Below are positions 1 through 64,000 of a stretch of 64,000 nucleotides of DNA, piece after piece. The notes under the pieces are model-generated. The model worked only from the letters and a program-made list of their open reading frames with translations, was not told the origin of the DNA and did no database searches. Each line of letters starts with the position of its first letter. Positions within the stretch are counted from its first letter, which is position 1. The position numbers and the translations under genes were made by a program. Location: positions 310,001 through 374,000 of the forward strand of contig NZ_JACVPW010000002.1 in the NCBI RefSeq assembly GCF_018881715.1, read 5' to 3'. The stretch comes from Polynucleobacter parvulilacunae (GTDB taxonomy: Bacteria; Pseudomonadota; Gammaproteobacteria; Burkholderiales; Burkholderiaceae).

Positions 1-562
1 AACCCCGCGCAACCAAGAGATGCTCTATCCCGGCACCTGCCGCCCCAAGGATGCCATCAGCAACCCCACAGAAACTTTAGGGGCATTACAAAAAGCTTGG
101 CGAATTGCCTTACCCCAAAATTGCCATATTGAGTTTGAGGATTTAGCACTAGGGCCGCAAAACCAAAACCTCAATACTGAAGTGGGTGACTTTGTCCTAC
201 GCAGGAGTGATGGCCTATTTACTTATCAGCTTGCAGTAGTCGTTGATGATGCCGAGCAAGGCATCACCCATATTGTGAGAGGGAAAGATTTACTCAGCAA
301 CACGGCAAGACAAATTTATCTACAAGAAGTATTGGGATACAAGAAACCAGAATATCTTCATCTACCACTGGTGCTCGATGAGTATGGTGAAAAACTGAGT
401 AAGCAAACTCTAGCAACTCAAATTAATACTCAAGATGAAAAACATTCCCTGCTGGAATTACGCAAAGCGGCAAACCATTTAGGATTAAAGAATTTGCCTG
501 ATGGTGAGAATGTCACTATTGCAGAGTGGCTATTAGCAGCCACTCATGCATGGCGAAGTTAA
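1..562 (+). CDS. gluQ: tRNA glutamyl-Q(34) synthetase GluQ(RS), C-terminal part; 5' end outside window
   Basis: Frame stays open to the window edge; class I GluRS-like sequence without anticodon domain (DFVLRRSDGLFTYQLAVVVDDAEQGITHIVRGKDLL; KLSKQ). Confidence 0.85.
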   Translation, partial: TPRNQEMLYPGTCRPKDAISNPTETLGALQKAWRIALPQNCHIEFEDLALGPQNQNLNTEVGDFVLRRSDGLFTYQLAVVVDDAEQGITHIVRGKDLLSNTARQIYLQEVLGYKKPEYLHLPLVLDEYGEKLSKQTLATQINTQDEKHSLLELRKAANHLGLKNLPDGENVTIAEWLLAATHAWRS

Positions 563-2053
563 TTATTTTTTCTTAAAGCCGCCAAGCAACGCGCCAACAG
601 CGGGCTTAGCAGGCGTAATGCCCACTTTTTTCTCTTCAGGCTTTGCAGTGTCTGCAGTAGAAGTAGTTGATGTGCTTGGCTCGTAAGGCTTGTAGAAGAA
701 AGGGTCTGACATTTTGGCTGGTGCGCTGTAAGAGCTTCTAGAGCCGCTAGAGCTGCCATAACCACTGGATGATGGACGGCTTTGTGAAGGCGCGCCTTCA
801 GGCAAAGGCTTCACATCCAACTTACGCTTCATCAACTTTTCAATATCGTCGAGCAAGCGTTTTTCACTGGCATCAACCAAGGCAATCGCATCACCTTTAC
901 TACCGGCACGACCAGTACGTCCAATGCGGTGAATAAAGTCTTCTGCGTTGTATGGCAACTCGTGATTAATCACGCAAGGCATATCGGAAATATCCAAACC
1001 ACGTGCAGCAACATCGGTTGCGACCAAGGCTTCGATTGCGCCTGACTTAAAAGCATCTAAAGTTAAAGTGCGTTCACCTTGACTCTTGTCACCATGAATC
1101 GCGCCCGCTTTAATACCGTCACGCTCAAGTGCGCGAGATAACTTGGCACAGCCTAAACGGCTATTGGTAAAGATGATGCATTGGCGTGATAAACCAGCAC
1201 GTGTTCGAGCCTCTAACACTTGGACAATCGCGCGCTGCTTATCGCTTGACGCAACCATATGGACCACCTGCTTCACCGTATCTGCTGCAGCGTTTTGACG
1301 TGCTACTTCAACAGTGACAGGGGTACGTAAATAACTTTGTGCCAGCTTTTTGATTTCTGGGGAGAAAGTCGCCGAAAACAAGAGCGTCTGTCTTTGTGCT
1401 GGAATCAAATCAATGATGCGTTGCAAGTCAGGCAAGAAACCCATATCGAGCATGCGATCAGCTTCATCCAATACCAAAATCTCTACCTGTGAGAGGTTGG
1501 CGACTTTAGAGCCAATGTGATCCAGCAAGCGTCCTGGTGTAGCAATCAAAATCTCGACGCCATTACGCAAGGTAGCAACTTGCTCCTTCATATCCACGCC
1601 GCCATACACAACGGCAGCACGTAAATCGGTATGCTTGGAATAATTTGCTGCATTTTCAGCAACCTGCACAGCTAATTCACGTGTTGGCGTTAGAACCAAT
1701 GCACGAATTGGATGGCGTGCTGGTGATGCGCTATTGCTAGCATGACGCAAAATCTTTTGAATAATCGGCAACACAAAGGCGGCTGTCTTACCAGTACCGG
1801 TTTGCGCAGCACCCATCAAATCGCTACCCGCTAAAACGTGTGGGATCGATTGCGCTTGAATCGGAGTCGGAGTGTTGTAGCCCTGCTCTAGAACCGCTTT
1901 TTGAATTTTCGGGTCTAAACCAAAATCAGCAAAAGTGATTGTTGCCGGAGTGGCTGTAACAGCGACAGCAGCAGCGTCAGTGTTATTAACACTAGGGGTA
2001 GCGGCATCGCTAACCCCTGTAGAAGAATTTATTTCAGTAGCAGTATTTGTCAA
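563..2053 (-). CDS. DEAD/DEAH-box ATP-dependent RNA helicase (RhlE-like)
   Basis: AQTGTGKT, DEAD (LVLDEADRMLDMGF), SAT and HRIGRTGRAG motifs. Confidence 0.93.
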   Translation of the reverse strand: MTNTATEINSSTGVSDAATPSVNNTDAAAVAVTATPATITFADFGLDPKIQKAVLEQGYNTPTPIQAQSIPHVLAGSDLMGAAQTGTGKTAAFVLPIIQKILRHASNSASPARHPIRALVLTPTRELAVQVAENAANYSKHTDLRAAVVYGGVDMKEQVATLRNGVEILIATPGRLLDHIGSKVANLSQVEILVLDEADRMLDMGFLPDLQRIIDLIPAQRQTLLFSATFSPEIKKLAQSYLRTPVTVEVARQNAAADTVKQVVHMVASSDKQRAIVQVLEARTRAGLSRQCIIFTNSRLGCAKLSRALERDGIKAGAIHGDKSQGERTLTLDAFKSGAIEALVATDVAARGLDISDMPCVINHELPYNAEDFIHRIGRTGRAGSKGDAIALVDASEKRLLDDIEKLMKRKLDVKPLPEGAPSQSRPSSSGYGSSSGSRSSYSAPAKMSDPFFYKPYEPSTSTTSTADTAKPEEKKVGITPAKPAVGALLGGFKKK

Positions 2054-2059
2054 GGTAAC

Positions 2060-2467
2060 TTACAGGATGGCAGCAATGCCGGCCTTAGCGGTTTCAGCAT
2101 CCTCTGTCGATTTAACGCCGGAAACGCCGACTGCGCCGATGGTAAACCCGTTTACCTCGATATTGACCCCACCTTCTAACATGCCCGAAATGTGTGGGGC
2201 AGATAAGAATGAAGTACGGCCGTTATTAATAATTTCTTCGTAAACGCGGCTCTCGCGCTTACCCATTGCAGCTGTGCGAGCTTTCTCTTGAGCAATGTAT
2301 GCAGATACAGGAGCGCAACCATCACGACGGATTAAACCCAACATATGACCACCATCATCACAAACAGCAATCGTTACTGCCCAGTTATTTGCAGCTGCGT
2401 GTTTGTCGGCAGCGTCCAAAATCTTTTGAGCGTCGGCTTGAGTTAAGTAAGGTTTAGTTGCAGTCAT
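2060..2467 (-). CDS. GlcG/HbpS-family heme-binding-like protein
   Basis: AVCDDGGHMLGLIRRDGCAP...GGVNIEVNGFTIGAVGVSG is typical of GlcG/HbpS. Confidence 0.85.
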   Translation of the reverse strand: MTATKPYLTQADAQKILDAADKHAAANNWAVTIAVCDDGGHMLGLIRRDGCAPVSAYIAQEKARTAAMGKRESRVYEEIINNGRTSFLSAPHISGMLEGGVNIEVNGFTIGAVGVSGVKSTEDAETAKAGIAAIL

Positions 2468-2612
2468 GTTTAATCTTTCTGTCTCGAATATGGTGTATTT
2501 ATTTCATGCACTTCTATATAAGTACTTGAATTATAAGGGGTGTAGCGCGATTCCTTATACAGAATCAGGCTCCACCCCACTTAATGCGCTTCTGTGCTGC
2601 TCTAAGTCCTTC

Positions 2613-3809
2613 TTATTTAAGGAACTCTTGGGCTGCGACTACGCCACTGGCCTTAGGTTTGTAACCCATAGAACCCAGGCTCATCTCCACCCCACTGAGG
2701 GCGGCCATCAAGCTCAGCTCATTGCAGTCACCCAAATGGCCGATACGGAATGCCTTGCCTTTGATCTTGCCCAAACCAGTTCCTAAAGAGAGATTGAATT
2801 TCTCCAAAGCATGTTTACGCAATACATCCGCATCCATACCTTCAGGAGTAGCAATGCAAGTGAGGACTGGTGAATAGCAATCTTGATCCTGACATTGAAT
2901 TTCTAGACCCCAAGCATTCACTGCTTCACGACAAGCCGCAGCTAAACGTTGATGACGAGCAAAAATGGTGTCTAAGCCTTCAGCCATCATCATGTCCATC
3001 GCTTCATGCAAACCGTACATGAGATTTGTACTTGGAGTAGTTGGCCAGTAACCATTTTTATTCGACTCAAGAATCTCATCCCAAGCCCAATATGACTTAT
3101 GTATTTTGTTATTTTGACTGACTTCAATTGCGCGTGGAGATAAAGCATTAAAGCCAATGCCGGGTGGCAACATCAAGCCTTTTTGCGAGCCAGAGATGGT
3201 AACGTCAGCACCCCACTTGTCATGCTCATAATCGGCTGAACCCAAGCCAGATACGCTGTCTACGAGCAATAAGGCTGGATGCTTTAAGGAATCAATCGCT
3301 TTGCGAACCGCTGCAATATTTGATGTCACGCCGGTCGAAGTTTCGTTGTGTACAACGCAAACTGCTTTGATCTCATGACCAGTGTCTTTACGTAAATGCT
3401 CTTCAATCACAGATGCATCGACACCCCAACGCCAAGAATCTTGCCCTGCTTTACCAACTACTTCTACATCTAAACCAAGACGCTTACCAAGTGCACGCCA
3501 TAAGTTTGCAAATTGACCAGTTTCATAGAACAACACTTTATCGCCCGGATTAAGAACATTCACTAATGCGCCTTCCCAGGCACCCGTTCCTGAAGCGGAA
3601 TAAATAATGACAGGCTGCTCAGTTTTGAAAATCTTTTTAATGCCGTCCAATACCTTGAGGCCAAACGCACCAAATTCAGGACCGCGATGGTCGATGGTTT
3701 GATAGCTAATGGCACGCAATACGCGCGGAGGAACAGGACTTGGGCCAGGAATATGTAAAAAATGGCGTCCTGATGCGTGGTTATCAAGTTTCAACATGCT
3801 GTGTCTCAC
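2613..3809 (-). CDS. Pyridoxal-phosphate aminotransferase, serine-glyoxylate/alanine-glyoxylate type
   Basis: HIPGPSPVPPRVLRA, HNETSTGV, SGSQKGLMLPPG (PLP lysine). Confidence 0.9.
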   Translation of the reverse strand: MRHSMLKLDNHASGRHFLHIPGPSPVPPRVLRAISYQTIDHRGPEFGAFGLKVLDGIKKIFKTEQPVIIYSASGTGAWEGALVNVLNPGDKVLFYETGQFANLWRALGKRLGLDVEVVGKAGQDSWRWGVDASVIEEHLRKDTGHEIKAVCVVHNETSTGVTSNIAAVRKAIDSLKHPALLLVDSVSGLGSADYEHDKWGADVTISGSQKGLMLPPGIGFNALSPRAIEVSQNNKIHKSYWAWDEILESNKNGYWPTTPSTNLMYGLHEAMDMMMAEGLDTIFARHQRLAAACREAVNAWGLEIQCQDQDCYSPVLTCIATPEGMDADVLRKHALEKFNLSLGTGLGKIKGKAFRIGHLGDCNELSLMAALSGVEMSLGSMGYKPKASGVVAAQEFLK

Positions 3810-3884
3810 TAATGGTGGTTTTATAGATAGTTAGTAGGTAGTAATTTCTGCTGCTAGTGTATGACAATTTTTGGGAAATTTCCA

Positions 3885-3900
3885 TTTTGTATACAAATTA
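3885..3900. promoter_or_regulatory. Palindromic putative GntR operator, copy 1 (ttttgtatacaaatta)
   Basis: Identical 16-bp sequence with perfect TTTGTATACAAA core occurs twice between divergent genes. Confidence 0.6.
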
Positions 3901-3978
3901 TTTGAAATTAATCTCAAAATAAAGTTCATATTAGGCATTTAAAGGCTGTATTTATGCAAAAAGATCGTTTATTCTTGT

Positions 3979-3994
3979 TTTTGTATACAAATTA
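3979..3994. promoter_or_regulatory. Palindromic putative GntR operator, copy 2 (ttttgtatacaaatta)
   Basis: Exact second copy 94 bp downstream of copy 1, upstream of GntR gene. Confidence 0.6.
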
Positions 3995-4025
3995 ATAAGC
4001 CTAGAGCTTCATTAGGGGTTAGCGC

Positions 4026-4712
4026 ATGACAGTCATAGAACAGCCGAATTCTCAAAGTTTGCATGAAGCGACTTTCGAAAAGCTACGCTCTCTATTAGTA
4101 GAGGGCAAGATCGCCCCTGGCAGCAAACTCAACGAACGTGAATTAGCCGAAAGCCTGAATGTATCTCGCACACCTATTCGTGAAGCGATTCGCCGTCTGG
4201 CCGCTGAAGGATTAGTGGAATTAATCGCCAATCGCGGCGCAATTGCAGTGCAACTCAGTCTGGATGACGTATTAAATACTTTTGACGTGATTGCGGATTT
4301 GGAGGGATTCTCTGGAGAGTTAGCTGCCAAGAATATTAGTGATGCCGCACTCTCGGAATTAGAAGCCCTCCAATATGAAATGATGGCTTCATATGCGCGT
4401 CGTGATTTATCAAGTTATTACAAACTCAATTTGCGCATTCACCATCTGATTAATCAGGCGGCTAACAATCCCGTTCTCTCTAAACTCTTTACCCAAGTAA
4501 ACGCACGAATTGAAGCGCTGCGCTTTCGCTCAAACCAAGACGGCGTCAAATGGGAAAAGGCCGTGGAAGAACACCAAGAGATGCTGGATGCCCTCAAGGC
4601 ACGTGATAGTGCACGCATGCGCAAAATGATGATCCAGCACGTCAGAAATAAACGCGACGTCGTTGCGCAGCTACTCAAATCTGAAGTCAGCCTAGAAACT
4701 ACAAAATCATGA
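4026..4712 (+). CDS. GntR-family (FCD domain) transcriptional regulator
   Basis: ERELAESLNVSRTPIREAIRRLAAEGLVE wHTH signature. Confidence 0.92.
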   Translation: MTVIEQPNSQSLHEATFEKLRSLLVEGKIAPGSKLNERELAESLNVSRTPIREAIRRLAAEGLVELIANRGAIAVQLSLDDVLNTFDVIADLEGFSGELAAKNISDAALSELEALQYEMMASYARRDLSSYYKLNLRIHHLINQAANNPVLSKLFTQVNARIEALRFRSNQDGVKWEKAVEEHQEMLDALKARDSARMRKMMIQHVRNKRDVVAQLLKSEVSLETTKS

Positions 4713-7700
4713 ATAAGCCCGTAGAAATGAAAGCACTCAAAGAGCTGATGGTTGATCAAGCCGCATTAGCAGCGCGTCTTCGCAAGGAGACTTCCGGTGA
4801 AGTAATGACCGATAGCGCGAGTCGCGGACGTTATGCAACGGACGCCTCTATCTATCAGGCGATGCCAGTTGCCGTGTTTATACCGAAGACTGCGCAAGAT
4901 ATTGCGAATGCCATTCAGATTGCAGCTGAGATGGGGGTACCCGTTTTACCTCGTGGCGGCGGCACCAGCCAGTGTGGCCAAACTACTGGTGCAGCATTGG
5001 TTATTGATAACACCAAATATTTCAGAAATGTTTTAGATGTGAACTTAGACAAAGGCTATGTTGAAGTTGAGCCTGGCATTGTGCTCGATCATTTAAATGG
5101 CTCACTCAAGCAGCACGGTCTTTGGTATCCAGTCGATGTCTCTACTGCAGGACAAGCGACGATAGGCGGTATGGCAGGTAACAATTCCTGCGGTAGCCGT
5201 TCAATTGCTTACGGCAATATGGTGCACAACGTTTTAGGGATTGATGCATGGCTAGCAGATGGCAGAATTGCCAACTTCAGTGATTACGCAAGTAGCACTG
5301 GAGCCGCAAAGCAGTTAGGAGACTTTGTAAAAAACCTAGCCACCACTCTACAACCAGAGATTGAGGCACGCTTTCCGAAGGTATTAAGAAGGGTTGCTGG
5401 CTATAACTTGGATATCTTTCACCCACAAAGTGAATTACCTTACACCCAAGATGGCAGCGTGAATCTTGCTCACCTATTGGTTGGAAGTGAAGGCACTCTG
5501 GGTTATTTCAAGTCACTCAAACTCAAGCTAGCACCATTGCCGCAACACAAAGTATTGGGTATTGTGAACTTCGCTAGCTTTTATAAAGCGATGGATAGCG
5601 CCCAACATATTGTGAAGCTTGGCCCTACCGCCGTTGAATTAGTCGATCGCACCATGATTGATTTGGCGCGCAGTAACTCAAGCTTTAAGAAGACTATTGA
5701 AACCGCCTTAATCGATCACACGGCACAAACGCCTGAGGCGATCTTATTGGTAGAGTTTTCTGGCGAGGCGCATGCCCCACTCTTGGATAAGCTCAAAGCC
5801 CTACAAGAATTGATGAGCGACTTAGGTTTACCTGGCTCAGTAGTGCCGATGCCTGATGCATCCTTGCAAAAGAATTTATGGGAAGTACGTAAAGCCGGTC
5901 TGAACATCATGATGAGCCTTAAGGGTGATGGCAAACCAGTGAGCTTTATTGAAGACTGTGCCGTACCACTCGAGAGTTTGGCTGATTACACCCAAGCATT
6001 GACTGATGTATTTGCTAAATATGGTTCACGGGGCACTTGGTATGCCCATGCGTCCGTAGGCACATTACATGTGCGCCCTATTTTAGATATGCGCAGAGAT
6101 GGCGCCCAGAAGATGCGCGCTGTTGCTGAAGAAGCCTCTGCATTGGTACGCAAGTACAAAGGTGCTTATAGCGGCGAGCATGGCGATGGGCTTTGCCGTG
6201 GTGAGTGGATCTCCTGGCAATTTGGCCCCAAGATCACTGAAGCCCTCGCAGAAATCAAACACGCTTTTGATCCAAATGGACTATTTAATCCCGGCAAGAT
6301 CATTGATCCGCCCAAGATGGATGATGTAAGTAACTTTAGATTTCCCCCAAGCTATAGGGTCATTCCACTACAGCCTGCATTAGATTGGTCTGCCTGGAAT
6401 GTGCAAAATGACCCCGTTACTGAGGCAACTACTGCACCAGGCACTGGCGGCGATCCAGCACTAGGTTTGGCTAAAGCAGTCGAGATGTGCAATAACAATG
6501 GCCACTGCCGTAAATTTGATGCGGAAGTCATGTGCCCAAGCTATCGTGTCACGCGTGATGAGAAACACCTCACTCGCGGTAGAGCCAATACCTTACGTCT
6601 TGCCCTATCCAATCAACTGGGTTTACATAGTGGTAGCACTGAAGAGTCCTCTCCATTGGCAAGCGAAGCCGTTAAAGAAGTCATGGAGCTTTGTGTAAGC
6701 TGCAAGGCTTGCCGCCGCGAATGCCCTACTGGCGTGGATATGGCCAAGATGAAGATTGAGTTCTTGTCTGCCTATAAGAAGCGTGTTGGCCACTCTTTGC
6801 GAGACCTAGCAGTTGCCTATTTACCCAAATATGCCAGCACAATTAGCGCTATTCCGCTCTTGCCAGCTCTACTGAATTTGCGCAACCACATTAAGCCCAT
6901 TGCAATCCTACAAGAATGGATCATGGGCATTTCTGCGCAAAGAAGTCTGCCGATCTGGAAGAGCAAAACTTTCTGGAACCAGAAAGCAAAAACTGCTTAT
7001 CAATACACTCCGGAGCAACTAGCCAGCAATACCGATGGCAAAGGCATAGTTCTATTGGCCGATACCTTTAATGCTTACTTCGAAGATGAAAATCTGATCG
7101 CCGCATTAAAAGTATTAAAGGCTACAGGCTATCGCGTGCACATCCCCCATAAAACACAAAGCAAGAACCAAGAGGTCTCAACAAAATCAGCAAGTGCTTG
7201 CTCTAAAGAATTTTGCTGCGGCAGAACCTATCTTGCGGCCGGCATGGTTGATAAAGCGAAGGAAACACTTGGTGAGTTGGTTGATCACCTAGCGCCTTAT
7301 GCGGATAAGAATATTCCGGTTATTGGTTTAGAGCCTTCTTGCTTGTTTACCTTGAAAGATGAAGCACTCGTAATGGGCTTTGGTGAACGTGCAGTGAGCG
7401 TTTCTAAGCAAGCGCAGTTACTAGAAGAGTTCTTGGCTAGCGAAGCTAAAGCCGGAAATCTAAAGCTCAATCTCAAAGCAGCTGATAAAGCAGTGCTCTT
7501 TCATGGACACTGCCATCAGAAGTCATTTGCAGCCGTTACTCCTGCAATGGAATTGCTCAAACTTATTCCAAATGCAGAGCCGAAGCTGATTGAATCGTCT
7601 TGCTGCGGTATGGCCGGTAGCTTTGGCTACGAAGCTGAACATATTGAAGTGTCCAAGCAAATGGCAGAAGCGAGTTTATTGCCAAGTATTCGTAAGTCGC

Positions 7701-7807
7701 CGGATAGTTGGGTGGTAGCTGATGGAACGAGCTGCCGTCATCAAATTGCAGATGGCACCCAAAGAGAAGTTGTGCATATCGCCAGAATCTTGGCGGCGCA
7801 TCTATAA
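4709..7807 (+). CDS. FAD-linked oxidase fused to Fe-S/CCG-domain subunit (glycolate/D-lactate/2-hydroxyacid dehydrogenase type)
   Basis: FAD-binding PRGGGTSQCGQTTG, GEHGDGLCRGEW; CVSCKACRRECPTGVD 4Fe-4S; CCG repeats ESSCCGMAGSFGYE; ATGA-type overlap with GntR gene. Confidence 0.9.
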   Translation: MNKPVEMKALKELMVDQAALAARLRKETSGEVMTDSASRGRYATDASIYQAMPVAVFIPKTAQDIANAIQIAAEMGVPVLPRGGGTSQCGQTTGAALVIDNTKYFRNVLDVNLDKGYVEVEPGIVLDHLNGSLKQHGLWYPVDVSTAGQATIGGMAGNNSCGSRSIAYGNMVHNVLGIDAWLADGRIANFSDYASSTGAAKQLGDFVKNLATTLQPEIEARFPKVLRRVAGYNLDIFHPQSELPYTQDGSVNLAHLLVGSEGTLGYFKSLKLKLAPLPQHKVLGIVNFASFYKAMDSAQHIVKLGPTAVELVDRTMIDLARSNSSFKKTIETALIDHTAQTPEAILLVEFSGEAHAPLLDKLKALQELMSDLGLPGSVVPMPDASLQKNLWEVRKAGLNIMMSLKGDGKPVSFIEDCAVPLESLADYTQALTDVFAKYGSRGTWYAHASVGTLHVRPILDMRRDGAQKMRAVAEEASALVRKYKGAYSGEHGDGLCRGEWISWQFGPKITEALAEIKHAFDPNGLFNPGKIIDPPKMDDVSNFRFPPSYRVIPLQPALDWSAWNVQNDPVTEATTAPGTGGDPALGLAKAVEMCNNNGHCRKFDAEVMCPSYRVTRDEKHLTRGRANTLRLALSNQLGLHSGSTEESSPLASEAVKEVMELCVSCKACRRECPTGVDMAKMKIEFLSAYKKRVGHSLRDLAVAYLPKYASTISAIPLLPALLNLRNHIKPIAILQEWIMGISAQRSLPIWKSKTFWNQKAKTAYQYTPEQLASNTDGKGIVLLADTFNAYFEDENLIAALKVLKATGYRVHIPHKTQSKNQEVSTKSASACSKEFCCGRTYLAAGMVDKAKETLGELVDHLAPYADKNIPVIGLEPSCLFTLKDEALVMGFGERAVSVSKQAQLLEEFLASEAKAGNLKLNLKAADKAVLFHGHCHQKSFAAVTPAMELLKLIPNAEPKLIESSCCGMAGSFGYEAEHIEVSKQMAEASLLPSIRKSPDSWVVADGTSCRHQIADGTQREVVHIARILAAHL

Positions 7808-7841
7808 AGGCAAAAAAGATAGTGGTGCAGCGTATTTTTAT

Positions 7842-8213
7842 TTAACGAATTACGCCGTAACCCACCATCAACAAGGTTCCAGTCAATAAGGCTGGAACCA
7901 ATCGTTTTGTGGGTTTAGATACCATCACGCCAATCGCTAAGGCGCAGATCAGAACACGTATCCATAAAGGCACTGTTGCCATGAGACCGAGCGGCATAAC
8001 AATCAAGCGCACTGTAAGCGCAGCAACCATCGCATAGGTAACGGCAGCCAACCAGCGAAAGATCTCGCTATCTTGGTTAATACTCTGTGACAGAAACACC
8101 CCAATGGCACGACAGAAGTAAGTACCCAGACAGGCGCCTACCAAAGCGATCCATAGCCCCCAACCAGAAAGGGCATCACTCATATGATTTAAGGTGTCCA
8201 TCGCCCCGCTCAT
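7842..8213 (-). CDS. azlD: AzlD-family branched-chain amino acid transport protein
   Basis: ~120 aa, hydrophobic, directly after AzlC. Confidence 0.8.
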   Translation of the reverse strand: MSGAMDTLNHMSDALSGWGLWIALVGACLGTYFCRAIGVFLSQSINQDSEIFRWLAAVTYAMVAALTVRLIVMPLGLMATVPLWIRVLICALAIGVMVSKPTKRLVPALLTGTLLMVGYGVIR

Positions 8214-8995
8214 CCAAGCATCCCAGCCTTCTTGCGTAAGAGCTTACGATCAATGAAGTAAGCAATCGTTCCAGATACTAATCCTGCTGTTAATAAACTA
8301 GTGTCACGATCGATCACAAAGAAGATGGGGCCAAAGATACAGCCCAAGAAAATCGCAAGGCGATTAATCCAAGGCTTCACTTCAGTAAAGGTAAGCAAGA
8401 AGAATAACGGGTTAATAAACACGAGGCCAAAGGTTACGGGGGCAGGCACCATACCCGCCAAGTAAAAACCCAAGATGGTCCCTGGAATAGAAATTAACCA
8501 ACATAGCAATCCCAGGCCAACAAAATAGCTAAGACGATGCTTCACCTCGATCGCATGAAACTCACGCATGGAGATAGCCCATGCCGTCATTGCCAATAAA
8601 TGCACTGAAGCGTACAGACTGCGGTTACGATCTTTTTGATGAAACTGTGGAAAGAGTGTCACCGTCATCGTAATAAAGCGTGTAGATGTCAGCGTGACTG
8701 CTAAAGCAATCGCCACAACGGATGAACCGGTAATGGCCATCTCGAGCAAGACCACCTGCCCTGGTAATGCAAACATAAAGAATGAAGTGAAAGTAGTAAA
8801 CCAAACATCAAAGCCGTTGGTTTTACCCATTGCCCCAAAGCCAACCATGCCAGCAAAGAGCACCATCGCAGGAGCACCTGCTGCATCCCGAATGCCAGAC
8901 CAAAATGCATCACCGGGATTTTTAAAGCGTTGTGCTGCAGACTCTTCTAGCGCGATTTCGCTAGGATCTATGTAGGGCTGGTCTGCGGATGACAT
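8210..8995 (-). CDS. azlC: AzlC-family permease
   Basis: AFWSGIRDAAGAPAMVLFAGMVGFGAM...; overlaps azlD. Confidence 0.85.
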   Translation of the reverse strand: MSSADQPYIDPSEIALEESAAQRFKNPGDAFWSGIRDAAGAPAMVLFAGMVGFGAMGKTNGFDVWFTTFTSFFMFALPGQVVLLEMAITGSSVVAIALAVTLTSTRFITMTVTLFPQFHQKDRNRSLYASVHLLAMTAWAISMREFHAIEVKHRLSYFVGLGLLCWLISIPGTILGFYLAGMVPAPVTFGLVFINPLFFLLTFTEVKPWINRLAIFLGCIFGPIFFVIDRDTSLLTAGLVSGTIAYFIDRKLLRKKAGMLG

Positions 8996-8998
8996 GGA

Positions 8999-10108
8999 TT
9001 AATTGTAAGCCTTGTAGGAAGCTAGAGCCCATTCAATATGCTCAGCCACCAAAGCGTCAGCATCTGTAAGCGCCTCACCTAATGCCAAGCGTATTGCTGA
9101 TTTATCACCATCCGCTATAGCAGAGCTTGCCAGCGCATTACCCATGGCTACTGCTAAATTACGACGCCAGCGGCTATAACCAATTCTGCGGATGGCGCTG
9201 CCTTCATGACGTTGTTCAAACTCCGCTTCGGTCCAAGACCAAAGCTGCAATAGTGTTGCCTGCCCTAGGCCATGGCGTCTTGCAAAGTCTGGCAACTCTG
9301 TACGCTTAGCAAACTTATTCCAAGGACAAATGAGTTGGCAATCATCACAGCCGTATACGCGATTACCCATTGCAGAGCGGAACTCCACTGGAATTGCCTC
9401 AGGATTTTCAATCGTGAGATAGGAGATGCAACGCCGTGCATCCAATTGATATGGTGCCGTAATTGCTTGTGTAGGACAGACATCAATACAAGCAGTGCAG
9501 GTGCCGCAATGCTCTTCAATCTCTTGATCTATTGGCAATGGCACATCTACCAAGATTTCGCCTAAGAAAAAGGTAGAGCCGGATTCACGATTTAGTAAGA
9601 GTGTGTGTTTGCCACGCCAACCTAATCCTGCCTTGCGAGCTAACTCCACTTCCATGAGGGGTGCTGAGTCAGTAAATATGCGATAACCAAATGCACCAAT
9701 CTTTTCCTCTATGAGTTTGGCAAATTCTTGCAAGCGATTACGTAATACCTTGTGATAATCGCGCCCGCGGGCATACATCGACACTACTGCTTGAGTAGGA
9801 CCCTCGAGTCTTTGCCACTCAGCATCAAAGTTGGTATCTGGTGGCAAATAATTAAGAGATACGCAAATCACTCGGACCGTCCCCGGCACCAGGAGCTCAG
9901 GATTAGCTCGAAGATCAGCATGGCGCTGCATGTATTCCATATGACCATGGCGTCCCTCAGCTAGCCATTTATTAAGGCGCTCACTGGCAGGGCCCAGGTG
10001 CGTATCGGTAATGCGTAAGCCATCAAAGCCTAGCGCCGTAGCTTGAGCCCCAAGCCAATCACGTAGATTCGACTCATCTAAAGACTGAGGGTTGGCAGAT
10101 AAAGGCAT
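8999..10108 (-). CDS. queG: Epoxyqueuosine reductase QueG
   Basis: Two 4Fe-4S motifs (CGTCTACIDVCPTQAI; CDDCQLICPWN), RDYHKVLRNRL. Confidence 0.93.
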   Translation of the reverse strand: MPLSANPQSLDESNLRDWLGAQATALGFDGLRITDTHLGPASERLNKWLAEGRHGHMEYMQRHADLRANPELLVPGTVRVICVSLNYLPPDTNFDAEWQRLEGPTQAVVSMYARGRDYHKVLRNRLQEFAKLIEEKIGAFGYRIFTDSAPLMEVELARKAGLGWRGKHTLLLNRESGSTFFLGEILVDVPLPIDQEIEEHCGTCTACIDVCPTQAITAPYQLDARRCISYLTIENPEAIPVEFRSAMGNRVYGCDDCQLICPWNKFAKRTELPDFARRHGLGQATLLQLWSWTEAEFEQRHEGSAIRRIGYSRWRRNLAVAMGNALASSAIADGDKSAIRLALGEALTDADALVAEHIEWALASYKAYN

Positions 10109-10151
10109 ATGGAATACAGAATGTAGCGCAATAATTGAATAAACTAGGGCA

Positions 10152-10706
10152 ATGACCGGAAATCAGATGCCTTTGGCATCAAAAGCAGCCCTTAAGCAAC
10201 ATTGTAGGCAGGAAGCGGAAACCGCTGCACTTGCTAAAGCTTTTGCCGCCAGTCTTGAGCGATGGATCTCCCAGAACCCTAGCGCCCATCTCAATATCTC
10301 CCTAGAGGGAGACTTAGGGGCTGGCAAGACTACCTTCTCCAGATACCTCATCCAAGGCCTTGGTCACGAGGGCAAAGTAAAGAGCCCTACTTACACTCTG
10401 TGCGAGCCTTATCCAATTACAAAGAATAATCAGTCATTTACAGTGCATCACTTTGACTTATATCGCATGCGTGATCCATTGGAATGGCAAGAAGCGGGTT
10501 TTGCGGAGCACTTTGATGTGCCAGGACTCTGTTTAATTGAATGGCCGGAAAAAGCTGAGGGCACTCTGCCAACATTTGACATTCAATTACAACTTATTAC
10601 TGGCGCCGATGAAAACGAGCGCTCCATTACGATGAATGCCTTCTCAGAGCAAGGCCAAGTTGTAGTTGAAGAAATTCAATCACTTTTAGTGATGACCAAT
10701 TCTTGA
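10152..10706 (+). CDS. tsaE: tRNA threonylcarbamoyladenosine biosynthesis ATPase TsaE
   Basis: LEGDLGAGKTTFSRYLIQGLG...VKSPTYTL...HFDLYR. Confidence 0.92.
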   Translation: MTGNQMPLASKAALKQHCRQEAETAALAKAFAASLERWISQNPSAHLNISLEGDLGAGKTTFSRYLIQGLGHEGKVKSPTYTLCEPYPITKNNQSFTVHHFDLYRMRDPLEWQEAGFAEHFDVPGLCLIEWPEKAEGTLPTFDIQLQLITGADENERSITMNAFSEQGQVVVEEIQSLLVMTNS

Positions 10707-10712
10707 TAAGTA

Positions 10713-12059
10713 ATGAGCAATAAAAAAATGAATCTCTCCAGGAGGCAACATCTCAAGACTTCAGCAAAGTTCTTGAGTTTTGCATTACTGTTGACTGAGA
10801 TTGATATTGCTTGGGGCGCCAAGATTTTAGGGGTACGTGTTTGGCCATCTGAAGACTACACCCGCGTTACCCTGGAATCCGATACACCACTGCCGATTAC
10901 CCAGCAGATTCTGACAAACCCAGATCGCTTGGTGGTAGATGTCCAGGGCCTAGAACTTAATCCGACGCTGAAAGACTTGGTTGCTAAAGTAAAACCAAAC
11001 GATCCGTATATTTCACAAGTACGGGTTGGGCAATTTCAGCCGGGTATTGTGCGTTTGGTGTTTGATCTTAAAGAACCGATCAAGCCGCAACTCTTTACGC
11101 TTGACCCCATTGGTGAGTACAACTACCGCATGGTGTTCGACCTCTACCCCACTACCCCACCAGATCCATTAATGGCTTTAGTCAGAAGTAGCGCCAAGAA
11201 AGAAAGCGCTCTTGAAAAATCCAATGAAGAAGTAGATTTGATTGCGCAGTTTGCGACCAAGAAAGAAAAGGAGCTTGCCAAAGTTCCAGCGGCCCCTGTA
11301 GCTCAAGCCATACCTGAAACCAAAGAATTGCCAGCGCCTGCTAAATACAAGCGCTTGATCACCATAGCGATTGATCCTGGGCATGGTGGCGAGGATCCTG
11401 GCGCCATTGGTGCTGCAGGCTCAAGAGAAAAGAATGTTGTACTCGCTATTGCCAAGAGGCTGAAAGATAAGATTGAAGGCGAAGCCTATATGCGCCCTTT
11501 CTTAACTAGAGATGGCGATTACTTTGTACCGCTGCATGTCCGGGTACAAAAAGCCCGACGTGTTGAAGCAGATCTCTTTGTATCAATCCATGCAGATGCC
11601 TTCATCGAAAGAAATGCCAAAGGGGCTTCGGTATTTGCACTCTCACAAATGGGAGCGAGTAGTACAACAGCGCGTTGGATGGCCAATAAAGAAAATGCCT
11701 CCGATCTGATCGGTGGCATCAATATCAAGACCCAAGATAGACAAGTTGCTAACCTGCTCTTAGATATGTCGACCACGGCGCAAATTAAGGACTCTCTACA
11801 GGTAGGCAACTCCATACTGAAACAAATTGGTGGATTTGCAGCCTTACATAAACCCAAGGTTGAGCAGGCCAGCTTTGCGGTTTTGAAGGCCCCAGACATC
11901 CCTTCCATCCTGGTTGAGACCGCTTTTATTAGTAATCCACAGGAAGAGGCACGATTAAACGATGACAGCTATCAGGATCGGATTGCAGAGGCGATTTTGA
12001 GGGGAATTAAGGATTATTTTTCCAAAAATCCACCAGTTGCCAGACGGGTCAACTCCTAG
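10713..12059 (+). CDS. N-acetylmuramoyl-L-alanine amidase (AmiC-like, AMIN + Amidase_3)
   Basis: AMIN-like N-terminus; IAIDPGHGGEDPGAIGAAGSREKNVVL, SIHADAF, VETAFISNPQEE. Confidence 0.93.
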   Translation: MSNKKMNLSRRQHLKTSAKFLSFALLLTEIDIAWGAKILGVRVWPSEDYTRVTLESDTPLPITQQILTNPDRLVVDVQGLELNPTLKDLVAKVKPNDPYISQVRVGQFQPGIVRLVFDLKEPIKPQLFTLDPIGEYNYRMVFDLYPTTPPDPLMALVRSSAKKESALEKSNEEVDLIAQFATKKEKELAKVPAAPVAQAIPETKELPAPAKYKRLITIAIDPGHGGEDPGAIGAAGSREKNVVLAIAKRLKDKIEGEAYMRPFLTRDGDYFVPLHVRVQKARRVEADLFVSIHADAFIERNAKGASVFALSQMGASSTTARWMANKENASDLIGGINIKTQDRQVANLLLDMSTTAQIKDSLQVGNSILKQIGGFAALHKPKVEQASFAVLKAPDIPSILVETAFISNPQEEARLNDDSYQDRIAEAILRGIKDYFSKNPPVARRVNS

Positions 12060-12145
12060 GATCTTGTAGTTACAAGGCTTGAGGGGTAGACCCCGCAGAC
12101 CGAGGGAAGAGCTACAAACTTCTTGCTATAATTTATGGCTTAACT

Positions 12146-12221
12146 GGGTCGGTAGCTCAGTCGGTAGAGCAGCGGACTTTTAATCCGTTGGTCGCGAGTT
12201 CGAATCTCGCCCGACCCACCA
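12146..12221 (+). tRNA. tRNA-Lys (anticodon TTT), CCA encoded
   Basis: gggtcggtagctcagtcggtagagcagcggacttttaatccgttggtcgcgagttcgaatctcgcccgacccacca; folds as cloverleaf; tataat 15 bp upstream. Confidence 0.97.
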
Positions 12222-12222
12222 G
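12185..12222 (+). repeat. 38-bp direct repeat copy 1 (tRNA-Lys 3' end; attL-like)
   Basis: ccgttggtcgcgagttcgaatctcgcccgacccaccag, identical to 13270..13307. Confidence 0.95.
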
Positions 12223-12228
12223 CATTAC

Positions 12229-12255
12229 TAAGCCTCGCTTCTGCGGGGCTTTTTT
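12229..12255 (+). terminator. Rho-independent terminator after tRNA-Lys
   Basis: agcctcgcttctgcggggcttttttat hairpin plus T run. Confidence 0.75.
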
Positions 12256-12353
12256 ATCACTTACATCAACCCCCCCCCGAATAGCTCTTTAAAGGGTATT
12301 TTAGGGCCATTTTTTGGCTAGGGAATCCAACCCAAATCCAATAAAATAGTGGA

Positions 12354-12551
12354 ATGCCAGCAAAGCTCGTAACAACACATCAGCTTCGCCAATACATCGT
12401 TTGCAACGCCATTGCCTCTGCTCGAATTGAAGGCATCGCCCTAGCAACGCAGTTTGAACAAAAACTTACTGACTATATAAATGGCAAAAAAAGTATCGCC
12501 CAATTAATAGAAGAAACTAAGCAAAGTTATATTAAGAGCACAATCAAATGA
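12354..12551 (+). CDS. Small antitoxin-like protein with VbhA/Fic-antitoxin-like SxxxEG helix
   Basis: 65 aa; NAIASARIEGIALATQFEQKLTDYINGKKSIAQLIEETKQSYIK; ATGA overlap with next gene. Confidence 0.65.
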   Translation: MPAKLVTTHQLRQYIVCNAIASARIEGIALATQFEQKLTDYINGKKSIAQLIEETKQSYIKSTIK

Positions 12552-13066
12552 CCGTCAATTTAAATAAAAAAATTATCATTATTGCCGGACCCAATGGAGC
12601 CGGTAAAACTACCTTTGCCAAGAACTTCTTGCCACAAGAAGCGCATACTTTTCGCTTTGTTAATGCTGATCTCATAGCCGCTGGTTTAGCACCATTTAAC
12701 CCAGAGTCTGTTTCATTCAAAGCAGCTCGATTGATGCTAAACGAATTAGATGAGTACACCAAATCAGGCGAAAGCTTTGCCTTTGAAACTACTCTATCTG
12801 GCACACATTATCTGCAACGTATTCAGGAGTGGAAAGATCTGGGGTACGCCATCAAACTCTGGTTTATTGCACTAAGTTCCTCTGAGTTAGCTATTTCGCG
12901 TGTAAAAGAGAGAGTGGCACAGGGAGGGCACAACATCCCTGAAGAGGTCATTCGTAGGCGATATACCGCCGGCCTCGAGAATTTGCCCAAATATCAAAAA
13001 GTTGTAAAATCATGGATATTGTTAGATGGAGATAAAACTCCGCCCGAACAAACAGACCAAGGTTGA
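12548..13066 (+). CDS. Zeta-toxin-like P-loop kinase (AAA family)
   Basis: IIIIAGPNGAGKTTFAKNF (Walker A), RFVNADLIAAGL, FAFETTLSG, IRRRY. Confidence 0.82.
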   Translation: MTVNLNKKIIIIAGPNGAGKTTFAKNFLPQEAHTFRFVNADLIAAGLAPFNPESVSFKAARLMLNELDEYTKSGESFAFETTLSGTHYLQRIQEWKDLGYAIKLWFIALSSSELAISRVKERVAQGGHNIPEEVIRRRYTAGLENLPKYQKVVKSWILLDGDKTPPEQTDQG

Positions 13067-13266
13067 CTATGACTATTCCAAGCAAAGATATACGTAATTC
13101 ATCAGATCCTGATATTGCTGGATCTTACTACGCCATGCAACGTGCTGGACAAGCCGCAATAGACTTGGCAATTCAAACCAATACCGCAATCGTAACTACC
13201 GTTGACGGCAAGATTGTTCGGATCCCTGCTGCAGAACTCATCAAACAGCGTCAAGTTACAGCCTAA
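13063..13266 (+). CDS. Small protein of unknown function, third gene of zeta-like operon
   Basis: 67 aa; start overlaps zeta-like stop; ends 3 bp before the 38-bp repeat. Confidence 0.7.
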   Translation: MTMTIPSKDIRNSSDPDIAGSYYAMQRAGQAAIDLAIQTNTAIVTTVDGKIVRIPAAELIKQRQVTA

Positions 13267-13269
13267 ACA

Positions 13270-13307
13270 CCGTTGGTCGCGAGTTCGAATCTCGCCCGAC
13301 CCACCAG
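13270..13307 (+). repeat. 38-bp direct repeat copy 2 (duplicated tRNA-Lys 3' end; attR-like)
   Basis: Perfect 38/38 match to 12185..12222, without the rest of a tRNA. Confidence 0.95.
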
Positions 13308-13399
13308 TTATACAAAGGGATCACAGCAATGTGGTCTCTTTTCTTTTAGCTGTTTGGAATGTGTCGGTAACTTATAGCGGCAATAAGCAATCAAAGAAA

Positions 13400-13427
13400 A
13401 ACCACCCGAAGGTGGTTCTAATGTTTT
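13400..13427. terminator. Terminator-like hairpin
   Basis: aaccacccgaaggtggtt followed by T-rich ctaatgtttttt. Confidence 0.5.
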
Positions 13428-13508
13428 TTGACTGCCTAGGGTGTTATCGACCAGCGCCTGAGATTCTTTGCTGATATTAATTTAGCTTGCGGCTTTAAAC
13501 TTCAAAGA

Positions 13509-13769
13509 TCAATATCGTCTTTTCGGCGCACCAGCAAAAGATTGCTTCTTCTCAATATGTCTAAATGTGATACGGCCTTTACTCAAGTCGTAAGTAGAGA
13601 GCTCTAAAGAAACCTTATCTCCAGCCAAAATGCGGATGTGATTTTTTTTGACTCTTCCTGCTGTATAGGCAATAAGCTTATGGCCATTGTCTAAGGTAAC
13701 CCGATAACGAGAATCCGGCAGCACTTCATCAACAAGACCTTCCATTTCAAGCAATTCTTCTTTTGCCAT
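13509..13769 (-). CDS. infA: Translation initiation factor IF-1-like (probable second infA paralog)
   Basis: [60 protein letters not shown]. Confidence 0.9.
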
Positions 13770-13789
13770 TTAACATCCTTAATAAAAAT

Positions 13790-13815
13790 AAAAAAGCCCA
13801 GTCATGCTGGGCTTT
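13790..13815 (-). terminator. Terminator of csp gene
   Basis: aaagcccagcatgactgggctttttt on minus strand. Confidence 0.75.
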
Positions 13816-13855
13816 GAACCAGGCAAATAATTTCCGCCTGGCATTTGCTTCCGAA

Positions 13856-14059
13856 TTAAACAGGTTGAATATTGGATGCTAACTTGCCTTTAGGGCCAGT
13901 AGTAATATCAAAAGTCACCTTTTGACCTTCAGCCAAAGACTTAAATCCGCTGCTATTGATTGCTGAAAAATGGGCAAATAAATCTTCGCCGCCGAGTTCA
14001 GGGGTAATAAAGCCGAAGCCTTTAGCGTCGTTAAACCACTTCACAGTTCCATTTGCCAT
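13856..14059 (-). CDS. Cold-shock protein (CspA family)
   Basis: [34 protein letters not shown] (RNP1/RNP2). Confidence 0.95.
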
Positions 14060-14300
14060 ATCTGACTATTCCTTAAAAAAATATAAAAAAGGGCTATGCC
14101 CCAAATAGGGCGAAAGTCAAGAATGGCGAGGGAGATGCTAAGAAGAACTATCGCAGAACTGCGGTATTAATTACTAGTACAACAACACTATTAGCTTGAA
14201 AATCGCTAAATGTATTTTACTCTACTTTGGTCAATAAAGATTATTTATCAACAATTCACCTTTAAAACAGCCATAGGCACAGGTTAAAGCGCTTTGACGA

Positions 14301-14341
14301 TCCGTTATTAGGGATTTTGAATCTCGCGCGACCCACTAGCA
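14301..14341 (+). repeat. Degenerate third copy of tRNA-Lys 3' end
   Basis: tccgttattagggattttgaatctcgcgcgacccactagca; 33/41 identities to 12184..12224 by hand alignment, no gaps. Confidence 0.7.
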
Positions 14342-14417
14342 ATAACCAGTTTTTTAGGTCCAGCATTGCAATGCTAATATTTTCTTTTATCCAAAATAAC
14401 GCAAACAATAGGTAATC

Positions 14418-15371
14418 ATGAAGCTATTCAATAAGGTCTCCAGCCTTTTAAAGATCTCCTTTATGCGAGGTGTTTATTTAACTTTTGCCACCCTATTGGC
14501 TTCTCTTAGTGTGCACATTCCAGCGCAAGCACAAGAAAAGCCTGAAGTTAAGTATGCCTCGGTGAATGGCGTGAACTTAGCCTACTACCTAAAAGGTAAA
14601 GGCGACCCCATGATTATGATCATGGGTTATGCCGGTACCTTGAGTGCATGGGACCCCGCCCTACTTGATGAGCTAGCAATAAATAATCAACTGATCATTT
14701 TTGATAATCGTGGTGCCGGACTATCTACTGACACCAAAGCAAATAACACCACCATTCCACAAATGGCAGATGATGCCGCGGGCCTTGTTAAAGCGCTGGG
14801 CTTTAACAAGGTAAATGTATTCTCATGGTCAATGGGTGCTCGGATTGGACAACAACTAGTTATCAGACACCCAGAGCTAATCAACAAAGCAATTCTGTGC
14901 GCCCCCAATCCCGGTGGCAAATATCAGATTGCCATCAATAAAAAAGTTGGCGAGGAATTGAATAACCCAAGCCTTTCTCCGATGGAGAATTTCGAGTTGC
15001 TGTTCCCAATGACACCTGAAGGTAAAGCAGCTGCCAAGCTGGTGTATGAACGCTGGGTAGCAGCAAAAGCTGCAGGGACTATCCCTGATGACTTTATAGT
15101 ATCAAAGGAAACAAAAGCGCGCCAAGTTCGTGCTCGCATCACCTTATGGGATGCGGACAATCAAAATTACAAGGATCTAAAGAATATTAAAGTTCCCGTT
15201 CTAGTTGCGGATGGTCGTGAAGACATCATTGATAACCCCAAAAACTCAGTAGTTATTGCCAACCAAATACCTTTTGCTTGGTTAGCTTTTTATGAGGGTG
15301 GGCATGCATTCTTATTCCAAAGCTATAAGAAACTTTCAGAAACCGTAAACGTATTTCTGCAAAAGGACTAA
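14418..15371 (+). CDS. Alpha/beta hydrolase with signal peptide
   Basis: FDNRGAGLSTD, FSWSMGARIG nucleophile elbow, terminal GGHAFLFQ. Confidence 0.88.
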   Translation: MKLFNKVSSLLKISFMRGVYLTFATLLASLSVHIPAQAQEKPEVKYASVNGVNLAYYLKGKGDPMIMIMGYAGTLSAWDPALLDELAINNQLIIFDNRGAGLSTDTKANNTTIPQMADDAAGLVKALGFNKVNVFSWSMGARIGQQLVIRHPELINKAILCAPNPGGKYQIAINKKVGEELNNPSLSPMENFELLFPMTPEGKAAAKLVYERWVAAKAAGTIPDDFIVSKETKARQVRARITLWDADNQNYKDLKNIKVPVLVADGREDIIDNPKNSVVIANQIPFAWLAFYEGGHAFLFQSYKKLSETVNVFLQKD

Positions 15372-15502
15372 CCCACTTGATTGGCTTTCAATCGCAAATG
15401 CGGATTTTTAAAAGATGCCGCCCTCACCCCAGTGCTTTTGATCGGCTTCACAAGCCTTTCCAATCTGATTACTTGGTTATTTTCTCGTCTACCAGACTTT
15501 AA

Positions 15503-16309
15503 TTAATGCGTATCTAGCCAGTTTTTAAGACTCTGATTAAATTTCTCAGGCTGCTCCATCAAGAAAAAATGGCTCGCATTGTCAAATAGGATGGTTTCTG
15601 AACCTTGGATGCCTTTACTCATGATCTCTGTAGCAGTCAAAGAACAAATGGGGTCATTCTTTCCGGCCATGATGAGTGTTGGTTGCTGTATTTTGGCTAA
15701 CTGAGCAGTGGTGTCATGATTTTGGCAGGCCTCATTCTGACGAATGTAACAAGCGGGTAATCTAGTCTCACCACCAATGAGTGCCTCAATCTTTTTAACT
15801 TGCTCTTGCTTTGTATTAAAGAAGTCCGCTGACACAAAGTTTTGGACTGAATGACGAGCATGGTCCGCCCAATTCATACGCCACTCCAGTGCTTCGCGCA
15901 TATTGATTAACACACGACGACCTAGTGGATCAAGCACTGCAAATGATGCACACAGCACTAAAGATTTCACTCTCTCTGGTGACATGAGCGCCATATGTTG
16001 CGCTACCGCACCACCCATGGATCGACCCACAATATGTGCCGATTCGATACCAAGGTGATCCATCAAGCCAAGAGTATCTTTTGCAAGGTCTTGAGTACTA
16101 ATCGGTTCATCAACCTGAGTGCTCTTACCTGCCCCACGGTTATCAAATGCAATCACCCTGAAATGATCTTTGAGAAGCTGTATCTGGGCTGTCCAGGCGC
16201 TGTAGTCACCCGCTAAGCCATGAATTAAGACCACTGGTACACCTTGACCAACATCTAGATACTGAATGTCGTAATTGCCGATCTTTGCTGTCTTTAATAA
16301 ATCCTGCAT
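15503..16309 (-). CDS. Alpha/beta hydrolase
   Basis: IHGLAGDYSAW, FDNRGAGKST, VGRSMGGAVAQ, NASHFFLMEQ. Confidence 0.9.
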   Translation of the reverse strand: MQDLLKTAKIGNYDIQYLDVGQGVPVVLIHGLAGDYSAWTAQIQLLKDHFRVIAFDNRGAGKSTQVDEPISTQDLAKDTLGLMDHLGIESAHIVGRSMGGAVAQHMALMSPERVKSLVLCASFAVLDPLGRRVLINMREALEWRMNWADHARHSVQNFVSADFFNTKQEQVKKIEALIGGETRLPACYIRQNEACQNHDTTAQLAKIQQPTLIMAGKNDPICSLTATEIMSKGIQGSETILFDNASHFFLMEQPEKFNQSLKNWLDTH

Positions 16310-16314
16310 ATCGA

Positions 16315-17034
16315 TTACTCCACGCTCAGGTGAGCTTGTAGCTCCTGCTGCTTTTCAGTAAACAGTGATTTGCTGCCAGCAAAGACTACTCTGCCACCAT
16401 TCAGCAGCACTACGTCATCTGCAACACTTAAAGCAAGATTAAGATTTTGCTCAACCAGCACAATAGAAATAAAGGGTTTGAGCGTAGCAATAATATTGCC
16501 CACCTCTTTCACAATTTGCGGCGCCAAACCTTCTGAAGGCTCATCTAAAAGTAAGACTTTAGGATTGGTCATCAAAGCTCTGCCGATGGCCAACATCTGT
16601 TGCTCACCACCAGATAAGCTGCCTGCAATTTGATTCTTGCGCTCATTCAAGCGTGGGAAGAACTGAAAGACATCTTCAAGAGACCACTGGCGTGAACTTC
16701 CAGATCGAGGCGCTTGATAAGCGACATCTAAATTTTCTTTTACGGTCAGACTAGGAAAAATGCGACGTCCCTGCGGAACAATCCCGATGCCTGCCTGGCA
16801 AATTTTCTCTGGTGATAAGTTTTGCAGTGGCACGCCATCTAGCTCGATCAAGCCACTTCTACCGGACAAGAATCCAATAATGGAACTAATACAAGTCGTT
16901 TTACCTGCACCATTTCGGCCCAAGAGAGCTAAAACGGTATCCTTCTTTAGCTCAAATGACACGTCATACAAGATATGGCTATCGCCATAAAAAGCATTGA
17001 GGTCTTTGATCTTTAATATGGAATTAGTGGCCAA
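16315..17034 (-). CDS. livF: ABC transporter ATP-binding protein LivF-like
   Basis: Walker A GRNGAGKT, LSGGEQQMLAIGRALM, LLLDEPSEGLAP. Confidence 0.9.
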   Translation of the reverse strand: MATNSILKIKDLNAFYGDSHILYDVSFELKKDTVLALLGRNGAGKTTCISSIIGFLSGRSGLIELDGVPLQNLSPEKICQAGIGIVPQGRRIFPSLTVKENLDVAYQAPRSGSSRQWSLEDVFQFFPRLNERKNQIAGSLSGGEQQMLAIGRALMTNPKVLLLDEPSEGLAPQIVKEVGNIIATLKPFISIVLVEQNLNLALSVADDVVLLNGGRVVFAGSKSLFTEKQQELQAHLSVE

Positions 17035-17764
17035 GATAAATCTCCTTGGTGCGTGGATCGTTTACGACCTCTTGGCGTGTGCCACTGGTAATCACTTCAC
17101 CGTAATGCAAGAGCGTTACTCGGTCAGCAAAGGCCAAGGCTACAGCCATATCATGCTCGATCATCAAGATAGTAATGTTGCGATCGATTTGCTGGAGTAA
17201 AGCGGTAATCGTTTCACGCTCTTCGGTCGACAAACCTGCCAAAGGCTCATCGAGCAATAGGATTTTTGGGTTTTGAGCTAAGGCCATTGCAATTTCTAGG
17301 CGACGTTTTTCTCCGTAGGATGTTTGCTCTAAAGGCAAATAGGCTTTGGCACCAAGCCCTACCTTCTCCAGTACAGCCAATGCTTTCTGGTCTAAATCCG
17401 CTTCGGATAAGAAAGACCCCCAGCATTTCCAACGCAGCGGCATTTTTCCTAACAGCGCTAACTTCACATTTGAAATTAAATTGTCTTTTCCAAACAGCGT
17501 CAGAATTTGATAGGTTCTTGCTAAATCCAGTTGTGCGCGCTTGGCAGTTGTCAGCTTGGTTACATTTTTCCCTGCTAGCGTGATCGTTCCAGAGTCTGAA
17601 GCTAGATCACCAGCAATTAAATTAAACAGCGTAGTTTTACCGGCGCCGTTTGGCCCGATCAATAAGTGCCTCTCACCTGCATTCACAGTGAGATTGACAC
17701 CCTTAGTCACCTTCAGGCCACCAAAGGATTTACTTAAATCGGAAACTTGAAGAATGGGACTCAT
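17024..17764 (-). CDS. livG: ABC transporter ATP-binding protein LivG-like
   Basis: GPNGAGKTTLFNLIAGD, SYGEKRRLEIAMALA, LLLDEPLAGLS. Confidence 0.9.
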   Translation of the reverse strand: MSPILQVSDLSKSFGGLKVTKGVNLTVNAGERHLLIGPNGAGKTTLFNLIAGDLASDSGTITLAGKNVTKLTTAKRAQLDLARTYQILTLFGKDNLISNVKLALLGKMPLRWKCWGSFLSEADLDQKALAVLEKVGLGAKAYLPLEQTSYGEKRRLEIAMALAQNPKILLLDEPLAGLSTEERETITALLQQIDRNITILMIEHDMAVALAFADRVTLLHYGEVITSGTRQEVVNDPRTKEIYLGH

Positions 17765-17767
17765 CTT

Positions 17768-18703
17768 TTACTTATTTGAGTTGAGTGCATTTTTAATACG
17801 CTCAAAACCAGCAACAATGCCACCTGGAATGAACATCACAATGAAAATAAATACCAAACCTAATAAAGTTACCCAGTGATCAACATATTGACTTGCCACG
17901 TTCTTTAATAGCATGACTAAAGCAGCGCCGATGACTGGACCCATCAAGGTACCAGCTCCACCAGCAATCACCATCAAGAGCATCTCAGCAGAGTTTGCTA
18001 ATGAAAGGCTGTGTGGACTAATAAATTGGTGATAGTAGACATACATAATTCCACCGATGGAACCGAAGAAGCCACAAGCAGTAAAGGTTACCCAGCGAAT
18101 AAGCCAGACATTGAACCCAAGCGCACTCATTCGACGTGGCTGATCTTTAGTCCCACGAATGGTGGCGCCAAATGGAGAGCGTACCAAGATTGCAATCGCA
18201 ACCCAAACTAACAAAAATACGAAAAGGGTGAAGTAGTAGAAGTAATTCGCCTCTCCTAAGTCAAGCCCGAACATATGTGGTCTAGTGATGCCAGAAATTC
18301 CGTTATCACCGCCAGTAACACTAGCCCAGCGATACGCTAAGCCCCATAGAATTTGTCCAAAGGCTAAAGTAATCATCAAGAAGCTAATGCCGGTAGCGCG
18401 CAAAGCAATGAGTCCAAAAATGCCGGCTACGACAGTAGTGCTAACGATTGCAATCGCTGCAGTACTGGCATGACTCCAACCCAGTTTTACAGTCAACCAG
18501 CTACTGATGTATGCCGCTAAACCTAAATATCCCGCATGACCTAGTGAGGTTAAGCCGGCATAACCCACAAGTAAATTCAGACTCATGGCAAAAATGGCGG
18601 CAATCAGAATTTGGCTCGCTAGGTTGGTGTAATACGTGCCCCCAATAATGATTGGGAGCGCAAGCAATACAGCCAGAATGCCGATATAGAAAATGCGGTT
18701 CAA
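17768..18703 (-). CDS. livM: Branched-chain amino-acid-type ABC permease LivM-like
   Basis: MSLNLLVGYAGLTSLGHAGYLGLAAY. Confidence 0.9.
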   Translation of the reverse strand: MNRIFYIGILAVLLALPIIIGGTYYTNLASQILIAAIFAMSLNLLVGYAGLTSLGHAGYLGLAAYISSWLTVKLGWSHASTAAIAIVSTTVVAGIFGLIALRATGISFLMITLAFGQILWGLAYRWASVTGGDNGISGITRPHMFGLDLGEANYFYYFTLFVFLLVWVAIAILVRSPFGATIRGTKDQPRRMSALGFNVWLIRWVTFTACGFFGSIGGIMYVYYHQFISPHSLSLANSAEMLLMVIAGGAGTLMGPVIGAALVMLLKNVASQYVDHWVTLLGLVFIFIVMFIPGGIVAGFERIKNALNSNK

Positions 18704-19560
18704 GCGCTAATCTTTCCAAACAAGCCACGGGGGCGAACAGCCAAAATAATCAACATCGGCAAAAATAAAACGATGTATGCCAAATCAGGGAATAGGGCTT
18801 GACCAAAGCTGTAGATAAAGCCAATCAAAAAGCTGCCAATGAATGCACCTAATAAACTCCCGAGTCCGCCCAGAATTACAACTACCAATGCGATAGGCAA
18901 CATATCAGCGTCTAGACCTGGATAAACCGACAAAATCGGAGCGGCAGCAATGCCCCCTACTCCTGCTAAGGCCGTGCCCAAGCAAAAAACAATGGAGAAC
19001 AATTTTGTGGCAGGTACACCAATACCCTGCGCCATTTGGCGATCGTCAACACTGGCGCGAATCATGACTCCCAGTTTTGTTTTATCAAGCAAGAGCCATA
19101 AACCGAGTGCAACAAAAATACTAAAAATAACTAATGCAATACGGTAGAGGGGAAAGGTTTGGCCAAGGATCTGAACACCCCCAGCAAGAAAGCTTGGGGC
19201 CGCAACAGGACGGGGATCGCCGCCCCAGAACCAAAGACTGCAATCGGCAATCACAAAAGCGACACCTAAAGTTGCCAATACCTGAGAAAGGCTGTTGCCC
19301 GCCAAACGGCGCAGAATCACTCTTTCTACTATGCAGCCCAAAAGACCAATAGCCAAAGCTGCAGCGAGGATGGCGAGAAAGAAAGAATGGCCAGCCTCAA
19401 TGACACTTAAACCCACATAAGCGCCCAACATGAAATACGCGCCATGCGAGAGATTGGCAATGCGCATTAATCCGAAAATTAATGAAAAGCCTGCCGCTAG
19501 GGTGAAAAGAACTCCCCCTAGGGCAAGGCTATTAAGACTCTGAATTAACCAAAAGGACAT
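18700..19560 (-). CDS. livH: Branched-chain amino-acid-type ABC permease LivH-like
   Basis: GGVLFTLAAGFSLIFGLMRIANLSHGAYFMLGAY. Confidence 0.9.
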   Translation of the reverse strand: MSFWLIQSLNSLALGGVLFTLAAGFSLIFGLMRIANLSHGAYFMLGAYVGLSVIEAGHSFFLAILAAALAIGLLGCIVERVILRRLAGNSLSQVLATLGVAFVIADCSLWFWGGDPRPVAAPSFLAGGVQILGQTFPLYRIALVIFSIFVALGLWLLLDKTKLGVMIRASVDDRQMAQGIGVPATKLFSIVFCLGTALAGVGGIAAAPILSVYPGLDADMLPIALVVVILGGLGSLLGAFIGSFLIGFIYSFGQALFPDLAYIVLFLPMLIILAVRPRGLFGKISA

Positions 19561-19570
19561 GTGCGGCGAA

Positions 19571-20818
19571 TTAGTTTTCTAAGTTGTTCGCAGGTGGGTA
19601 ATCTCTGGAGTAAACAGGGTTAGCCAAGAAGTCCTTTGTCTTGTACGTCCAGAACTGACTAACCGCTGGGTAAGTTTTAAGTACAACGTTAGTAAGCTTG
19701 CCGTCTTTTTTCTCCACCTTACGGATATAGATATCCATAATTGGGTTACCCAAGGCATCTAATGTCACCTTACCTCTTGGATCATTTGGTAACTGCACCG
19801 CACGCAATGCAGCCATGAAGGCATTCTTATCCTCAATATTGCCCTTGACATCTTTTAATGCTTGTTCAAGCATCAAGGCTGCGCCATAAGCACCCATGGA
19901 ATAGTAGCCAGGATCCTTTTTGTACATCGCATTGAAATCTTTTACAAACTTTGCATTAGCAGCATTGTTCAAGTTTGCTGAATACCAACCGGTAGAAATC
20001 ACACCGATTGCATCGTCACCCATGAAAGGCAAAATACCCTCATCAACTGTAGTCATTGCACCAAGCAGTGGAATTTTTCCTTTTAAGCCGTACTCGCTAT
20101 ATTGCTTCACAAACTTCACGCCGTTACCACCTGCAAAGGCTGCAAACACAGCATCAACGTTTGGCTTGATCTGACCAATATAAGTACCGTAGTCCGCTAC
20201 GTTCAAAGGAGTCCAGAGCTTCTGCACTACCTTGCCGCCGTTCTCTTCAAATGTTCTTTGGAAGCCAGCTGCAATTTCATGACCAAAAGCAAAGTCATCG
20301 GCAATGATGGCGATGCGCTTGTACTTCAGATCTTTAGCAGCGTACTCACCAAGCGCATGACTTGGTTGAGCCGAACTACCAACACCACGAACAAACCAAG
20401 GATTTGGTTTACGTTGTGTCAAATCTTCGGCGCCTGCAGATGGAGAGATTACAGGTACGCCTACCTTTTTAATGTAGTCATCCACTGCAATCGCCTCAAA
20501 TGCTGCCAAAGGTCCAATAATGACTTGAACCTTATCTTTTTCTACCAGCTCTTGTGTTTTAGTTTTAGTAACAGCTGGTTGACCAGAAGTATCAGCAACA
20601 AAAAGCTCGACCTTTCTACCAGCGATCGTATTGTTGCGCTCCTTCATAAACAGATTTATTGCCTCCTCCATCTGTTTTCCGCCTGCAGCTAATGCGCCCG
20701 ATTTAATGGTTAGAAAACCAACCCGAATCGGCGCCTGATCAGCAGCAAAGGCTGCGGGGGTTAACAGCGCCCCCGTTACTGCAAGCGCTATGGCTTTTAG
20801 GTGGATCTTTTTCAACAT
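19571..20818 (-). CDS. Periplasmic substrate-binding protein, LivK-like (type I PBP)
   Basis: Signal peptide, PIRVGFLTIKSGALAAGGKQMEEAINLF; upstream of liv genes. Confidence 0.9.
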   Translation of the reverse strand: MLKKIHLKAIALAVTGALLTPAAFAADQAPIRVGFLTIKSGALAAGGKQMEEAINLFMKERNNTIAGRKVELFVADTSGQPAVTKTKTQELVEKDKVQVIIGPLAAFEAIAVDDYIKKVGVPVISPSAGAEDLTQRKPNPWFVRGVGSSAQPSHALGEYAAKDLKYKRIAIIADDFAFGHEIAAGFQRTFEENGGKVVQKLWTPLNVADYGTYIGQIKPNVDAVFAAFAGGNGVKFVKQYSEYGLKGKIPLLGAMTTVDEGILPFMGDDAIGVISTGWYSANLNNAANAKFVKDFNAMYKKDPGYYSMGAYGAALMLEQALKDVKGNIEDKNAFMAALRAVQLPNDPRGKVTLDALGNPIMDIYIRKVEKKDGKLTNVVLKTYPAVSQFWTYKTKDFLANPVYSRDYPPANNLEN

Positions 20819-21027
20819 AACTGTCTCCTCGCGGTGTTTTGTACTCTTTAATAGTTGTTTTAATGTCTTGGTTGATATACTACAATAAATTTTAATTTAA
20901 GCAATATTTTTCTGTAAATATTATTTATCTATATTAATCAATTGCTTATAAAATTACTTGGCGTACTAGAAAACCCTTGTGATATATTACGATCAATATT
21001 TATAGAGAACCTAATATCTCTGAAACC

Positions 21028-21708
21028 ATGACATCCACAATTACAGAACCCGTAGAAGTAGACGGTAGACTGCTCCGCGAGAGAGTCTACGAGCAACTAC
21101 GTCACGATATCTTGACGTGCGAACTCATGCCTGGCGCTGAGATTCGAGAGGCTGAATTAGCAGCGCGGTTTGAAGTCAGCAAATCCCCAGTACGTGATGC
21201 CCTGATTAGCCTAGAGCGCGAAGGTCTTGTAATCACCATTCCACGCCAAGGTTATCGCGTAGCCCCTGTTTCGATTTCAGATATGTTGGACATGTTTCAT
21301 TTGCGCGCAGCACTTGAGCGAGCCAATATCGAGCGCGTTATTCGTCATGCGACTGATGAACAGTTACAAGCCTTAGATCAATACAAACACTTTGATGAAA
21401 GCCAATGGACAGATGGATTTGTGGGATACAACAAATCGTTCCATCGCAACATGGCTGAACTCGGCGGCAATCCACGCATGCGCGATCAACTGATTGACCT
21501 CATTGATTTAATGGAGAGAGCAGTTCAGATCAGCGTTAGCAATATGAATCACGGCAAGCCAGAGGCCCTGGTTGAAGAGCATCGCGAGATCATCGATATC
21601 GTCCAAGCCAGATCTATTAAGGCTGCCCAGCGTTTAGCTGAACAGCACGTACTCGCTGCTGGTAAGCGGGTCAGTAATGCAGTTTCACGCGGAATGATTG
21701 TTAATTAA
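21028..21708 (+). CDS. GntR-family (FCD) transcriptional regulator
   Basis: EAELAARFEVSKSPVRDALISLEREGLV. Confidence 0.92.
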   Translation: MTSTITEPVEVDGRLLRERVYEQLRHDILTCELMPGAEIREAELAARFEVSKSPVRDALISLEREGLVITIPRQGYRVAPVSISDMLDMFHLRAALERANIERVIRHATDEQLQALDQYKHFDESQWTDGFVGYNKSFHRNMAELGGNPRMRDQLIDLIDLMERAVQISVSNMNHGKPEALVEEHREIIDIVQARSIKAAQRLAEQHVLAAGKRVSNAVSRGMIVN

Positions 21709-21734
21709 TTCAATTTATTTTTTAAAGGACCACC

Positions 21735-23255
21735 ATGTCAACATCTAACAAGCAAGTACCCATTCGTGGATTATTCATTGATGGCAAAGAAGTGCCTGCA
21801 TCACAACCAGAACTGCTGGATGTTTTAAACCCAGCGACTGGTGAGATGCTTGCACAAATCTCACATGCGACAGACGCAGACGTGGATAAGGCAGTAAAAA
21901 GTTCTGCTAAGGCCTTTGCTAGCTCCGAATGGAGTGCAATGTCTAATCGCACAAGAGCAAAATTAATTAATAAATTGGCTGATGTTTTTGAAGCGAACTT
22001 AGAAGAAATCTACACACTAGAAACCGCTAATAACGGTCGCTCATTGAATGAGACTCGCGCACAAGTTTCTCGCTTGCCAGACTTCTTCCGTTACAACGCA
22101 GGCCTCGCAATTGCACGCCGTGATTCAGTGATTCCAGTAGATGGCAACTATCTAAACTACACCCTGCGTACTCCTATTGGCGTAGTTGGTAACTCCACAC
22201 CGTTCAACCATCCGCTGATGATCATGGTAAAGAGCTTGGCTCCTACACTCGCATCTGGTTGCACCACAGTCGTTAAGCCTTCTGAATACACCCCACTCAC
22301 TACACTACGTCTTGCTCAGTTATTTGTTGACGCTGGTTTACCTCCAGGAGTATTTAACGTCATTACTGGACTTGGGCCATCGACTGGTAAAGCACTTGCT
22401 GAGCATCCTGGTTTGGCTAAGTGGGTTCTTACTGGTGGCACAGAAGCTGGACGCATTACTGGTGCATTAGCTGGTAGCAACTTTGCACACCAAACTTTAG
22501 AACTCGGTGGCAAAACACCAGTACTCGTATTTGATGACTTTAACGTAGATCAAGCAGTGAACTACGCCGCATTTGGCGCCTTCATTGGTGCAGGTCAAAC
22601 CTGTATTTGCGGCAGCCGTCAGATTGTTCAAGCAAAAATTTATGATGAGTTTGTAGAGAAGCTTGCAGCTAAAGCAAAATCAATTCGTATCGGCAACCCA
22701 ATTGACGCTTCTGTGCAACTGGGGCCTGTGGTGTCCGCACGTCAACAGCAGCGTGTTCTAAAGTACATCGACATTGGCTTGAATGAAGACAAAGCCCGTT
22801 TGGTTGCTGGAGGCAAAGTACCTGCTGACCCAAGCCTGCAAAACGGCTTCTTTGTTGAGCCAACCGTTTTTGCTGACGTTACTAGAAATATGCGCATTTT
22901 CCAAGAGGAAGTATTTGGACCATTCGTATCCGTTACTAAATTCACAACCGAAGAAGAAGGTCTTGAATTGGCTAATGATTCTCCATTTGGCCTTGCTGGC
23001 GCTATCCGCACAAACGATGTGACTAGAGCGCACCGCGTTGCCGCCAAACTTAAATGCGGCATTGTTTGGGTAAATGACCATCACCGTTTAGACCCAGCGT
23101 CACCATGGGGCGGCATTAAGGACTCCGGTATTGGTCGTGAGTGCGGTACAGAATCCTTTGACCAACACTTTGAAACTAAGAGTGTAATGATTCGATTAGA
23201 TGATGCGCCATTTGACTGGTACAAAGATACCGCCAGCCAGCCACGCCTTAACTAA
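21735..23255 (+). CDS. Aldehyde dehydrogenase family protein
   Basis: LELGGKTPVLVF, GQTCICGSR active-site Cys, EEVFGPFVSV. Confidence 0.95.
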   Translation: MSTSNKQVPIRGLFIDGKEVPASQPELLDVLNPATGEMLAQISHATDADVDKAVKSSAKAFASSEWSAMSNRTRAKLINKLADVFEANLEEIYTLETANNGRSLNETRAQVSRLPDFFRYNAGLAIARRDSVIPVDGNYLNYTLRTPIGVVGNSTPFNHPLMIMVKSLAPTLASGCTTVVKPSEYTPLTTLRLAQLFVDAGLPPGVFNVITGLGPSTGKALAEHPGLAKWVLTGGTEAGRITGALAGSNFAHQTLELGGKTPVLVFDDFNVDQAVNYAAFGAFIGAGQTCICGSRQIVQAKIYDEFVEKLAAKAKSIRIGNPIDASVQLGPVVSARQQQRVLKYIDIGLNEDKARLVAGGKVPADPSLQNGFFVEPTVFADVTRNMRIFQEEVFGPFVSVTKFTTEEEGLELANDSPFGLAGAIRTNDVTRAHRVAAKLKCGIVWVNDHHRLDPASPWGGIKDSGIGRECGTESFDQHFETKSVMIRLDDAPFDWYKDTASQPRLN

Positions 23256-23293
23256 TCACCCGTCTTCCAATAGAGAGCAAGGAAAAAATTCAC

Positions 23294-24079
23294 ATGGCAA
23301 TTAAAACTTTAACCATTGATAACAAGAAATTGAGTTTGGACATATCAGGCTCAGGCAAGCCGATTGTTTTATTTCACTCTCTATTGGCTGACAGCAGTTC
23401 ATTTGCGCCACTGGCAGCAGACTTGGTTAAAACCCATGAAGTGATCTCACTGAACCTTCCTGGATTTGAAGGTTCTGACTTTGTAGGCGGTGATCTCAAC
23501 GTGATTGCAGACCATATTGCCAAAGGCATTGAAACTTTACACCTTTCTGAAAAACCCATCTTCTTGGGTAATGGTTACGGCGGCTTCATCGCTTTGATCA
23601 CCAGCATTCGTCACCCACAGCTTGCTTCACGCTTAGTATTGGCAGATTGTGGCGCGATGTTCTCCGAGCCAGGTCGTGCGGCTTTCCGTGGAATGTCTGG
23701 TGCCGCTAAAGAAAAAGGTTTGGAAGCAATTGCTGATGTTGCAATGCGCCGCTTATTTGCTCCTGAGTTCCAAGAGCAGAACCCAACACTTGTTGCCGAA
23801 AGAAAGAAACGTTTCTTGACTCTCGATACTGAAACATTCCATGGCGCATGTGCTGCTCTAGCCGGCCTAGATATTCGTGATCAACTTTCCAAAGTAACTC
23901 AGCCAGTGTTGGTGCTGGTTGGAGAGCTTGATGAAGCAACTCCTTCAGCAATGTCTGTAGAGCTCCATGCTGGCTTGCCAAATGCAACTTTGAACATCTT
24001 GCCAGGCTTGGCACACGTTCCTCAGTTGCAAGCACCGGCGGTCTTCATGGACGCTATTCGCAACTTCATTAACGCCTAA
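23294..24079 (+). CDS. Alpha/beta hydrolase (3-oxoadipate enol-lactonase-like)
   Basis: FHSLLADSSSFAPLA, GNGYGGFIAL, LAHVPQLQAP. Confidence 0.85.
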   Translation: MAIKTLTIDNKKLSLDISGSGKPIVLFHSLLADSSSFAPLAADLVKTHEVISLNLPGFEGSDFVGGDLNVIADHIAKGIETLHLSEKPIFLGNGYGGFIALITSIRHPQLASRLVLADCGAMFSEPGRAAFRGMSGAAKEKGLEAIADVAMRRLFAPEFQEQNPTLVAERKKRFLTLDTETFHGACAALAGLDIRDQLSKVTQPVLVLVGELDEATPSAMSVELHAGLPNATLNILPGLAHVPQLQAPAVFMDAIRNFINA

Positions 24080-24101
24080 GCACTCATTAGCAAATCACCA
24101 C

Positions 24102-24755
24102 ATGAGTGTTACTCTTTACGGATTCTGGCGGTCACTAGCCGCTTATCGCGTTAGGGTTGCCCTTAACCTCAAGGGCATTCCCTTTGAAGAGGTCTCAGTC
24201 AACTTAGCTGGCGGTGAGCAGTTCAGCGAAGCCTATAGCACCCTGAACCCACAACACATAGTGCCTTTGCTGAAGCATGACGGCAATGAAGTTGTTCAAT
24301 CCTTGGCCATTCTGGAATACATTGAAGATATTTGGCCTAGCCCAAAACTCATCCCCAGCACCCCGCTTGATAAAGCAGAAGTCAAAGCACTGGCGTTAAT
24401 CACTATTGCAGACACCCACCCCTTAATTGTTCCGAGAGTCAGAAACTTTTTGAATAAGGAATGGGGTTTAGATGAAGCAGAGCAAACCAAATGGGCTCAG
24501 CATTGGTTTACTAAAGGCAATGAAGCGATTGAAAACACACTCATCAAGCTAGGCAAATCTCAGACTTACGCTTTTGGTGATGAAGTGACGATTGCTGATA
24601 TTGCATTAGCATCACATGTCATTGGTGCCAAGCTATTTAATGTAGATATGAGCACTGCTCCCACTCTAGATAACATCTTTAAAAACTGCATGAAGATTCC
24701 TAGCTTCGCAGATGCACATCCCCTCAAGCAACCGGGCGCACCTAAAGCAAGCTAA
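24102..24755 (+). CDS. maiA: Maleylacetoacetate isomerase / zeta-class GST
   Basis: LYGFWRSLAAYRVRVALNLKGIPFEEVSVNL (SSCSWRVRIAL-like), NPQHIVPLL, QSLAILEYI. Confidence 0.85.
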   Translation: MSVTLYGFWRSLAAYRVRVALNLKGIPFEEVSVNLAGGEQFSEAYSTLNPQHIVPLLKHDGNEVVQSLAILEYIEDIWPSPKLIPSTPLDKAEVKALALITIADTHPLIVPRVRNFLNKEWGLDEAEQTKWAQHWFTKGNEAIENTLIKLGKSQTYAFGDEVTIADIALASHVIGAKLFNVDMSTAPTLDNIFKNCMKIPSFADAHPLKQPGAPKAS

Positions 24756-24788
24756 ATCAAATTAAGGTTTGACCTACAGGAGTACAAA

Positions 24789-24811
24789 AGCCACCCGCAG
24801 GTGGCTTTTTC
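24789..24811 (+). terminator. Rho-independent terminator
   Basis: agccacccgcaggtggctttttc. Confidence 0.75.
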
Positions 24812-24853
24812 TTTACCCTCACCCACTAGGTACTAGGTGGGTAGAACAAATAA

Positions 24854-27157
24854 TTAGAACTTAAATCGAAGTTCAGCACCACCACCATATTCATGACCAT
24901 AGGTGTTATAGGAAGCTACTGCACCAATACGAGCAGATACTTCTTTCGTTATTCCACCCTGGATACCCAAGCCAACCATATTGGATACAGGGCCCATATT
25001 GGCGCCAACTTGCGTGAAAGAGCCGTAAGTTGGGCTTGTAGCAGTAATTGAATGCGCTGAATTGCTATTGGCATACCAGTCATAACCAAGCTTATAGAAC
25101 CCAATTAATGACAATGGATCATTGGTACCCTTGAGTAAAGGATAGACAAAATCCAAACCTGCGAATGTTACCGCCGTATAGGCTGTTGCTGAGCTGATAG
25201 CAAAGTTAAAGTCATTACCGCCCTGCTCGCTAGTACCGCCCATCCACAGTTGCGAATAGGATGCTCCCACAAATGGAGAAACCGTAAAGCTTTCTGCTTG
25301 ATAGGCCTTGGCTAATTTTGCCGCCGCATACACGCCATTCGTTTTATAGGAGCTCGTTGCATTACCGCCGGTAAATAGGCCAACATTTGGAGTATTTCGA
25401 TTGGCATTCGTACTACCATACATATAACCCAACGCTCCAGAGAGTTTCACCTGCTCATCAAAGTTTCTAGCGCCATATAAACCTGCATAGAAGTTGGTGG
25501 TGTTGAAGTTTTGCGTAACTTGCTGACTCTCAGTCATTGATGTAGAGCCGGTACCCGCGAACACACCGTATCCACCATCTTTAGAGCGCTTAATATCTCC
25601 GCCAATGATGAGGTCGTACAAGTTGTATCCAAATCCTGCAAGATTGTTGTAATTGTTAACGGTACCCTTGACTGCAGCCGCATCAGCCCAGACATAGCGA
25701 CCTTCATCATCCTGATAAACCTTGGTAGAAGGTGAAGAGCTCAATGGCGCATGAATGCGATCCATCACGGTATTGGTGATATGGGCCATCTGCTCAAGAC
25801 CAATAGTCATATTGGATGAGTAGCCCTCGGCGTGCACATTAATCAGTTGATTAACCTGATTAGTTGTTAAGTCCTGAACCGCGCTACCCAAAGTTACTCC
25901 ACTGGTGAGTACTGGATTAGAGCCTCCACCGGCAGCAAAGGTATATGCCGTAGTTAAGGCGGCCACCAGTTTCGTTGCTGCAAAACTAGTAGGGACTACT
26001 GGGGCTACAGGTGCGCTGGGTGTTGTAGTTAAGCTCCAATTTGTACCCGATGTATTTATTAAGCTCCACTGCGTTAATACAATGCCACCACCTAGTGAGC
26101 CCGATTTATTTGCTAAATTTTGAGCTGTAAGCCCACTCAACACATCAACGTAAGTATTGGATCGACTAATCGCTGAGCCAGTACCAATGCCAAAAGTCAT
26201 CGGACTGCCTGACACATTTGAAAAAGTGGATTTACCGTAATTACTGATGCCCTTAATGATGACGTTGTAATTAGTTGGCAATATGCCGGTATAAGTCAGA
26301 TTTGACTGCGCATTATTGATCGTCTTAATGAGGCCATTATTTTCAATGCTGTAACCTATGAATCCATAGCCCGTGCTGCCCGCAATATTTCCTAAGTTGT
26401 TAATGGTCGATATCGTGCCCCAGTTACGAATTGAGTTATAGCAAGTAAGCCCATTACAAGCGCCAGCTCGAATATCACCGCCAGAATTATTGTTAATTAC
26501 ATTGATAGTATTACCCGTACCGACGAGGATGCCAGCATCCTGCCCACCATTTATTGAGCCATTGTTGTTAATAGTTCCTATGGATGCAGTATTTGAACCT
26601 GTTGCCGTATCAAGATAAATTGCGCCAGCGGAACCATTAATAGCTCCAGAATTATTGATAGTGCCAATGGATGTGGATCCGCCAGCCGTTGACAAATAGA
26701 TACCCTGGGCGATCGCATTGTTACCATTGTTATAAATAGTTCCGGTGTTATTTAATGTTGCAATACTTCCAGAGCCAGTGAGTTGAATGGCATACAGAGC
26801 GCCATTGATTTGAGCTGCATTGTTAAGATTTTTTACAACTGCTGTGCCATCAACCTGAATACCGCTTGTGTTAGTGGTTTGACCCTGTATTAGGCTTGAG
26901 TTATTTAGATTTTGAACAGTCGCATTTTGAATCAACAGCGCAGGATTTGGCAGCCATGCAGTGGTTCCAACATAAGCTCCAGATTGAACTGATACTTCAG
27001 ACTTATTGGAGTTTATAGCTACGTTTGGACAGTTTGTTCCTGTAATAGAAACCGGGTCTCCACTTGTAGCGCATTGCGCAAAGGCAGCATTAAATGTGCC
27101 TACCCCTCCAAGGAAAACGCAAAATTTAATAATGAATGGGGTAATTTTTGATGGCAT
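24854..27157 (-). CDS. Autotransporter (type V secretion) with N/T/G-rich beta-helical passenger
   Basis: Signal peptide, repeated IGTINNxGxING units, C-terminal beta-barrel ending AELRFKF. Confidence 0.87.
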   Translation of the reverse strand: MPSKITPFIIKFCVFLGGVGTFNAAFAQCATSGDPVSITGTNCPNVAINSNKSEVSVQSGAYVGTTAWLPNPALLIQNATVQNLNNSSLIQGQTTNTSGIQVDGTAVVKNLNNAAQINGALYAIQLTGSGSIATLNNTGTIYNNGNNAIAQGIYLSTAGGSTSIGTINNSGAINGSAGAIYLDTATGSNTASIGTINNNGSINGGQDAGILVGTGNTINVINNNSGGDIRAGACNGLTCYNSIRNWGTISTINNLGNIAGSTGYGFIGYSIENNGLIKTINNAQSNLTYTGILPTNYNVIIKGISNYGKSTFSNVSGSPMTFGIGTGSAISRSNTYVDVLSGLTAQNLANKSGSLGGGIVLTQWSLINTSGTNWSLTTTPSAPVAPVVPTSFAATKLVAALTTAYTFAAGGGSNPVLTSGVTLGSAVQDLTTNQVNQLINVHAEGYSSNMTIGLEQMAHITNTVMDRIHAPLSSSPSTKVYQDDEGRYVWADAAAVKGTVNNYNNLAGFGYNLYDLIIGGDIKRSKDGGYGVFAGTGSTSMTESQQVTQNFNTTNFYAGLYGARNFDEQVKLSGALGYMYGSTNANRNTPNVGLFTGGNATSSYKTNGVYAAAKLAKAYQAESFTVSPFVGASYSQLWMGGTSEQGGNDFNFAISSATAYTAVTFAGLDFVYPLLKGTNDPLSLIGFYKLGYDWYANSNSAHSITATSPTYGSFTQVGANMGPVSNMVGLGIQGGITKEVSARIGAVASYNTYGHEYGGGAELRFKF

Positions 27158-27160
27158 TGA

Positions 27161-27535
27161 TTACTCGTTTTTATATACGTTAACTGTTCCACCGCAAGCA
27201 GCAAAACACTGCCGGTATGACTCATCACAATTCCAGTAATTTGGATTTACTGAGCAGTACTGAGGGTTGGGGTTGCACTTCTTCACATCATCGTGACTTT
27301 GCGCACGATTGACGCAGGCTTGATAGCTATAGCTATTTTGCTGATGGCAAGCATTCATATTTGTCTGTGCTTGAGCTTGAGCGCCGTTGTAACAAACATT
27401 CTTGGTGCTCATGCAATGAACGGCGCAAGTTTTGCCGCTTTCAGTAGGCGGAGCAATATATTCATATCGGTAGGTGGTACATGAAGCCAGGAGGAGGATC
27501 GAGGCAATTGCTAGAAATGAGGTCTTTAAATTCAT
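27161..27535 (-). CDS. Cysteine-rich putative lipoprotein
   Basis: Lipobox LLASC; many Cys. Confidence 0.7.
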   Translation of the reverse strand: MNLKTSFLAIASILLLASCTTYRYEYIAPPTESGKTCAVHCMSTKNVCYNGAQAQAQTNMNACHQQNSYSYQACVNRAQSHDDVKKCNPNPQYCSVNPNYWNCDESYRQCFAACGGTVNVYKNE

Positions 27536-27602
27536 TTTGTTAACGTGTTATCATTTATGCACATCATTATTACATGCCAATCTACGTAAAAAGCCTGTTT
27601 CC

Positions 27603-28181
27603 ATGACCAAGTCCCCTGCATTTGCAGCAAAACAGCAAAAAAGATTGGTCGACGTAGTGAATGTTGCGCGTCAGCTATTTGAGGAGTGCGGCTATGAAGA
27701 CGTCGGTATCAGGGAAATTTCTACGGCGGCTGGCATAAGTCCAATGCAACTCTATCGCCTAGGGTTGGATAAGCGCGATTTACTTGCCGAGGTGATCCTA
27801 AAAGTAAATGCCGAGCAGATCAAAGAAGTCAAACCTTTCTCTGCTTCAAAATCGAAAACAGCAATCCAATTTATAGAGGGTTATCTACTGAAGCTGTATG
27901 AACAAGATATAGCCATTAAGAGCATTCGGAAAGAAGGCGCCGCATTTGGATGGAAATGGTCAGAAAAATACGAGGCGCTGATCATTGAACAGCTTATGCA
28001 AATCATTCAACCAATAGTAGATGCCTTAAATCATGATTCTTATGATGACATTCAGGCGCGTTGCTTTGGTATCTGGTCACTTTACTATGTTGGCTACAGA
28101 AATGCTGTTATGAATAATGCTGATGCTAAGGCTTGCCTAGAAGCAATCAAACCAACCCTTCAATTTCTTCTGAGGAAATAA
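27603..28181 (+). CDS. TetR-family transcriptional regulator (start revised from 27474)
   Basis: ARQLFEECGYEDVGIREISTAAGISPMQLYR; track start overlaps the divergent lipoprotein gene. Confidence 0.8.
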   Translation: MTKSPAFAAKQQKRLVDVVNVARQLFEECGYEDVGIREISTAAGISPMQLYRLGLDKRDLLAEVILKVNAEQIKEVKPFSASKSKTAIQFIEGYLLKLYEQDIAIKSIRKEGAAFGWKWSEKYEALIIEQLMQIIQPIVDALNHDSYDDIQARCFGIWSLYYVGYRNAVMNNADAKACLEAIKPTLQFLLRK

Positions 28182-28182
28182 T

Positions 28183-28524
28183 ATGAGAACAGTGGCCACC
28201 TTTTTGACACTTGCATCCATAGGACTCTCAAGCCCATGTTTTGCCATTGAGAAACCTGAAGGCGCTGTTTACTGCCACGCCAAGACCGTTGTTGAGTATC
28301 GCCTGGTCAATCCCGAGCAAAATGGTACCGCTTCTGATGTGGACCTCACTGTAAACGGTAAGACCTCTCGCTATATGACTTCCTACTCTTGGTTTGGCTC
28401 AAACCAACCTACTCCGAAGAGATTTCAGTTCGCTATTCTGGGTGAGAACCAATTTGATCCTCTTCTGGTGTTTGACGCCTATCTTGTGGATGCCAAGAAC
28501 CGTAAATACACTAAATGTAATTAA
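28183..28524 (+). CDS. Hypothetical secreted protein
   Basis: N-terminal signal peptide; adjacent to TetR gene. Confidence 0.6.
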   Translation: MRTVATFLTLASIGLSSPCFAIEKPEGAVYCHAKTVVEYRLVNPEQNGTASDVDLTVNGKTSRYMTSYSWFGSNQPTPKRFQFAILGENQFDPLLVFDAYLVDAKNRKYTKCN

Positions 28525-28560
28525 GCAATTAAGCAATGAAGAAATTACTGCTGATACAAA

Positions 28561-28586
28561 AGCCACCCGTAGATGGCCTTTCTTTT
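28561..28586 (+). terminator. Imperfect terminator hairpin
   Basis: agccacccgtagatggcctttctttt. Confidence 0.5.
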
Positions 28587-28619
28587 AATCACTATCGACT
28601 ATTTTTAGTGCTTGAGTTG

Positions 28620-30386
28620 CTATGGGCGAACATATAGATCTTTACCGTTCTTAACAGTCTTCACAACTTGAATATCCTTAATTTCCATTGGATCGACTTT
28701 TAATGGATTGTGATCAAGCTGCACCATATCAGCCAACTTGCCAGCAGTAAGACTGCCCTTTAAAGCCTCTTCTTTGTACTGATACGCAGTTACAGTGGTA
28801 AATCCACGCAGTGCTGTGTATGGATCAATGCGTTGATCGGGACCTAGAGTGCTGCCTCCATAGGTTTTGCGATTAACAGAAGTCCAAACCGTAAATAATG
28901 CGCTTGGGCCAGATGAAGGTGCGTCATTGTGAAGACCAAATTGCATACCTTTTGTTTTGGCCAAATTGAGCGGAACCATATTGCTAGCCCTCTCATCCCC
29001 CAGGATCTGTCTATACACATCGCCATACATCCAAATATGGTTAGCCATAAATTGAGGAAGAATCTTATTGGCCTTGTATTGATCTAGTTGATCATCACGA
29101 ACAAAAAAGGAATGCGAGATGACTGATCTACGGTCTTCAGTAACGCCTGTTTCTTGTATTGCCTTGGCAATTCCAGAAAGCGTCATATCAATACCAGCAT
29201 CTCCATTGGAGTAGCCGAAGTACTGGATATTCTTTTCGTAAGCTAACTTGGCGTATTTATCCACTAAGCCTTGAGTGGCAACAGCCATACCACGCCAGTC
29301 TTTTGGAAAGCCTGTGGTGTCGGCATAAGGCTTAGTGAAATAGGCCAAACGCAATTGCGGCGCACCATCCGTTGAGACCAGTACTCCAGCAACCTTAAAA
29401 CCACCATCACCCTTCGTATAGATACCAAATGGGTAATTTTGGTTAGTCGCGAGCAGTTGATCAACCACATCATTGGTAGGCAATGCAATCAGGTCCAAGC
29501 TAATAACGTTGCGATCTACCGCTTGGCGCATATTACTAATATCTTGAATTGTCGATTCATAACTTTGCGCAGTCGTATATCCATTGGAGGCATAAATCTT
29601 TTCAGCTTTGCGATATGTTTCCATCGTTAAATCACGAGAATACTTACCGAACACCTTCGCGGTTGCCTCTATATTGGGATTGCCAATCAATTCACCGGTA
29701 AGTTTTCTAGTTTTTGGATCCACGGGCAGCATGCCTTGGGTAACTTTAGTATCTTTGGTAATCCCCAGCTTCTGTAGACCTGCAGTATTCACAATACCGG
29801 TCAAAGTAGAAATATTATTTATAAATACGGGTTGATTCGGAAAGGCTGCATCTAACTGTGCAATCGTTAAAGGACCATCAGTCAGAAAAGCATCCGCATA
29901 TTCCGATCCAATAATCCAACCATTAAATGGTCGCGCCTCATTCTTCAGGCGGCTAATGAGTTCTTGAGTGGTGTGCGGAGGCTTGGATGAAAAATAACCT
30001 AAATTAACAGTCAAAGTATTCTGCGCAATCAAAGTAAAGTGCCCCCAGGCATCGATAAAGCCTGGCAATAAGGTTTGACCCTTCAAATCATTCATTACCG
30101 CATTGGCGCCAGCCTCATTTAAAGCCTCTTTCATATTGCCAACGTAAGCAATCTTCTTACCCTTCACCACTACCGCCTCAACATACTGCGGCTTTTCACC
30201 TTCCATGGTCAGAATGTCGCCATTGAAATACACGCTTGCAGTATCTGCAAATGCTTGGGCAGCAATCAAAAGAATGAATGCGGTAAATATATTTTTGAGG
30301 ATTTTCATTGGTGGCTTACTTTTATTGGGCAGTGAGGTCGCTAGATGAGGCGATGAAAAGATCATACCAAACACTCTAAATACCAC
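28620..30386 (-). CDS. Amidohydrolase family protein (YtcJ-like), exported; start probably at internal Met MKILKN
   Basis: GQTLLPGFIDAWGH, signal peptide after MKILKNIFTAFILLIAAQAFA, ITPYTALRGFT-like C-terminus. Confidence 0.85.
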   Translation of the reverse strand: MVFRVFGMIFSSPHLATSLPNKSKPPMKILKNIFTAFILLIAAQAFADTASVYFNGDILTMEGEKPQYVEAVVVKGKKIAYVGNMKEALNEAGANAVMNDLKGQTLLPGFIDAWGHFTLIAQNTLTVNLGYFSSKPPHTTQELISRLKNEARPFNGWIIGSEYADAFLTDGPLTIAQLDAAFPNQPVFINNISTLTGIVNTAGLQKLGITKDTKVTQGMLPVDPKTRKLTGELIGNPNIEATAKVFGKYSRDLTMETYRKAEKIYASNGYTTAQSYESTIQDISNMRQAVDRNVISLDLIALPTNDVVDQLLATNQNYPFGIYTKGDGGFKVAGVLVSTDGAPQLRLAYFTKPYADTTGFPKDWRGMAVATQGLVDKYAKLAYEKNIQYFGYSNGDAGIDMTLSGIAKAIQETGVTEDRRSVISHSFFVRDDQLDQYKANKILPQFMANHIWMYGDVYRQILGDERASNMVPLNLAKTKGMQFGLHNDAPSSGPSALFTVWTSVNRKTYGGSTLGPDQRIDPYTALRGFTTVTAYQYKEEALKGSLTAGKLADMVQLDHNPLKVDPMEIKDIQVVKTVKNGKDLYVRP

Positions 30387-30490
30387 TCAGTTACGGATAG
30401 AAGGCGTAGTCCATTAAATACCCTGCAAGTCATGAATTCCTCACTAGGAAAATCCAGAGGCTCAGCGCAACTAAACACCGGGGCAATACC

Positions 30491-31723
30491 TTATTGTGCG
30501 CTAGGATTTTTATCTACAACTTTATTACCGTCAGAATAGCTTGGTAAAGAATTGACCCACGGGTATCCTGAAACTGCTTTGGAGTATGCGTATTCAAACA
30601 GTGCATTCATATAACTCTCATCAAATAATCCTTGTGAAGGCTGATTGAAATCTGAATCTATATAAGCAAGGTTGAATTCCACGCCATCCAACTTGGTGGT
30701 TTCATAGATTTGTAATAAGTCGCCAATACCCTGCTTATTAATAATTTGCTCAATTGCCCTCAATGCAATCGAAACGGACCAACGCTGGGTGTCCGCCCAG
30801 CTTGCGCTTAATTTGTCATTACGAATGATGAAGGCCCGTCTTTTCTTAACCGATGGGTTTACAAGCTTATCAACCACCACTGGTAAAGAAGATGGGTATA
30901 GAAAAACCTGGGTTGAGGCGCCGCCATCGACATGCATCTCTTGGTATGCCTGGCCATTAATAAATACATCAAACATCACTGGCGGGAAAAGAGCTGGCAC
31001 GGAGGCTGAGGCGAGCATCACTCTTTTAAACAAATCTAACGCGGCAGGGTCGCTACTAGCGGCTATCTCACCCATATTCCACACTACAGGCTGACCCGCA
31101 TCTAAATCAGTGGTGCCAATCAGTAAAGCTCTGTGCTTCACTTGATATTCATAAGCAATCTTGTGCAATAGATTTTCAGTGACATGAATATCTAAAAGCT
31201 TCTTCAAGGGATGGTCTATTGCCAAGGAGTCATCCATCAGTCCGGAGAAGATGTTCCTGGGCACAAAAATATTGGACTGATCCGTGTCGGTATATAGTTT
31301 TTTTAATACTGGATCGCTTTCAGAACCCAGAAATGCGAATGGCGCCATCAATGCACCAGTACTCACGCCCGTTACTAATTTAAATTCAGGGCGCGTACCG
31401 CTTTTAGTCCACCCAACTAATAATCCCGCTCCAAATGCGCCGTTATCACCGCCACCGGATAGAGAAAGATAGCTTGTACTATCCTCCAATACTCGCTTGG
31501 GTTGAGAGGCTTCAAATTTTTGAGAGGCTAAAAGATATTTCTTGATACCTTCTTTGGTGTCAACAAAATAACGGATGTCGGGCATCCCTGCAATTTGAGC
31601 TTGATTTGTTTGGTCAGATGGAACAGCCGGCTTTCTAGGCATGCCGATACAGCCAGACAAACCTGCTATAACAAAGAGGAGTAGGGCCCCACGTATGATT
31701 TGTAGTAAATTTTTCTTAGTCAT
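30491..31723 (-). CDS. Patatin-like phospholipase, lipoprotein
   Basis: LSLSGGGDNGAFGAGLL, GVSTGAL (GxSxG), DGG; lipobox LSGC. Confidence 0.9.
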   Translation of the reverse strand: MTKKNLLQIIRGALLLFVIAGLSGCIGMPRKPAVPSDQTNQAQIAGMPDIRYFVDTKEGIKKYLLASQKFEASQPKRVLEDSTSYLSLSGGGDNGAFGAGLLVGWTKSGTRPEFKLVTGVSTGALMAPFAFLGSESDPVLKKLYTDTDQSNIFVPRNIFSGLMDDSLAIDHPLKKLLDIHVTENLLHKIAYEYQVKHRALLIGTTDLDAGQPVVWNMGEIAASSDPAALDLFKRVMLASASVPALFPPVMFDVFINGQAYQEMHVDGGASTQVFLYPSSLPVVVDKLVNPSVKKRRAFIIRNDKLSASWADTQRWSVSIALRAIEQIINKQGIGDLLQIYETTKLDGVEFNLAYIDSDFNQPSQGLFDESYMNALFEYAYSKAVSGYPWVNSLPSYSDGNKVVDKNPSAQ

Positions 31724-31887
31724 TCAAAATCATCCGAAGCCATTTATCAATAAAAGCATTGTAAGTGCTTACCCACCATGGGTCATGACTCTTTCCTCCC
31801 AAAAAGACCAGGCAATAAGATGGGCTCTTCATATGGGCAAATTCTATAATTGAGCATCAACTAACGGAATGTCGACCTTAAGCGCCA

Positions 31888-33501
31888 ATGATTATGAATC
31901 CACATAAATATCTTCTCGCTTCAATACTGGGATTCATGTCAGCTGCACACGTCTATGGATATTCAAACCCCCTCGAAGACCCTTTACTCAATCCCTGGTT
32001 AACACCATTAAATCAATGCGCCCAAGAAAATGGTCAGTATCAACTTGATATGGATATGGGATTTTTAAATACAGATTACTTTTGCCGTATAGATCAAAAG
32101 CAAGGCGTCATTTTTCTAACAAAAGATAAACAAGCAACTAACCGAGATGCTTCACGTTTAGCTCTGAAGAAGATCGATTCCTGCCAATTAATCAATTCAG
32201 GAAGAATCTTAGTCGGAGCAAGTAGAGACTCTGTTGCGGATCTGCAGAATCTTTTGAAAAATAAACAACGAAATTTCAATATTCAAATCGGGAAGCTAAA
32301 TGGCCTCTGGAATCCACCAGAAACCCATGCCAAGGTTTTCCAACTTGGCAATGGCGTCGATCAGTTCTTTACTGTTCACGGCTCCTTAAACCTACAAACG
32401 GTTGGCTTAACTTGCAAAGCTAACAATGCCCTTCGATTTACCGAAGTAAACCCAGTGATTTATGGCTACTTTAAAGATCTTGGAGATGCAGTTGAAGCCA
32501 ATACCGGCAAGGGCAAATTCGCTGGTGCTGGCACTGAAAACTCGAGCGGCACTAATTTACCCACAGCCACCATTGGCAACTACCAAGTGCAGTTTTATGC
32601 AGGAAAAGGTATGGGCTTTGTAGGCAATAGCGTTGTACAGAAACCGTTTTGGCAAGACAATATTAACCCGCCCATCACAAACCAACACGCACCAGGTGTT
32701 CTGAATTGGTATGACAACATCATTTTTGATGCAGCCAAACAATTGCGACAGGGCAGAGATGTCAATATTGATTTACTTATTTTTGAGATCGGACAGGAGA
32801 ACGCCTTTGTTAGCAATCTTTGGGATTTTGTCCAAAATGGATTTGAGAATGGCAAACCCGAAGATAAAACCTCTCAAGATATTGTTGCGCAACCCTATAT
32901 TGGCAAGTTAAACGTACGTTTCTTATGGCAATTCCAGAGCGACCAGAAAGAGTCTGGAAAAACATATGCCCTGCTAAATGGTCCAAAGCAAATTGGGGGA
33001 GCCTCAAAGAATGCTCAAGCTGATTCCTATGCCTTAGAGAGCGCACGTATCTGGCCTATATTGAATCCCTCAGGAGTTGCGATCAACCCAGGCACACCTA
33101 GAGATATGCACAATAAGCTTGCTATCCTGAACGTTCAAGGCCATGAGGAGGAGCGCAAGATTTACATCACTTCTTCCAATATGGATACCCCAAATATTGG
33201 CAGTGGAAAACTTTGGCAAGCTGGCACCATTATTTCGGCGAAGCCTGGTTCCTACATATGGAGTGGAGACAATATCCACAAGCCTAATCTTTGGAATGCC
33301 TACAAGAACTATTTTGATCTACTCTGGAGTAATCGTGAAGGCCAACCCAATGCAGGGCAAATTGGCTTCTCTAAGCTTATTAATGATCAGAGAGCAAACG
33401 GGGTCGTCAACTGGATTGAGACAGTGCCACCAAATTCAGATATTAAATACAGGCCAAAAGAAGGTATTGATGCATTTTTCTTTCCAATACCTTTTGATTG
33501 A
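31888..33501 (+). CDS. Secreted phospholipase-D-like superfamily protein
   Basis: Signal peptide; two degenerate HKD half-sites: HAKVFQLGNGVDQFFTVHGSLN and HNKLAILN...IYITSSNMD. Confidence 0.65.
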   Translation: MIMNPHKYLLASILGFMSAAHVYGYSNPLEDPLLNPWLTPLNQCAQENGQYQLDMDMGFLNTDYFCRIDQKQGVIFLTKDKQATNRDASRLALKKIDSCQLINSGRILVGASRDSVADLQNLLKNKQRNFNIQIGKLNGLWNPPETHAKVFQLGNGVDQFFTVHGSLNLQTVGLTCKANNALRFTEVNPVIYGYFKDLGDAVEANTGKGKFAGAGTENSSGTNLPTATIGNYQVQFYAGKGMGFVGNSVVQKPFWQDNINPPITNQHAPGVLNWYDNIIFDAAKQLRQGRDVNIDLLIFEIGQENAFVSNLWDFVQNGFENGKPEDKTSQDIVAQPYIGKLNVRFLWQFQSDQKESGKTYALLNGPKQIGGASKNAQADSYALESARIWPILNPSGVAINPGTPRDMHNKLAILNVQGHEEERKIYITSSNMDTPNIGSGKLWQAGTIISAKPGSYIWSGDNIHKPNLWNAYKNYFDLLWSNREGQPNAGQIGFSKLINDQRANGVVNWIETVPPNSDIKYRPKEGIDAFFFPIPFD

Positions 33502-33560
33502 TATCTTATTTTTCAAGAAACTCTAGAGACCCAAATCAATAATTGCCATCCCATAAGCTA

Positions 33561-33586
33561 AATAGGCTACCCATGGGTAGCCTATT
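33561..33586. terminator. Perfect 26-bp palindrome, probable bidirectional terminator
   Basis: aataggctacccatgggtagcctatt between convergent genes. Confidence 0.65.
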
Positions 33587-33610
33587 CGGAAAATAATAAA
33601 CCAAAGCTAA

Positions 33611-33946
33611 CTAGTGAAGCGCTCCTGCTTTGGATGCAGATGAAGAAGCTCGCTCACCAATCAGTAATTCATGAACAATATGGGTTGATTCAAATGCCTG
33701 CATTAACCATTGCGGGATATTTTCGCAGATACAGTAAACGCCTCTGCGGCCACCGGCCTTCAAGCAAATTAATTTTGAGGAGGCCAGCTTTTTAAGATGG
33801 AAATCCAACGTTCCAGAATCAAATCCGAATTCATCAATCATGTCTTTGGGTCTAGCCCCTAATTTTCCAGATTGATAGATAAAGTCAAAGACCTTGAATC
33901 TTGTCTCGTTGCCTAAAGCCTCAAATACTGAAAGAGAATTTCTCAT
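33611..33946 (-). CDS. ArsR-like winged-helix regulator
   Basis: FEALGNETRFKVFDFIYQ...LDFHLKKLASSKLI. Confidence 0.82.
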   Translation of the reverse strand: MRNSLSVFEALGNETRFKVFDFIYQSGKLGARPKDMIDEFGFDSGTLDFHLKKLASSKLICLKAGGRRGVYCICENIPQWLMQAFESTHIVHELLIGERASSSASKAGALH

Positions 33947-33964
33947 CCCCGCCCTCCAAAGTAT

Positions 33965-34303
33965 TTAATTGGACGTGCCAGTTGTATAGTCAAGAATGGG
34001 ATGGGATTGCCCGTGAATATCTCGCATCGCAACACTATGGATTGATTCTTCTACCTCAAGCGCTACTTCGCTGACTTCGTACTTGATGAGTCGAATTTCC
34101 TCAGCTAGGCTTTCAGATTTCGGATCCATGTGGGTAGGAATCTGATGTGGATTTTTGGAATTAGCCTGAACAGAGTCATCAATGTTTAACTGGATCTTGG
34201 TACCTGCAAGAGCGGCTGAACCACAAACCAGCAGAGAGAATGTCAACAAAGTAGCTAGTGGATGACGACCGCAAAATGAAGTAAAGGACATAAGGACCTC
34301 CAA
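33965..34303 (-). CDS. Hypothetical exported protein (start possibly 34291)
   Basis: Signal peptide MSFTSFCGRHPLATLLTFSLLVCGSAALAG. Confidence 0.6.
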   Translation of the reverse strand: MEVLMSFTSFCGRHPLATLLTFSLLVCGSAALAGTKIQLNIDDSVQANSKNPHQIPTHMDPKSESLAEEIRLIKYEVSEVALEVEESIHSVAMRDIHGQSHPILDYTTGTSN

Positions 34304-34348
34304 AAAATGAACTTAGGTCATCCTAAGTACATCCTCATTTGAGAGCCA

Positions 34349-34364
34349 TAGCACTTTAGCTCTA
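34349..34364 (-). promoter_or_regulatory. 16-bp motif copy A (TAGAGCTAAAGTGCTA)
   Basis: Upstream of 33965..34303; one of five copies in 3.8 kb. Confidence 0.65.
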
Positions 34365-34461
34365 GCCACGTATTTTTCATGATTTTTTCGAAGACCCCAA
34401 TGGTGCGAATTTAGAAAAATCCATTAAATAGGTCGTTTAAATAAAGGTTGAGGCCAAAATA

Positions 34462-34475
34462 TTGATCTTGGTCAA
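34462..34475. promoter_or_regulatory. FNR/Crp-family-like box TTGATCTTGGTCAA
   Basis: 9/10 match to TTGAT-N4-ATCAA, upstream of response regulator. Confidence 0.45.
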
Positions 34476-34484
34476 TATTAGCCC

Positions 34485-34500
34485 TAGAGCTAAAGTACTA
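34485..34500 (+). promoter_or_regulatory. 16-bp motif copy B (TAGAGCTAAAGTACTA)
   Basis: 75 bp upstream of response regulator start. Confidence 0.65.
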
Positions 34501-34575
34501 GTAGAAATCGTGATACAAATGACATAATTATTCCTCCCAATATAAGCAATAAATAAAGTAAAAATAAGGACTTAC

Positions 34576-35169
34576 ATGCATCCCGTGTCATTGTTGATCG
34601 TCGACGATCATCCGGTCTACAGGGATGCCCTACATCAGTTCCTTACTCGAAAATTCTTTTCCTCCGGCACTCAAGTATTTTCAGCAAACTCGATTAAAGA
34701 GGGTCTCAATATAGTCCGCTCAAAAAAGTCCAAATGGATCATTCTTTTGGACCTATTAATCCCAGATTCAGAAAACCAACTATTCGGAATCCAAGAGTTT
34801 AAGAAGTGTGAAGACATCATAGCAATTGCTGCGATTTCAGGTCTGGAACAAGAAAGTTTAGAAAAAGAGTGTCTTGATGCTGGTTGTAGCATCTTTATTC
34901 CGAAAAGTAGTGACACCTCTTATATTTATCAAAGTCTGTGCAGCTTGATGGGATTGAGCCCAAACGAGGCTGAACTGACCCAGCTTACCGATAGACAAAA
35001 ACAAATTCTGAGCCACATTTCTAATGGTGACTCCAATAAGATGATCGCCTACTCCCTCAACATCAGTGAGCAGACTGTAAAAGTGCACTTAGGTGAGATC
35101 TTTAAGAAAATCAAAGTATTTAACCGTACACAAGCTGTTATTAAAGCCAAAGAGAACGGGTGGGTATAA
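34576..35169 (+). CDS. LuxR/NarL-type response regulator
   Basis: LLIVDDHPVYRDAL receiver; LTDRQKQILSHISNGDSNKMIAYSLNISEQTVKVHLGEIFKKI HTH. Confidence 0.93.
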   Translation: MHPVSLLIVDDHPVYRDALHQFLTRKFFSSGTQVFSANSIKEGLNIVRSKKSKWIILLDLLIPDSENQLFGIQEFKKCEDIIAIAAISGLEQESLEKECLDAGCSIFIPKSSDTSYIYQSLCSLMGLSPNEAELTQLTDRQKQILSHISNGDSNKMIAYSLNISEQTVKVHLGEIFKKIKVFNRTQAVIKAKENGWV

Positions 35170-35172
35170 AAC

Positions 35173-36930
35173 ATGGATACCTTCTCAATAGAAAACAACA
35201 ACGAATTGCTGCTGGAAGAAAAGTATCAATTTCTTGAAACAGCCTCTAAAGCCAATACGGCTGGAACAGTTATTGGACCCCTGCTCACTGGTATCTTAGT
35301 ATTTCAGGAGGCGCCACTTGGTCCGCTTTCTATCTGGCTAGGAACCATGTTGGTCTGCGTAATTTTCAGGGCCTATATGGTCTTGACTAGGAACAAAGAT
35401 CAACAGCTATCGGTCAAACGAAAAATATTCAACCTGAATCTTGGTGTATTTACTGTTACTGCATGTTGGGGCTTAGGCTGGCTCATCGTTGCACCAACCC
35501 TTCCCTTTAACTTACAGTGCTTATATCTATTGATGAGCTCAACGGCTGTGTTTGTAGGTCTTTATGGCTATTCTATTCATCGCTCAACCTTTATCTGCTT
35601 TGCGCTACCAATCTTTGCAGGTCAGTTTATTTCCAGCCTTACACCTCCGCTCATGTTTCCATGGCCGATTCTCATGGGTGAATTTGCATTCTCGTTATAC
35701 GCAATAAAGATGTCATCATATTTTTCTAGCTCATGGGTTAAAACAGTGAGCCTACAAATTCAAAATCAAACCCTCAATAAAGAACTAGAGCTTGAGCGCA
35801 ATACTGCAATTGCGGCAAATATCGCTAAATCAAAATTTATTGCGACAGCCAGCCATGACCTCAGGCAGCCACTTCATGCCGTCAATATTTATCTAGATCT
35901 ATTTGAGCCAAATAAACTCAACCACAAGGAAAAGATTAACTTTCTGCAAATTAGAAAAAGTATCCAAACCTTAAACTCTATGTTTAAGTCCCTTCTAGAC
36001 TTGAGCAAATTAGATGCGGGTGCATCCGATAAGTTAGCAAAGCCTTTTGAGCTCATAGAACTAATTGGCTTCCTATCCAATACATTCACCCCAATCGCAA
36101 CAAATAAAAACCTAGTGCTCCAGTTTGAATTCTTGAATATGGGAATTAATGGCGATAAGTTTCTACTGCAGCAGCTGCTTGGGAACTTGATATCTAATGC
36201 AATTCAATACACTGCATCAGGAACGGTGGAAGTCAAACTTAACTCTCATAATGGTTGCTTGCATATATCTATAAAAGATACGGGCTATGGAATTGATTCA
36301 GCCCTGCTGGATAAGATTTTTGATGAATTCTTTAGGGTGGACAGCACCCGAAACATGCATGATGGGCTTGGGTTGGGTCTCTCGATTGTCAAGAGGCTTT
36401 GCAAAACGTCTAATACAGACCTCGCTGTTGAATCTATTTTGGGATCCGGAACTACTTTCAAGTTGCAAACCAAATACTCCACAACTGCATTACCAGATGA
36501 GGTAGAAACACCAGCAACCCACTCACCCGAACACAAGCTAGGATCACAAGACTTTCTTTTGGAGGCCAAAAATATTGCAGTCTTTGAGGATGACCACACT
36601 ATTTTTGAAGCTTATAAGCAAGCGTTGACACAAAATGGGTTCAACGTCCTTTCGCTCTCAGAGGATAGCCGGGACTTGGCAAATCAATTAGCCAATATTA
36701 ATCATATTGATTGCATCCTCAGTGACTATCGCCTAGAAACTACTACTGGAGATCTCATCATTCAACAGCTACGTGATAGTTTTGGCATAGACATTCCATC
36801 CATCATCATTACTGCAGACACCTCTCCCCAGCATATCCAGTTATTCAAAGGTCTGAATATTGAGGTGTTGTATAAGCCGATCGGCTATAGCGATATCGTT
36901 GATGCAATTAAATTACTACTACAAAAATAA
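35173..36930 (+). CDS. Membrane hybrid sensor histidine kinase with C-terminal receiver
   Basis: Multiple TM; ATASHDLRQPLHA H-box; GLGLGLSIVKRLC; receiver IDCILSDYRLE. Confidence 0.93.
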   Translation: MDTFSIENNNELLLEEKYQFLETASKANTAGTVIGPLLTGILVFQEAPLGPLSIWLGTMLVCVIFRAYMVLTRNKDQQLSVKRKIFNLNLGVFTVTACWGLGWLIVAPTLPFNLQCLYLLMSSTAVFVGLYGYSIHRSTFICFALPIFAGQFISSLTPPLMFPWPILMGEFAFSLYAIKMSSYFSSSWVKTVSLQIQNQTLNKELELERNTAIAANIAKSKFIATASHDLRQPLHAVNIYLDLFEPNKLNHKEKINFLQIRKSIQTLNSMFKSLLDLSKLDAGASDKLAKPFELIELIGFLSNTFTPIATNKNLVLQFEFLNMGINGDKFLLQQLLGNLISNAIQYTASGTVEVKLNSHNGCLHISIKDTGYGIDSALLDKIFDEFFRVDSTRNMHDGLGLGLSIVKRLCKTSNTDLAVESILGSGTTFKLQTKYSTTALPDEVETPATHSPEHKLGSQDFLLEAKNIAVFEDDHTIFEAYKQALTQNGFNVLSLSEDSRDLANQLANINHIDCILSDYRLETTTGDLIIQQLRDSFGIDIPSIIITADTSPQHIQLFKGLNIEVLYKPIGYSDIVDAIKLLLQK

Positions 36931-36950
36931 CATCATTTACAGGAACACAA

Positions 36951-37658
36951 ATGAGCGCATTTAAATACATTTGCATTGCAAGCATTATTACAATTACAGT
37001 TTCTACATATGCTTATGCAGAGACCAAAGCAAATCCGTGGTCTGGCGCATACGGGCAAGTGGGCTTAATTGGCTACGAGAGCTACATACCCAAAGGTGCG
37101 AGTGGGACAACCACAACCGCAAGTGGGATTACGTTTCCGAATTCCTCAACCGCAAATCATGCCAATGGACCTGCAGCCAATATCGGAATCGGCTACAACT
37201 TTGATCTTGGCAGTAGCTATTTATTAGGTATCGGCGCAGCTTTGTACCTAGGTCACTCTAGATCTGCAAGCTCTACACTTGTTACAACTACGCCCGCTGG
37301 GGCATCCGTGAAAACTGGCACATATGATGCATCTAACATCTTCAGCTTTTCCCTACTTCCAGGCTATATGATTAATGAGACACACTTAGTATATGCAAAG
37401 GTAGGGTACGCTGGGTCAACAATCAACGCCAATTCTTCAGGAAATTACCCTCAGCAATCCAATAGGGTCAATGGAACTGTCTATGGCATTGGCTACAAGC
37501 AATTTATATCTGGCTCTATCTACGCCTTTGGCGAGGGGAACTACGCCGTGAATAGAGCAAAGGCGGTCACCGTTCTAACAGATAGTGGTGCAACCGTAAA
37601 ATCCACTGCAGATGCAACTGGTTACGACTTTGTCTTTGGTGTTGGCTATCACTTCTAA
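36951..37658 (+). CDS. Outer-membrane beta-barrel protein
   Basis: Signal peptide; WSGAYGQVGLIGY...NIGIGYNFDLG...VFGVGYHF terminal Phe. Confidence 0.83.
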   Translation: MSAFKYICIASIITITVSTYAYAETKANPWSGAYGQVGLIGYESYIPKGASGTTTTASGITFPNSSTANHANGPAANIGIGYNFDLGSSYLLGIGAALYLGHSRSASSTLVTTTPAGASVKTGTYDASNIFSFSLLPGYMINETHLVYAKVGYAGSTINANSSGNYPQQSNRVNGTVYGIGYKQFISGSIYAFGEGNYAVNRAKAVTVLTDSGATVKSTADATGYDFVFGVGYHF

Positions 37659-37686
37659 AAGCTACGCCCAAAAATGAATCAAAAAA

Positions 37687-37708
37687 AACCACCCCTAGGG
37701 GTGGTATT
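37687..37708 (+). terminator. Terminator-like hairpin after beta-barrel gene
   Basis: aaccacccctaggggtggtatt. Confidence 0.6.
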
Positions 37709-37809
37709 AATATTCAAAAATCTGTCAAGGAAATTTGAATAGTTAGGAACCTCCTTTATAACCTACCAAATCTAGAAGTGGTAAATTTTAATCAAGATTA
37801 TCTGACGTC

Positions 37810-37825
37810 TAGAGCTAAAGTATTA
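37810..37825 (+). promoter_or_regulatory. 16-bp motif copy C (TAGAGCTAAAGTATTA)
   Basis: Overlaps stop codon of 53-aa ORF. Confidence 0.55.
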
Positions 37826-37984
37826 GTCCTGAGCAATCCCAGCATTACCCATTGCATCTGAGTGAATACTTTGCGCTGCATGAGCTTGCTCTTCTGCGTT
37901 AAATTTATTGAATGCCATTGCACTTGCCAAACCCATCAAGAATGCACATATCGCTACGATTAAATTTGTACTGAGTTTTCCCAC
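37823..37984 (-). CDS. Small exported peptide (53 aa, GTG start), not in supplied ORF track
   Basis: Hand translation (M)GKLSTNLIVAICAFLMGLASAMAFNKFNAEEQAHAAQSIHSDAMGNAGIAQD; ggggaag upstream of GTG. Confidence 0.55.
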   Translation of the reverse strand: MGKLSTNLIVAICAFLMGLASAMAFNKFNAEEQAHAAQSIHSDAMGNAGIAQD

Positions 37985-38082
37985 TTTTCTTCCCCATATA
38001 AATTAAAAAATAAAAGCTAATCTCTTTAGCCGGGAGAATAGTAATTCATAAAACAGAAAAGATTTGTGAAATTTATACTTGG

Positions 38083-38098
38083 TAGAGCTAAAGTATTA
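38083..38098 (+). promoter_or_regulatory. 16-bp motif copy D (TAGAGCTAAAGTATTA)
   Basis: Between divergent 53-aa ORF and 38199 gene. Confidence 0.65.
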
Positions 38099-38117
38099 GC
38101 TCAATTCATCAACGCAA

Positions 38118-38133
38118 TAGAGCTAAAGTTTTA
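38118..38133 (+). promoter_or_regulatory. 16-bp motif copy E (TAGAGCTAAAGTTTTA)
   Basis: 35 bp from copy D. Confidence 0.6.
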
Positions 38134-38198
38134 TATACATAAGTCACCTCTAAATTTATTCTTCATATCACTTAAAACCCATTTGGCAGACTTAGTTA

Positions 38199-38543
38199 AT
38201 GAAGAAAATCTTTTTAGTGATCACCCTATTTGCTCTAATGAATCAAGCGCAGGCCTATGAACCGAGTGAATGCGACGGTATGTCGATCTGGAAAAAATCC
38301 ATAAAAAATTCTCCGGACATCATGACGCGTACTTGCAATATATTTGGGATGAACTACATTGAGGTTAAGAGTCAACTAAAGGAAAATCGCTGTATTGTTG
38401 TAACCAATACAAAAACAGGTGATCAATGGAAGTATTTCTTCTTGCACAAGCAATCCATCAAGTCATTGGGAAGTCCTCTCCTTGATCCAGAAGATTTCAC
38501 TGTTGCATCAAATAGCGTAAAAGAGGGTCGTTGCAACTCATAA
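38199..38543 (+). CDS. Hypothetical secreted protein
   Basis: Signal peptide MKKIFLVITLFALMNQAQA. Confidence 0.65.
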   Translation: MKKIFLVITLFALMNQAQAYEPSECDGMSIWKKSIKNSPDIMTRTCNIFGMNYIEVKSQLKENRCIVVTNTKTGDQWKYFFLHKQSIKSLGSPLLDPEDFTVASNSVKEGRCNS

Positions 38544-38580
38544 CTCGTTATCACCTTCTGAATTAGTACATTAGTAGAAA

Positions 38581-38603
38581 AGCCACCCGCAGGTGGCTTT
38601 TAA
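38581..38603. terminator. Terminator hairpin
   Basis: agccacccgcaggtggcttttaa; stem identical to 24789..24808. Confidence 0.7.
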
Positions 38604-38621
38604 TCTTTGAGGAAGTTATTA

Positions 38622-38804
38622 CTACTCATCCCAAGGAAATCGAGCGCGGGATAAATCTTCCATGATTTCTCGCTTACTGTGACCAGGTCTCCTGGGATAA
38701 CCAGAGTCCCACTTGCTTTCAATCTCACGATCAGAAGGGGCTTCTTTTTCCGTGTCTTGAAGCCCTTCTTTGTTGTCAGGCTCTGCATTGGAGTGATTGG
38801 TCAT
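38622..38804 (-). CDS. Small conserved-looking acidic/charged protein
   Basis: 60 aa MTNHSNAEPDNKEGLQDTEKEAPSDREIESKWDSGYPRRPGHSKREIMEDLSRARFPWDE; protein-like composition compared with the overlapping 38600..38788 frame. Confidence 0.5.
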   Translation of the reverse strand: MTNHSNAEPDNKEGLQDTEKEAPSDREIESKWDSGYPRRPGHSKREIMEDLSRARFPWDE

Positions 38805-38832
38805 CTGAGTTGGTGCAATATTGCAGGAGTTT

Positions 38833-39225
38833 TCAAATTAACTCAGAGATTTCAATTAGGTTCTGATCTGGATCACGAACATATACTGAGTTAATCTTTT
38901 TTGTAGCTCCAGTACGAATGACTGGGCCTTCAATAATTGGCCAATCTTCCGCTTTCAGCTTTTCAATTACTTGCTCAAGTGGGCGATCAGCGATAAAGCA
39001 AAGATCCAATGATCCTGGAGTCGGTATATCTGCCTTAGGCTCAAACTCTTTACCTGTAATGTGCAGATTGATCTTTTGATTGCCGAACTTAAAAGCTTTG
39101 CGCTCGACTGGTGGGGTACCGCCAATAAAAGACTCTAGTTTCATGCCCATCACGCGGGTATAAAAGTCCTCGCATTCCACTTCTTTTGAGGTGGTGAGTA
39201 CTAAGTGATCTAAATGGTCAATCAT
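38833..39225 (-). CDS. VOC-family (glyoxalase-like) protein
   Basis: MIDHLDHLVLTTSKEVECEDFYTRVMGMKLE...VYVRDPDQNLIEISE. Confidence 0.9.
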   Translation of the reverse strand: MIDHLDHLVLTTSKEVECEDFYTRVMGMKLESFIGGTPPVERKAFKFGNQKINLHITGKEFEPKADIPTPGSLDLCFIADRPLEQVIEKLKAEDWPIIEGPVIRTGATKKINSVYVRDPDQNLIEISELI

Positions 39226-39239
39226 GATTAACTTCGGAC

Positions 39240-40175
39240 TTATTGAGCGCGGCGCAATTCATCTACGTAACTTGGCTCAGGGTGCAATGTGCAAGTACTA
39301 CCAGCCTTAGCGACTTGACCAGGGACCTCGTGACCTACGATCTGTGGCAATTCTTTAGCAAGGTGCAATAACTTGGGAATGTTCATCCCGGTCTCGTAAC
39401 CCATAGCATCGAGCATATGAATAGCATCTTCACTTGAGATATTGCCGCTTGCGCCAGGCGCGTATGGACAGCCGCCTAATCCGCCTAGTGAGCCATCAAA
39501 GCGAACGATGCCCGATTGCACGGCGGCCAGGACATTAGCTAAGCCCATACCTCTGGTGTTATGAAAGTGCATAGTGAGTTGTATATTGGGAAAGCTTTTT
39601 TGCAATGACTCGCTCATTCTTTTAACTTGATCTGGATTAGCCATACCTGTTGTGTCGCAAATGGTGAGGCCTCGCACACCTAGATCAGCAAAGCGTTGCG
39701 CAAAGCCTTCCACTACTGCTTGAGAAACTTCACCTTCCATAGGGCAGCCAAAGCAGGTGGAGAGTGAAATATTAATCGGCGTTCTGCCATCAACATATTT
39801 GATCACTTCGGCCAATCCAGAGAAGCTCTTTTCTCTACCCATGCGCAGATTTGCTAAGTTATGGGTCTCTGATGTGGACATCACGAGGTTGAACTCATCC
39901 GCTTTGGATTCAAAAGCGCGCTCTGCACCTCTTAAATTAGGTACCAGTACGGTGTATTCCACTCCGGGAACGCGCTTAATGCGACCCATCACCTCTTCGG
40001 CATCGCGCAGCATTGGAATAGCCTTAGGTGATGTAAAGGAGGTCACCTCGATTTTGGCATAGCCGCATTCACTCAAAGCATCAACCAGCTTTACCTTGTC
40101 ATCAGTTGGCACAAAATTGGCCTCAATCTGAAAGCCATCTCTGGTTACTACATCATTGAAATAAATTCTGGTCAT
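39240..40175 (-). CDS. Hydroxymethylglutaryl-CoA lyase-like
   Basis: DVVTRDGFQIE, GVRGLTICDTTGMANP, FHNTRGMGLAN, GGLGGCPYAPGASGN. Confidence 0.9.
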   Translation of the reverse strand: MTRIYFNDVVTRDGFQIEANFVPTDDKVKLVDALSECGYAKIEVTSFTSPKAIPMLRDAEEVMGRIKRVPGVEYTVLVPNLRGAERAFESKADEFNLVMSTSETHNLANLRMGREKSFSGLAEVIKYVDGRTPINISLSTCFGCPMEGEVSQAVVEGFAQRFADLGVRGLTICDTTGMANPDQVKRMSESLQKSFPNIQLTMHFHNTRGMGLANVLAAVQSGIVRFDGSLGGLGGCPYAPGASGNISSEDAIHMLDAMGYETGMNIPKLLHLAKELPQIVGHEVPGQVAKAGSTCTLHPEPSYVDELRRAQ

Positions 40176-40208
40176 ATTATTTTCTTCTTAGTCTCTTTAC
40201 TTATTTAT

Positions 40209-40244
40209 CTTTTTTATTTTTTTATTTTTTTATTTTTTTATTTT
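40209..40244. repeat. 8-bp A/T tandem repeat (ATTTTTTT)n
   Basis: A at 40216, 40224, 40232, 40240 separated by T7. Confidence 0.85.
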
Positions 40245-40253
40245 CTTCTATTT

Positions 40254-41489
40254 TCACTTAGTAAATGCAATACCGCGCTCTTTTAAGGATGCGACTTGGT
40301 GATCACTTAAGCCAATGCTCTTCAAGATCTCATCAGTGTTCTGCCCGATATCTGGGGCAAGCGTCTTAATGGACCCTGGCGTACGCGACAGCTTCGGAAT
40401 TACACCAGGTACGTCGACCTTGCTGCCATCTTTCATCTGAATGGTCTGAATGTTTTCTCTTGCCTTGTAGTGTGGATCATTGGCAATATCAGCAACGGTA
40501 TAGATACGTCCCGCAGGTACCGCAACCGAATCCAGCGCATCCAAGGCTTTAGTGGTGCTGACTGTTTTAGTCCACTCACCAATTGCTTGATCAAGTTCAG
40601 CTACTCGCTTTACACGTCCATCGTTATTTTCTAACTGCGGATCATTACCTAAATCATCGCGCCCGATGACAGTCATCAAGCGCTTGAAGATGCTATCGCC
40701 GTTACCAGCAACTAATACATAGCCGCCATCAGCGCACTGATAAGCATTAGTTGGGGCAATACCAGGCAAGGCGCTACCTGCCGCTTGGCGCACTTCACCA
40801 AATGCGCTGTACTCAGGGAGCAGGCTTTCCATGCAATTGAATACCGCTTCATATAGAGCAATATCAATGATCTGACCTTTGCCGCTGTTATGACGCTCTT
40901 GTAATGCCAACAAAATACCAATCACACCATGCAAGGATGCCAAGGTATCACCGATACTGATACCCACGCGTACTGGCACTCTGCCTGGTTCCGCAGTGAG
41001 GTGACGTAAGCCACCCATCGCTTCAGCAACCACACCAAATCCGGGCTTATCTCTGTAAGGACCAGTTTGGCCATAACCACTAATGCGAAGCACAACTAAC
41101 TTTGGGTTGAGCTCGAGTAATTTTTCTGGATCAAGACCCCAGCCCTCTAATGTGCCAGGGCGAAAGTTTTCAATTAATACGTCCGCCTCTTTGACTAAAG
41201 TTCTGACGATATCTTGAGCTTCGACTTCTTTTAAATCCAATGAGAGTGAACGTTTATTGCGTGACTGTACTTGCCACCAAATGGATGTGTCATCTTTTAA
41301 TAGTCGCCACTTACGCAAGGCATCGCCAACTTTAGGCGGCTCAATCTTAATAACATCAGCTCCGAAATCGGCTAATGTTTTAGCAGCAAAGGGTCCGGCA
41401 ATGAGTTGCCCCATCTCCACGACTTTTAACTTAGATAACGGCTCCATTACATCCCCTGAAATACGCGTTAGTGCAGTGCTATCCTGCAT
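40254..41489 (-). CDS. CaiB/BaiF family CoA-transferase
   Basis: LKVVEMGQLIAGPFAAKTLADFGADVIKIEPP; RNKRSLSLDLK. Confidence 0.93.
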   Translation of the reverse strand: MQDSTALTRISGDVMEPLSKLKVVEMGQLIAGPFAAKTLADFGADVIKIEPPKVGDALRKWRLLKDDTSIWWQVQSRNKRSLSLDLKEVEAQDIVRTLVKEADVLIENFRPGTLEGWGLDPEKLLELNPKLVVLRISGYGQTGPYRDKPGFGVVAEAMGGLRHLTAEPGRVPVRVGISIGDTLASLHGVIGILLALQERHNSGKGQIIDIALYEAVFNCMESLLPEYSAFGEVRQAAGSALPGIAPTNAYQCADGGYVLVAGNGDSIFKRLMTVIGRDDLGNDPQLENNDGRVKRVAELDQAIGEWTKTVSTTKALDALDSVAVPAGRIYTVADIANDPHYKARENIQTIQMKDGSKVDVPGVIPKLSRTPGSIKTLAPDIGQNTDEILKSIGLSDHQVASLKERGIAFTK

Positions 41490-41626
41490 TTTTAAGACTT
41501 ATATTGTCATTTTAAGACCTATCCCGCTGAACTTTCATAGACATCCATTTCAAAGCAATTGAGAGTCTATATACCCATAAACCCTGGGGGTAAGAATGAA
41601 ATCCCGACAAGATATAGAATGAATTT

Positions 41627-42595
41627 ATGACCAATTTTCTAGACCCCGCCATTTTGTTTTTCATATTTGGGGTATTTGCCGGATCGGTCAAATCCAACTT
41701 AGAAATTCCTCCGCAAATTTCTCGGTTTCTGTCTCTCTATTTATTAATGGCTTTGGGACTGAAAGGAGGCTTCGCTCTTCATAAGTCTGGATTCACTAGC
41801 GAGATTGCTTACTCCCTAGGATTGGCAGTATTTCTTGCCATCATCATTCCCATTATTGGCTACTGGATACTCAGAAGAAAGTTGGGCGCTTTTGATGCTG
41901 CAGCAATTGCAGCTACTTATGGTTCAGTTAGTGCGGTTACCTTCATTACCGCCACACAATACTTAGATCAATTCAATATTGTCTATGGCGGCCACATGGC
42001 AGCAGCGATGGCGCTGATGGAATCGCCTGCTATTATTCTGGCAATTGTCTTGGCAAATAAAGCCCGCGCATCTATGTCAGCAAGTTCTGCTGTGAAGCAA
42101 GAACCCGCTGGAATTTCTAAAATTCTGCATGAGTCATTTACAGATGGTGCGCAACTACTATTGTTGGGATCAATGGCAGTAGCTTTAGTGAGTGGTGACT
42201 CTGGTCAAAAATTAATGGCACCCTTCTCTATTGACCTCTTTAAAGGAATGCTGTCCTTCTTCTTGCTCGATATGGGGCTCATGGCTGCCAGAAACTTTAA
42301 AGGTTTAAAAGGTAAACCACCCATTACCCTGCTCTATGCAATTGGCTCACCACTATCACACGCGCTTTTAGCCTTAGCGCTATGCATGCTCATTGGACTT
42401 CCTCTAGGTAACACCATATTGCTGATGGTTCTTGCGTCTAGCGCATCGTATATTGCAGTGCCGGCAGTACTACGTCATGCTCTACCAGAAGTGAACCCCG
42501 CTTTATACATGGGGATGTCTTTGGGGGTTACCTTCCCATTCAATATTATTTTGGGCATTCCGCTGTACACCATCATTGCCAAGCAATTTCTATAG
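41627..42595 (+). CDS. SbtA-like sodium-dependent bicarbonate permease family
   Basis: DPAILFFIFGVFAGSVKSNLEIPPQISRFLSLYLLMALGLKGG; internal duplicated membrane topology. Confidence 0.85.
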   Translation: MTNFLDPAILFFIFGVFAGSVKSNLEIPPQISRFLSLYLLMALGLKGGFALHKSGFTSEIAYSLGLAVFLAIIIPIIGYWILRRKLGAFDAAAIAATYGSVSAVTFITATQYLDQFNIVYGGHMAAAMALMESPAIILAIVLANKARASMSASSAVKQEPAGISKILHESFTDGAQLLLLGSMAVALVSGDSGQKLMAPFSIDLFKGMLSFFLLDMGLMAARNFKGLKGKPPITLLYAIGSPLSHALLALALCMLIGLPLGNTILLMVLASSASYIAVPAVLRHALPEVNPALYMGMSLGVTFPFNIILGIPLYTIIAKQFL

Positions 42596-42599
42596 AGCG

Positions 42600-43202
42600 C
42601 TAATCCAACCACACTGGATGCTTATGCATTACTGATTTAAATAAATCAGAATCTAGATGTTGAGTTAGCCAAGCTTTAACTGCAGGTATCGATAGTTGCT
42701 CAAACTTTTTTGCATCTACCATTGAAAACTGTCTGATAAATGGAAAGATAGCCACATCCACCCATGTCATTTTTTCGCCCAACAAGTATGGAGACTTTTG
42801 CAAAGCTTGCTCCATCGGTAGCAACATGAGTTGCAATGCTTCGTTTAGAACTTCCTCCGAATCTAACTCCGGAAAGCGATTGGGGTATTTATATTGATCC
42901 AATAAGGCCTTGAATGGGCCATCATTTTTCCCAATCCAATGTTGAGCAATCGCATCGTCGACGTCTCCCCATCTAGCAGGGTCCGATTGCTTGATCGCCC
43001 ATTGCATAATGTCCACGCTTTGATCTAGAACGACATCACCCATACAAAGAACAGGGACAGTTCCCTTGGGCGAAGCCAGTAACATCGATCGAGGCTTATT
43101 GCGTAGCTCAATCTCACGGTGCTCAACATCTATGCCGGCGTATTTCAGGGCCATACGCGCCCGCATTGCATAAGGGCAGCGGCGATAGGAATACAAGATC
43201 AT
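42600..43202 (-). CDS. Glutathione S-transferase-like protein
   Basis: LYSYRRCPYAMRARMALKYAGI...SPKGTVPVL. Confidence 0.87.
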   Translation of the reverse strand: MILYSYRRCPYAMRARMALKYAGIDVEHREIELRNKPRSMLLASPKGTVPVLCMGDVVLDQSVDIMQWAIKQSDPARWGDVDDAIAQHWIGKNDGPFKALLDQYKYPNRFPELDSEEVLNEALQLMLLPMEQALQKSPYLLGEKMTWVDVAIFPFIRQFSMVDAKKFEQLSIPAVKAWLTQHLDSDLFKSVMHKHPVWLD

Positions 43203-43297
43203 TGAAATGGCGCTTTATAAACAGAATTTGCCCACTTTAAATCATCTTTAATCGGTTGGAGCCGGTTTTCCCGGAATTTCATTAAACACCCCTGGGA

Positions 43298-44554
43298 TTG
43301 AGTAGAATATTTTTACTATTTACAAAGAAGGATGCGCTAATGTTGGCACCAAAAAAACGGGGGATCCCCTCTCAATTACTAGCAGGATTATTAGTTACTG
43401 CGCTCAGCCTACCTGCAGTAGTTCCATTGAGTTATGCACAGGGCAGCGGCCAAGCCCAAGCAAGCAAGCAATCCCAAGCGCAATTAGAAGCGCTAGTTGC
43501 TCCGATTGCTTTATATCCAGATCCTTTAGTCTCGCAAATATTAATGGCTTCTACCTATCCCCTGGAAGTTTCCGAGGCGACCAATTGGTTACGCAACAAC
43601 AGCAACCTCAAAGGGGATGCATTAAATAACGCCTTGCAACAACAGAACTGGGACGCTAGCGTAAAGTCCTTGGTTTCTTTCCCACCCATTTTAGAAATGA
43701 TGGGCTCACAACTGAGCTGGACTCAAAACCTGGGTAATGCAGTACTGGCTCAACAATCCGACACGATGGCAGCGATTCAAGCATTGCGTGCTAAGGCCAA
43801 GAAAACTGGCTCACTGCAATCCAATTCTCAACAAACGGTTACGACTCAAGGCAGCGGTTCTTCTGAAACCATCATTATTCAGCCTGCCAATCCCCAGGTG
43901 GTTTACGTTCCTTCATACAACCCAACAGTAGTTTATGGAGCTTGGCCTTATCCAGCCTATCCGCCGGTTGCTTACTACCCGCCTGGCTATGTAGCGAGCA
44001 CTGCCCTTCTCTCTTTTGGAGTGGGCATGGCCGTTGGCGCAGCGCTTTGGGGTGGATGCCACTGGGGTGGCGGTTATGGCGGCGGCAATTCTCTCACCGT
44101 AAATAACAACAACTTTAATAACTTCAACCGCAATACCAATAGCAATTGGTCTGGTAACAAAAATGGCACTAGCGACTGGAAACCAGATCAGCAACGCCGT
44201 AATGCCAATATCAGTGGCGGTGGCGCAAACCGAGATGCTGAACGTGACCAGCTACGTCAGAACCTTCAAAAAAATGGCATCAGCAGTGATAACCGTGGCA
44301 ACCCAGGTAATTCAGGAAATCGTGATGGCAACCGTAATGATGGTGACCGCAATATGGGACAAAACGATCGCTCAAGCGATCGCGCTCCAATGAATCGCGA
44401 TAGTTCACCAAGTAATTTTAGAAACGACTCTAGCGGCTTTGGTGATGCCCGTGGCGCCAAATTTAATGGCGGTGGCGATCACTTTGGAGGTGGTGGGGCT
44501 CGTATGAGCAATGAACACTTTGGCGGCGGCGGTGGCTTTAGAGGCCGACGCTAA
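43298..44554 (+). CDS. DUF3300-like protein with Gly/Asn-rich tail
   Basis: LEALVAPIALYPDPLVSQILMASTYPLEVSEATNWL...VVYVPSYNPTVVYGAWPYPAYPP; start perhaps 43340. Confidence 0.85.
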   Translation: MSRIFLLFTKKDALMLAPKKRGIPSQLLAGLLVTALSLPAVVPLSYAQGSGQAQASKQSQAQLEALVAPIALYPDPLVSQILMASTYPLEVSEATNWLRNNSNLKGDALNNALQQQNWDASVKSLVSFPPILEMMGSQLSWTQNLGNAVLAQQSDTMAAIQALRAKAKKTGSLQSNSQQTVTTQGSGSSETIIIQPANPQVVYVPSYNPTVVYGAWPYPAYPPVAYYPPGYVASTALLSFGVGMAVGAALWGGCHWGGGYGGGNSLTVNNNNFNNFNRNTNSNWSGNKNGTSDWKPDQQRRNANISGGGANRDAERDQLRQNLQKNGISSDNRGNPGNSGNRDGNRNDGDRNMGQNDRSSDRAPMNRDSSPSNFRNDSSGFGDARGAKFNGGGDHFGGGGARMSNEHFGGGGGFRGRR

Positions 44555-44602
44555 GCAAACAAGATTCCAAATTTAATTTAAGACTAATACGAAAGAAACA
44601 AT

Positions 44603-44956
44603 ATGAAAAAGCAGATTCTATTAATGGCATGCACTAGCGCAGCTTTGTGGTTCTCCACAGGAACTCAAGCGGCTAACATGATCAGCACACAAGAGCTCTT
44701 GCAAGACTGTAAGGGCACTAACGGCACTTTTATTACCTGTGAGATTTATGGCCAGGCCGTCTACGACACTTATTTAGTAACTCGAAACTCAAAAACAGCC
44801 CCAGAATTTATTTGCGTGAAGCAACCTGCACCAACTCGTAAAGAAGTAATCCAGGATTACGTTAAATGGGCTGAGGCAAATTCTAAATATGCCACCGATC
44901 CTGCTGCCGATACTATTCTGCGTTTCTTAGCAGGCAAATTCCCCTGTGGAAAATAA
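44603..44956 (+). CDS. Rap1a/Tai-like small secreted protein
   Basis: Signal peptide; ELLQDCKG...CEIYGQAVYDTY...CVKQP...LRFLAGKFPCGK pattern. Confidence 0.6.
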   Translation: MKKQILLMACTSAALWFSTGTQAANMISTQELLQDCKGTNGTFITCEIYGQAVYDTYLVTRNSKTAPEFICVKQPAPTRKEVIQDYVKWAEANSKYATDPAADTILRFLAGKFPCGK

Positions 44957-44988
44957 GCTTCATTAAGCAATAAGAGCAATACAGCAAT

Positions 44989-45018
44989 AAAGGCCACTCG
45001 CAAGTGGCCTTTATTTTT
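44989..45018. terminator. Rho-independent terminator
   Basis: aaggccactcgcaagtggcctttatttttt. Confidence 0.75.
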
Positions 45019-45036
45019 TGCAGCTCTATCTAGAAT

Positions 45037-45387
45037 TTAGTAATTGACCCTTTGCCAGCCGCTTGGGCAAGCTTGAGTTTGTGGATAGTAAAGTCCATTT
45101 TCAGGACAAAAAGCGGCTGTCTGCGGCTGTGGTGGGTAAACATAATGCGGCGCGTAATAAACGGGTGCTGGCCTGTAATAGGCATTAGCAACAGCGACTC
45201 CTGCAACGGCACCAACTGCAAATGGGGCCCAACCGCCATACCAGCCACCGCCATGACCACCGTAATAGTAGCCACCTCTGCCACCATGCGCACTAGCTGA
45301 TGTAGCCAGACCTGCAAGCAGCATTCCTGTAAGCAGGCAAACCCATATCTTTTTCATGCAGACCTCCCAGTCATCAAGGAATGACAT
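45037..45387 (-). CDS. Gly/Tyr/Pro-rich secreted protein (start probably 45357, MKKIWV)
   Basis: Signal peptide MKKIWVCLLTGMLLAGLATSASA; chosen over frame 45030..45317. Confidence 0.7.
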   Translation of the reverse strand: MSFLDDWEVCMKKIWVCLLTGMLLAGLATSASAHGGRGGYYYGGHGGGWYGGWAPFAVGAVAGVAVANAYYRPAPVYYAPHYVYPPQPQTAAFCPENGLYYPQTQACPSGWQRVNY

Positions 45388-45455
45388 CCTTTCCTACACA
45401 ACGGATTAGGTTTAAGGCAGGTTGACACTTTTAAATCAAATACTTTTTATCCCCT

Positions 45456-45611
45456 CTAGGGGGTCTTTTTAGCTCTACAGGCATCCGAACAGTATTTAAT
45501 GGACTCCCAGTTTTTTGCCCAGGACTTTCTCCAAGTCATTTCTTTTTTACAAACGACGCAGATCTTGCTTGGTAAAAAGCTTTTATTTCCCTTGAATATT
45601 GTCTTGGTCAT
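45456..45611 (-). CDS. DUF2256-like zinc-ribbon protein (51 aa), not in supplied ORF track
   Basis: Hand translation MTKTIFKGNKSFLPSKICVVCKKEMTWRKSWAKNWESIKYCSDACRAKKTP; CxxC...CxxxC, just downstream of photolyase. Confidence 0.85.
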   Translation of the reverse strand: MTKTIFKGNKSFLPSKICVVCKKEMTWRKSWAKNWESIKYCSDACRAKKTP

Positions 45612-45617
45612 GCTTAC

Positions 45618-47177
45618 CTATAGATCATCGAGGTGACTCAAAATATGTTTAGCATGAAGTGTGATTTCTTTTTGATCATCATCACTAATTCTTTTGAGGT
45701 TTGCCGTCATTAATCTGGTTCGAGGGCTAGCCTCAAATTGGTCTCGATGCTTGATCAAGAAATTCCAGTACAAAGTCGTCATTGGGCAAGCCTCCTCCCC
45801 ATAACGAACCTCAGGCTTATATTTGCAAGCTCCACAATAGTTACTCATGCGCTTGATATAGGCGCCGCTAGCGATATAAGGCTTACTAGTAAACCTACCA
45901 CCATTCGCAAATAACGCCATCCCGGCAGTATTTGGAAGCTCAACCCACTCAATTGCATCCACATAAATCGCTAAATACCACTCACAGACTTCCTGCGGCA
46001 GAATTTCCGCTAAGAGCGCAAAGTTACCTGTCACCATTAAGCGCTGAATATGATGGGCATAGCCGTATTGCAGTGTTTGACCAATGGCATCCTTCATGCA
46101 GGCCATCTGGGTCTTGCCAGTCCAATACCATTTAGGCAATGCATTTTGATGTTCGTAATAGTTATCGAGCGCCATCTGTGGCATGTCGAGGTAATACATG
46201 CCTCGTACAAATTCACGCCATCCCAATACTTGCCGAATAAATCCCTCGATTGTGGAAAGATCTAAAGAATACTTTTTCCAAGCAGCAATTACTGCATTGA
46301 CAACCTCGCGGGGGTTGAGCAATTTAAGATTCAGTGCGCTCGACAAAATGGAGTGCCATCCAAATGGCGTATCCGTCCACATTGCATCTTGGTAAACGCC
46401 GAAGTTTCTTAAGCGGTATTCAACAAAATATTCCAAAGCTTTAACTGCCTGATCTCTTGTAACCGGCCAATTAAATGACTCAAGGGATCCAGGGTGATCT
46501 GAATAGGTCTTCTGAACAAAGTCCATTACTTCTTGTGTAATGGCATCCACTTCAAATGAAGCAGGCGCATCAATAATGCCGGGCCCCTTTTTTGGGTAGG
46601 GCTTACGATTATCTTGATCGAAATTCCACTGACCGCCCTCGGGATTGCCTTCGCGGTCCACCAAGATATTGTGCCGCTTACGCATCAGGCGATAAAAATA
46701 CTCAAGTCGGAGTTCTTTTTTATTGGCAGTCCATTCCGCAAACTCTTGGCGGGTGCAATAAAAATGATCGTCGTCACGCATTTCTAGTTCAATATTGAGC
46801 TCAGCAGCCAAAGACTCCAGAGCTTGCTTTAGGCGCCACTCCCCTGGCTCGATACAAACTAAGTGCTTTACATTCTTTTGCTGAATTTGCGCTTTAAAAG
46901 TCTCCACAAGTGATAACGGAGAATTTTTAATATAAGTCAGCGGGTAATTTAGCTTTTCCAGCGCCAATGCAAAGTGGCGCATTGCGGAAAGAAATAAAGC
47001 GATCTTAGCTTTATGAGACCAAACATATTGCGCCTCATTTGCCGACTCCATCATGATGATTTCATCTGTCTTGGGATTAAAGCCTCGCAAAGCGGAGCTC
47101 TGCAAATCCAACTGATCACCCAGAATCAGAATGAGGCGCTTAGGATGATCTGATAGGCGACCTGATTGCTGCTTCAT
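45618..47177 (-). CDS. Cryptochrome/photolyase-related protein, FeS bacterial (PhrB/CryB) class
   Basis: LILGDQLD start; VLGWREFVRGMYY; C-terminal YCGACKYKPEVRYGEEACPMTTLYWNFL Cys set. Confidence 0.9.
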   Translation of the reverse strand: MKQQSGRLSDHPKRLILILGDQLDLQSSALRGFNPKTDEIIMMESANEAQYVWSHKAKIALFLSAMRHFALALEKLNYPLTYIKNSPLSLVETFKAQIQQKNVKHLVCIEPGEWRLKQALESLAAELNIELEMRDDDHFYCTRQEFAEWTANKKELRLEYFYRLMRKRHNILVDREGNPEGGQWNFDQDNRKPYPKKGPGIIDAPASFEVDAITQEVMDFVQKTYSDHPGSLESFNWPVTRDQAVKALEYFVEYRLRNFGVYQDAMWTDTPFGWHSILSSALNLKLLNPREVVNAVIAAWKKYSLDLSTIEGFIRQVLGWREFVRGMYYLDMPQMALDNYYEHQNALPKWYWTGKTQMACMKDAIGQTLQYGYAHHIQRLMVTGNFALLAEILPQEVCEWYLAIYVDAIEWVELPNTAGMALFANGGRFTSKPYIASGAYIKRMSNYCGACKYKPEVRYGEEACPMTTLYWNFLIKHRDQFEASPRTRLMTANLKRISDDDQKEITLHAKHILSHLDDL

Positions 47178-47443
47178 TTGCTCTTGTATTGTGTTGGGCA
47201 GTAAGCCCTGGTAACTTCTTCGCTGCGCAAGGCGCTATGTTTTGTTGCTCTTCCGGTAACCCTTTTTCGCCAGAGTTCAAAAGAGCTACGCTTGAGTTCT
47301 CTACGCATAATGGCAATGACTTGCGGCTCTCCCAGACCAAAGGTTTTCTCAATCGCATCAAATGGCGTGCGATCTTCCCAGGCCATTTCAATCAGGCGAG
47401 ATAGATCGGGTTCTGCGAGGGTCTTGAGAGCTAGTTTTGGCAC
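47174..47443 (-). CDS. DUF2805/TIGR03643-like protein
   Basis: LSRLIEMAWEDRTPFDAIEKTFGLGEPQVIAIMRRELKRSSFELWRKRVTGRATKH; overlaps photolyase start. Confidence 0.87.
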   Translation of the reverse strand: MPKLALKTLAEPDLSRLIEMAWEDRTPFDAIEKTFGLGEPQVIAIMRRELKRSSFELWRKRVTGRATKHSALRSEEVTRAYCPTQYKSK

Positions 47444-47484
47444 CCTGCAAGTTTAAGACTTATTCAATAAACTAGCTTGAGCCC

Positions 47485-47826
47485 ATGATTGGAAAAATAC
47501 GTCAAAAACTGATTGCATTGGATCAGCCCGCTTCAAAACCGGTTGAGGCAATCATTTGCCCAATCTGTGAGCGATTCATCCCGGATTCACAAAAGGATGC
47601 CCACCATCTCATCCCCAAGTCCAAGGGTGGGAAAACAACTGAATACCTCCATCGTATCTGCCATAAGCAAATTCATGCCTTATTTACTGAAACAGAATTG
47701 GCGCAGCAATACCATCATGCCCAGATCCTGAAAGAGCATCCAGAAATGCAGAAATTTATTCAGTGGGTATCCTCAAAGCCCGATGCTTTTTATGAGAAGA
47801 CTCGGAAAAGCGCAAGACTAAAGTAA
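47485..47826 (+). CDS. HNH-type nuclease-like protein
   Basis: CPICERFIP...DAHHLIPKSKGGKTTEYLHRICHKQIHALF. Confidence 0.82.
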   Translation: MIGKIRQKLIALDQPASKPVEAIICPICERFIPDSQKDAHHLIPKSKGGKTTEYLHRICHKQIHALFTETELAQQYHHAQILKEHPEMQKFIQWVSSKPDAFYEKTRKSARLK

Positions 47827-47920
47827 CCTTATTGGATCCAACTGCACTCTTTAGGTGCAAACTATTTTGATTTTGTGCACATCAAAATATCGTTCTAATT
47901 CTTAAAACTTAAGATAGATC

Positions 47921-48139
47921 ATGCGCATCAAAATTACAAAGAGCCTGGTGTTACCAGCCCAAATACTCGAGACTGAAAGTATTCCTGGAGCCCTATTTCC
48001 TGAGGGCGACTATCTTGCCAACCTGACGCCTGATGGAAAGATTGAGGTTATTAATACCCGAACAATTAAAGCACTGTTTTCTTTCTCTCAATTTAGAGAA
48101 AGGGTCTCACTTGGAGAATTTATTGTGATGGAGGCTTAG
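47921..48139 (+). CDS. Hypothetical protein
   Basis: 72-aa ORF with plausible composition. Confidence 0.5.
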   Translation: MRIKITKSLVLPAQILETESIPGALFPEGDYLANLTPDGKIEVINTRTIKALFSFSQFRERVSLGEFIVMEA

Positions 48140-48147
48140 TGAGGATG

Positions 48148-48525
48148 TCAGTGTGCCAAATCTAGACTTACAACTACAGCAGTCAAAGCCGAAACGGATT
48201 CGAATGCTTTGGATTGCGACCCATTTGCATCCACATCCTCCCAATTAAATTCAAGAGAAAAGTGGGCGGACTCCACTATCAACTCATAGCTGGTTAAAGG
48301 TTTATTACCTTCGCCTGCCTTAGGCTCTTCGCTGACCGGCACTCGCAGTGATTCAATGGCGGCAATTAATGTACTCACTTCATTACCGGTTAACTCGCGT
48401 GTGCGCAGCACATCATCCGTGCGCTTAATCGAAATCTTCGCCATCTCATCAATGGTCACTTCATATTGATTAAGACCGAGATCCTCCCAAACAGTCAACT
48501 CTAGAGCAATTGGGTATGCATTCAT
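48148..48525 (-). CDS. Hypothetical protein
   Basis: Translationally adjacent to the 48525..48776 ORF. Confidence 0.6.
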   Translation of the reverse strand: MNAYPIALELTVWEDLGLNQYEVTIDEMAKISIKRTDDVLRTRELTGNEVSTLIAAIESLRVPVSEEPKAGEGNKPLTSYELIVESAHFSLEFNWEDVDANGSQSKAFESVSALTAVVVSLDLAH

Positions 48526-48776
48526 TAATCTACCTCGTCAACATGGGGTTCATCAAAGTGTTCTTTATGAGGTCTGCTCTTTGCTGCTAATTGAGTCCAT
48601 TTACTTTGATGGATTCTGTAGTCGCAATTTTCAGCATGATTCTCTAGCAGGCCAAAAATAATGGTAGTAGGAATTTTGCAATGAAGGCATCGATAAGCAT
48701 GCTGATGCTCTTCAATCTTCTCTTGGGGGTAATCGATATAAAACGGCTTCATTACAACCCACTCCTTCCAGACCAA
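48525..48776 (-). CDS. Hypothetical Cys/His-containing protein
   Basis: HAYRCLHCKIPTTIIFGLLENHAENC. Confidence 0.55.
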   Translation of the reverse strand: MVWKEWVVMKPFYIDYPQEKIEEHQHAYRCLHCKIPTTIIFGLLENHAENCDYRIHQSKWTQLAAKSRPHKEHFDEPHVDEVD

Positions 48777-48849
48777 GTATGTAAAAACATCTTACACCTG
48801 AGCCTAGCTGAAGTGGCTACCATTTAAGGGTAATTAGCTATCTCACTAG

Positions 48850-50079
48850 CTAGCCCTCCAGCTCGCCTTCCCATTTAGAGATAACAGCTGTCGCCAAGCC
48901 GTTGCCCAATACATTGGTTGCTGAGCGCGCCATATCCAAGAAGTGATCCACGCCCAGAATTAAGAGAACTCCAGCCTCGGGAAGATTAAATTGCGATAGG
49001 GTTGCAGCAATCACTACCAATGAGGCCCGCGGTACACCCGCAATCCCTTTGGAAGTAATCATCAACACCAGAAGCATTAGCAACTGTTGACTGAGCTCCA
49101 TCTCAATACCGTACACCTGCGCAATAAAGATCGCCGCAAAGGTGCAGTACATCATTGAGCCGTCTAAATTAAATGAATATCCAACCGGTAAAACGAAAGA
49201 GGCAATTTTATTTTTACAGCCAAAACGCTCAACTCTTTCTAAAGTCATTGGATAGGCCGCTTCAGAACTCGCGGTAGTAAAAGCAAGTAAGGCGGGTTCA
49301 CGTAGCATTTTCACTAACTGCCAAGTACGCTTTTTAAGAACGAGCGAGCTAATTAAAATAATAACTAGCCACAGCATTGCGATTGCCGCATAGAAACTGA
49401 GCATGAATTTTCCATACGTCATCAATATGCTGATGCCATTCTCAGCAATGACTGAAGAGACTGCTGAGAATACGGCGACAGGAGCTAGCTTCATCACTGC
49501 TGTCGTAATCTTCAACATGATGTGGGAGAGCATGTCTAGATTGCGAATGAACTCATCAGCCCGTGCGCCCATACCTGCCGCACCAACACCGAAGAAAACA
49601 GCAAAGACAACAATCTGCAAGATTTCATTCTTTGCCATTGCATCAAAGATGCTGACCGGGAATATATGTCTTACAAATTCCGGAAGATTCAAGCTGGCTT
49701 TATTCAGACCCGTATTTGCTGTGATTTCAGGGAGCGTCAATTCGACCCCAATACCTGGCTGCAAAATATTCACCATGACTAAACCCAGCAACAGCGACAC
49801 CAGAGACATGGAGATAAACCAGGAAAAGGTTTTTAAGCCCACCCGCCCTATTGTGGAAGCATCACCCATTTTGGCTATACCAACCACTAAGGTAGCAAAT
49901 ACTAGTGGAGCAATGATCATTTTGATCAAACGCAGAAACACATCCGTCAAGATAGAGATGTAAATCACATACTGATCTGGGAAGGTGGAACCTGCACCAT
50001 ATAGATTTACAAGATAACCAACTAGGATACCTAAGACCATGGCCCCCAGAATGAAGTTGGTTAGCTTTTTAGAGTTCAT
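48850..50079 (-). CDS. Dicarboxylate/amino acid:cation symporter (DAACS)
   Basis: MIIAPLVFATLVVGIA, LPVGYSFNLDGSMMYCTFAAIFIAQ, GVDHFLDMARSATNVLGNGLA. Confidence 0.93.
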   Translation of the reverse strand: MNSKKLTNFILGAMVLGILVGYLVNLYGAGSTFPDQYVIYISILTDVFLRLIKMIIAPLVFATLVVGIAKMGDASTIGRVGLKTFSWFISMSLVSLLLGLVMVNILQPGIGVELTLPEITANTGLNKASLNLPEFVRHIFPVSIFDAMAKNEILQIVVFAVFFGVGAAGMGARADEFIRNLDMLSHIMLKITTAVMKLAPVAVFSAVSSVIAENGISILMTYGKFMLSFYAAIAMLWLVIILISSLVLKKRTWQLVKMLREPALLAFTTASSEAAYPMTLERVERFGCKNKIASFVLPVGYSFNLDGSMMYCTFAAIFIAQVYGIEMELSQQLLMLLVLMITSKGIAGVPRASLVVIAATLSQFNLPEAGVLLILGVDHFLDMARSATNVLGNGLATAVISKWEGELEG

Positions 50080-50203
50080 GGATGACCTATATAAATGAGG
50101 GGTATCCTAAGATTCTACCTATCTTTAAACCCACTGAGACGCTAGCTTGCAATCAAGAGGCCTATTTGAGTCGATAATGTTTGGCTGACACACCGAAGAG
50201 AAG

Positions 50204-50875
50204 ATGAATATGCTCCCTTGTATCGAACTAGAAACCACCCCGAATCCAACAGCTGCCGTAATCTGGCTCCATGGCCTTGGCGCCGACGGTAATGACTTTG
50301 TTCCCATCATCCCAGAATTAAAACTCTCCGGATGTCCTGGCATTCGCTTTATATTTCCGAGCGCTCCAAGCATGCCGGTCACTGTCAATGGCGGATACGT
50401 GATGCCAGCATGGTATGACATCATTGGTAGAAACCTCATGGACCAAGAAGATGCTGCCGGCATTCAAAGATCCGCAGCAGCTATTGTTGAGTTAATTGAA
50501 AAAGAAGCTAGTCGTGGCATTACATACGACAAGATTGTCTTGGCAGGATTTTCACAAGGCTGTGCAATGGCCCTACATATTGGTCTGCGCTTTCCACATA
50601 AGCTTGCTGGGATCATCGCGCTATCGGGTTACCTACCGCTGGCAATGACTGCCAATCTAGAAAGGCATTCCGCTAACTCTAGTACACCTATCTTTATGGC
50701 ACATGGCACCTATGACCCAGTAGTAGCGCTGGATCGCGCAGAGGCGTCATATGCGGCACTTGAAAAAATGGGCTATGCAGTAGATTGGAATGAATACCCT
50801 ATGGAGCACTCAGTCAATCATGAAGAGCTCATGGATATCTCGCGCTTCTTGCAACAGGTATTAGTGACTAAATAA
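50204..50875 (+). CDS. Carboxylesterase / phospholipase family alpha/beta hydrolase
   Basis: WLHGLGADGNDFVP, LAGFSQGCAMALH, MEHSVNHEE. Confidence 0.92.
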   Translation: MNMLPCIELETTPNPTAAVIWLHGLGADGNDFVPIIPELKLSGCPGIRFIFPSAPSMPVTVNGGYVMPAWYDIIGRNLMDQEDAAGIQRSAAAIVELIEKEASRGITYDKIVLAGFSQGCAMALHIGLRFPHKLAGIIALSGYLPLAMTANLERHSANSSTPIFMAHGTYDPVVALDRAEASYAALEKMGYAVDWNEYPMEHSVNHEELMDISRFLQQVLVTK

Positions 50876-51653
50876 GTCCATCGGCAATGAGTTTGATGCT
50901 AGCTATCAGCAAGAAGAATCTCACGGTACGGTAGTACCACTTCATAGAGATTCTTTTTGCTAAGTAGAAACCAAAGTAAACGCCGACTGGTACACAAGGC
51001 AACAAGATAATAGAAGTTGCCAGCTGCTTATAGTTCAGTAAATCCAAATAGGCATAAGGGCCTAACTTCCCAAAATTAATAATCGTGAAAAAGACGCCTA
51101 GCGTCGAGGTATAAACCATCGGCAGAAGCTTTTCTCTGAGCATATATACCGTAATTGGTGGCCCACCAATATGTGCAACGAATGATGTAAATCCAGATGT
51201 CAGTCCCATTGCACGTCCAAGCCATGGATAGGACTTTGTCTCCGCCATATCCATACGCGACATAGCCAGATTTTGAATTAAAAAGAGGAGGGTAAAAATA
51301 CCAATTGAGAGTGTTAAAACCTGCGGCGTTATAGCGGTAAAGAAAATCATTCCCAAAAGAAGTCCCGCTATTGATGGCGGAATAATAATCTTCAGAATAC
51401 GCCAATCAGCATTACGAATGAAACGACGCAAACCCACCAAATCGATAGCGATCAACAGTGGCAGCAAAATTGCCAATGCCTCATTAATACTGGACTGACT
51501 TGCCATTAGCGGCAAAGAAAGAATCCCTAGGCCGGCACCAAAGCCACTCTTGGAGATCCCAACAATGATGACACTCATCACAGCGCAGACAAAAAATGCA
51601 AATGAGTGCGCATGGAAGGACTGAGCCAGTGAGGCGGCAATTAAATCAAACAT
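50868..51653 (-). CDS. TauE/SafE-family permease
   Basis: GISKSGFGAGLGILSLPLMA; SGFTSFVAHIGGPPI. Confidence 0.9.
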   Translation of the reverse strand: MFDLIAASLAQSFHAHSFAFFVCAVMSVIIVGISKSGFGAGLGILSLPLMASQSSINEALAILLPLLIAIDLVGLRRFIRNADWRILKIIIPPSIAGLLLGMIFFTAITPQVLTLSIGIFTLLFLIQNLAMSRMDMAETKSYPWLGRAMGLTSGFTSFVAHIGGPPITVYMLREKLLPMVYTSTLGVFFTIINFGKLGPYAYLDLLNYKQLATSIILLPCVPVGVYFGFYLAKRISMKWYYRTVRFFLLIASIKLIADGLI

Positions 51654-51662
51654 CAGCAGATC

Positions 51663-52964
51663 TTACCAAGCAATGAATAGATAGACAGCCGCCGCAGCCA
51701 TAAAGCCTGTAGCTAACCATCCAAAAAATCGCATTGTCAATGAAGCAACATGAATCCCCATCACGGATTGCTTGGATGACAAGATCATAATCGCCACCAT
51801 TAAAGGAACAGCAACAACCCCATTAATCACCGCACTCCAAAATAAAGCCTTCATAGGGCTGATGGGTGAATACTGAATTGCCAGAGCCACTAAAACACTG
51901 AATGCAATGATGGCGTAGAACTTACTTGCTTGGGCGGCAGAATCTTCGAGGCTTGAGCGCCAACCAAACACTTCAGATAAAGCATAAGCAGCTGAGCCAG
52001 CGAGCACAGGAACACCCATGAGTCCTACACCGAGAATCCCAAGGGCAAATAACAAGAAAGTAAATTCACCAGCAAGAGGTCTTAGTGCGGACGCTGCTTG
52101 TGCAGCAGTATTAATGTCCTTTATACCGGCAGCATGTAGCGTCACTGCCGTAGCGAGAATAATGCAGTAAGCGGCGACATTAGAGTACAACATCCCGCTC
52201 CAGGTATCCCAATGAATTCTTCTCAGCTCTGTTTTTACTTCTTCATCATTTTGATTCTCAAGCAGACTGGTCTGCCCTCGGAGATTCATATCCTCTACCT
52301 CTTGAGAGGATTGCCAAAAGAATAAGTAGGGGCTGATAGTGGTGCCAAAAATACCAACAACGACCGCAGCCGACTCTGCACTCCATGTCAGCGTAGGAAA
52401 GAATGTACTCCAGATCACATCACCCCAAGGAATATGAACAGTAAAGAGAACCGCACCGTATGCCAATAGGGATAAAGATAACCATTTCAGAAAGAAAACA
52501 TAATGGCGATACGGAATCAATATTTGCAATGCCAAAGTCAGCAACACAAAGATACCTGTCATGATGTGCCAATTGATGCCCGTAACTAACTGTGCTACCT
52601 CGCCCATTGCGGCAATATCAGCAGCAATATTGAGGACATTGGCAATTAAGAGTAACAACACAAGAATGATTAATACTGCAGGCGGAAAGGCAAGCTTCAT
52701 ATTCGCAGATAAGCCGCGCCCCGTTACCCTGCCAATACGAGCACATAAGACCTGAATGGTCGACATCAATGGGTAGGCAAACGGCATAGTCCATAGCATG
52801 TTGAGACCAAATTGCGCACCCGCTTGAGAATAAGTCACTATCCCACTGGGATCATCGTCCGCCACACCCGTCACCAATCCTGGACCCACTCTTGATAATG
52901 GATGCTGCTTAATGCGGGACCATATTGCCGATAGATTCATGCTTTCAGTGTAGCCTCTAATCAA
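51663..52964 (-). CDS. NRAMP-family divalent metal transporter
   Basis: GPGLVTGVADDDPSGIVTYSQAGAQFG; GIFGTTISPYLFFWQSSQEVE. Confidence 0.92.
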   Translation of the reverse strand: MIRGYTESMNLSAIWSRIKQHPLSRVGPGLVTGVADDDPSGIVTYSQAGAQFGLNMLWTMPFAYPLMSTIQVLCARIGRVTGRGLSANMKLAFPPAVLIILVLLLLIANVLNIAADIAAMGEVAQLVTGINWHIMTGIFVLLTLALQILIPYRHYVFFLKWLSLSLLAYGAVLFTVHIPWGDVIWSTFFPTLTWSAESAAVVVGIFGTTISPYLFFWQSSQEVEDMNLRGQTSLLENQNDEEVKTELRRIHWDTWSGMLYSNVAAYCIILATAVTLHAAGIKDINTAAQAASALRPLAGEFTFLLFALGILGVGLMGVPVLAGSAAYALSEVFGWRSSLEDSAAQASKFYAIIAFSVLVALAIQYSPISPMKALFWSAVINGVVAVPLMVAIMILSSKQSVMGIHVASLTMRFFGWLATGFMAAAAVYLFIAW

Positions 52965-53008
52965 GAAAAAGGACTCATATAGAGCCCTTTAGTTCGGGGG
53001 TGAAGTCT

Positions 53009-54091
53009 TCAAAGCTTTTTACTAAAACTGTATTGTGCAAATGCCTGTTCAGCCACATTAAACCACTGTGCTTCCATGTTTCTGAAGGCGCGATAGTCAT
53101 CAAAGATCTTTTTGAATTGCGGGTTCTTGGCAGACTCTTCTGTATAAGTGTCCTGACTTGCTTTAAAGCACGCATCTAAGATTGAAGAGTTGAACTTACG
53201 CAGGACAGCGCCATTCTGAAGCAAGCGTTGTAGTGCTGGCGGATTGAGTGCGTCGTATTTAGCGCACATATCGGTATGCGCCTCGAAACAAGCAGCTTCC
53301 CAAGCTGCCTGGTATGCAGGCGGCAAGGAATCCCACTGCTTCTTATTCACCAAGAAAGAAAGTCCAGCAGCGCCTTCCCAGAAGGCAGGATAGTAATAGT
53401 TCTTGGCAACCTTTGCTAAGCCTAATTTTTCATCATCGTATGGACCAACAAATTCTGCAGCATCAATCGTGCCTTTTTCTAGTGCAGAGTAAATCTCGCC
53501 TGCAGGCAACTGTTGTGGCACAACACCGAGCTTTGCGAGTACTTGCCCAGCAAAGCCTGCGATACGGAATTTCAGACCCTTAAGATCTTCTGGCGATTTA
53601 ATTTCCTTACGAAACCAACCACCCATTTGTGTGCCAGTCTGCCCGCCCAGAAAATTCACAATGTTGTAACTGGCATAGAGCTCGCGCATGAGCTTCATAC
53701 CATTGCCGTGCAGCATCCAGGCGGATTGTTGACGGGCAGTCATACCAAATGGAGCGGCAGTATCGAAAATAAATGCGCTGTTCTTACCGAGATAGTAGTA
53801 GCTAGCAGTATGTCCGCACTCTACCGTGCCATTCTGTACTGCATCCAACACTTGCAGTGCAGGCACCACCTCTCCAGCCGCAAATACTTTGACATTAAAT
53901 TTGCCATCAGTTGCTTTGCTTAAAGCCTTAGCAAACACCTCAGGAGTGCCAAACAATGTATCCAATGATTTAGGAAAGCTCGATACCAAACGCCAATTGA
54001 GGGTTGGCAGGCTTTGCGCAATAGATGGCGCAGCAAGGGCTGCAGCGCCAGCGCCAATAGTGGCTTTCTTTAAAAATGAACGTCTTTGCAT
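53009..54091 (-). CDS. TRAP transporter substrate-binding protein (DctP family), Tat-like signal
   Basis: MQRRSFLKKATIGAGAAALAAPSIAQ; WRLVSSFPKSLDTLFG. Confidence 0.93.
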   Translation of the reverse strand: MQRRSFLKKATIGAGAAALAAPSIAQSLPTLNWRLVSSFPKSLDTLFGTPEVFAKALSKATDGKFNVKVFAAGEVVPALQVLDAVQNGTVECGHTASYYYLGKNSAFIFDTAAPFGMTARQQSAWMLHGNGMKLMRELYASYNIVNFLGGQTGTQMGGWFRKEIKSPEDLKGLKFRIAGFAGQVLAKLGVVPQQLPAGEIYSALEKGTIDAAEFVGPYDDEKLGLAKVAKNYYYPAFWEGAAGLSFLVNKKQWDSLPPAYQAAWEAACFEAHTDMCAKYDALNPPALQRLLQNGAVLRKFNSSILDACFKASQDTYTEESAKNPQFKKIFDDYRAFRNMEAQWFNVAEQAFAQYSFSKKL

Positions 54092-54139
54092 TGTCCTTAC
54101 CCCTTTAAGAAATAGTGAGTTTGTCTTCGGTTACTGCGT

Positions 54140-55486
54140 TTATTTTCCACCAACCGTCATCGATCCCAATAAGATAGATCCCGTTTCCTTGGTGCCGCGT
54201 ATAAGAGTATCGCTACCAATCAATTGAATATCTAACAGCATATCGCGCAAGTTACCTGCAATGGTGACCTCTTCAACCGGATACTGAATCTCGCCATTCT
54301 CCACCCAATAACCAAAGGCACCACGAGAGTAATCGCCTGTGACGTAATTCACGCCCTGCCCCATGAGCTCGGTAACCAATAAACCAGTACCCATCTCTTT
54401 TAGCAAAGCAGGCAAACCACCTTTGGGAGTTTTTTTACTCTTCAGTGTAAGGTGATGAGAGCCACCAGCATTACCAGTAGTTTGCATACCTAACTTACGT
54501 GCCGAATAGGTTGATAAAAAATACCCTTCTAGAATTCCTTTATCAACGACTGTACGGGCGGAAGTTTTTACACCTTCTTCGTCAAATGGCGCACTACCCG
54601 TCATAGCTTTCAAATGCGGATCTTCGAATAGGCTGACGTGCTTTGGCAACACTTGCTTACCCAAACTATCGAGCAGAAAGCTGGAGCGGCGGTATAAAGC
54701 ACCACCTGAGACCGCCTGCACCAAGCCTCCCAATAAGCCAGCAGCTAAGGGCGCTTCAAAGATTACTGGGCAACGCCTCGTAGTTAACGAGCGTGCTTTT
54801 AACCTTGAAAGTGCCCGCTGAGCAGCATAGATTCCAATTGCAGCAGGATCTGCCAACTCTTCCGGAATGCGAGAGCTTGAATACCAATCATCGCGCTGCA
54901 TATGCCCTTTCTTACCACCCTCATTTGCAATGGGCGCACAAGAAATGTAGTGACGAGAAAATGGATAGCCTCCCATAAACCCATGCGAGGTACCCATCAT
55001 AAAATGCGCATGATGCGCTGATACAGAAGCGCCATCACTATTTTGGATTTGCTTACTTACTGAAAATGCTGCACCTTCAGCAGTACGCGCAATTTCTACA
55101 GCGCGTACTGCATCTAAATTCCATGGATGAAATAAATCAAGATCCAGCGGATTTTTTTCCAAGAGCTCAGCTTCAGCAGGACCCGCACATAAATCTTCAG
55201 CGGTATGCTGCGCAATATGATACGCAGCATCCACTGTGGCCTTTAGAGACTCTTTAGAAAAATCGCTTGTACTGGCATTACCGCGATGATGACCCAAAAA
55301 TACCGTAACCCCAACTTGCTTATCCAAACTTTGCTCGATAGTTTCAACCTCACCTTTGCGGACGGTTACCGAAAGACCCTGACCCTCAGAAACTTCGGCA
55401 ATGGCATCTGAGGCACCCCTTCTTTTGGCCTCTTTAAGCATGAAATCGATGATTTCTTGAAACTGGTTGGATGTGTATGTAAACAT
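54140..55486 (-). CDS. pmbA: Metalloprotease PmbA (TldE)
   Basis: ARKLGMQTTGNAGGSHHL; SRGAFGYWVENGEIQYPVEEVTIAGNL. Confidence 0.93.
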   Translation of the reverse strand: MFTYTSNQFQEIIDFMLKEAKRRGASDAIAEVSEGQGLSVTVRKGEVETIEQSLDKQVGVTVFLGHHRGNASTSDFSKESLKATVDAAYHIAQHTAEDLCAGPAEAELLEKNPLDLDLFHPWNLDAVRAVEIARTAEGAAFSVSKQIQNSDGASVSAHHAHFMMGTSHGFMGGYPFSRHYISCAPIANEGGKKGHMQRDDWYSSSRIPEELADPAAIGIYAAQRALSRLKARSLTTRRCPVIFEAPLAAGLLGGLVQAVSGGALYRRSSFLLDSLGKQVLPKHVSLFEDPHLKAMTGSAPFDEEGVKTSARTVVDKGILEGYFLSTYSARKLGMQTTGNAGGSHHLTLKSKKTPKGGLPALLKEMGTGLLVTELMGQGVNYVTGDYSRGAFGYWVENGEIQYPVEEVTIAGNLRDMLLDIQLIGSDTLIRGTKETGSILLGSMTVGGK

Positions 55487-55512
55487 GCCCTAATAATAGC
55501 TAGAATAGAAAT

Positions 55513-56136
55513 ATGAAGCATACAGAAGCCCTAAAACGAAATAGCCCAAATGAGGTCAAAATTGGCCTGATTTCCATCTCGGATCGCGCCAGTAAGGGCG
55601 TTTATCAGGATGAGGGCATTCCCGCCCTGCAAACCTGGCTCACGAAGGCAATTAGTAATCCCTGCGTTTTTCATGAACGCCTGATTGCCGATGAATCTGA
55701 AGCGATTACCGAGACTATTGTTGAATTGGTTGATGAACTAGGGTGCGATTTAGTCCTCACCACAGGCGGCACAGGCCCCTCCAGAAGAGATGTCACCCCA
55801 GAGGCTACTCGTGAGGCTGGAACCCGTGAGATGCCCGGATTTGGCGAGCAGATGCGTCAAATTAGCCTGCACTTTGTACCAACTGCAATTCTCTCCAGAC
55901 AAACTGCAGTCCTCAGAGAAATTGACGGCCATGCCGCTCTAGTCATTAACTTGCCTGGACAGCCTAAGGCGATTGCAGAAACGCTGGAAGGCCTCAAGGA
56001 TGAAAATGGCAAATCCATCGTGCCCGGCATTTTTGCCGCAGTGCCTTATTGCATTGACTTGATTGGTGGCCCATACATCGAAACCGATGAAACAGTCATC
56101 AAGGTCTTCAGACCAAAGAGCGCCATCAAAAAATGA
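55513..56136 (+). CDS. mog: Molybdopterin adenylyltransferase (MogA/MoaB)
   Basis: IGLISISDRASKGVYQDEGIPAL; LVLTTGGTGPSRRDVTPEAT; INLPGQPKA. Confidence 0.93.
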   Translation: MKHTEALKRNSPNEVKIGLISISDRASKGVYQDEGIPALQTWLTKAISNPCVFHERLIADESEAITETIVELVDELGCDLVLTTGGTGPSRRDVTPEATREAGTREMPGFGEQMRQISLHFVPTAILSRQTAVLREIDGHAALVINLPGQPKAIAETLEGLKDENGKSIVPGIFAAVPYCIDLIGGPYIETDETVIKVFRPKSAIKK

Positions 56137-56159
56137 TTGACCGCCTTAGCAGATAAACA

Positions 56160-56184
56160 AAAGGTCCGCAGTGCGGACCTTTTT
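56160..56184. terminator. Rho-independent terminator
   Basis: aaaggtccgcagtgcggacctttttct. Confidence 0.75.
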
Positions 56185-56216
56185 CTTCTCTCTTTTTCTT
56201 TTTTCGCCGTCCTTAT

Positions 56217-56828
56217 TTACTGCTGAGGCAAGGGAATAATAAATTTCTCGCGATAGTACTTAAGCTCTTCAATCGACTCTTCGATATCAGCTAAAGCAGT
56301 ATGTGCCTGGTTCTTAGTAAAGCCTTTAACCAATTCTGGATGCCAGCGCTTGCACAATTCTTTTAATGTAGATACATCGATATTTCGATAATGAAAGTAA
56401 GCCTCTAACTTAGGCATGTACTTCGCCATAAAGCGTCTGTCTTGGCCAATCGTATTGCCACACATTGGCGCAATACCAGCCTTGATGTATTTTTTCAAAA
56501 AAGCAATGCATTCTGCTTCAACGGTCGCCTCATCCAAAGTGGATGCCTTTACCTTATCGATCAAACCAGAGCGGCCATGAGTACCCTTATTCCAGGCATC
56601 CATTGCATCTAAGACTGTGTCTTCTTGATGCACTACCCAGACAGGGGCGGTGGCGATGGTGTTGAGGTGGGCATCCGTAACAATGATGGCAATTTCCAGA
56701 ATTCGTTCGTTTTCTGGATTTAGTCCTGACATCTCCATATCCACCCAAATGAGATGCTCATTGGCTGGTGCCGCCTTAGTTGTTGCCACGGCTGCTACTG
56801 TGGCTGTAGTGTTGATTTGCTCGCTCAT
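56217..56828 (-). CDS. orn: Oligoribonuclease
   Basis: [76 protein letters not shown]. Confidence 0.96.
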
Positions 56829-56843
56829 ATCTATAATGATCTC

Positions 56844-58097
56844 ATGACATTCACAATTGTTTTCCTAATCGCCTTTATCGCCAGCTTTGGCCTTCGCCAC
56901 TGGCTATCCCAACGTCAAATTCGCTATGTAGCACAGCATCGCAATGCCGTCCCTGCAGATTTCGCTGAAAAAGTGACTTTAGCCGAACATCAAAAGGCTG
57001 CCGACTACACCATCGCCAAATTACGTCTGGGCATTTTAGAGAACGGGGTCAGCGCCATTATTTTAATTGGCTTCACCTTACTAGGTGGACTGCAGATTTT
57101 GAATATGGCTTTACTCCAATTCTTAGGCGAAGGCGTTGCTCAGCAAATTGCTTTGCTAGTCTCCATTGTGATTATTTCCGGAATACTCGATATCCCCTTC
57201 TCTTGGTACAAACAGTTCCATCTTGAAGAGCGCTTTGGCTTTAATCGCATGGGCAAGAAATTATTCTTCTCAGACATATTTAAAGGCATGGCAGTAGGCG
57301 GGGCGATTGGCATTCCATTGCTCTGGGTCATTCTGACTTTGATGGCAAAAGCGGGGGATTTATGGTGGCTGTGGGCATGGGCAGTTTTGACTGCGTTTAG
57401 CTTGTTGATGCAGTGGATCTTCCCAACCTTTATTGCCCCACTCTTTAATAAGTTTCAAGCTTTAGAAGATGGTCCTTTAAAAACACAGATTGAAGCACTA
57501 CTCAAACGCTGTGATTTTGCCAGCCAAGGTTTATTTGTGATGGATGGCAGTAAACGTAGTGCTCACGGCAATGCATTCTTTGCCGGAATGGGCAAAGCAA
57601 AGCGAATTGTATTTTTTGATACCTTAATTGAGAAACTCAACCCAGGCGAAGTAGAGGCTGTTCTTGCTCATGAGCTTGGCCACTTTAAATGCAAACATAT
57701 TCGCAAACGTCTCTTGGTTTCCTTCGCCCTGAGCTTTGGTATGTTCGCCCTCCTGGGCTGGATTAGCACCAAGGTGTGGTTCTATACAGACTTAGGTGTA
57801 ATGCCTAATCTCAATGGTTACAACGGTGGCTTAGCCCTGGCGCTCTTTATGCTGGTATCGCCTGTCTTTAGCTTCTTCTTCACGCCACTATCTAGCCTTG
57901 CTTCTCGCAAACATGAATATGAAGCAGATGGCTTTGCTGCTGAAAAATCTTCTGCAAAAGATTTGATTACTGCCTTAGTAAAGTTGTATCAAGACAATGC
58001 ATCGACCCTAACGCCAGATCCGATCTACACCGCTTTCTATAGCTCGCATCCGCCTGCACCATTGCGCATTGCCAACTTGCAACGCTTTAGCTCATAA
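56844..58097 (+). CDS. M48-family CAAX-type endopeptidase (start revised from 56754)
   Basis: [13 protein letters not shown] zinc motif; [24 protein letters not shown]. Confidence 0.92.
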
Positions 58098-58099
58098 CA

Positions 58100-59113
58100 A
58101 TGGAACAGTTTCATGCGCTACTGATTGCCTCTTATGGGAGACATTATTTAGCGCAGCGTTTGATTGCCGATGCTAGTGGTCAAGAATCACCTGATGGCCC
58201 ACTGATTCAAGTCAGTACGCCAGCCAAGCAACACATCGGTGCCGTGGGTGATCGTATGTTGTTGGAGATGACTTCAGCCGATCAAGCGCGCATTATTCAA
58301 ATTGAACCTCGAGAAAATCTTCTCTATCGCTCTGATGCTTTTAAGAGTAAGTTGATTGCATCCAACGTCGATCAAATTCTAGTAGTGCTCGCAACGCAAC
58401 CGGCTTTCTCGCCAGATCTATTGGGTAGAGCAGTAGTAGCTGCAGAGGCCAATCAAATTGGCTTGCATATTTTGCTAAACAAGTGCGATCTCAAAGATAA
58501 TTTGGAGCATGCGCGCAAAATCATCGCGCCCTATGCACGCATGGGCTATCAAGTGAGCGAAGTCTCCGCCAAATTTGATCCAGCATCCATCGATGCTTTG
58601 CGCGCTGCCTTACAAGGTAAGGTCTCGGTCTTTGTGGGACAGTCAGGTATGGGTAAATCTAGCCTACTCAATGCCTGGATACCCAATGCTGCCGCGTTGA
58701 CCCAAGAATATTCTGTGCGCTTAGATACCGGTAAACACACTACTACTGCCTGTCGTTACTTCGAATTACCTGAGACATGGGGAAGAGATGAGACTGGCAA
58801 ACTTGGAGCGCTTATTGACTCACCAGGCTTCCAAGAATTTGGCTTAGCGCATATGTCAGTCAGTGAATTGCAGCACGCCTTTAGAGAATTCAAAGACTTG
58901 CTAGGTAAGTGTCGCTTTCATAATTGCGCACATCTCTCGGAACCTGATTGCGCAGTGCGTGAAGCGGTAGACAAAAATGAAATAGCGCCAGAAAGACTGG
59001 CGCTATTCAGACAGCTGCACTCAGATTCGAAAACAGCTGATGTGCAAATTCAAGGAATTAGCCAAGCCAAAGAGCGATGGTCAGCATTAGCAACAAAGCC
59101 ATCCAAGCGATAA
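58100..59113 (+). CDS. rsgA: Ribosome small subunit-dependent GTPase RsgA
   Basis: FVGQSGMGKSSLLNAWIP; IDSPGFQEFG; CRFHNCAHLSEPDCAV. Confidence 0.94.
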   Translation: MEQFHALLIASYGRHYLAQRLIADASGQESPDGPLIQVSTPAKQHIGAVGDRMLLEMTSADQARIIQIEPRENLLYRSDAFKSKLIASNVDQILVVLATQPAFSPDLLGRAVVAAEANQIGLHILLNKCDLKDNLEHARKIIAPYARMGYQVSEVSAKFDPASIDALRAALQGKVSVFVGQSGMGKSSLLNAWIPNAAALTQEYSVRLDTGKHTTTACRYFELPETWGRDETGKLGALIDSPGFQEFGLAHMSVSELQHAFREFKDLLGKCRFHNCAHLSEPDCAVREAVDKNEIAPERLALFRQLHSDSKTADVQIQGISQAKERWSALATKPSKR

Positions 59114-60017
59114 CCAAGCGCCACACCAATCCCACTGCAGAGCGCATCGTGCGCTCAGTAGGCTCAAGACCTACTTCATAAACAACTGGCTCACCAGCTT
59201 CAGCCATACGCAAGGCTTCATCACTATCAGGCTCACTCATAGGCTCACCTAGACGAACACCAAGTGCACCACTACCAGCAGCGAGAATCACTGCAGACAA
59301 AGAGTCTGACCATTTTTGCGTGAGATAACGCCAGCCATATACAGCGCCTTCGAAGTTACCAACAATCGCAAAGCCCATTGCAGTAATGCGCGCAGGAACC
59401 CAATCCAACACGTAAAAGAAATGGCGGGCAGACTCACTTAAGTTGAAGTCGCCACGCTCTGACCAACGTTGTGCAGCAATATCAGCCAAGCGATACAGCA
59501 CAACGCCCGCAGGGCCCATCGGCATCATGAACCAGAACAGCACGCCAAAGACATGGTGATGCGAGCCGATGATGGCGCGCTCTAACGCCAAAGAAATTAC
59601 TTCGGTCTCAGTCAAACTCGTAGTGTCTAATTCTGGTCCGTACCACTCGCCTAAAGCTATACGAGCTGCCGACAAGTCGTGCGCTTCAATCGCTTCATGA
59701 ACTGCAGTAAAAGAATGGCTAAATTGACGGAAACCAAAGAACAAGTAAGCAATAACGATGTTCCAAAGAAAACCTAAGATTGGGTAAGTCACCATACAAG
59801 TGACATACACAATGAAGACTAAAAAAGTTGGCAGTATGAAAGCCACTAAGCAGGCCATACGAGCACCTACTGGACTTGCCCCATTCTCAGTCTTACCGCC
59901 GAATTCAGCAGCGACCCAATCTAACCAGCGAGCGCATACACGCGCAATCCAATGGCTTGAAGTGACTGGGCGGTATTGCTCAGCAATAAGGGCGAAGAGA
60001 ATAGAAAAGAAAGTCAT
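59058..60017 (-). CDS. CobD/CbiB-family integral membrane protein
   Basis: ALIAEQYRPV...ERAIIGSHHHVFGVLFWFMMPMGPAGVVLYRLAD; 56-bp convergent overlap with rsgA. Confidence 0.8.
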   Translation of the reverse strand: MTFFSILFALIAEQYRPVTSSHWIARVCARWLDWVAAEFGGKTENGASPVGARMACLVAFILPTFLVFIVYVTCMVTYPILGFLWNIVIAYLFFGFRQFSHSFTAVHEAIEAHDLSAARIALGEWYGPELDTTSLTETEVISLALERAIIGSHHHVFGVLFWFMMPMGPAGVVLYRLADIAAQRWSERGDFNLSESARHFFYVLDWVPARITAMGFAIVGNFEGAVYGWRYLTQKWSDSLSAVILAAGSGALGVRLGEPMSEPDSDEALRMAEAGEPVVYEVGLEPTERTMRSAVGLVWRLVIAWMALLLMLTIALWLG

Positions 60018-60757
60018 ACTTTTAATAAATGATAAAGGTTACGCAACATTCCCGCAGTAGCACCCCAAATAAAGCGGTTCTCATAAGGCATTGAATAAAA
60101 ACGACGACCACCCTGCTCACTTTGCCACAATCTGACCTGATGGTTAGCGGGATCCAGCAAAAAACTGAGAGGCACTTCAAATACATCAGCAACCTCAAAC
60201 TCATCTAGGACATATTCTGCCTGAGCTTGAACCAATCCTACTACTGGAGTGACGCTATAGCCAGAAACTGTTAAGTACTGAGGTAGATGACCAATAATCT
60301 CCACCCGCCTAGGATCTAGTCCGATTTCTTCTTGGCTTTCGCGTAAAGCGGTGTCATTGGGACTTTGGTCTTCAGGATCCATGCGACCCCCTGGAAAACT
60401 AATTTGCCCTGCATGATCCCGTAAATGATTAGTTCTTTGCGTCAATAGCACTGATAAGCCGTCCTCTTTCAATACAAGCGGGATCAGCACTGCTGCTTTG
60501 GTGACTTTTCCTACAGCCTCGCGTTTGGCAATAATATCTGCCGCAATCACGTGACGATTTTCATCGGTAATTTCAGGTTGCCATTGTGGTGGCGACTGAA
60601 GGCGAGCCTTCAAGCCAGCAGGCTCTAAAAATTCTGCTGCAACTTTCTTTTCACCCGCACAAACCTGATGGATCGGAATCGCTTGCGCATCAAACCCCGG
60701 AGGCGCAGCAACATTAATTGCGTTGTCTTCAGGAGTGGAGTTCTTAGGCATATTCAT
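60014..60757 (-). CDS. NUDIX hydrolase, CoA pyrophosphatase-like
   Basis: GGRMDPEDQSPNDTALRESQEEIGLDP Nudix box. Confidence 0.92.
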   Translation of the reverse strand: MNMPKNSTPEDNAINVAAPPGFDAQAIPIHQVCAGEKKVAAEFLEPAGLKARLQSPPQWQPEITDENRHVIAADIIAKREAVGKVTKAAVLIPLVLKEDGLSVLLTQRTNHLRDHAGQISFPGGRMDPEDQSPNDTALRESQEEIGLDPRRVEIIGHLPQYLTVSGYSVTPVVGLVQAQAEYVLDEFEVADVFEVPLSFLLDPANHQVRLWQSEQGGRRFYSMPYENRFIWGATAGMLRNLYHLLKV

Positions 60758-60770
60758 ATTCTAAGGCAAC

Positions 60771-60798
60771 AAAAAAGGCGACCGAGGCCGCCTTTTTT
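60771..60798 (-). terminator. Terminator of rplS operon
   Basis: aaaaaaggcgaccgaggccgcctttttt. Confidence 0.7.
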
Positions 60799-60813
60799 AC
60801 TTCAAGCCGGAAT

Positions 60814-61209
60814 TTACTCTGCGGCTGGAGTTGCCACTGCTACTTTACGCGCAGGAAGCTTCTCTTTAATACGTGCAGACTTACCTGAACGATCGCGCAA
60901 GTAGTACAACTTAGCACGACGTACATCACCGCGACGCTTCACTTCAACGCTAGCGATCAATGGTGAGTAAGTTTGGAATGTACGCTCTACACCTTCGCCA
61001 GATGAAATCTTGCGAACGATAAAGCTGGAATTGAGTCCGCGATTACGCTTTGCAATCACAACACCTTCAAACGCCTGAGTACGCTTACGCGCACCTTCAA
61101 CAACGTTTACACCAACAACGACTGTGTCGCCAGGAGCAAAGCTTGGCAATACTTTGTTAGCACTTAAGCGAGCAATTTCTTCTTGCTCAATTTTTTCAAT
61201 TAAATTCAT
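60814..61209 (-). CDS. rplS: 50S ribosomal protein L19
   Basis: [63 protein letters not shown]. Confidence 0.97.
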
Positions 61210-61345
61210 TTTTAATCCTTAAACATCGTATTAGCGTTTAATCCCGAGATATAAATCAACGGACCTAATAGAGGATGCAGTTAAAACAATTTCACTAAAC
61301 CAAAAACCAAACCACCTATTCACTACTGCACACTACTGAAAGTAC

Positions 61346-62092
61346 TTACAGAGAGCGAAGAAATTGTTCATCTTCTCGGGTTAGTAACCCTTTGGCTCTG
61401 GCCGATTCAATTAAGTCCGACCTTAACCTGAACGTCAGCTCTAAAGACTTCTGCCGACGCCAATCCGCTATTTTAGCGTGATGTCCGCCTAAAAGCACGT
61501 CTGGGACAGATAAATTTTCATATATTTCAGGGCGAGTGTAGTGTGGGTAGTCCAAAAGACCGTTCATAAAGCTATCCTGGGCAGCGGATTCGCCATCCCC
61601 AAGAGCCCCTGGAATGAGCCTAATTACCGCATCCATCATTGCCATGGCAGGGATTTCACCTCCAGAAAGCACAAAATCCCCAATAGAGAGCTGCAAATCC
61701 ACGTTTCGGTCAACAAAACGCTGGTCTATAGCCTCATATCGACCACATATAAAACTTAAATTACCGTAACTGAGGATATCTGTCGCTATCTTCTGAGAAA
61801 AACGCTCACCTTGGGGTGCCAATAGGCAAATTGGACCACTTTTAACGCCTGCAGCTTGGTGAGACGCCTTAATTCCAGCAACTGCGTCCTCCAATGGTTT
61901 GGCCATCATGACCATTCCGGGGCCGCCGCCGTAAGCACGGTCATCTACCGTTTTACGAGGATCCAAGCAAAAGTCTCGGGGATTCCAAAGATGGACGCTA
62001 GCTAGGGATTGTTCACATGCCCGTCCAGTAACGCCCCACTTTGTTAAAGCAGAGAACATTTCCGGAAACAAGGTCACAACATCAAAGCGCAT
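61346..62092 (-). CDS. trmD: tRNA (guanine-N1)-methyltransferase TrmD
   Basis: MRFDVVTLFPEMF; DDRAYGGGPGMVM; ICGRYEAIDQRF; LSGGEIPAMAMMDAV. Confidence 0.97.
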   Translation of the reverse strand: MRFDVVTLFPEMFSALTKWGVTGRACEQSLASVHLWNPRDFCLDPRKTVDDRAYGGGPGMVMMAKPLEDAVAGIKASHQAAGVKSGPICLLAPQGERFSQKIATDILSYGNLSFICGRYEAIDQRFVDRNVDLQLSIGDFVLSGGEIPAMAMMDAVIRLIPGALGDGESAAQDSFMNGLLDYPHYTRPEIYENLSVPDVLLGGHHAKIADWRRQKSLELTFRLRSDLIESARAKGLLTREDEQFLRSL

Positions 62093-62136
62093 ATCAGTAG
62101 TAATTTTTAAACTTGGTCTAACGATCGCATTCGCTC

Positions 62137-62703
62137 TTATTGCCAGTCAGACTGCCAATCAAGCGTAATCGTTTTATTTGGTAAGTCGACGTTTTGCACC
62201 ACCTCTTTAACAAACGGCACCAAATATTGACTTGTCTTTGTTGTCGCATCACCAATCGCGATAACACCATGAGCACCGTTCTCAGTAACCTCAATTACTT
62301 CGCCAAGCACTTCACCTTGCAAATTGATTGCATTGCATCCGATAAGATCTACCCAGTAGTACGAATCACTTTCCGCTTTAGGAAAAGCATCACGCGCCAC
62401 TAAGATACGCGACCCTTTTAAAGCCAGCGCTTGATCACGATCACTCACGCCCTCTAACGCCATCACGACATTACCGCTATGCATCTTGGCGCTTTTAACT
62501 TTGTACTGAGCCAGAGAAGCTTGCTCTGCAGATGCAGAAACGCCTGCATCCCTACGCGGGATCAGAGATAACCAAACAGACTTAGAAGAGAGAAGTGCTA
62601 CAGGTTCGGGTGAGTGAGGTCTAACCTTCACTTGCCCCTGCAAACCTTGCGCCTCAGAGATGGCGCCAAGTTCAATTAATTCATCTAGGGAAGGCGTACT
62701 CAT
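62137..62703 (-). CDS. rimM: Ribosome maturation factor RimM
   Basis: ELGAISEAQGLQGQVKVRPHS; YYWVDLIGC; VPFVKEVV; operon context. Confidence 0.94.
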   Translation of the reverse strand: MSTPSLDELIELGAISEAQGLQGQVKVRPHSPEPVALLSSKSVWLSLIPRRDAGVSASAEQASLAQYKVKSAKMHSGNVVMALEGVSDRDQALALKGSRILVARDAFPKAESDSYYWVDLIGCNAINLQGEVLGEVIEVTENGAHGVIAIGDATTKTSQYLVPFVKEVVQNVDLPNKTITLDWQSDWQ

Positions 62704-62795
62704 TTGTAAGACACCTTATTTTCCCAAGATAGAACTACTAAAAATTCTGTCACTAAATACCTCATCCGATCGATGAAGTATTTAGCAGTCGAATA

Positions 62796-63041
62796 TTAAA
62801 CAGCTGGATTGTTTTTGATCAAACGAACTACTGTTGGGGAGATTTGCGCGCCAACACCAGTCCAGTAAGTCAAACGATCTTGAGCAATACGCATTGCTTG
62901 CTCAGTCGCGGCTGCTTGTGGATTGAAGTAACCAATACGCTCGATAAAGTTCGAGTCACGACGGTTGCGTTTATCAGTAGCAACGATGCTGTAAAAAGGG
63001 CGCTTCTTAGAACCGCCGCGTGCCAGTCGAATGACGACCAT
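62796..63041 (-). CDS. rpsP: 30S ribosomal protein S16
   Basis: [41 protein letters not shown]. Confidence 0.98.
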
Positions 63042-63265
63042 ACTTATTCCTTAAAATCTAAAATGAAAACAGGTTGATTACAACCCAATGAAATTTCTAC
63101 AAAAAACCTTGGGCTCCAGCTCACCAAATAAAGATACGGTAGAGCGGAAAACCTCATATTCTAGACGAAAACCCCTACTTCTTCCACCTATTTAAGCAGA
63201 CAAGACAGTAGAATAGATCACAAGCTATAGTAAAAAATACATTAAAAACAATAACTTAGACAAAT

Positions 63266-63790
63266 ATGACCGCTAAATCCAGTCTTTCAGGCCACACTAG
63301 AAGCCCCTTAAATAGACTTTTTCTGACGCTTTCTTGCCTGAGTCTTGGACTTTTAGTCGGCTGCGCTAGTGTAATTCCTCCGTGTGGAGCCAAAATCAGC
63401 CCACCAAGCAGTGAACTCAAAAATACCAAATGGGAGCTCACCCGCTGGAACCTACCCCCTAATACCAATGGTGAGGTGCGCACTCGCCAGATTCCCCAAG
63501 GCGACGCGAGCAACCCTATCCAAATCATTTTTGATGCCAATGGGCAACGTATCAGCGGCTCAACTGGATGCAATCGCTTTACTGCAACGCTGGATGAGGA
63601 TGCTCGCGGTTTTTCACTCAAGCAAATCGCCAGCACCAAAATGGCTTGCAGCCCACAGCGCATGGAATTGGAGAATGATTTTCTCTATGAGTTAAACGAC
63701 TATCGCAGCATCGTACGTAACGGCGATCAATTGCTCATGATTGGCACCGATCGCGAAGTGCTCAGCTTTACCCAAAAACAAAATAAATAA
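63266..63790 (+). CDS. META-domain lipoprotein
   Basis: Lipobox LLVGC; LKNTKWELTRW...QRISGSTGCNRFTA...STKMACSPQRMELENDFL. Confidence 0.82.
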   Translation: MTAKSSLSGHTRSPLNRLFLTLSCLSLGLLVGCASVIPPCGAKISPPSSELKNTKWELTRWNLPPNTNGEVRTRQIPQGDASNPIQIIFDANGQRISGSTGCNRFTATLDEDARGFSLKQIASTKMACSPQRMELENDFLYELNDYRSIVRNGDQLLMIGTDREVLSFTQKQNK

Positions 63791-63836
63791 ATATCGTTAA
63801 GATTAAATAAGCATCGGCAACTCTACAGAAATTCTT

Positions 63837-64000
63837 ATGAAAAAATCCAAATTTCTTTTTTGCGCACTCGGGTTCATTTTCCCTGGCAGCGGACTCAATT
63901 GCTTTTACCTCCAAGGTCTCAAATCTTTTTGGGCATGGGTTCAGTTGTTTGCCTTGATTGGTGGAGTAGCAGGTTGGCTCATTCTGAAAGACGCTCACTT
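63837..64000 (+). CDS. Hypothetical membrane protein, 3' end outside window
   Basis: Hand translation MKKSKFLFCALGFIFPGSGLNCFYLQGLKSFWAWVQLFALIGGVAGWLILKDAH. Confidence 0.65.
   Translation, partial: MKKSKFLFCALGFIFPGSGLNCFYLQGLKSFWAWVQLFALIGGVAGWLILKDAH

Follow-up and report, generated by a model that had tools for sequence, protein, structure and literature searches.

In Ca. Methylopumilus, fGI-2 at tRNA-Lys(ctt) is an additive island with repeated tRNA ends, sizes of 330 bp to 42 kb and content that varies between strains (PMC10872708); fGI1 of Alteromonas is an additive flexible island with tRNA-targeted cassettes (PMC4119200). CIMEs keep attL and attR without recombination genes, stand in tandem with other elements and are associated with accretion (PMC5704250). 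Tycheposons are tRNA-targeted, cargo-carrying elements of aquatic bacteria, 4–200 kb in size and equipped with a tyrosine recombinase (PMC10872708), and integron gene cassettes are short gene units in tandem with toxin-antitoxin (TA) systems among their cargo (PMC4119200). Integrated islands are detected by Islander, for which an integrase and a size of at least 2 kb are required (PMC4383910). The locus described here lies in a stretch of 64,000 nucleotides from Polynucleobacter parvulilacunae (GCF_018881715.1, contig NZ_JACVPW010000002.1, positions 310,001–374,000; the window), in which a 1,085-bp islet with three TA-type genes and no integrase follows tRNA-Lys(TTT) and is probably a cassette of an additive array.

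The islet at tRNA-Lys and its contents

The features of the locus are collected in Table 1. tRNA-Lys(TTT) is the sole tRNA called by ARAGORN in the window, and its 3' part recurs downstream with 38/38 identity at a spacing of 1,085 bp, so that an intact tRNA gene is accompanied by a displaced 3' fragment in the same orientation; no tRNA was called by ARAGORN at the second copy. The chance expectation for the 28-bp core with up to three mismatches was 0.00 matches, and a search of the whole genome with a 24-mer (up to two mismatches) returned no copies besides the two at 12185 and 13270. A third, decayed copy was located by alignment; it matches the repeat at 30/38 positions, compared with 25/38 for the best of 20 shuffled queries, and closes a second unit, so that the window holds two adjacent cassettes.

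Table 1. Coordinates of the features at the tRNA-Lys locus (positions in the window)
Feature	Position	Strand	Basis
tRNA-Lys(TTT), intact gene; left attachment-site copy formed by its 3' part	12146..12221	+	ARAGORN
Left repeat, attL-like; begins right after the anticodon loop and runs to CCA plus G	12185..12222	+	exact 38-bp repeat; 37-nt block common to array copies of the genus
Intrinsic-terminator-like hairpin, left end of cassette	12230..12251	+	hairpin analysis; left ends of other units
VbhA-like antitoxin, 65 aa, S/TxxxEG motif kept (SARIEG)	12354..12551	+	Pfam PF18495, E=1.4e-7; family also in Fic cassettes
Zeta-toxin family protein, 172 aa, Walker A GPNGAGKTT	12548..13066	+	PF06414, E=2e-11
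ORF3, 65–67 aa (TTG 13063 or ATG 13069), last gene before the repeat	13063..13266	+	follows zeta in other taxa too
Right repeat, attR-like, without other tRNA part	13270..13307	+	exact 38-bp repeat; ARAGORN
Second array unit: terminator, infA (13509-13769, -), cspA-like gene (13856-14059, -)	13308..14301		Pfam; recurrence beside repeat copies
Decayed third repeat copy, 8/38 mismatches	14302..14339	+	alignment

Between the two perfect copies lie the genes for a VbhA-like protein, a zeta-toxin family protein and ORF3. VbhA is known as a Fic antitoxin, and SARIEG (S/TxxxEG), the motif linked to Fic inhibition, is kept although the VbhA-type antitoxin adjoins a zeta toxin. Membership of the second protein in the zeta-toxin family was indicated by 44.2 bits against a gathering score of 22.3 and by the presence of the P-loop; in a PDB search the zeta matches were at P-loop level only and VbhA had none. 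No Pfam family matched ORF3, the stop codon of which lies 3 bp before the repeat at 13270. The order zeta then ORF3 was also found in Oxalobacteraceae, Myxococcota, Nitrospirae and Ferrovum records, and because ORF3 follows zeta in the latter three the two are an old gene pair to which VbhA looks like an addition; ORF3 is the likely antitoxin partner. The VbhA family precedes Fic elsewhere and zeta here, which suggests exchange of the toxin core between cassettes. An intergenic run of C residues in the islet (12270-12278) is possibly length-variable or sensitive to assembly.

No recombinase is encoded between the two repeat copies, and none of the eight PF00589 matches found when the genome was searched for tyrosine recombinases lies near the islet. 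The anatomy described by the sequence-only reading was thus recovered: the perfect 38-bp flanking repeat, a second copy without any other tRNA part, a three-gene TA-like operon that ends 3 bp before this copy (VbhA, zeta and ORF3 by Pfam and open reading frames) and an islet without integrase. Its interpretation of the repeats as an attL/attR footprint also holds, the unit being bounded by repeats and relatives having empty sites. Nor does the islet stand alone; the zeta cassette is one unit of an array.

Unit families in the arrays of Polynucleobacter

Repeat copies were counted with the 24-nt tRNA end (up to two mismatches) in 108 Polynucleobacter genomes; the genomes compared are species representatives, one per species. 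Two or more copies were present in at least 71 of the 108 genomes, with a maximum of 11, and a single copy in 37. Most copies in the complete genomes follow tRNA-Lys and share one orientation, and a few lie elsewhere. The copies of the arrays have CCGTTGGTCGCGAGTTCGAATCTCGCCCGACCCACCA in common; the flank after the repeat differs and is usually the terminator hairpin of the next unit, a similar terminator being brought by most units at their left end. A zeta homologue is absent from 122 of 151 genomes, and none was found after the tRNA (E≤1e-20) in the downstream regions of 20 single-copy genomes, one of these contigs being short; a VbhA homologue follows the tRNA in the single-copy genome G023. 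Relatives therefore differ in the presence of the islet, and the proposed search for empty sites succeeded where a single repeat copy or no zeta homologue was found, so that the case named as refuting integration, the same 1.1 kb in all relatives, does not apply.

Units were obtained by cutting the arrays at the repeats. The family with VbhA, zeta and ORF3 is complete between two copies (1,074–1,085 bp) in seven genomes, alignable over its full length and mostly with different neighbours. Further families consist of VbhA and Fic (980–983 bp, four genomes), of AbiEii and an HTH gene (1,440–1,473 bp, four genomes), of infA and cspA (1,032–1,069 bp), and of genes for a 109-aa protein, a 96-aa protein and ORF3 (1,005–1,020 bp); others measure 1.9–3.5 kb. 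In the 1.0-kb cassettes neither the 109-aa nor the 96-aa protein could be assigned convincingly to a family, so that calling these cassettes a TA system would be a guess.

The infA (IF-1) and cspA-like genes of the second unit in the window are additional copies. The same unit stands beside a repeat copy in G076, G070, G004 and G098, preceded there by units other than the zeta cassette, and its first 55–60 bp are found directly 3' of tRNA-Lys in G043, G020 and G039. About two dozen Polynucleobacter genomes hold segments closely resembling it (85–94%), which in some cases adjoin a repeat copy directly and in others lack one. Beyond the decayed repeat lies an alpha/beta-hydrolase gene (14418-15371), which is also carried in the arrays of G057 and of G076, where it comes next after the infA/cspA unit; the flexible region therefore extends past the two cassettes.

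For comparison of whole units, 65 integrase-free units of 0.5–3.6 kb were paired between genomes, a pair being defined by alignment of at least 90% including both repeats, and 300 bp of outer flank were compared on each side. Homology from end to end was found in 59 between-genome pairs, in 46 of which neither flank was homologous; the 59 pairs are non-independent, since families contribute several each. Zeta cassettes are highly identical to one another from one repeat to the next, and beyond the repeats this identity collapses. A 2.0-kb unit shared by G008 and G098 is 92% identical compared with 77% for the core beside the tRNA, and a 3.27-kb unit of G060 and G131 is 99.7% identical compared with 87% for the core, with the left break inside the repeat and the right flank also in common. 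Unit identities in excess of core identity suggest movement between species. The VbhA (97%) and zeta (93%) genes of the window are likewise closer to those of G011 than the core (79%), and the reverse was found with G013 (zeta 76%, core 87%). Between core and zeta identity to the window genome the rank correlation was positive but weak (rho 0.43, p 0.09), so that vertical inheritance may account for part of the distribution. Broken copies of zeta were seen at the tRNA-Lys locus (L055 and L062), in G148 with stops and a split and in G012 with stops, and intact copies elsewhere; cassettes also decay in place.

Integrases, other tRNAs and the origin of the islet

In 15 genomes a PF00589 protein was encoded in 5 of 11 units above 20 kb versus 0 of 35 units below 18 kb; because the small units are short in total, the latter value is an absence of integrase only and no statistical depletion. 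The integrases that use the tRNA-Lys site are several, distantly related and of at least three kinds (G075; G130/L227; L226). Those of G130 and of L227, a viral contig with an intact tRNA-Lys, are 64% identical. In the phage contig L226 (IMGVR_UViG_3300048670_000306; L226:6388-7504), a 32-bp tRNA-Lys end lies 15 bp beyond the end of the integrase gene, and no tRNA gene accompanies it; from this arrangement the tRNA-Lys end is likely the attP of a Polynucleobacter-type phage. The integrase of G075 (340 aa) adjoins tRNA-Lys; it was dismissed as a general driver, as full-length relatives (about 53% identity) occur in only five other sampled genomes. The non-Xer recombinases of the window genome itself resemble the tRNA-Lys integrases of other genomes and contigs only weakly, and the window's copy of the cassette may therefore now be immobile. 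No zeta homologue was found in viral contigs, and those on plasmids were below 60% identity only.

A search for the islet at other tRNA loci, as had been proposed, found a related one. In a P. meluiroseus MAG (G118, L045/L069), zeta and ORF3 without VbhA are enclosed by tRNA-Arg(TCT) on one side and a perfect duplicate of its 3' end on the other, with a period of 809 bp and a repeat of 28 nt plus 26 nt leftward and 1 rightward (L045:1359-2250; a third, diverged copy is located at 3461). A second zeta gene of G019 directly follows tRNA-Gly(TCC), and no repeat was found there. Downstream of tRNA-Gly (L063), tRNA-Glu (L089) and tRNA-Pro (L098; a doubtful 70-nt call) no 3'-end repeat was found, so these three records give adjacency only. 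In the Oxalobacteraceae records L077 and L109, zeta and ORF3 stand directly 3' of tRNA-Phe, with several tRNA-Phe-end-like copies downstream (3–7 mismatches in 28 nt, compared with 7–8 for the best of 100 shuffled queries, the weakest copies being near the shuffled range); the two records appear to hold an array at another tRNA in another bacterial family.

The islet is thus read, with good though not full confidence, as an integrase-less, CIME-like cassette, the first in an additive tRNA-Lys array, on which phage or large-island integrases would act, in trans or by accretion. A tyrosine integrase of a co-resident or incoming phage or island would recombine two tRNA-end copies, and the unit would be excised as a circle, or jointly with a neighbouring element by accretion, and re-inserted at any tRNA-Lys end. 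The predicted circle junction reads …CAGCCTAAACA-CCGTTGG…CCACCA-GCATTACTAAGCC…, that is, the end of ORF3, the repeat and GCATTACTAAGCC. Integration would leave the tRNA intact, and a new downstream terminator would be provided by the cassette. Loss would be penalized by the TA operon (toxicity being predicted), which may account for the persistence of so small a unit, and toxin cores and end modules would be swapped among cassettes by recombination. The boundaries at the repeats, the recurrence of units from att to att beside different neighbours, the absence of a recombinase and the tRNA-Lys integrases of islands and phages are the observations from which this course of events is drawn.

The sequence-only reading had left the choice between a cassette mobilized in trans and a deletion remnant, and of these the cassette, with mobilization in trans as its presumed mode of movement, is favoured over the remnant, because the complete unit recurs with changed neighbours and a related islet is present at tRNA-Arg. 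A remnant would be a CIME formed by decay, a larger island having lost its integrase and everything else and the TA genes having survived because their loss is toxic. CIMEs are thought to originate by decay of ICEs or IMEs (PMC5704250), and in several genomes longer units (L035, L040-L042) do have VbhA, zeta and ORF3 as their rightmost genes, preceded by others, as expected from the right end of an island. Independent decay would not, however, repeat boundaries 1.08 kb apart, and the short unit has the same left end in seven genomes beside different neighbours; boundaries are also constant in the Fic, AbiEii, 1.0-kb and infA/cspA families, and decay is accordingly considered unlikely. Exchange by RecA, in which linear DNA from transformation or transduction would recombine through the region flanking the tRNA, the repeats and the cassette ends with no site-specific step, is no more probable than decay. 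Recombination of att ends or cassettes by RecA could yield similar patterns, and cassettes are indeed mosaic: a left end of 327 bp (95.7% identity) is common to the zeta cassette of G026 and the Fic cassette of G134, and a right end of 230 bp (94%) to the zeta cassette of the window and the 1.0-kb cassette of G037. Rare events of this type could be seeded by the 37-bp repeat, but 37 bp is short for efficient homologous recombination, both breakpoints lie at the repeat in 46/59 pairs, and the first entry at tRNA-Lys and the separate tRNA-Arg, tRNA-Gly and tRNA-Phe sites are left unexplained.

Had the tRNA been duplicated in tandem on the spot and its second copy then lost the 5' part by decay, the case named beforehand as a possible refutation, a second site with just a 3' tRNA part would also result. 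No 5' tRNA remnant precedes the repeat, however, and in arrays the repeat is flanked by unrelated sequence. The repeat follows ORF3 at 205–206 nt after the zeta stop in 13 genomes, also in arrays remote from the tRNA, and starts at the same base even tens of kb away from it; because this distance is constant, the second repeat is no decayed remnant of a tandem tRNA. Together with the recurrence of units with changed flanks, this led to rejection of a duplication, which is regarded as highly improbable. A cassette recombined by phage or island integrases is therefore retained as the preferred reading, and pieces of about 1 kb without a mobility gene appear to spread through the genus as discrete units with tRNA ends as docking sites. 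Such spread would account for some of the gene differences between strains of streamlined freshwater bacteria and would explain how TA genes come to settle at island borders. It is proposed, tentatively and at somewhat less than even chances, that tRNA 3' ends are the shared site of an integron-like system without an integrase of its own, in which cassettes of about 1–3.5 kb, many of them TA, would be taken up, released and reshuffled in trans by any tRNA-specific integrase of a phage or island that is present, at several tRNAs and in more than one bacterial family.

Comparison with described systems

Polynucleobacter islands are reportedly treated by Hoetzinger et al. in 2017, who may describe the tRNA-Lys locus. 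Two Islander filters exclude the islet, because it has no integrase (no PF00589 match) and, at 1,085 bp, is below 2 kb; such cassettes would have gone unseen because finders of this kind demand both, and Islander-type detection has a blind spot for integrase-free or shorter candidates. Packaging or hijacking genes of a phage satellite are not among its three TA-type genes. VbhA-VbhT (Fic) and zeta TA systems resemble the islet in that ORF1 matches VbhA and ORF2 the zeta-toxin family; here, however, the zeta toxin is preceded by a VbhA-type antitoxin and followed by ORF3, another small partner.

With integron cassette arrays the tandem arrangement is shared, but the repeated site here is a tRNA 3' end rather than attC, and neither an adjacent integron integrase (intI) nor any other integrase was seen in the array of the window. 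Tycheposons are likewise tRNA-bounded, carry cargo and have aquatic hosts; the islet differs in its 1.1 kb and in having no recombinase. As in CIMEs, attL and attR are kept and genes for integration and transfer are absent. By definition CIMEs result from decay of ICEs or IMEs, with which they move in cis, whereas the 1-kb unit is a recurrent family; its module is also found at the right end of longer units, and no ICE or IME parent came to light. CIME describes the anatomy of the islet and, so far, not its origin. As in the additive flexible islands of Methylopumilus and Alteromonas, tandem units at one conserved tRNA, present in some genomes and absent from others, were found here, between species representatives, as were recurring tRNA-end repeats and variable size and content. 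Those papers treat whole islands, whereas the Polynucleobacter arrays are resolved into families of integrase-free units that end exactly at att copies and recur beside other neighbours; many carry TA genes, and phage integrases occur at the same site.

What the first reader, a model, noticed from the sequence alone, without database searches (positions are those of the whole stretch)
34349..38133. Five copies of a 16-bp 7-2-7 motif around a LuxR-type two-component locus: a putative regulon
TAGAGCTAAAGTGCTA (34349-, minus), TAGAGCTAAAGTACTA (34485), TAGAGCTAAAGTATTA (37810, 38083) and TAGAGCTAAAGTTTTA (38118) are all in non-coding DNA or at a gene edge. I noticed no full-length copy elsewhere in the window. 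The motif reads TAGAGCT-AA-AGTACTA, and the right heptamer reverse-complements to TAGTACT, giving an inverted 7-2-7 arrangement like that established for NarL-type regulators. The sites flank the RR-HK-beta-barrel operon, the divergent exported protein gene, and the divergent 53-aa ORF / 38199 pair. This suggests autoregulation plus a local set of secreted/outer-membrane targets.
Basis: partly seen in the sequence, partly recalled or inferred. Interest (0 to 1): 0.75.

Follow-up and report, generated by a model that had tools for sequence, protein, structure and literature searches.

The report
Local two-component regulon with hidden sRNA
In some freshwater Polynucleobacter bacteria, a sensor-regulator gene pair very probably controls its own genes and a few neighbouring small secreted-protein genes through a repeated 16-letter DNA switch, and one of the five switches appears to control a previously undescribed small RNA that is probably also controlled by the oxygen sensor FNR.

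Summary
Observation confirmed: five exact copies of TAGAGCTAAAGTNNTA lie as stated, the only exact copies in this 2.07-Mb Polynucleobacter genome. The regulon reading is mostly supported. The response regulator (RR) occurs in 18 of 186 genus genomes; TAGARCTAAAGTNNTA occurs 60 times in those 18 and 10 times in the other 168 (4 of them in remnants of this locus). Sites lie at fixed distances from a -10 box: 22 nt (RR), 23 nt (exported protein), 22-23 nt (gene right of 38118), an activator position near -42.5. RRs only ~40% identical, in Comamonadaceae, carry a related 7-2-7 element at the same distance. Corrections: site 37810 is not a promoter site of the 53-aa gene. On the minus strand it lies upstream of an FNR-type box, TATAAA and a conserved two-hairpin RNA (37681-37745) absent from Rfam, most likely a small RNA. 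The RR promoter has its own FNR-type box (34462-34475), and the genome encodes FNR. In relatives, target genes move with their sites, and the gene behind 38118 is exchanged. The RR is NarL-like, but its heptamer (TAGNRCT) is not NarL's. Binding, signal and sRNA targets are untested.

The parts
34349..34364 (-). 7-2-7 site for the exported-protein gene; centred about -43.5
   Evidence: Exact motif; 23 nt to a TANNAT -10 in 16/16 loci
34320..34325 (-). -10 box TAGGAT of the exported-protein gene
   Evidence: Conserved across loci
33965..34291 (-). Exported 112-aa-class protein (exp112); likely ATG start near 34291 rather than TTG 34303
   Evidence: Orthologs align from about residue 4-5; no Pfam or NCBIfam family
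33611..33946 (-). ArsR-like HTH protein, neighbour; tested and rejected as the binder
34462..34475 (+). FNR-type box TTGATCTTGGTCAA in the RR promoter
   Evidence: At most 2 mismatches in 15/17 orthologous promoters, 9 nt from the site in 14 of them
34485..34500 (+). 7-2-7 site of the RR-HK-OMP operon, centred about -42.5
34523..34528 (+). -10 box CATAAT of the RR operon (extended TG)
   Evidence: 22 nt after the site in 16/17 loci; position
34576..35169 (+). NarL/FixJ-type response regulator
   Evidence: Response_reg plus GerE; closest solved structure NarL 1A04
35173..36930 (+). Hybrid histidine kinase; hydrophobic multi-TM N-terminus of unknown family, HisKA, HATPase_c, REC
36951..37658 (+). 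Outer-membrane beta-barrel protein
   Evidence: PF13505
37681..37745 (-). Putative sRNA: stem-loop plus Rho-independent terminator; probable 5' end near 37748
   Evidence: not in Rfam
37755..37760 (-). -10 box TATAAA of the sRNA
37782..37795 (-). FNR-type box of the sRNA promoter at about -41.5 (degenerate in this genome, perfect in three relatives)
37810..37825 (+). Site A: overlaps the stop codon of the 53-aa ORF; upstream site of the sRNA promoter (about -70)
37823..37984 (-). 53-aa small exported or membrane protein (p53), GTG start
   Evidence: Detected in related loci by tblastn and as an ORF in L158; relocated with its own site in two genomes
38083..38098 (+). Site B: 39 nt from the p53 -10 (about -60)
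   Evidence: Offset 39 in 10/12 loci; 28 (minus about one helical turn) in the other two
38118..38133 (+). Site C: 22-23 nt upstream of the -10 of the rightward gene
   Evidence: 11/11 loci
38199..38543 (+). 114-aa exported protein (p114); replaced by another small gene in some relatives

Best explanation
This is a compact two-component regulon. The hybrid kinase (35173-36930) controls, directly or through its own receiver domain, phosphorylation of the NarL/FixJ-type regulator (34576-35169). The regulator binds TAGNRCT-AA-AGYNCTA as a dimer and activates. At its own operon (RR-HK-OMP), at the divergent exported-protein gene and at the rightward gene of the right-hand cluster it binds near -42.5, overlapping the -35 region (class II). 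At the 53-aa protein gene it binds near -60, and at the leftward sRNA near -70 (class I-like). FNR probably co-controls the RR operon (box at about -66.5) and the sRNA (box at about -41.5), so output would reflect both oxygen and the kinase's unknown signal. Shown here: sites, geometry, conservation, co-occurrence, the RNA's conserved structure, and an FNR-type gene in the genome. Inferred: who binds, activation rather than repression, transcription starts, FNR's role and that the RNA is made.
For: RR and motif co-occur: 17/18 RR-positive against 8/168 RR-negative genomes have an exact copy, and 60 against 10 copies in all (Fisher 3.7e-17; genomes are related, so the p-value overstates independence). 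Site to -10 distance is constant: 22 nt in RR (16/17), 23 in exp112 (16/16), 22-23 for the C gene (11/11), 39 for p53 (10/12), with two 28s that keep helical phase. Comamonadaceae RRs of about 40% identity have TAMAACC-TA-AGTTTYA or a variant 22-23 nt from a -10 in 7 loci. Sites are conservation islands: identity 0.86-0.93 against 0.32-0.39 in adjacent spacers. Targets keep sites when relocated: p53 in G110/G111, the whole A-sRNA-p53-B-C unit in G033. FNR-type boxes with at most 1 mismatch in 14/17 RR promoters, where shuffles give 0.6% each. FNR-like protein with CxxC-x5-C and an IETVSR helix. NarL is the closest solved structure and binds 7-2-7 sites (PMC4549865).
Against: No binding or expression data. 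RR-positive genomes share ancestry, so co-occurrence counts are not independent. A NarL DNA-contact lysine (K192, from memory) is Gly here, so specificity cannot be read off. The -10 distances were picked as best-scoring offsets, although the peaks agree across separate gene groups. FNR boxes are missing from G110/G111, and the sRNA box is degenerate in this genome and in G137. The G034 promoter does not align well with the rest.
Confidence: 0.8

Rival explanations
1. Another regulator, for example the neighbouring ArsR-like protein (33611-33946), binds the repeated site, and the two-component system is only a target.
For: The gene is adjacent to exp112 in most loci. Palindromic sites also suit ArsR-type dimers.
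Against: Nine RR-negative genomes carry a close ArsR homolog (E<=1e-19) but no site (G209, G141, G189, G130, G197, G073, G031, G018, G122), and G190 has five sites without a close ArsR copy. Comamonadaceae loci with a related site have no detectable copy of this ArsR-like gene.
Confidence: 0.05
2. The RR binds but represses, or the sites have mixed roles.
For: Sites near -42 overlap the -35 region, where binding can also block polymerase.
Against: The fixed 22-23 nt spacing and the helical-phase shift (39 to 28) fit activation better. The -42.5 position resembles NarL-activated napF and yeaR (PMC4549865). No -35 consensus was looked for systematically, so this is not excluded.
Confidence: 0.12
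3. The hairpin region is only the terminator and 3' end of the 53-aa mRNA, not a separate sRNA.
For: It lies downstream of p53 on the same strand and ends in a strong terminator.
Against: In G110 and G111 p53 is not found at this place (a homolog lies at the other end of the locus), yet the RNA with its upstream site stays after the OMP gene. It has its own -10, and in most relatives an FNR box 22 nt from it. Its identity (0.84) exceeds that of p53 codons (0.64).
Confidence: 0.2
4. The 16-mers are mobile or REP-like repeats without a regulatory role.
For: Several copies sit close together and the unit occurs at different genomic places.
Against: Only five exact copies in the genome, all clustered here, with fixed promoter spacing and linkage to the RR.
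Confidence: 0.03

Closest known systems
NarX-NarL / NarQ-NarP regulons (E. coli, Neisseria)
   Same: GerE-type RR; inverted 7-2-7 heptamers; the gonococcal aniA promoter needs both FNR and NarP (PMC1802743)
   Different: Heptamer TAGNRCT instead of NarL's TACYNMT (from memory); hybrid kinase with an unrelated membrane input; local regulon of small exported proteins and an RNA
NahK/ErcS-ErdR type hybrid-kinase systems
   Same: Hybrid kinase core is the best NCBIfam hit (near_NosP_CTERM, 238 bits) and ErdR is the top-listed RR model
   Different: Far below curated cut-offs (400 and 390 bits); different sensor end
FNR-dependent sRNAs (E. coli FnrS, Neisseria AniS; from memory)
   Same: Short RNA with terminator and an FNR box at about -41.5; in gonococcus the most FNR-dependent transcript, NMB1205, of unknown function, has its FNR box listed at 41.5 (PMC1802743; position convention of that table)
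   Different: No sequence family in Rfam; also has an RR site upstream; limited to a few Polynucleobacter

Membership tests
NarL/FixJ response regulator | Receiver plus GerE/LuxR HTH domains | tested here: met
   PF00072 and PF00196 above cut-off
NarL/FixJ response regulator | Phospho-acceptor Asp in the receiver | tested here: met
   IILLDLLIP aligns with NarL LILLDLNMP
NarL/FixJ response regulator | Inverted 7-2-7 DNA site | tested here: met
   74 sites, TAGARCT-AA-AGTNYTA; binding itself not tested
NarL itself | NarL equivalog score and TACYNMT heptamer | tested here: not met
   79 bits against cut-off 250; heptamer TAGNRCT
NahK/ErcS hybrid kinase | Curated NCBIfam cut-off | tested here: not met
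   238.5 against 400 bits
Hybrid histidine kinase | HisKA, HATPase_c and REC in one chain | tested here: met
FNR-controlled promoter | TTGATNNNNATCAA-like box at an activating position | tested here: met
   sRNA promoter box (up to 2 mismatches) 22 nt from TATAAA in 9 of 14 loci and 21 nt in this genome; three are perfect; this genome's sRNA box has 2 mismatches
FNR-controlled promoter | FNR with Fe-S cysteines in the genome | tested here: met
   L170 ORF with CSVCVLGQFC and IETVSR helix
FNR-controlled promoter | FNR binding and anaerobic induction | not testable with these tools
   Needs ChIP or reporter assays
Bacterial trans-acting sRNA | Own promoter, conserved structure, intrinsic terminator | tested here: met
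   3 pairs with two-sided change, all in the terminator stem; fold z -3.45
Bacterial trans-acting sRNA | Base-pairs with targets | tested here: inconclusive
   No signal against OMP, RR, p53 or exp112 leaders; genome-wide targets not tested
Bacterial trans-acting sRNA | The RNA is transcribed | not testable with these tools
   No expression data available
Known Rfam RNA family | Score above gathering threshold | tested here: not met
   No match over threshold

The most novel reading that the evidence does not exclude
A portable regulatory module: an oxygen-gated two-component system whose output is mainly very small exported proteins plus a new sRNA family, with sites that travel with their genes and a promoter slot (site C) behind which unrelated small genes are exchanged between species.
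Probability: 0.45. Interest if true: 0.6.

Novelty: new member of a known kind. Interest (0 to 1): 0.5.

Why it matters
It gives an uncharacterised family of two-component systems in abundant freshwater bacteria a concrete, testable DNA code and target list. It adds an sRNA candidate that links this system to oxygen sensing, and it shows cis-sites following small-protein genes through rearrangement.

Tried and rejected
ArsR-like neighbour as the binder: rejected by its distribution. Rfam identity for the RNA: none. Local sRNA targets by duplex energy (OMP, RR, p53 and exp112 leaders): mean z about 0, nothing. Weaker R1 hits in G011, G019, G005 and a second G115 place: 38-51 bits, no FNR box in the fetched stretches, treated as terminator-like chance matches. 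Sensor domain of the kinase: no Pfam family even at E 10 except a 0.57 hit to DUF2070. Structure prediction was not run, because a fold match for a short membrane domain would not have settled the signal.

Full report
Observation. The five 16-mers are exactly where stated. In the whole 2.07-Mb genome, pattern TAGAGCTAAAGTNNTA with one mismatch allowed finds these five plus one coding-region copy at C2:413740 (context). The clustering is therefore real and specific. Loci from genome contigs with near-identical RRs are labelled Polynucleobacter.

Neighbourhood. Pfam gives Response_reg plus GerE for 34576-35169; HisKA, HATPase_c and REC for 35173-36930; and OMP_b-brl for 36951-37658. The 112-aa, 53-aa and 114-aa proteins match no family. 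NarL (1A04) is the closest solved structure to the RR. The kinase's N-terminal part is conserved across 21 relatives but unnamed.

Co-occurrence. The RR ortholog is in 18 of 186 genus genomes. The relaxed motif TAGARCTAAAGTNNTA occurs 60 times in those 18 and 10 times in the other 168. The reversed-pattern control gives about 0.15 hits per genome, so the RR-negative background is at or below chance. The one RR-positive genome without an exact copy (G196) has two near-variants on a short contig. Among RR-negative genomes, G086 has no RR and has frameshifted HK and OMP remnants, and in G139 the contig starts inside the kinase. Fisher p is 3.7e-17, with the caveat of shared ancestry.

Promoter geometry. 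A -10 matrix scan gives one dominant offset per gene group: RR 22 nt (CATAAT or AATAAT in 15 of 17), exp112 23 nt (TAGGAT in most), rightward gene 22-23 nt (TATTCT or TATGAT in most), p53 39 nt. Two p53 promoters have offset 28, a loss of about one helical turn. With -10 at -12 to -7, 22 nt places the site centre at -42.5.

Wider conservation. RRs of about 40% identity in Limnohabitans and other Comamonadaceae or Burkholderiales have TAMAACCTAAGTTTYA (six loci) or TAGAACCAAAGTTAAG (one locus), each 22-23 nt before a -10 ahead of the RR. This is the best evidence that the RR acts at its own promoter. None of the other local genes is detected there.

FNR input. TTGATCTTGGTCAA (34462-34475) or a variant lies beside the RR site in 15 of 17 promoters. 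The genome has TTGATNNNNRTCAA 44 times, counting both strands, against 4 for the reversed control, and encodes an FNR-type protein near a ccoG-like gene (gene naming by eye).

Hidden RNA. Leftwards from site A come an FNR-type box, 22 nt (21 in this genome), TATAAA, and then a 65-nt element ending in a GC-rich hairpin and T-tract. It folds with z -3.45. The terminator stem shows three pairs with two-sided changes; the first stem shows only one-sided changes. A covariance model finds it strongly in 14 genomes: 12 RR-positive plus G086 and G139, the two with locus remnants. These 14 are also the sequences the model was built from, so the informative result is that no further genome has a strong match. 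Identity is 0.84 against 0.21-0.37 in the spacers beside it. In G194, which lacks site A, the element is degenerate. In G110 and G111 it stays after the OMP gene although p53 is no longer beside it. An sRNA is therefore the preferred reading, but no transcript has been seen.

Changing targets. Site C precedes p114 in some genomes and an unrelated short gene (NHPR-HEL pattern by eye) in G119, G097, G139 and G033. G033 carries the A-sRNA-p53-B-C unit away from the RR locus. G097, G176 and G034 have an unlinked site before a 46-51-aa small protein, and G115 before a lipoprotein gene.

Rivals. The ArsR-like neighbour does not track the motif. Repression, a p53 3' end and inert repeats are weighed in the Rival explanations section.

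Known systems. NarL recognises 7-2-7 sites such as TACCCCTAAAGGGGTA, and napF and yeaR have sites at similar positions (PMC4549865). FNR with a NarP-type RR at one promoter is known in gonococcus (PMC1802743). The held literature gave no paper on a Polynucleobacter RR regulon; the structured RNAs described earlier for this genus in PMC8632094 sit at other genes. Hence a new member of a known kind, with a probable new sRNA family.

Noticed in passing
G086 C1:1167284-1167609 (L163): Decaying copy of the locus: RR absent, kinase start and OMP frameshifted, yet sRNA, p53 and all three sites intact.
   Followed up: partly
L160, L161, L162, L159: Nearly identical upstream stretches around an unlinked site in four genomes, before a small protein in three and a lipoprotein gene in G115; looks like recent transfer.
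   Followed up: partly
L165 (G123) and L167 (G004): RR-negative genomes with one exact site upstream of, respectively, a relative of the G115 lipoprotein and a 47-aa small exported protein; relic, chance or another regulator.
   Followed up: no
L187 (G011 C3:983-1352): An exp112-like gene followed by an R1-like terminator element and what looks like a second exp112-like gene.
   Followed up: no
L125 9708-10355 (G176): Stop codon inside the first 216 codons of the kinase by this frame; frameshift or assembly error.
   Followed up: no
window 31888-33501: 537-aa exported protein with no Pfam hit; an HNK motif by eye suggests a phospholipase-D-like fold.
   Followed up: no
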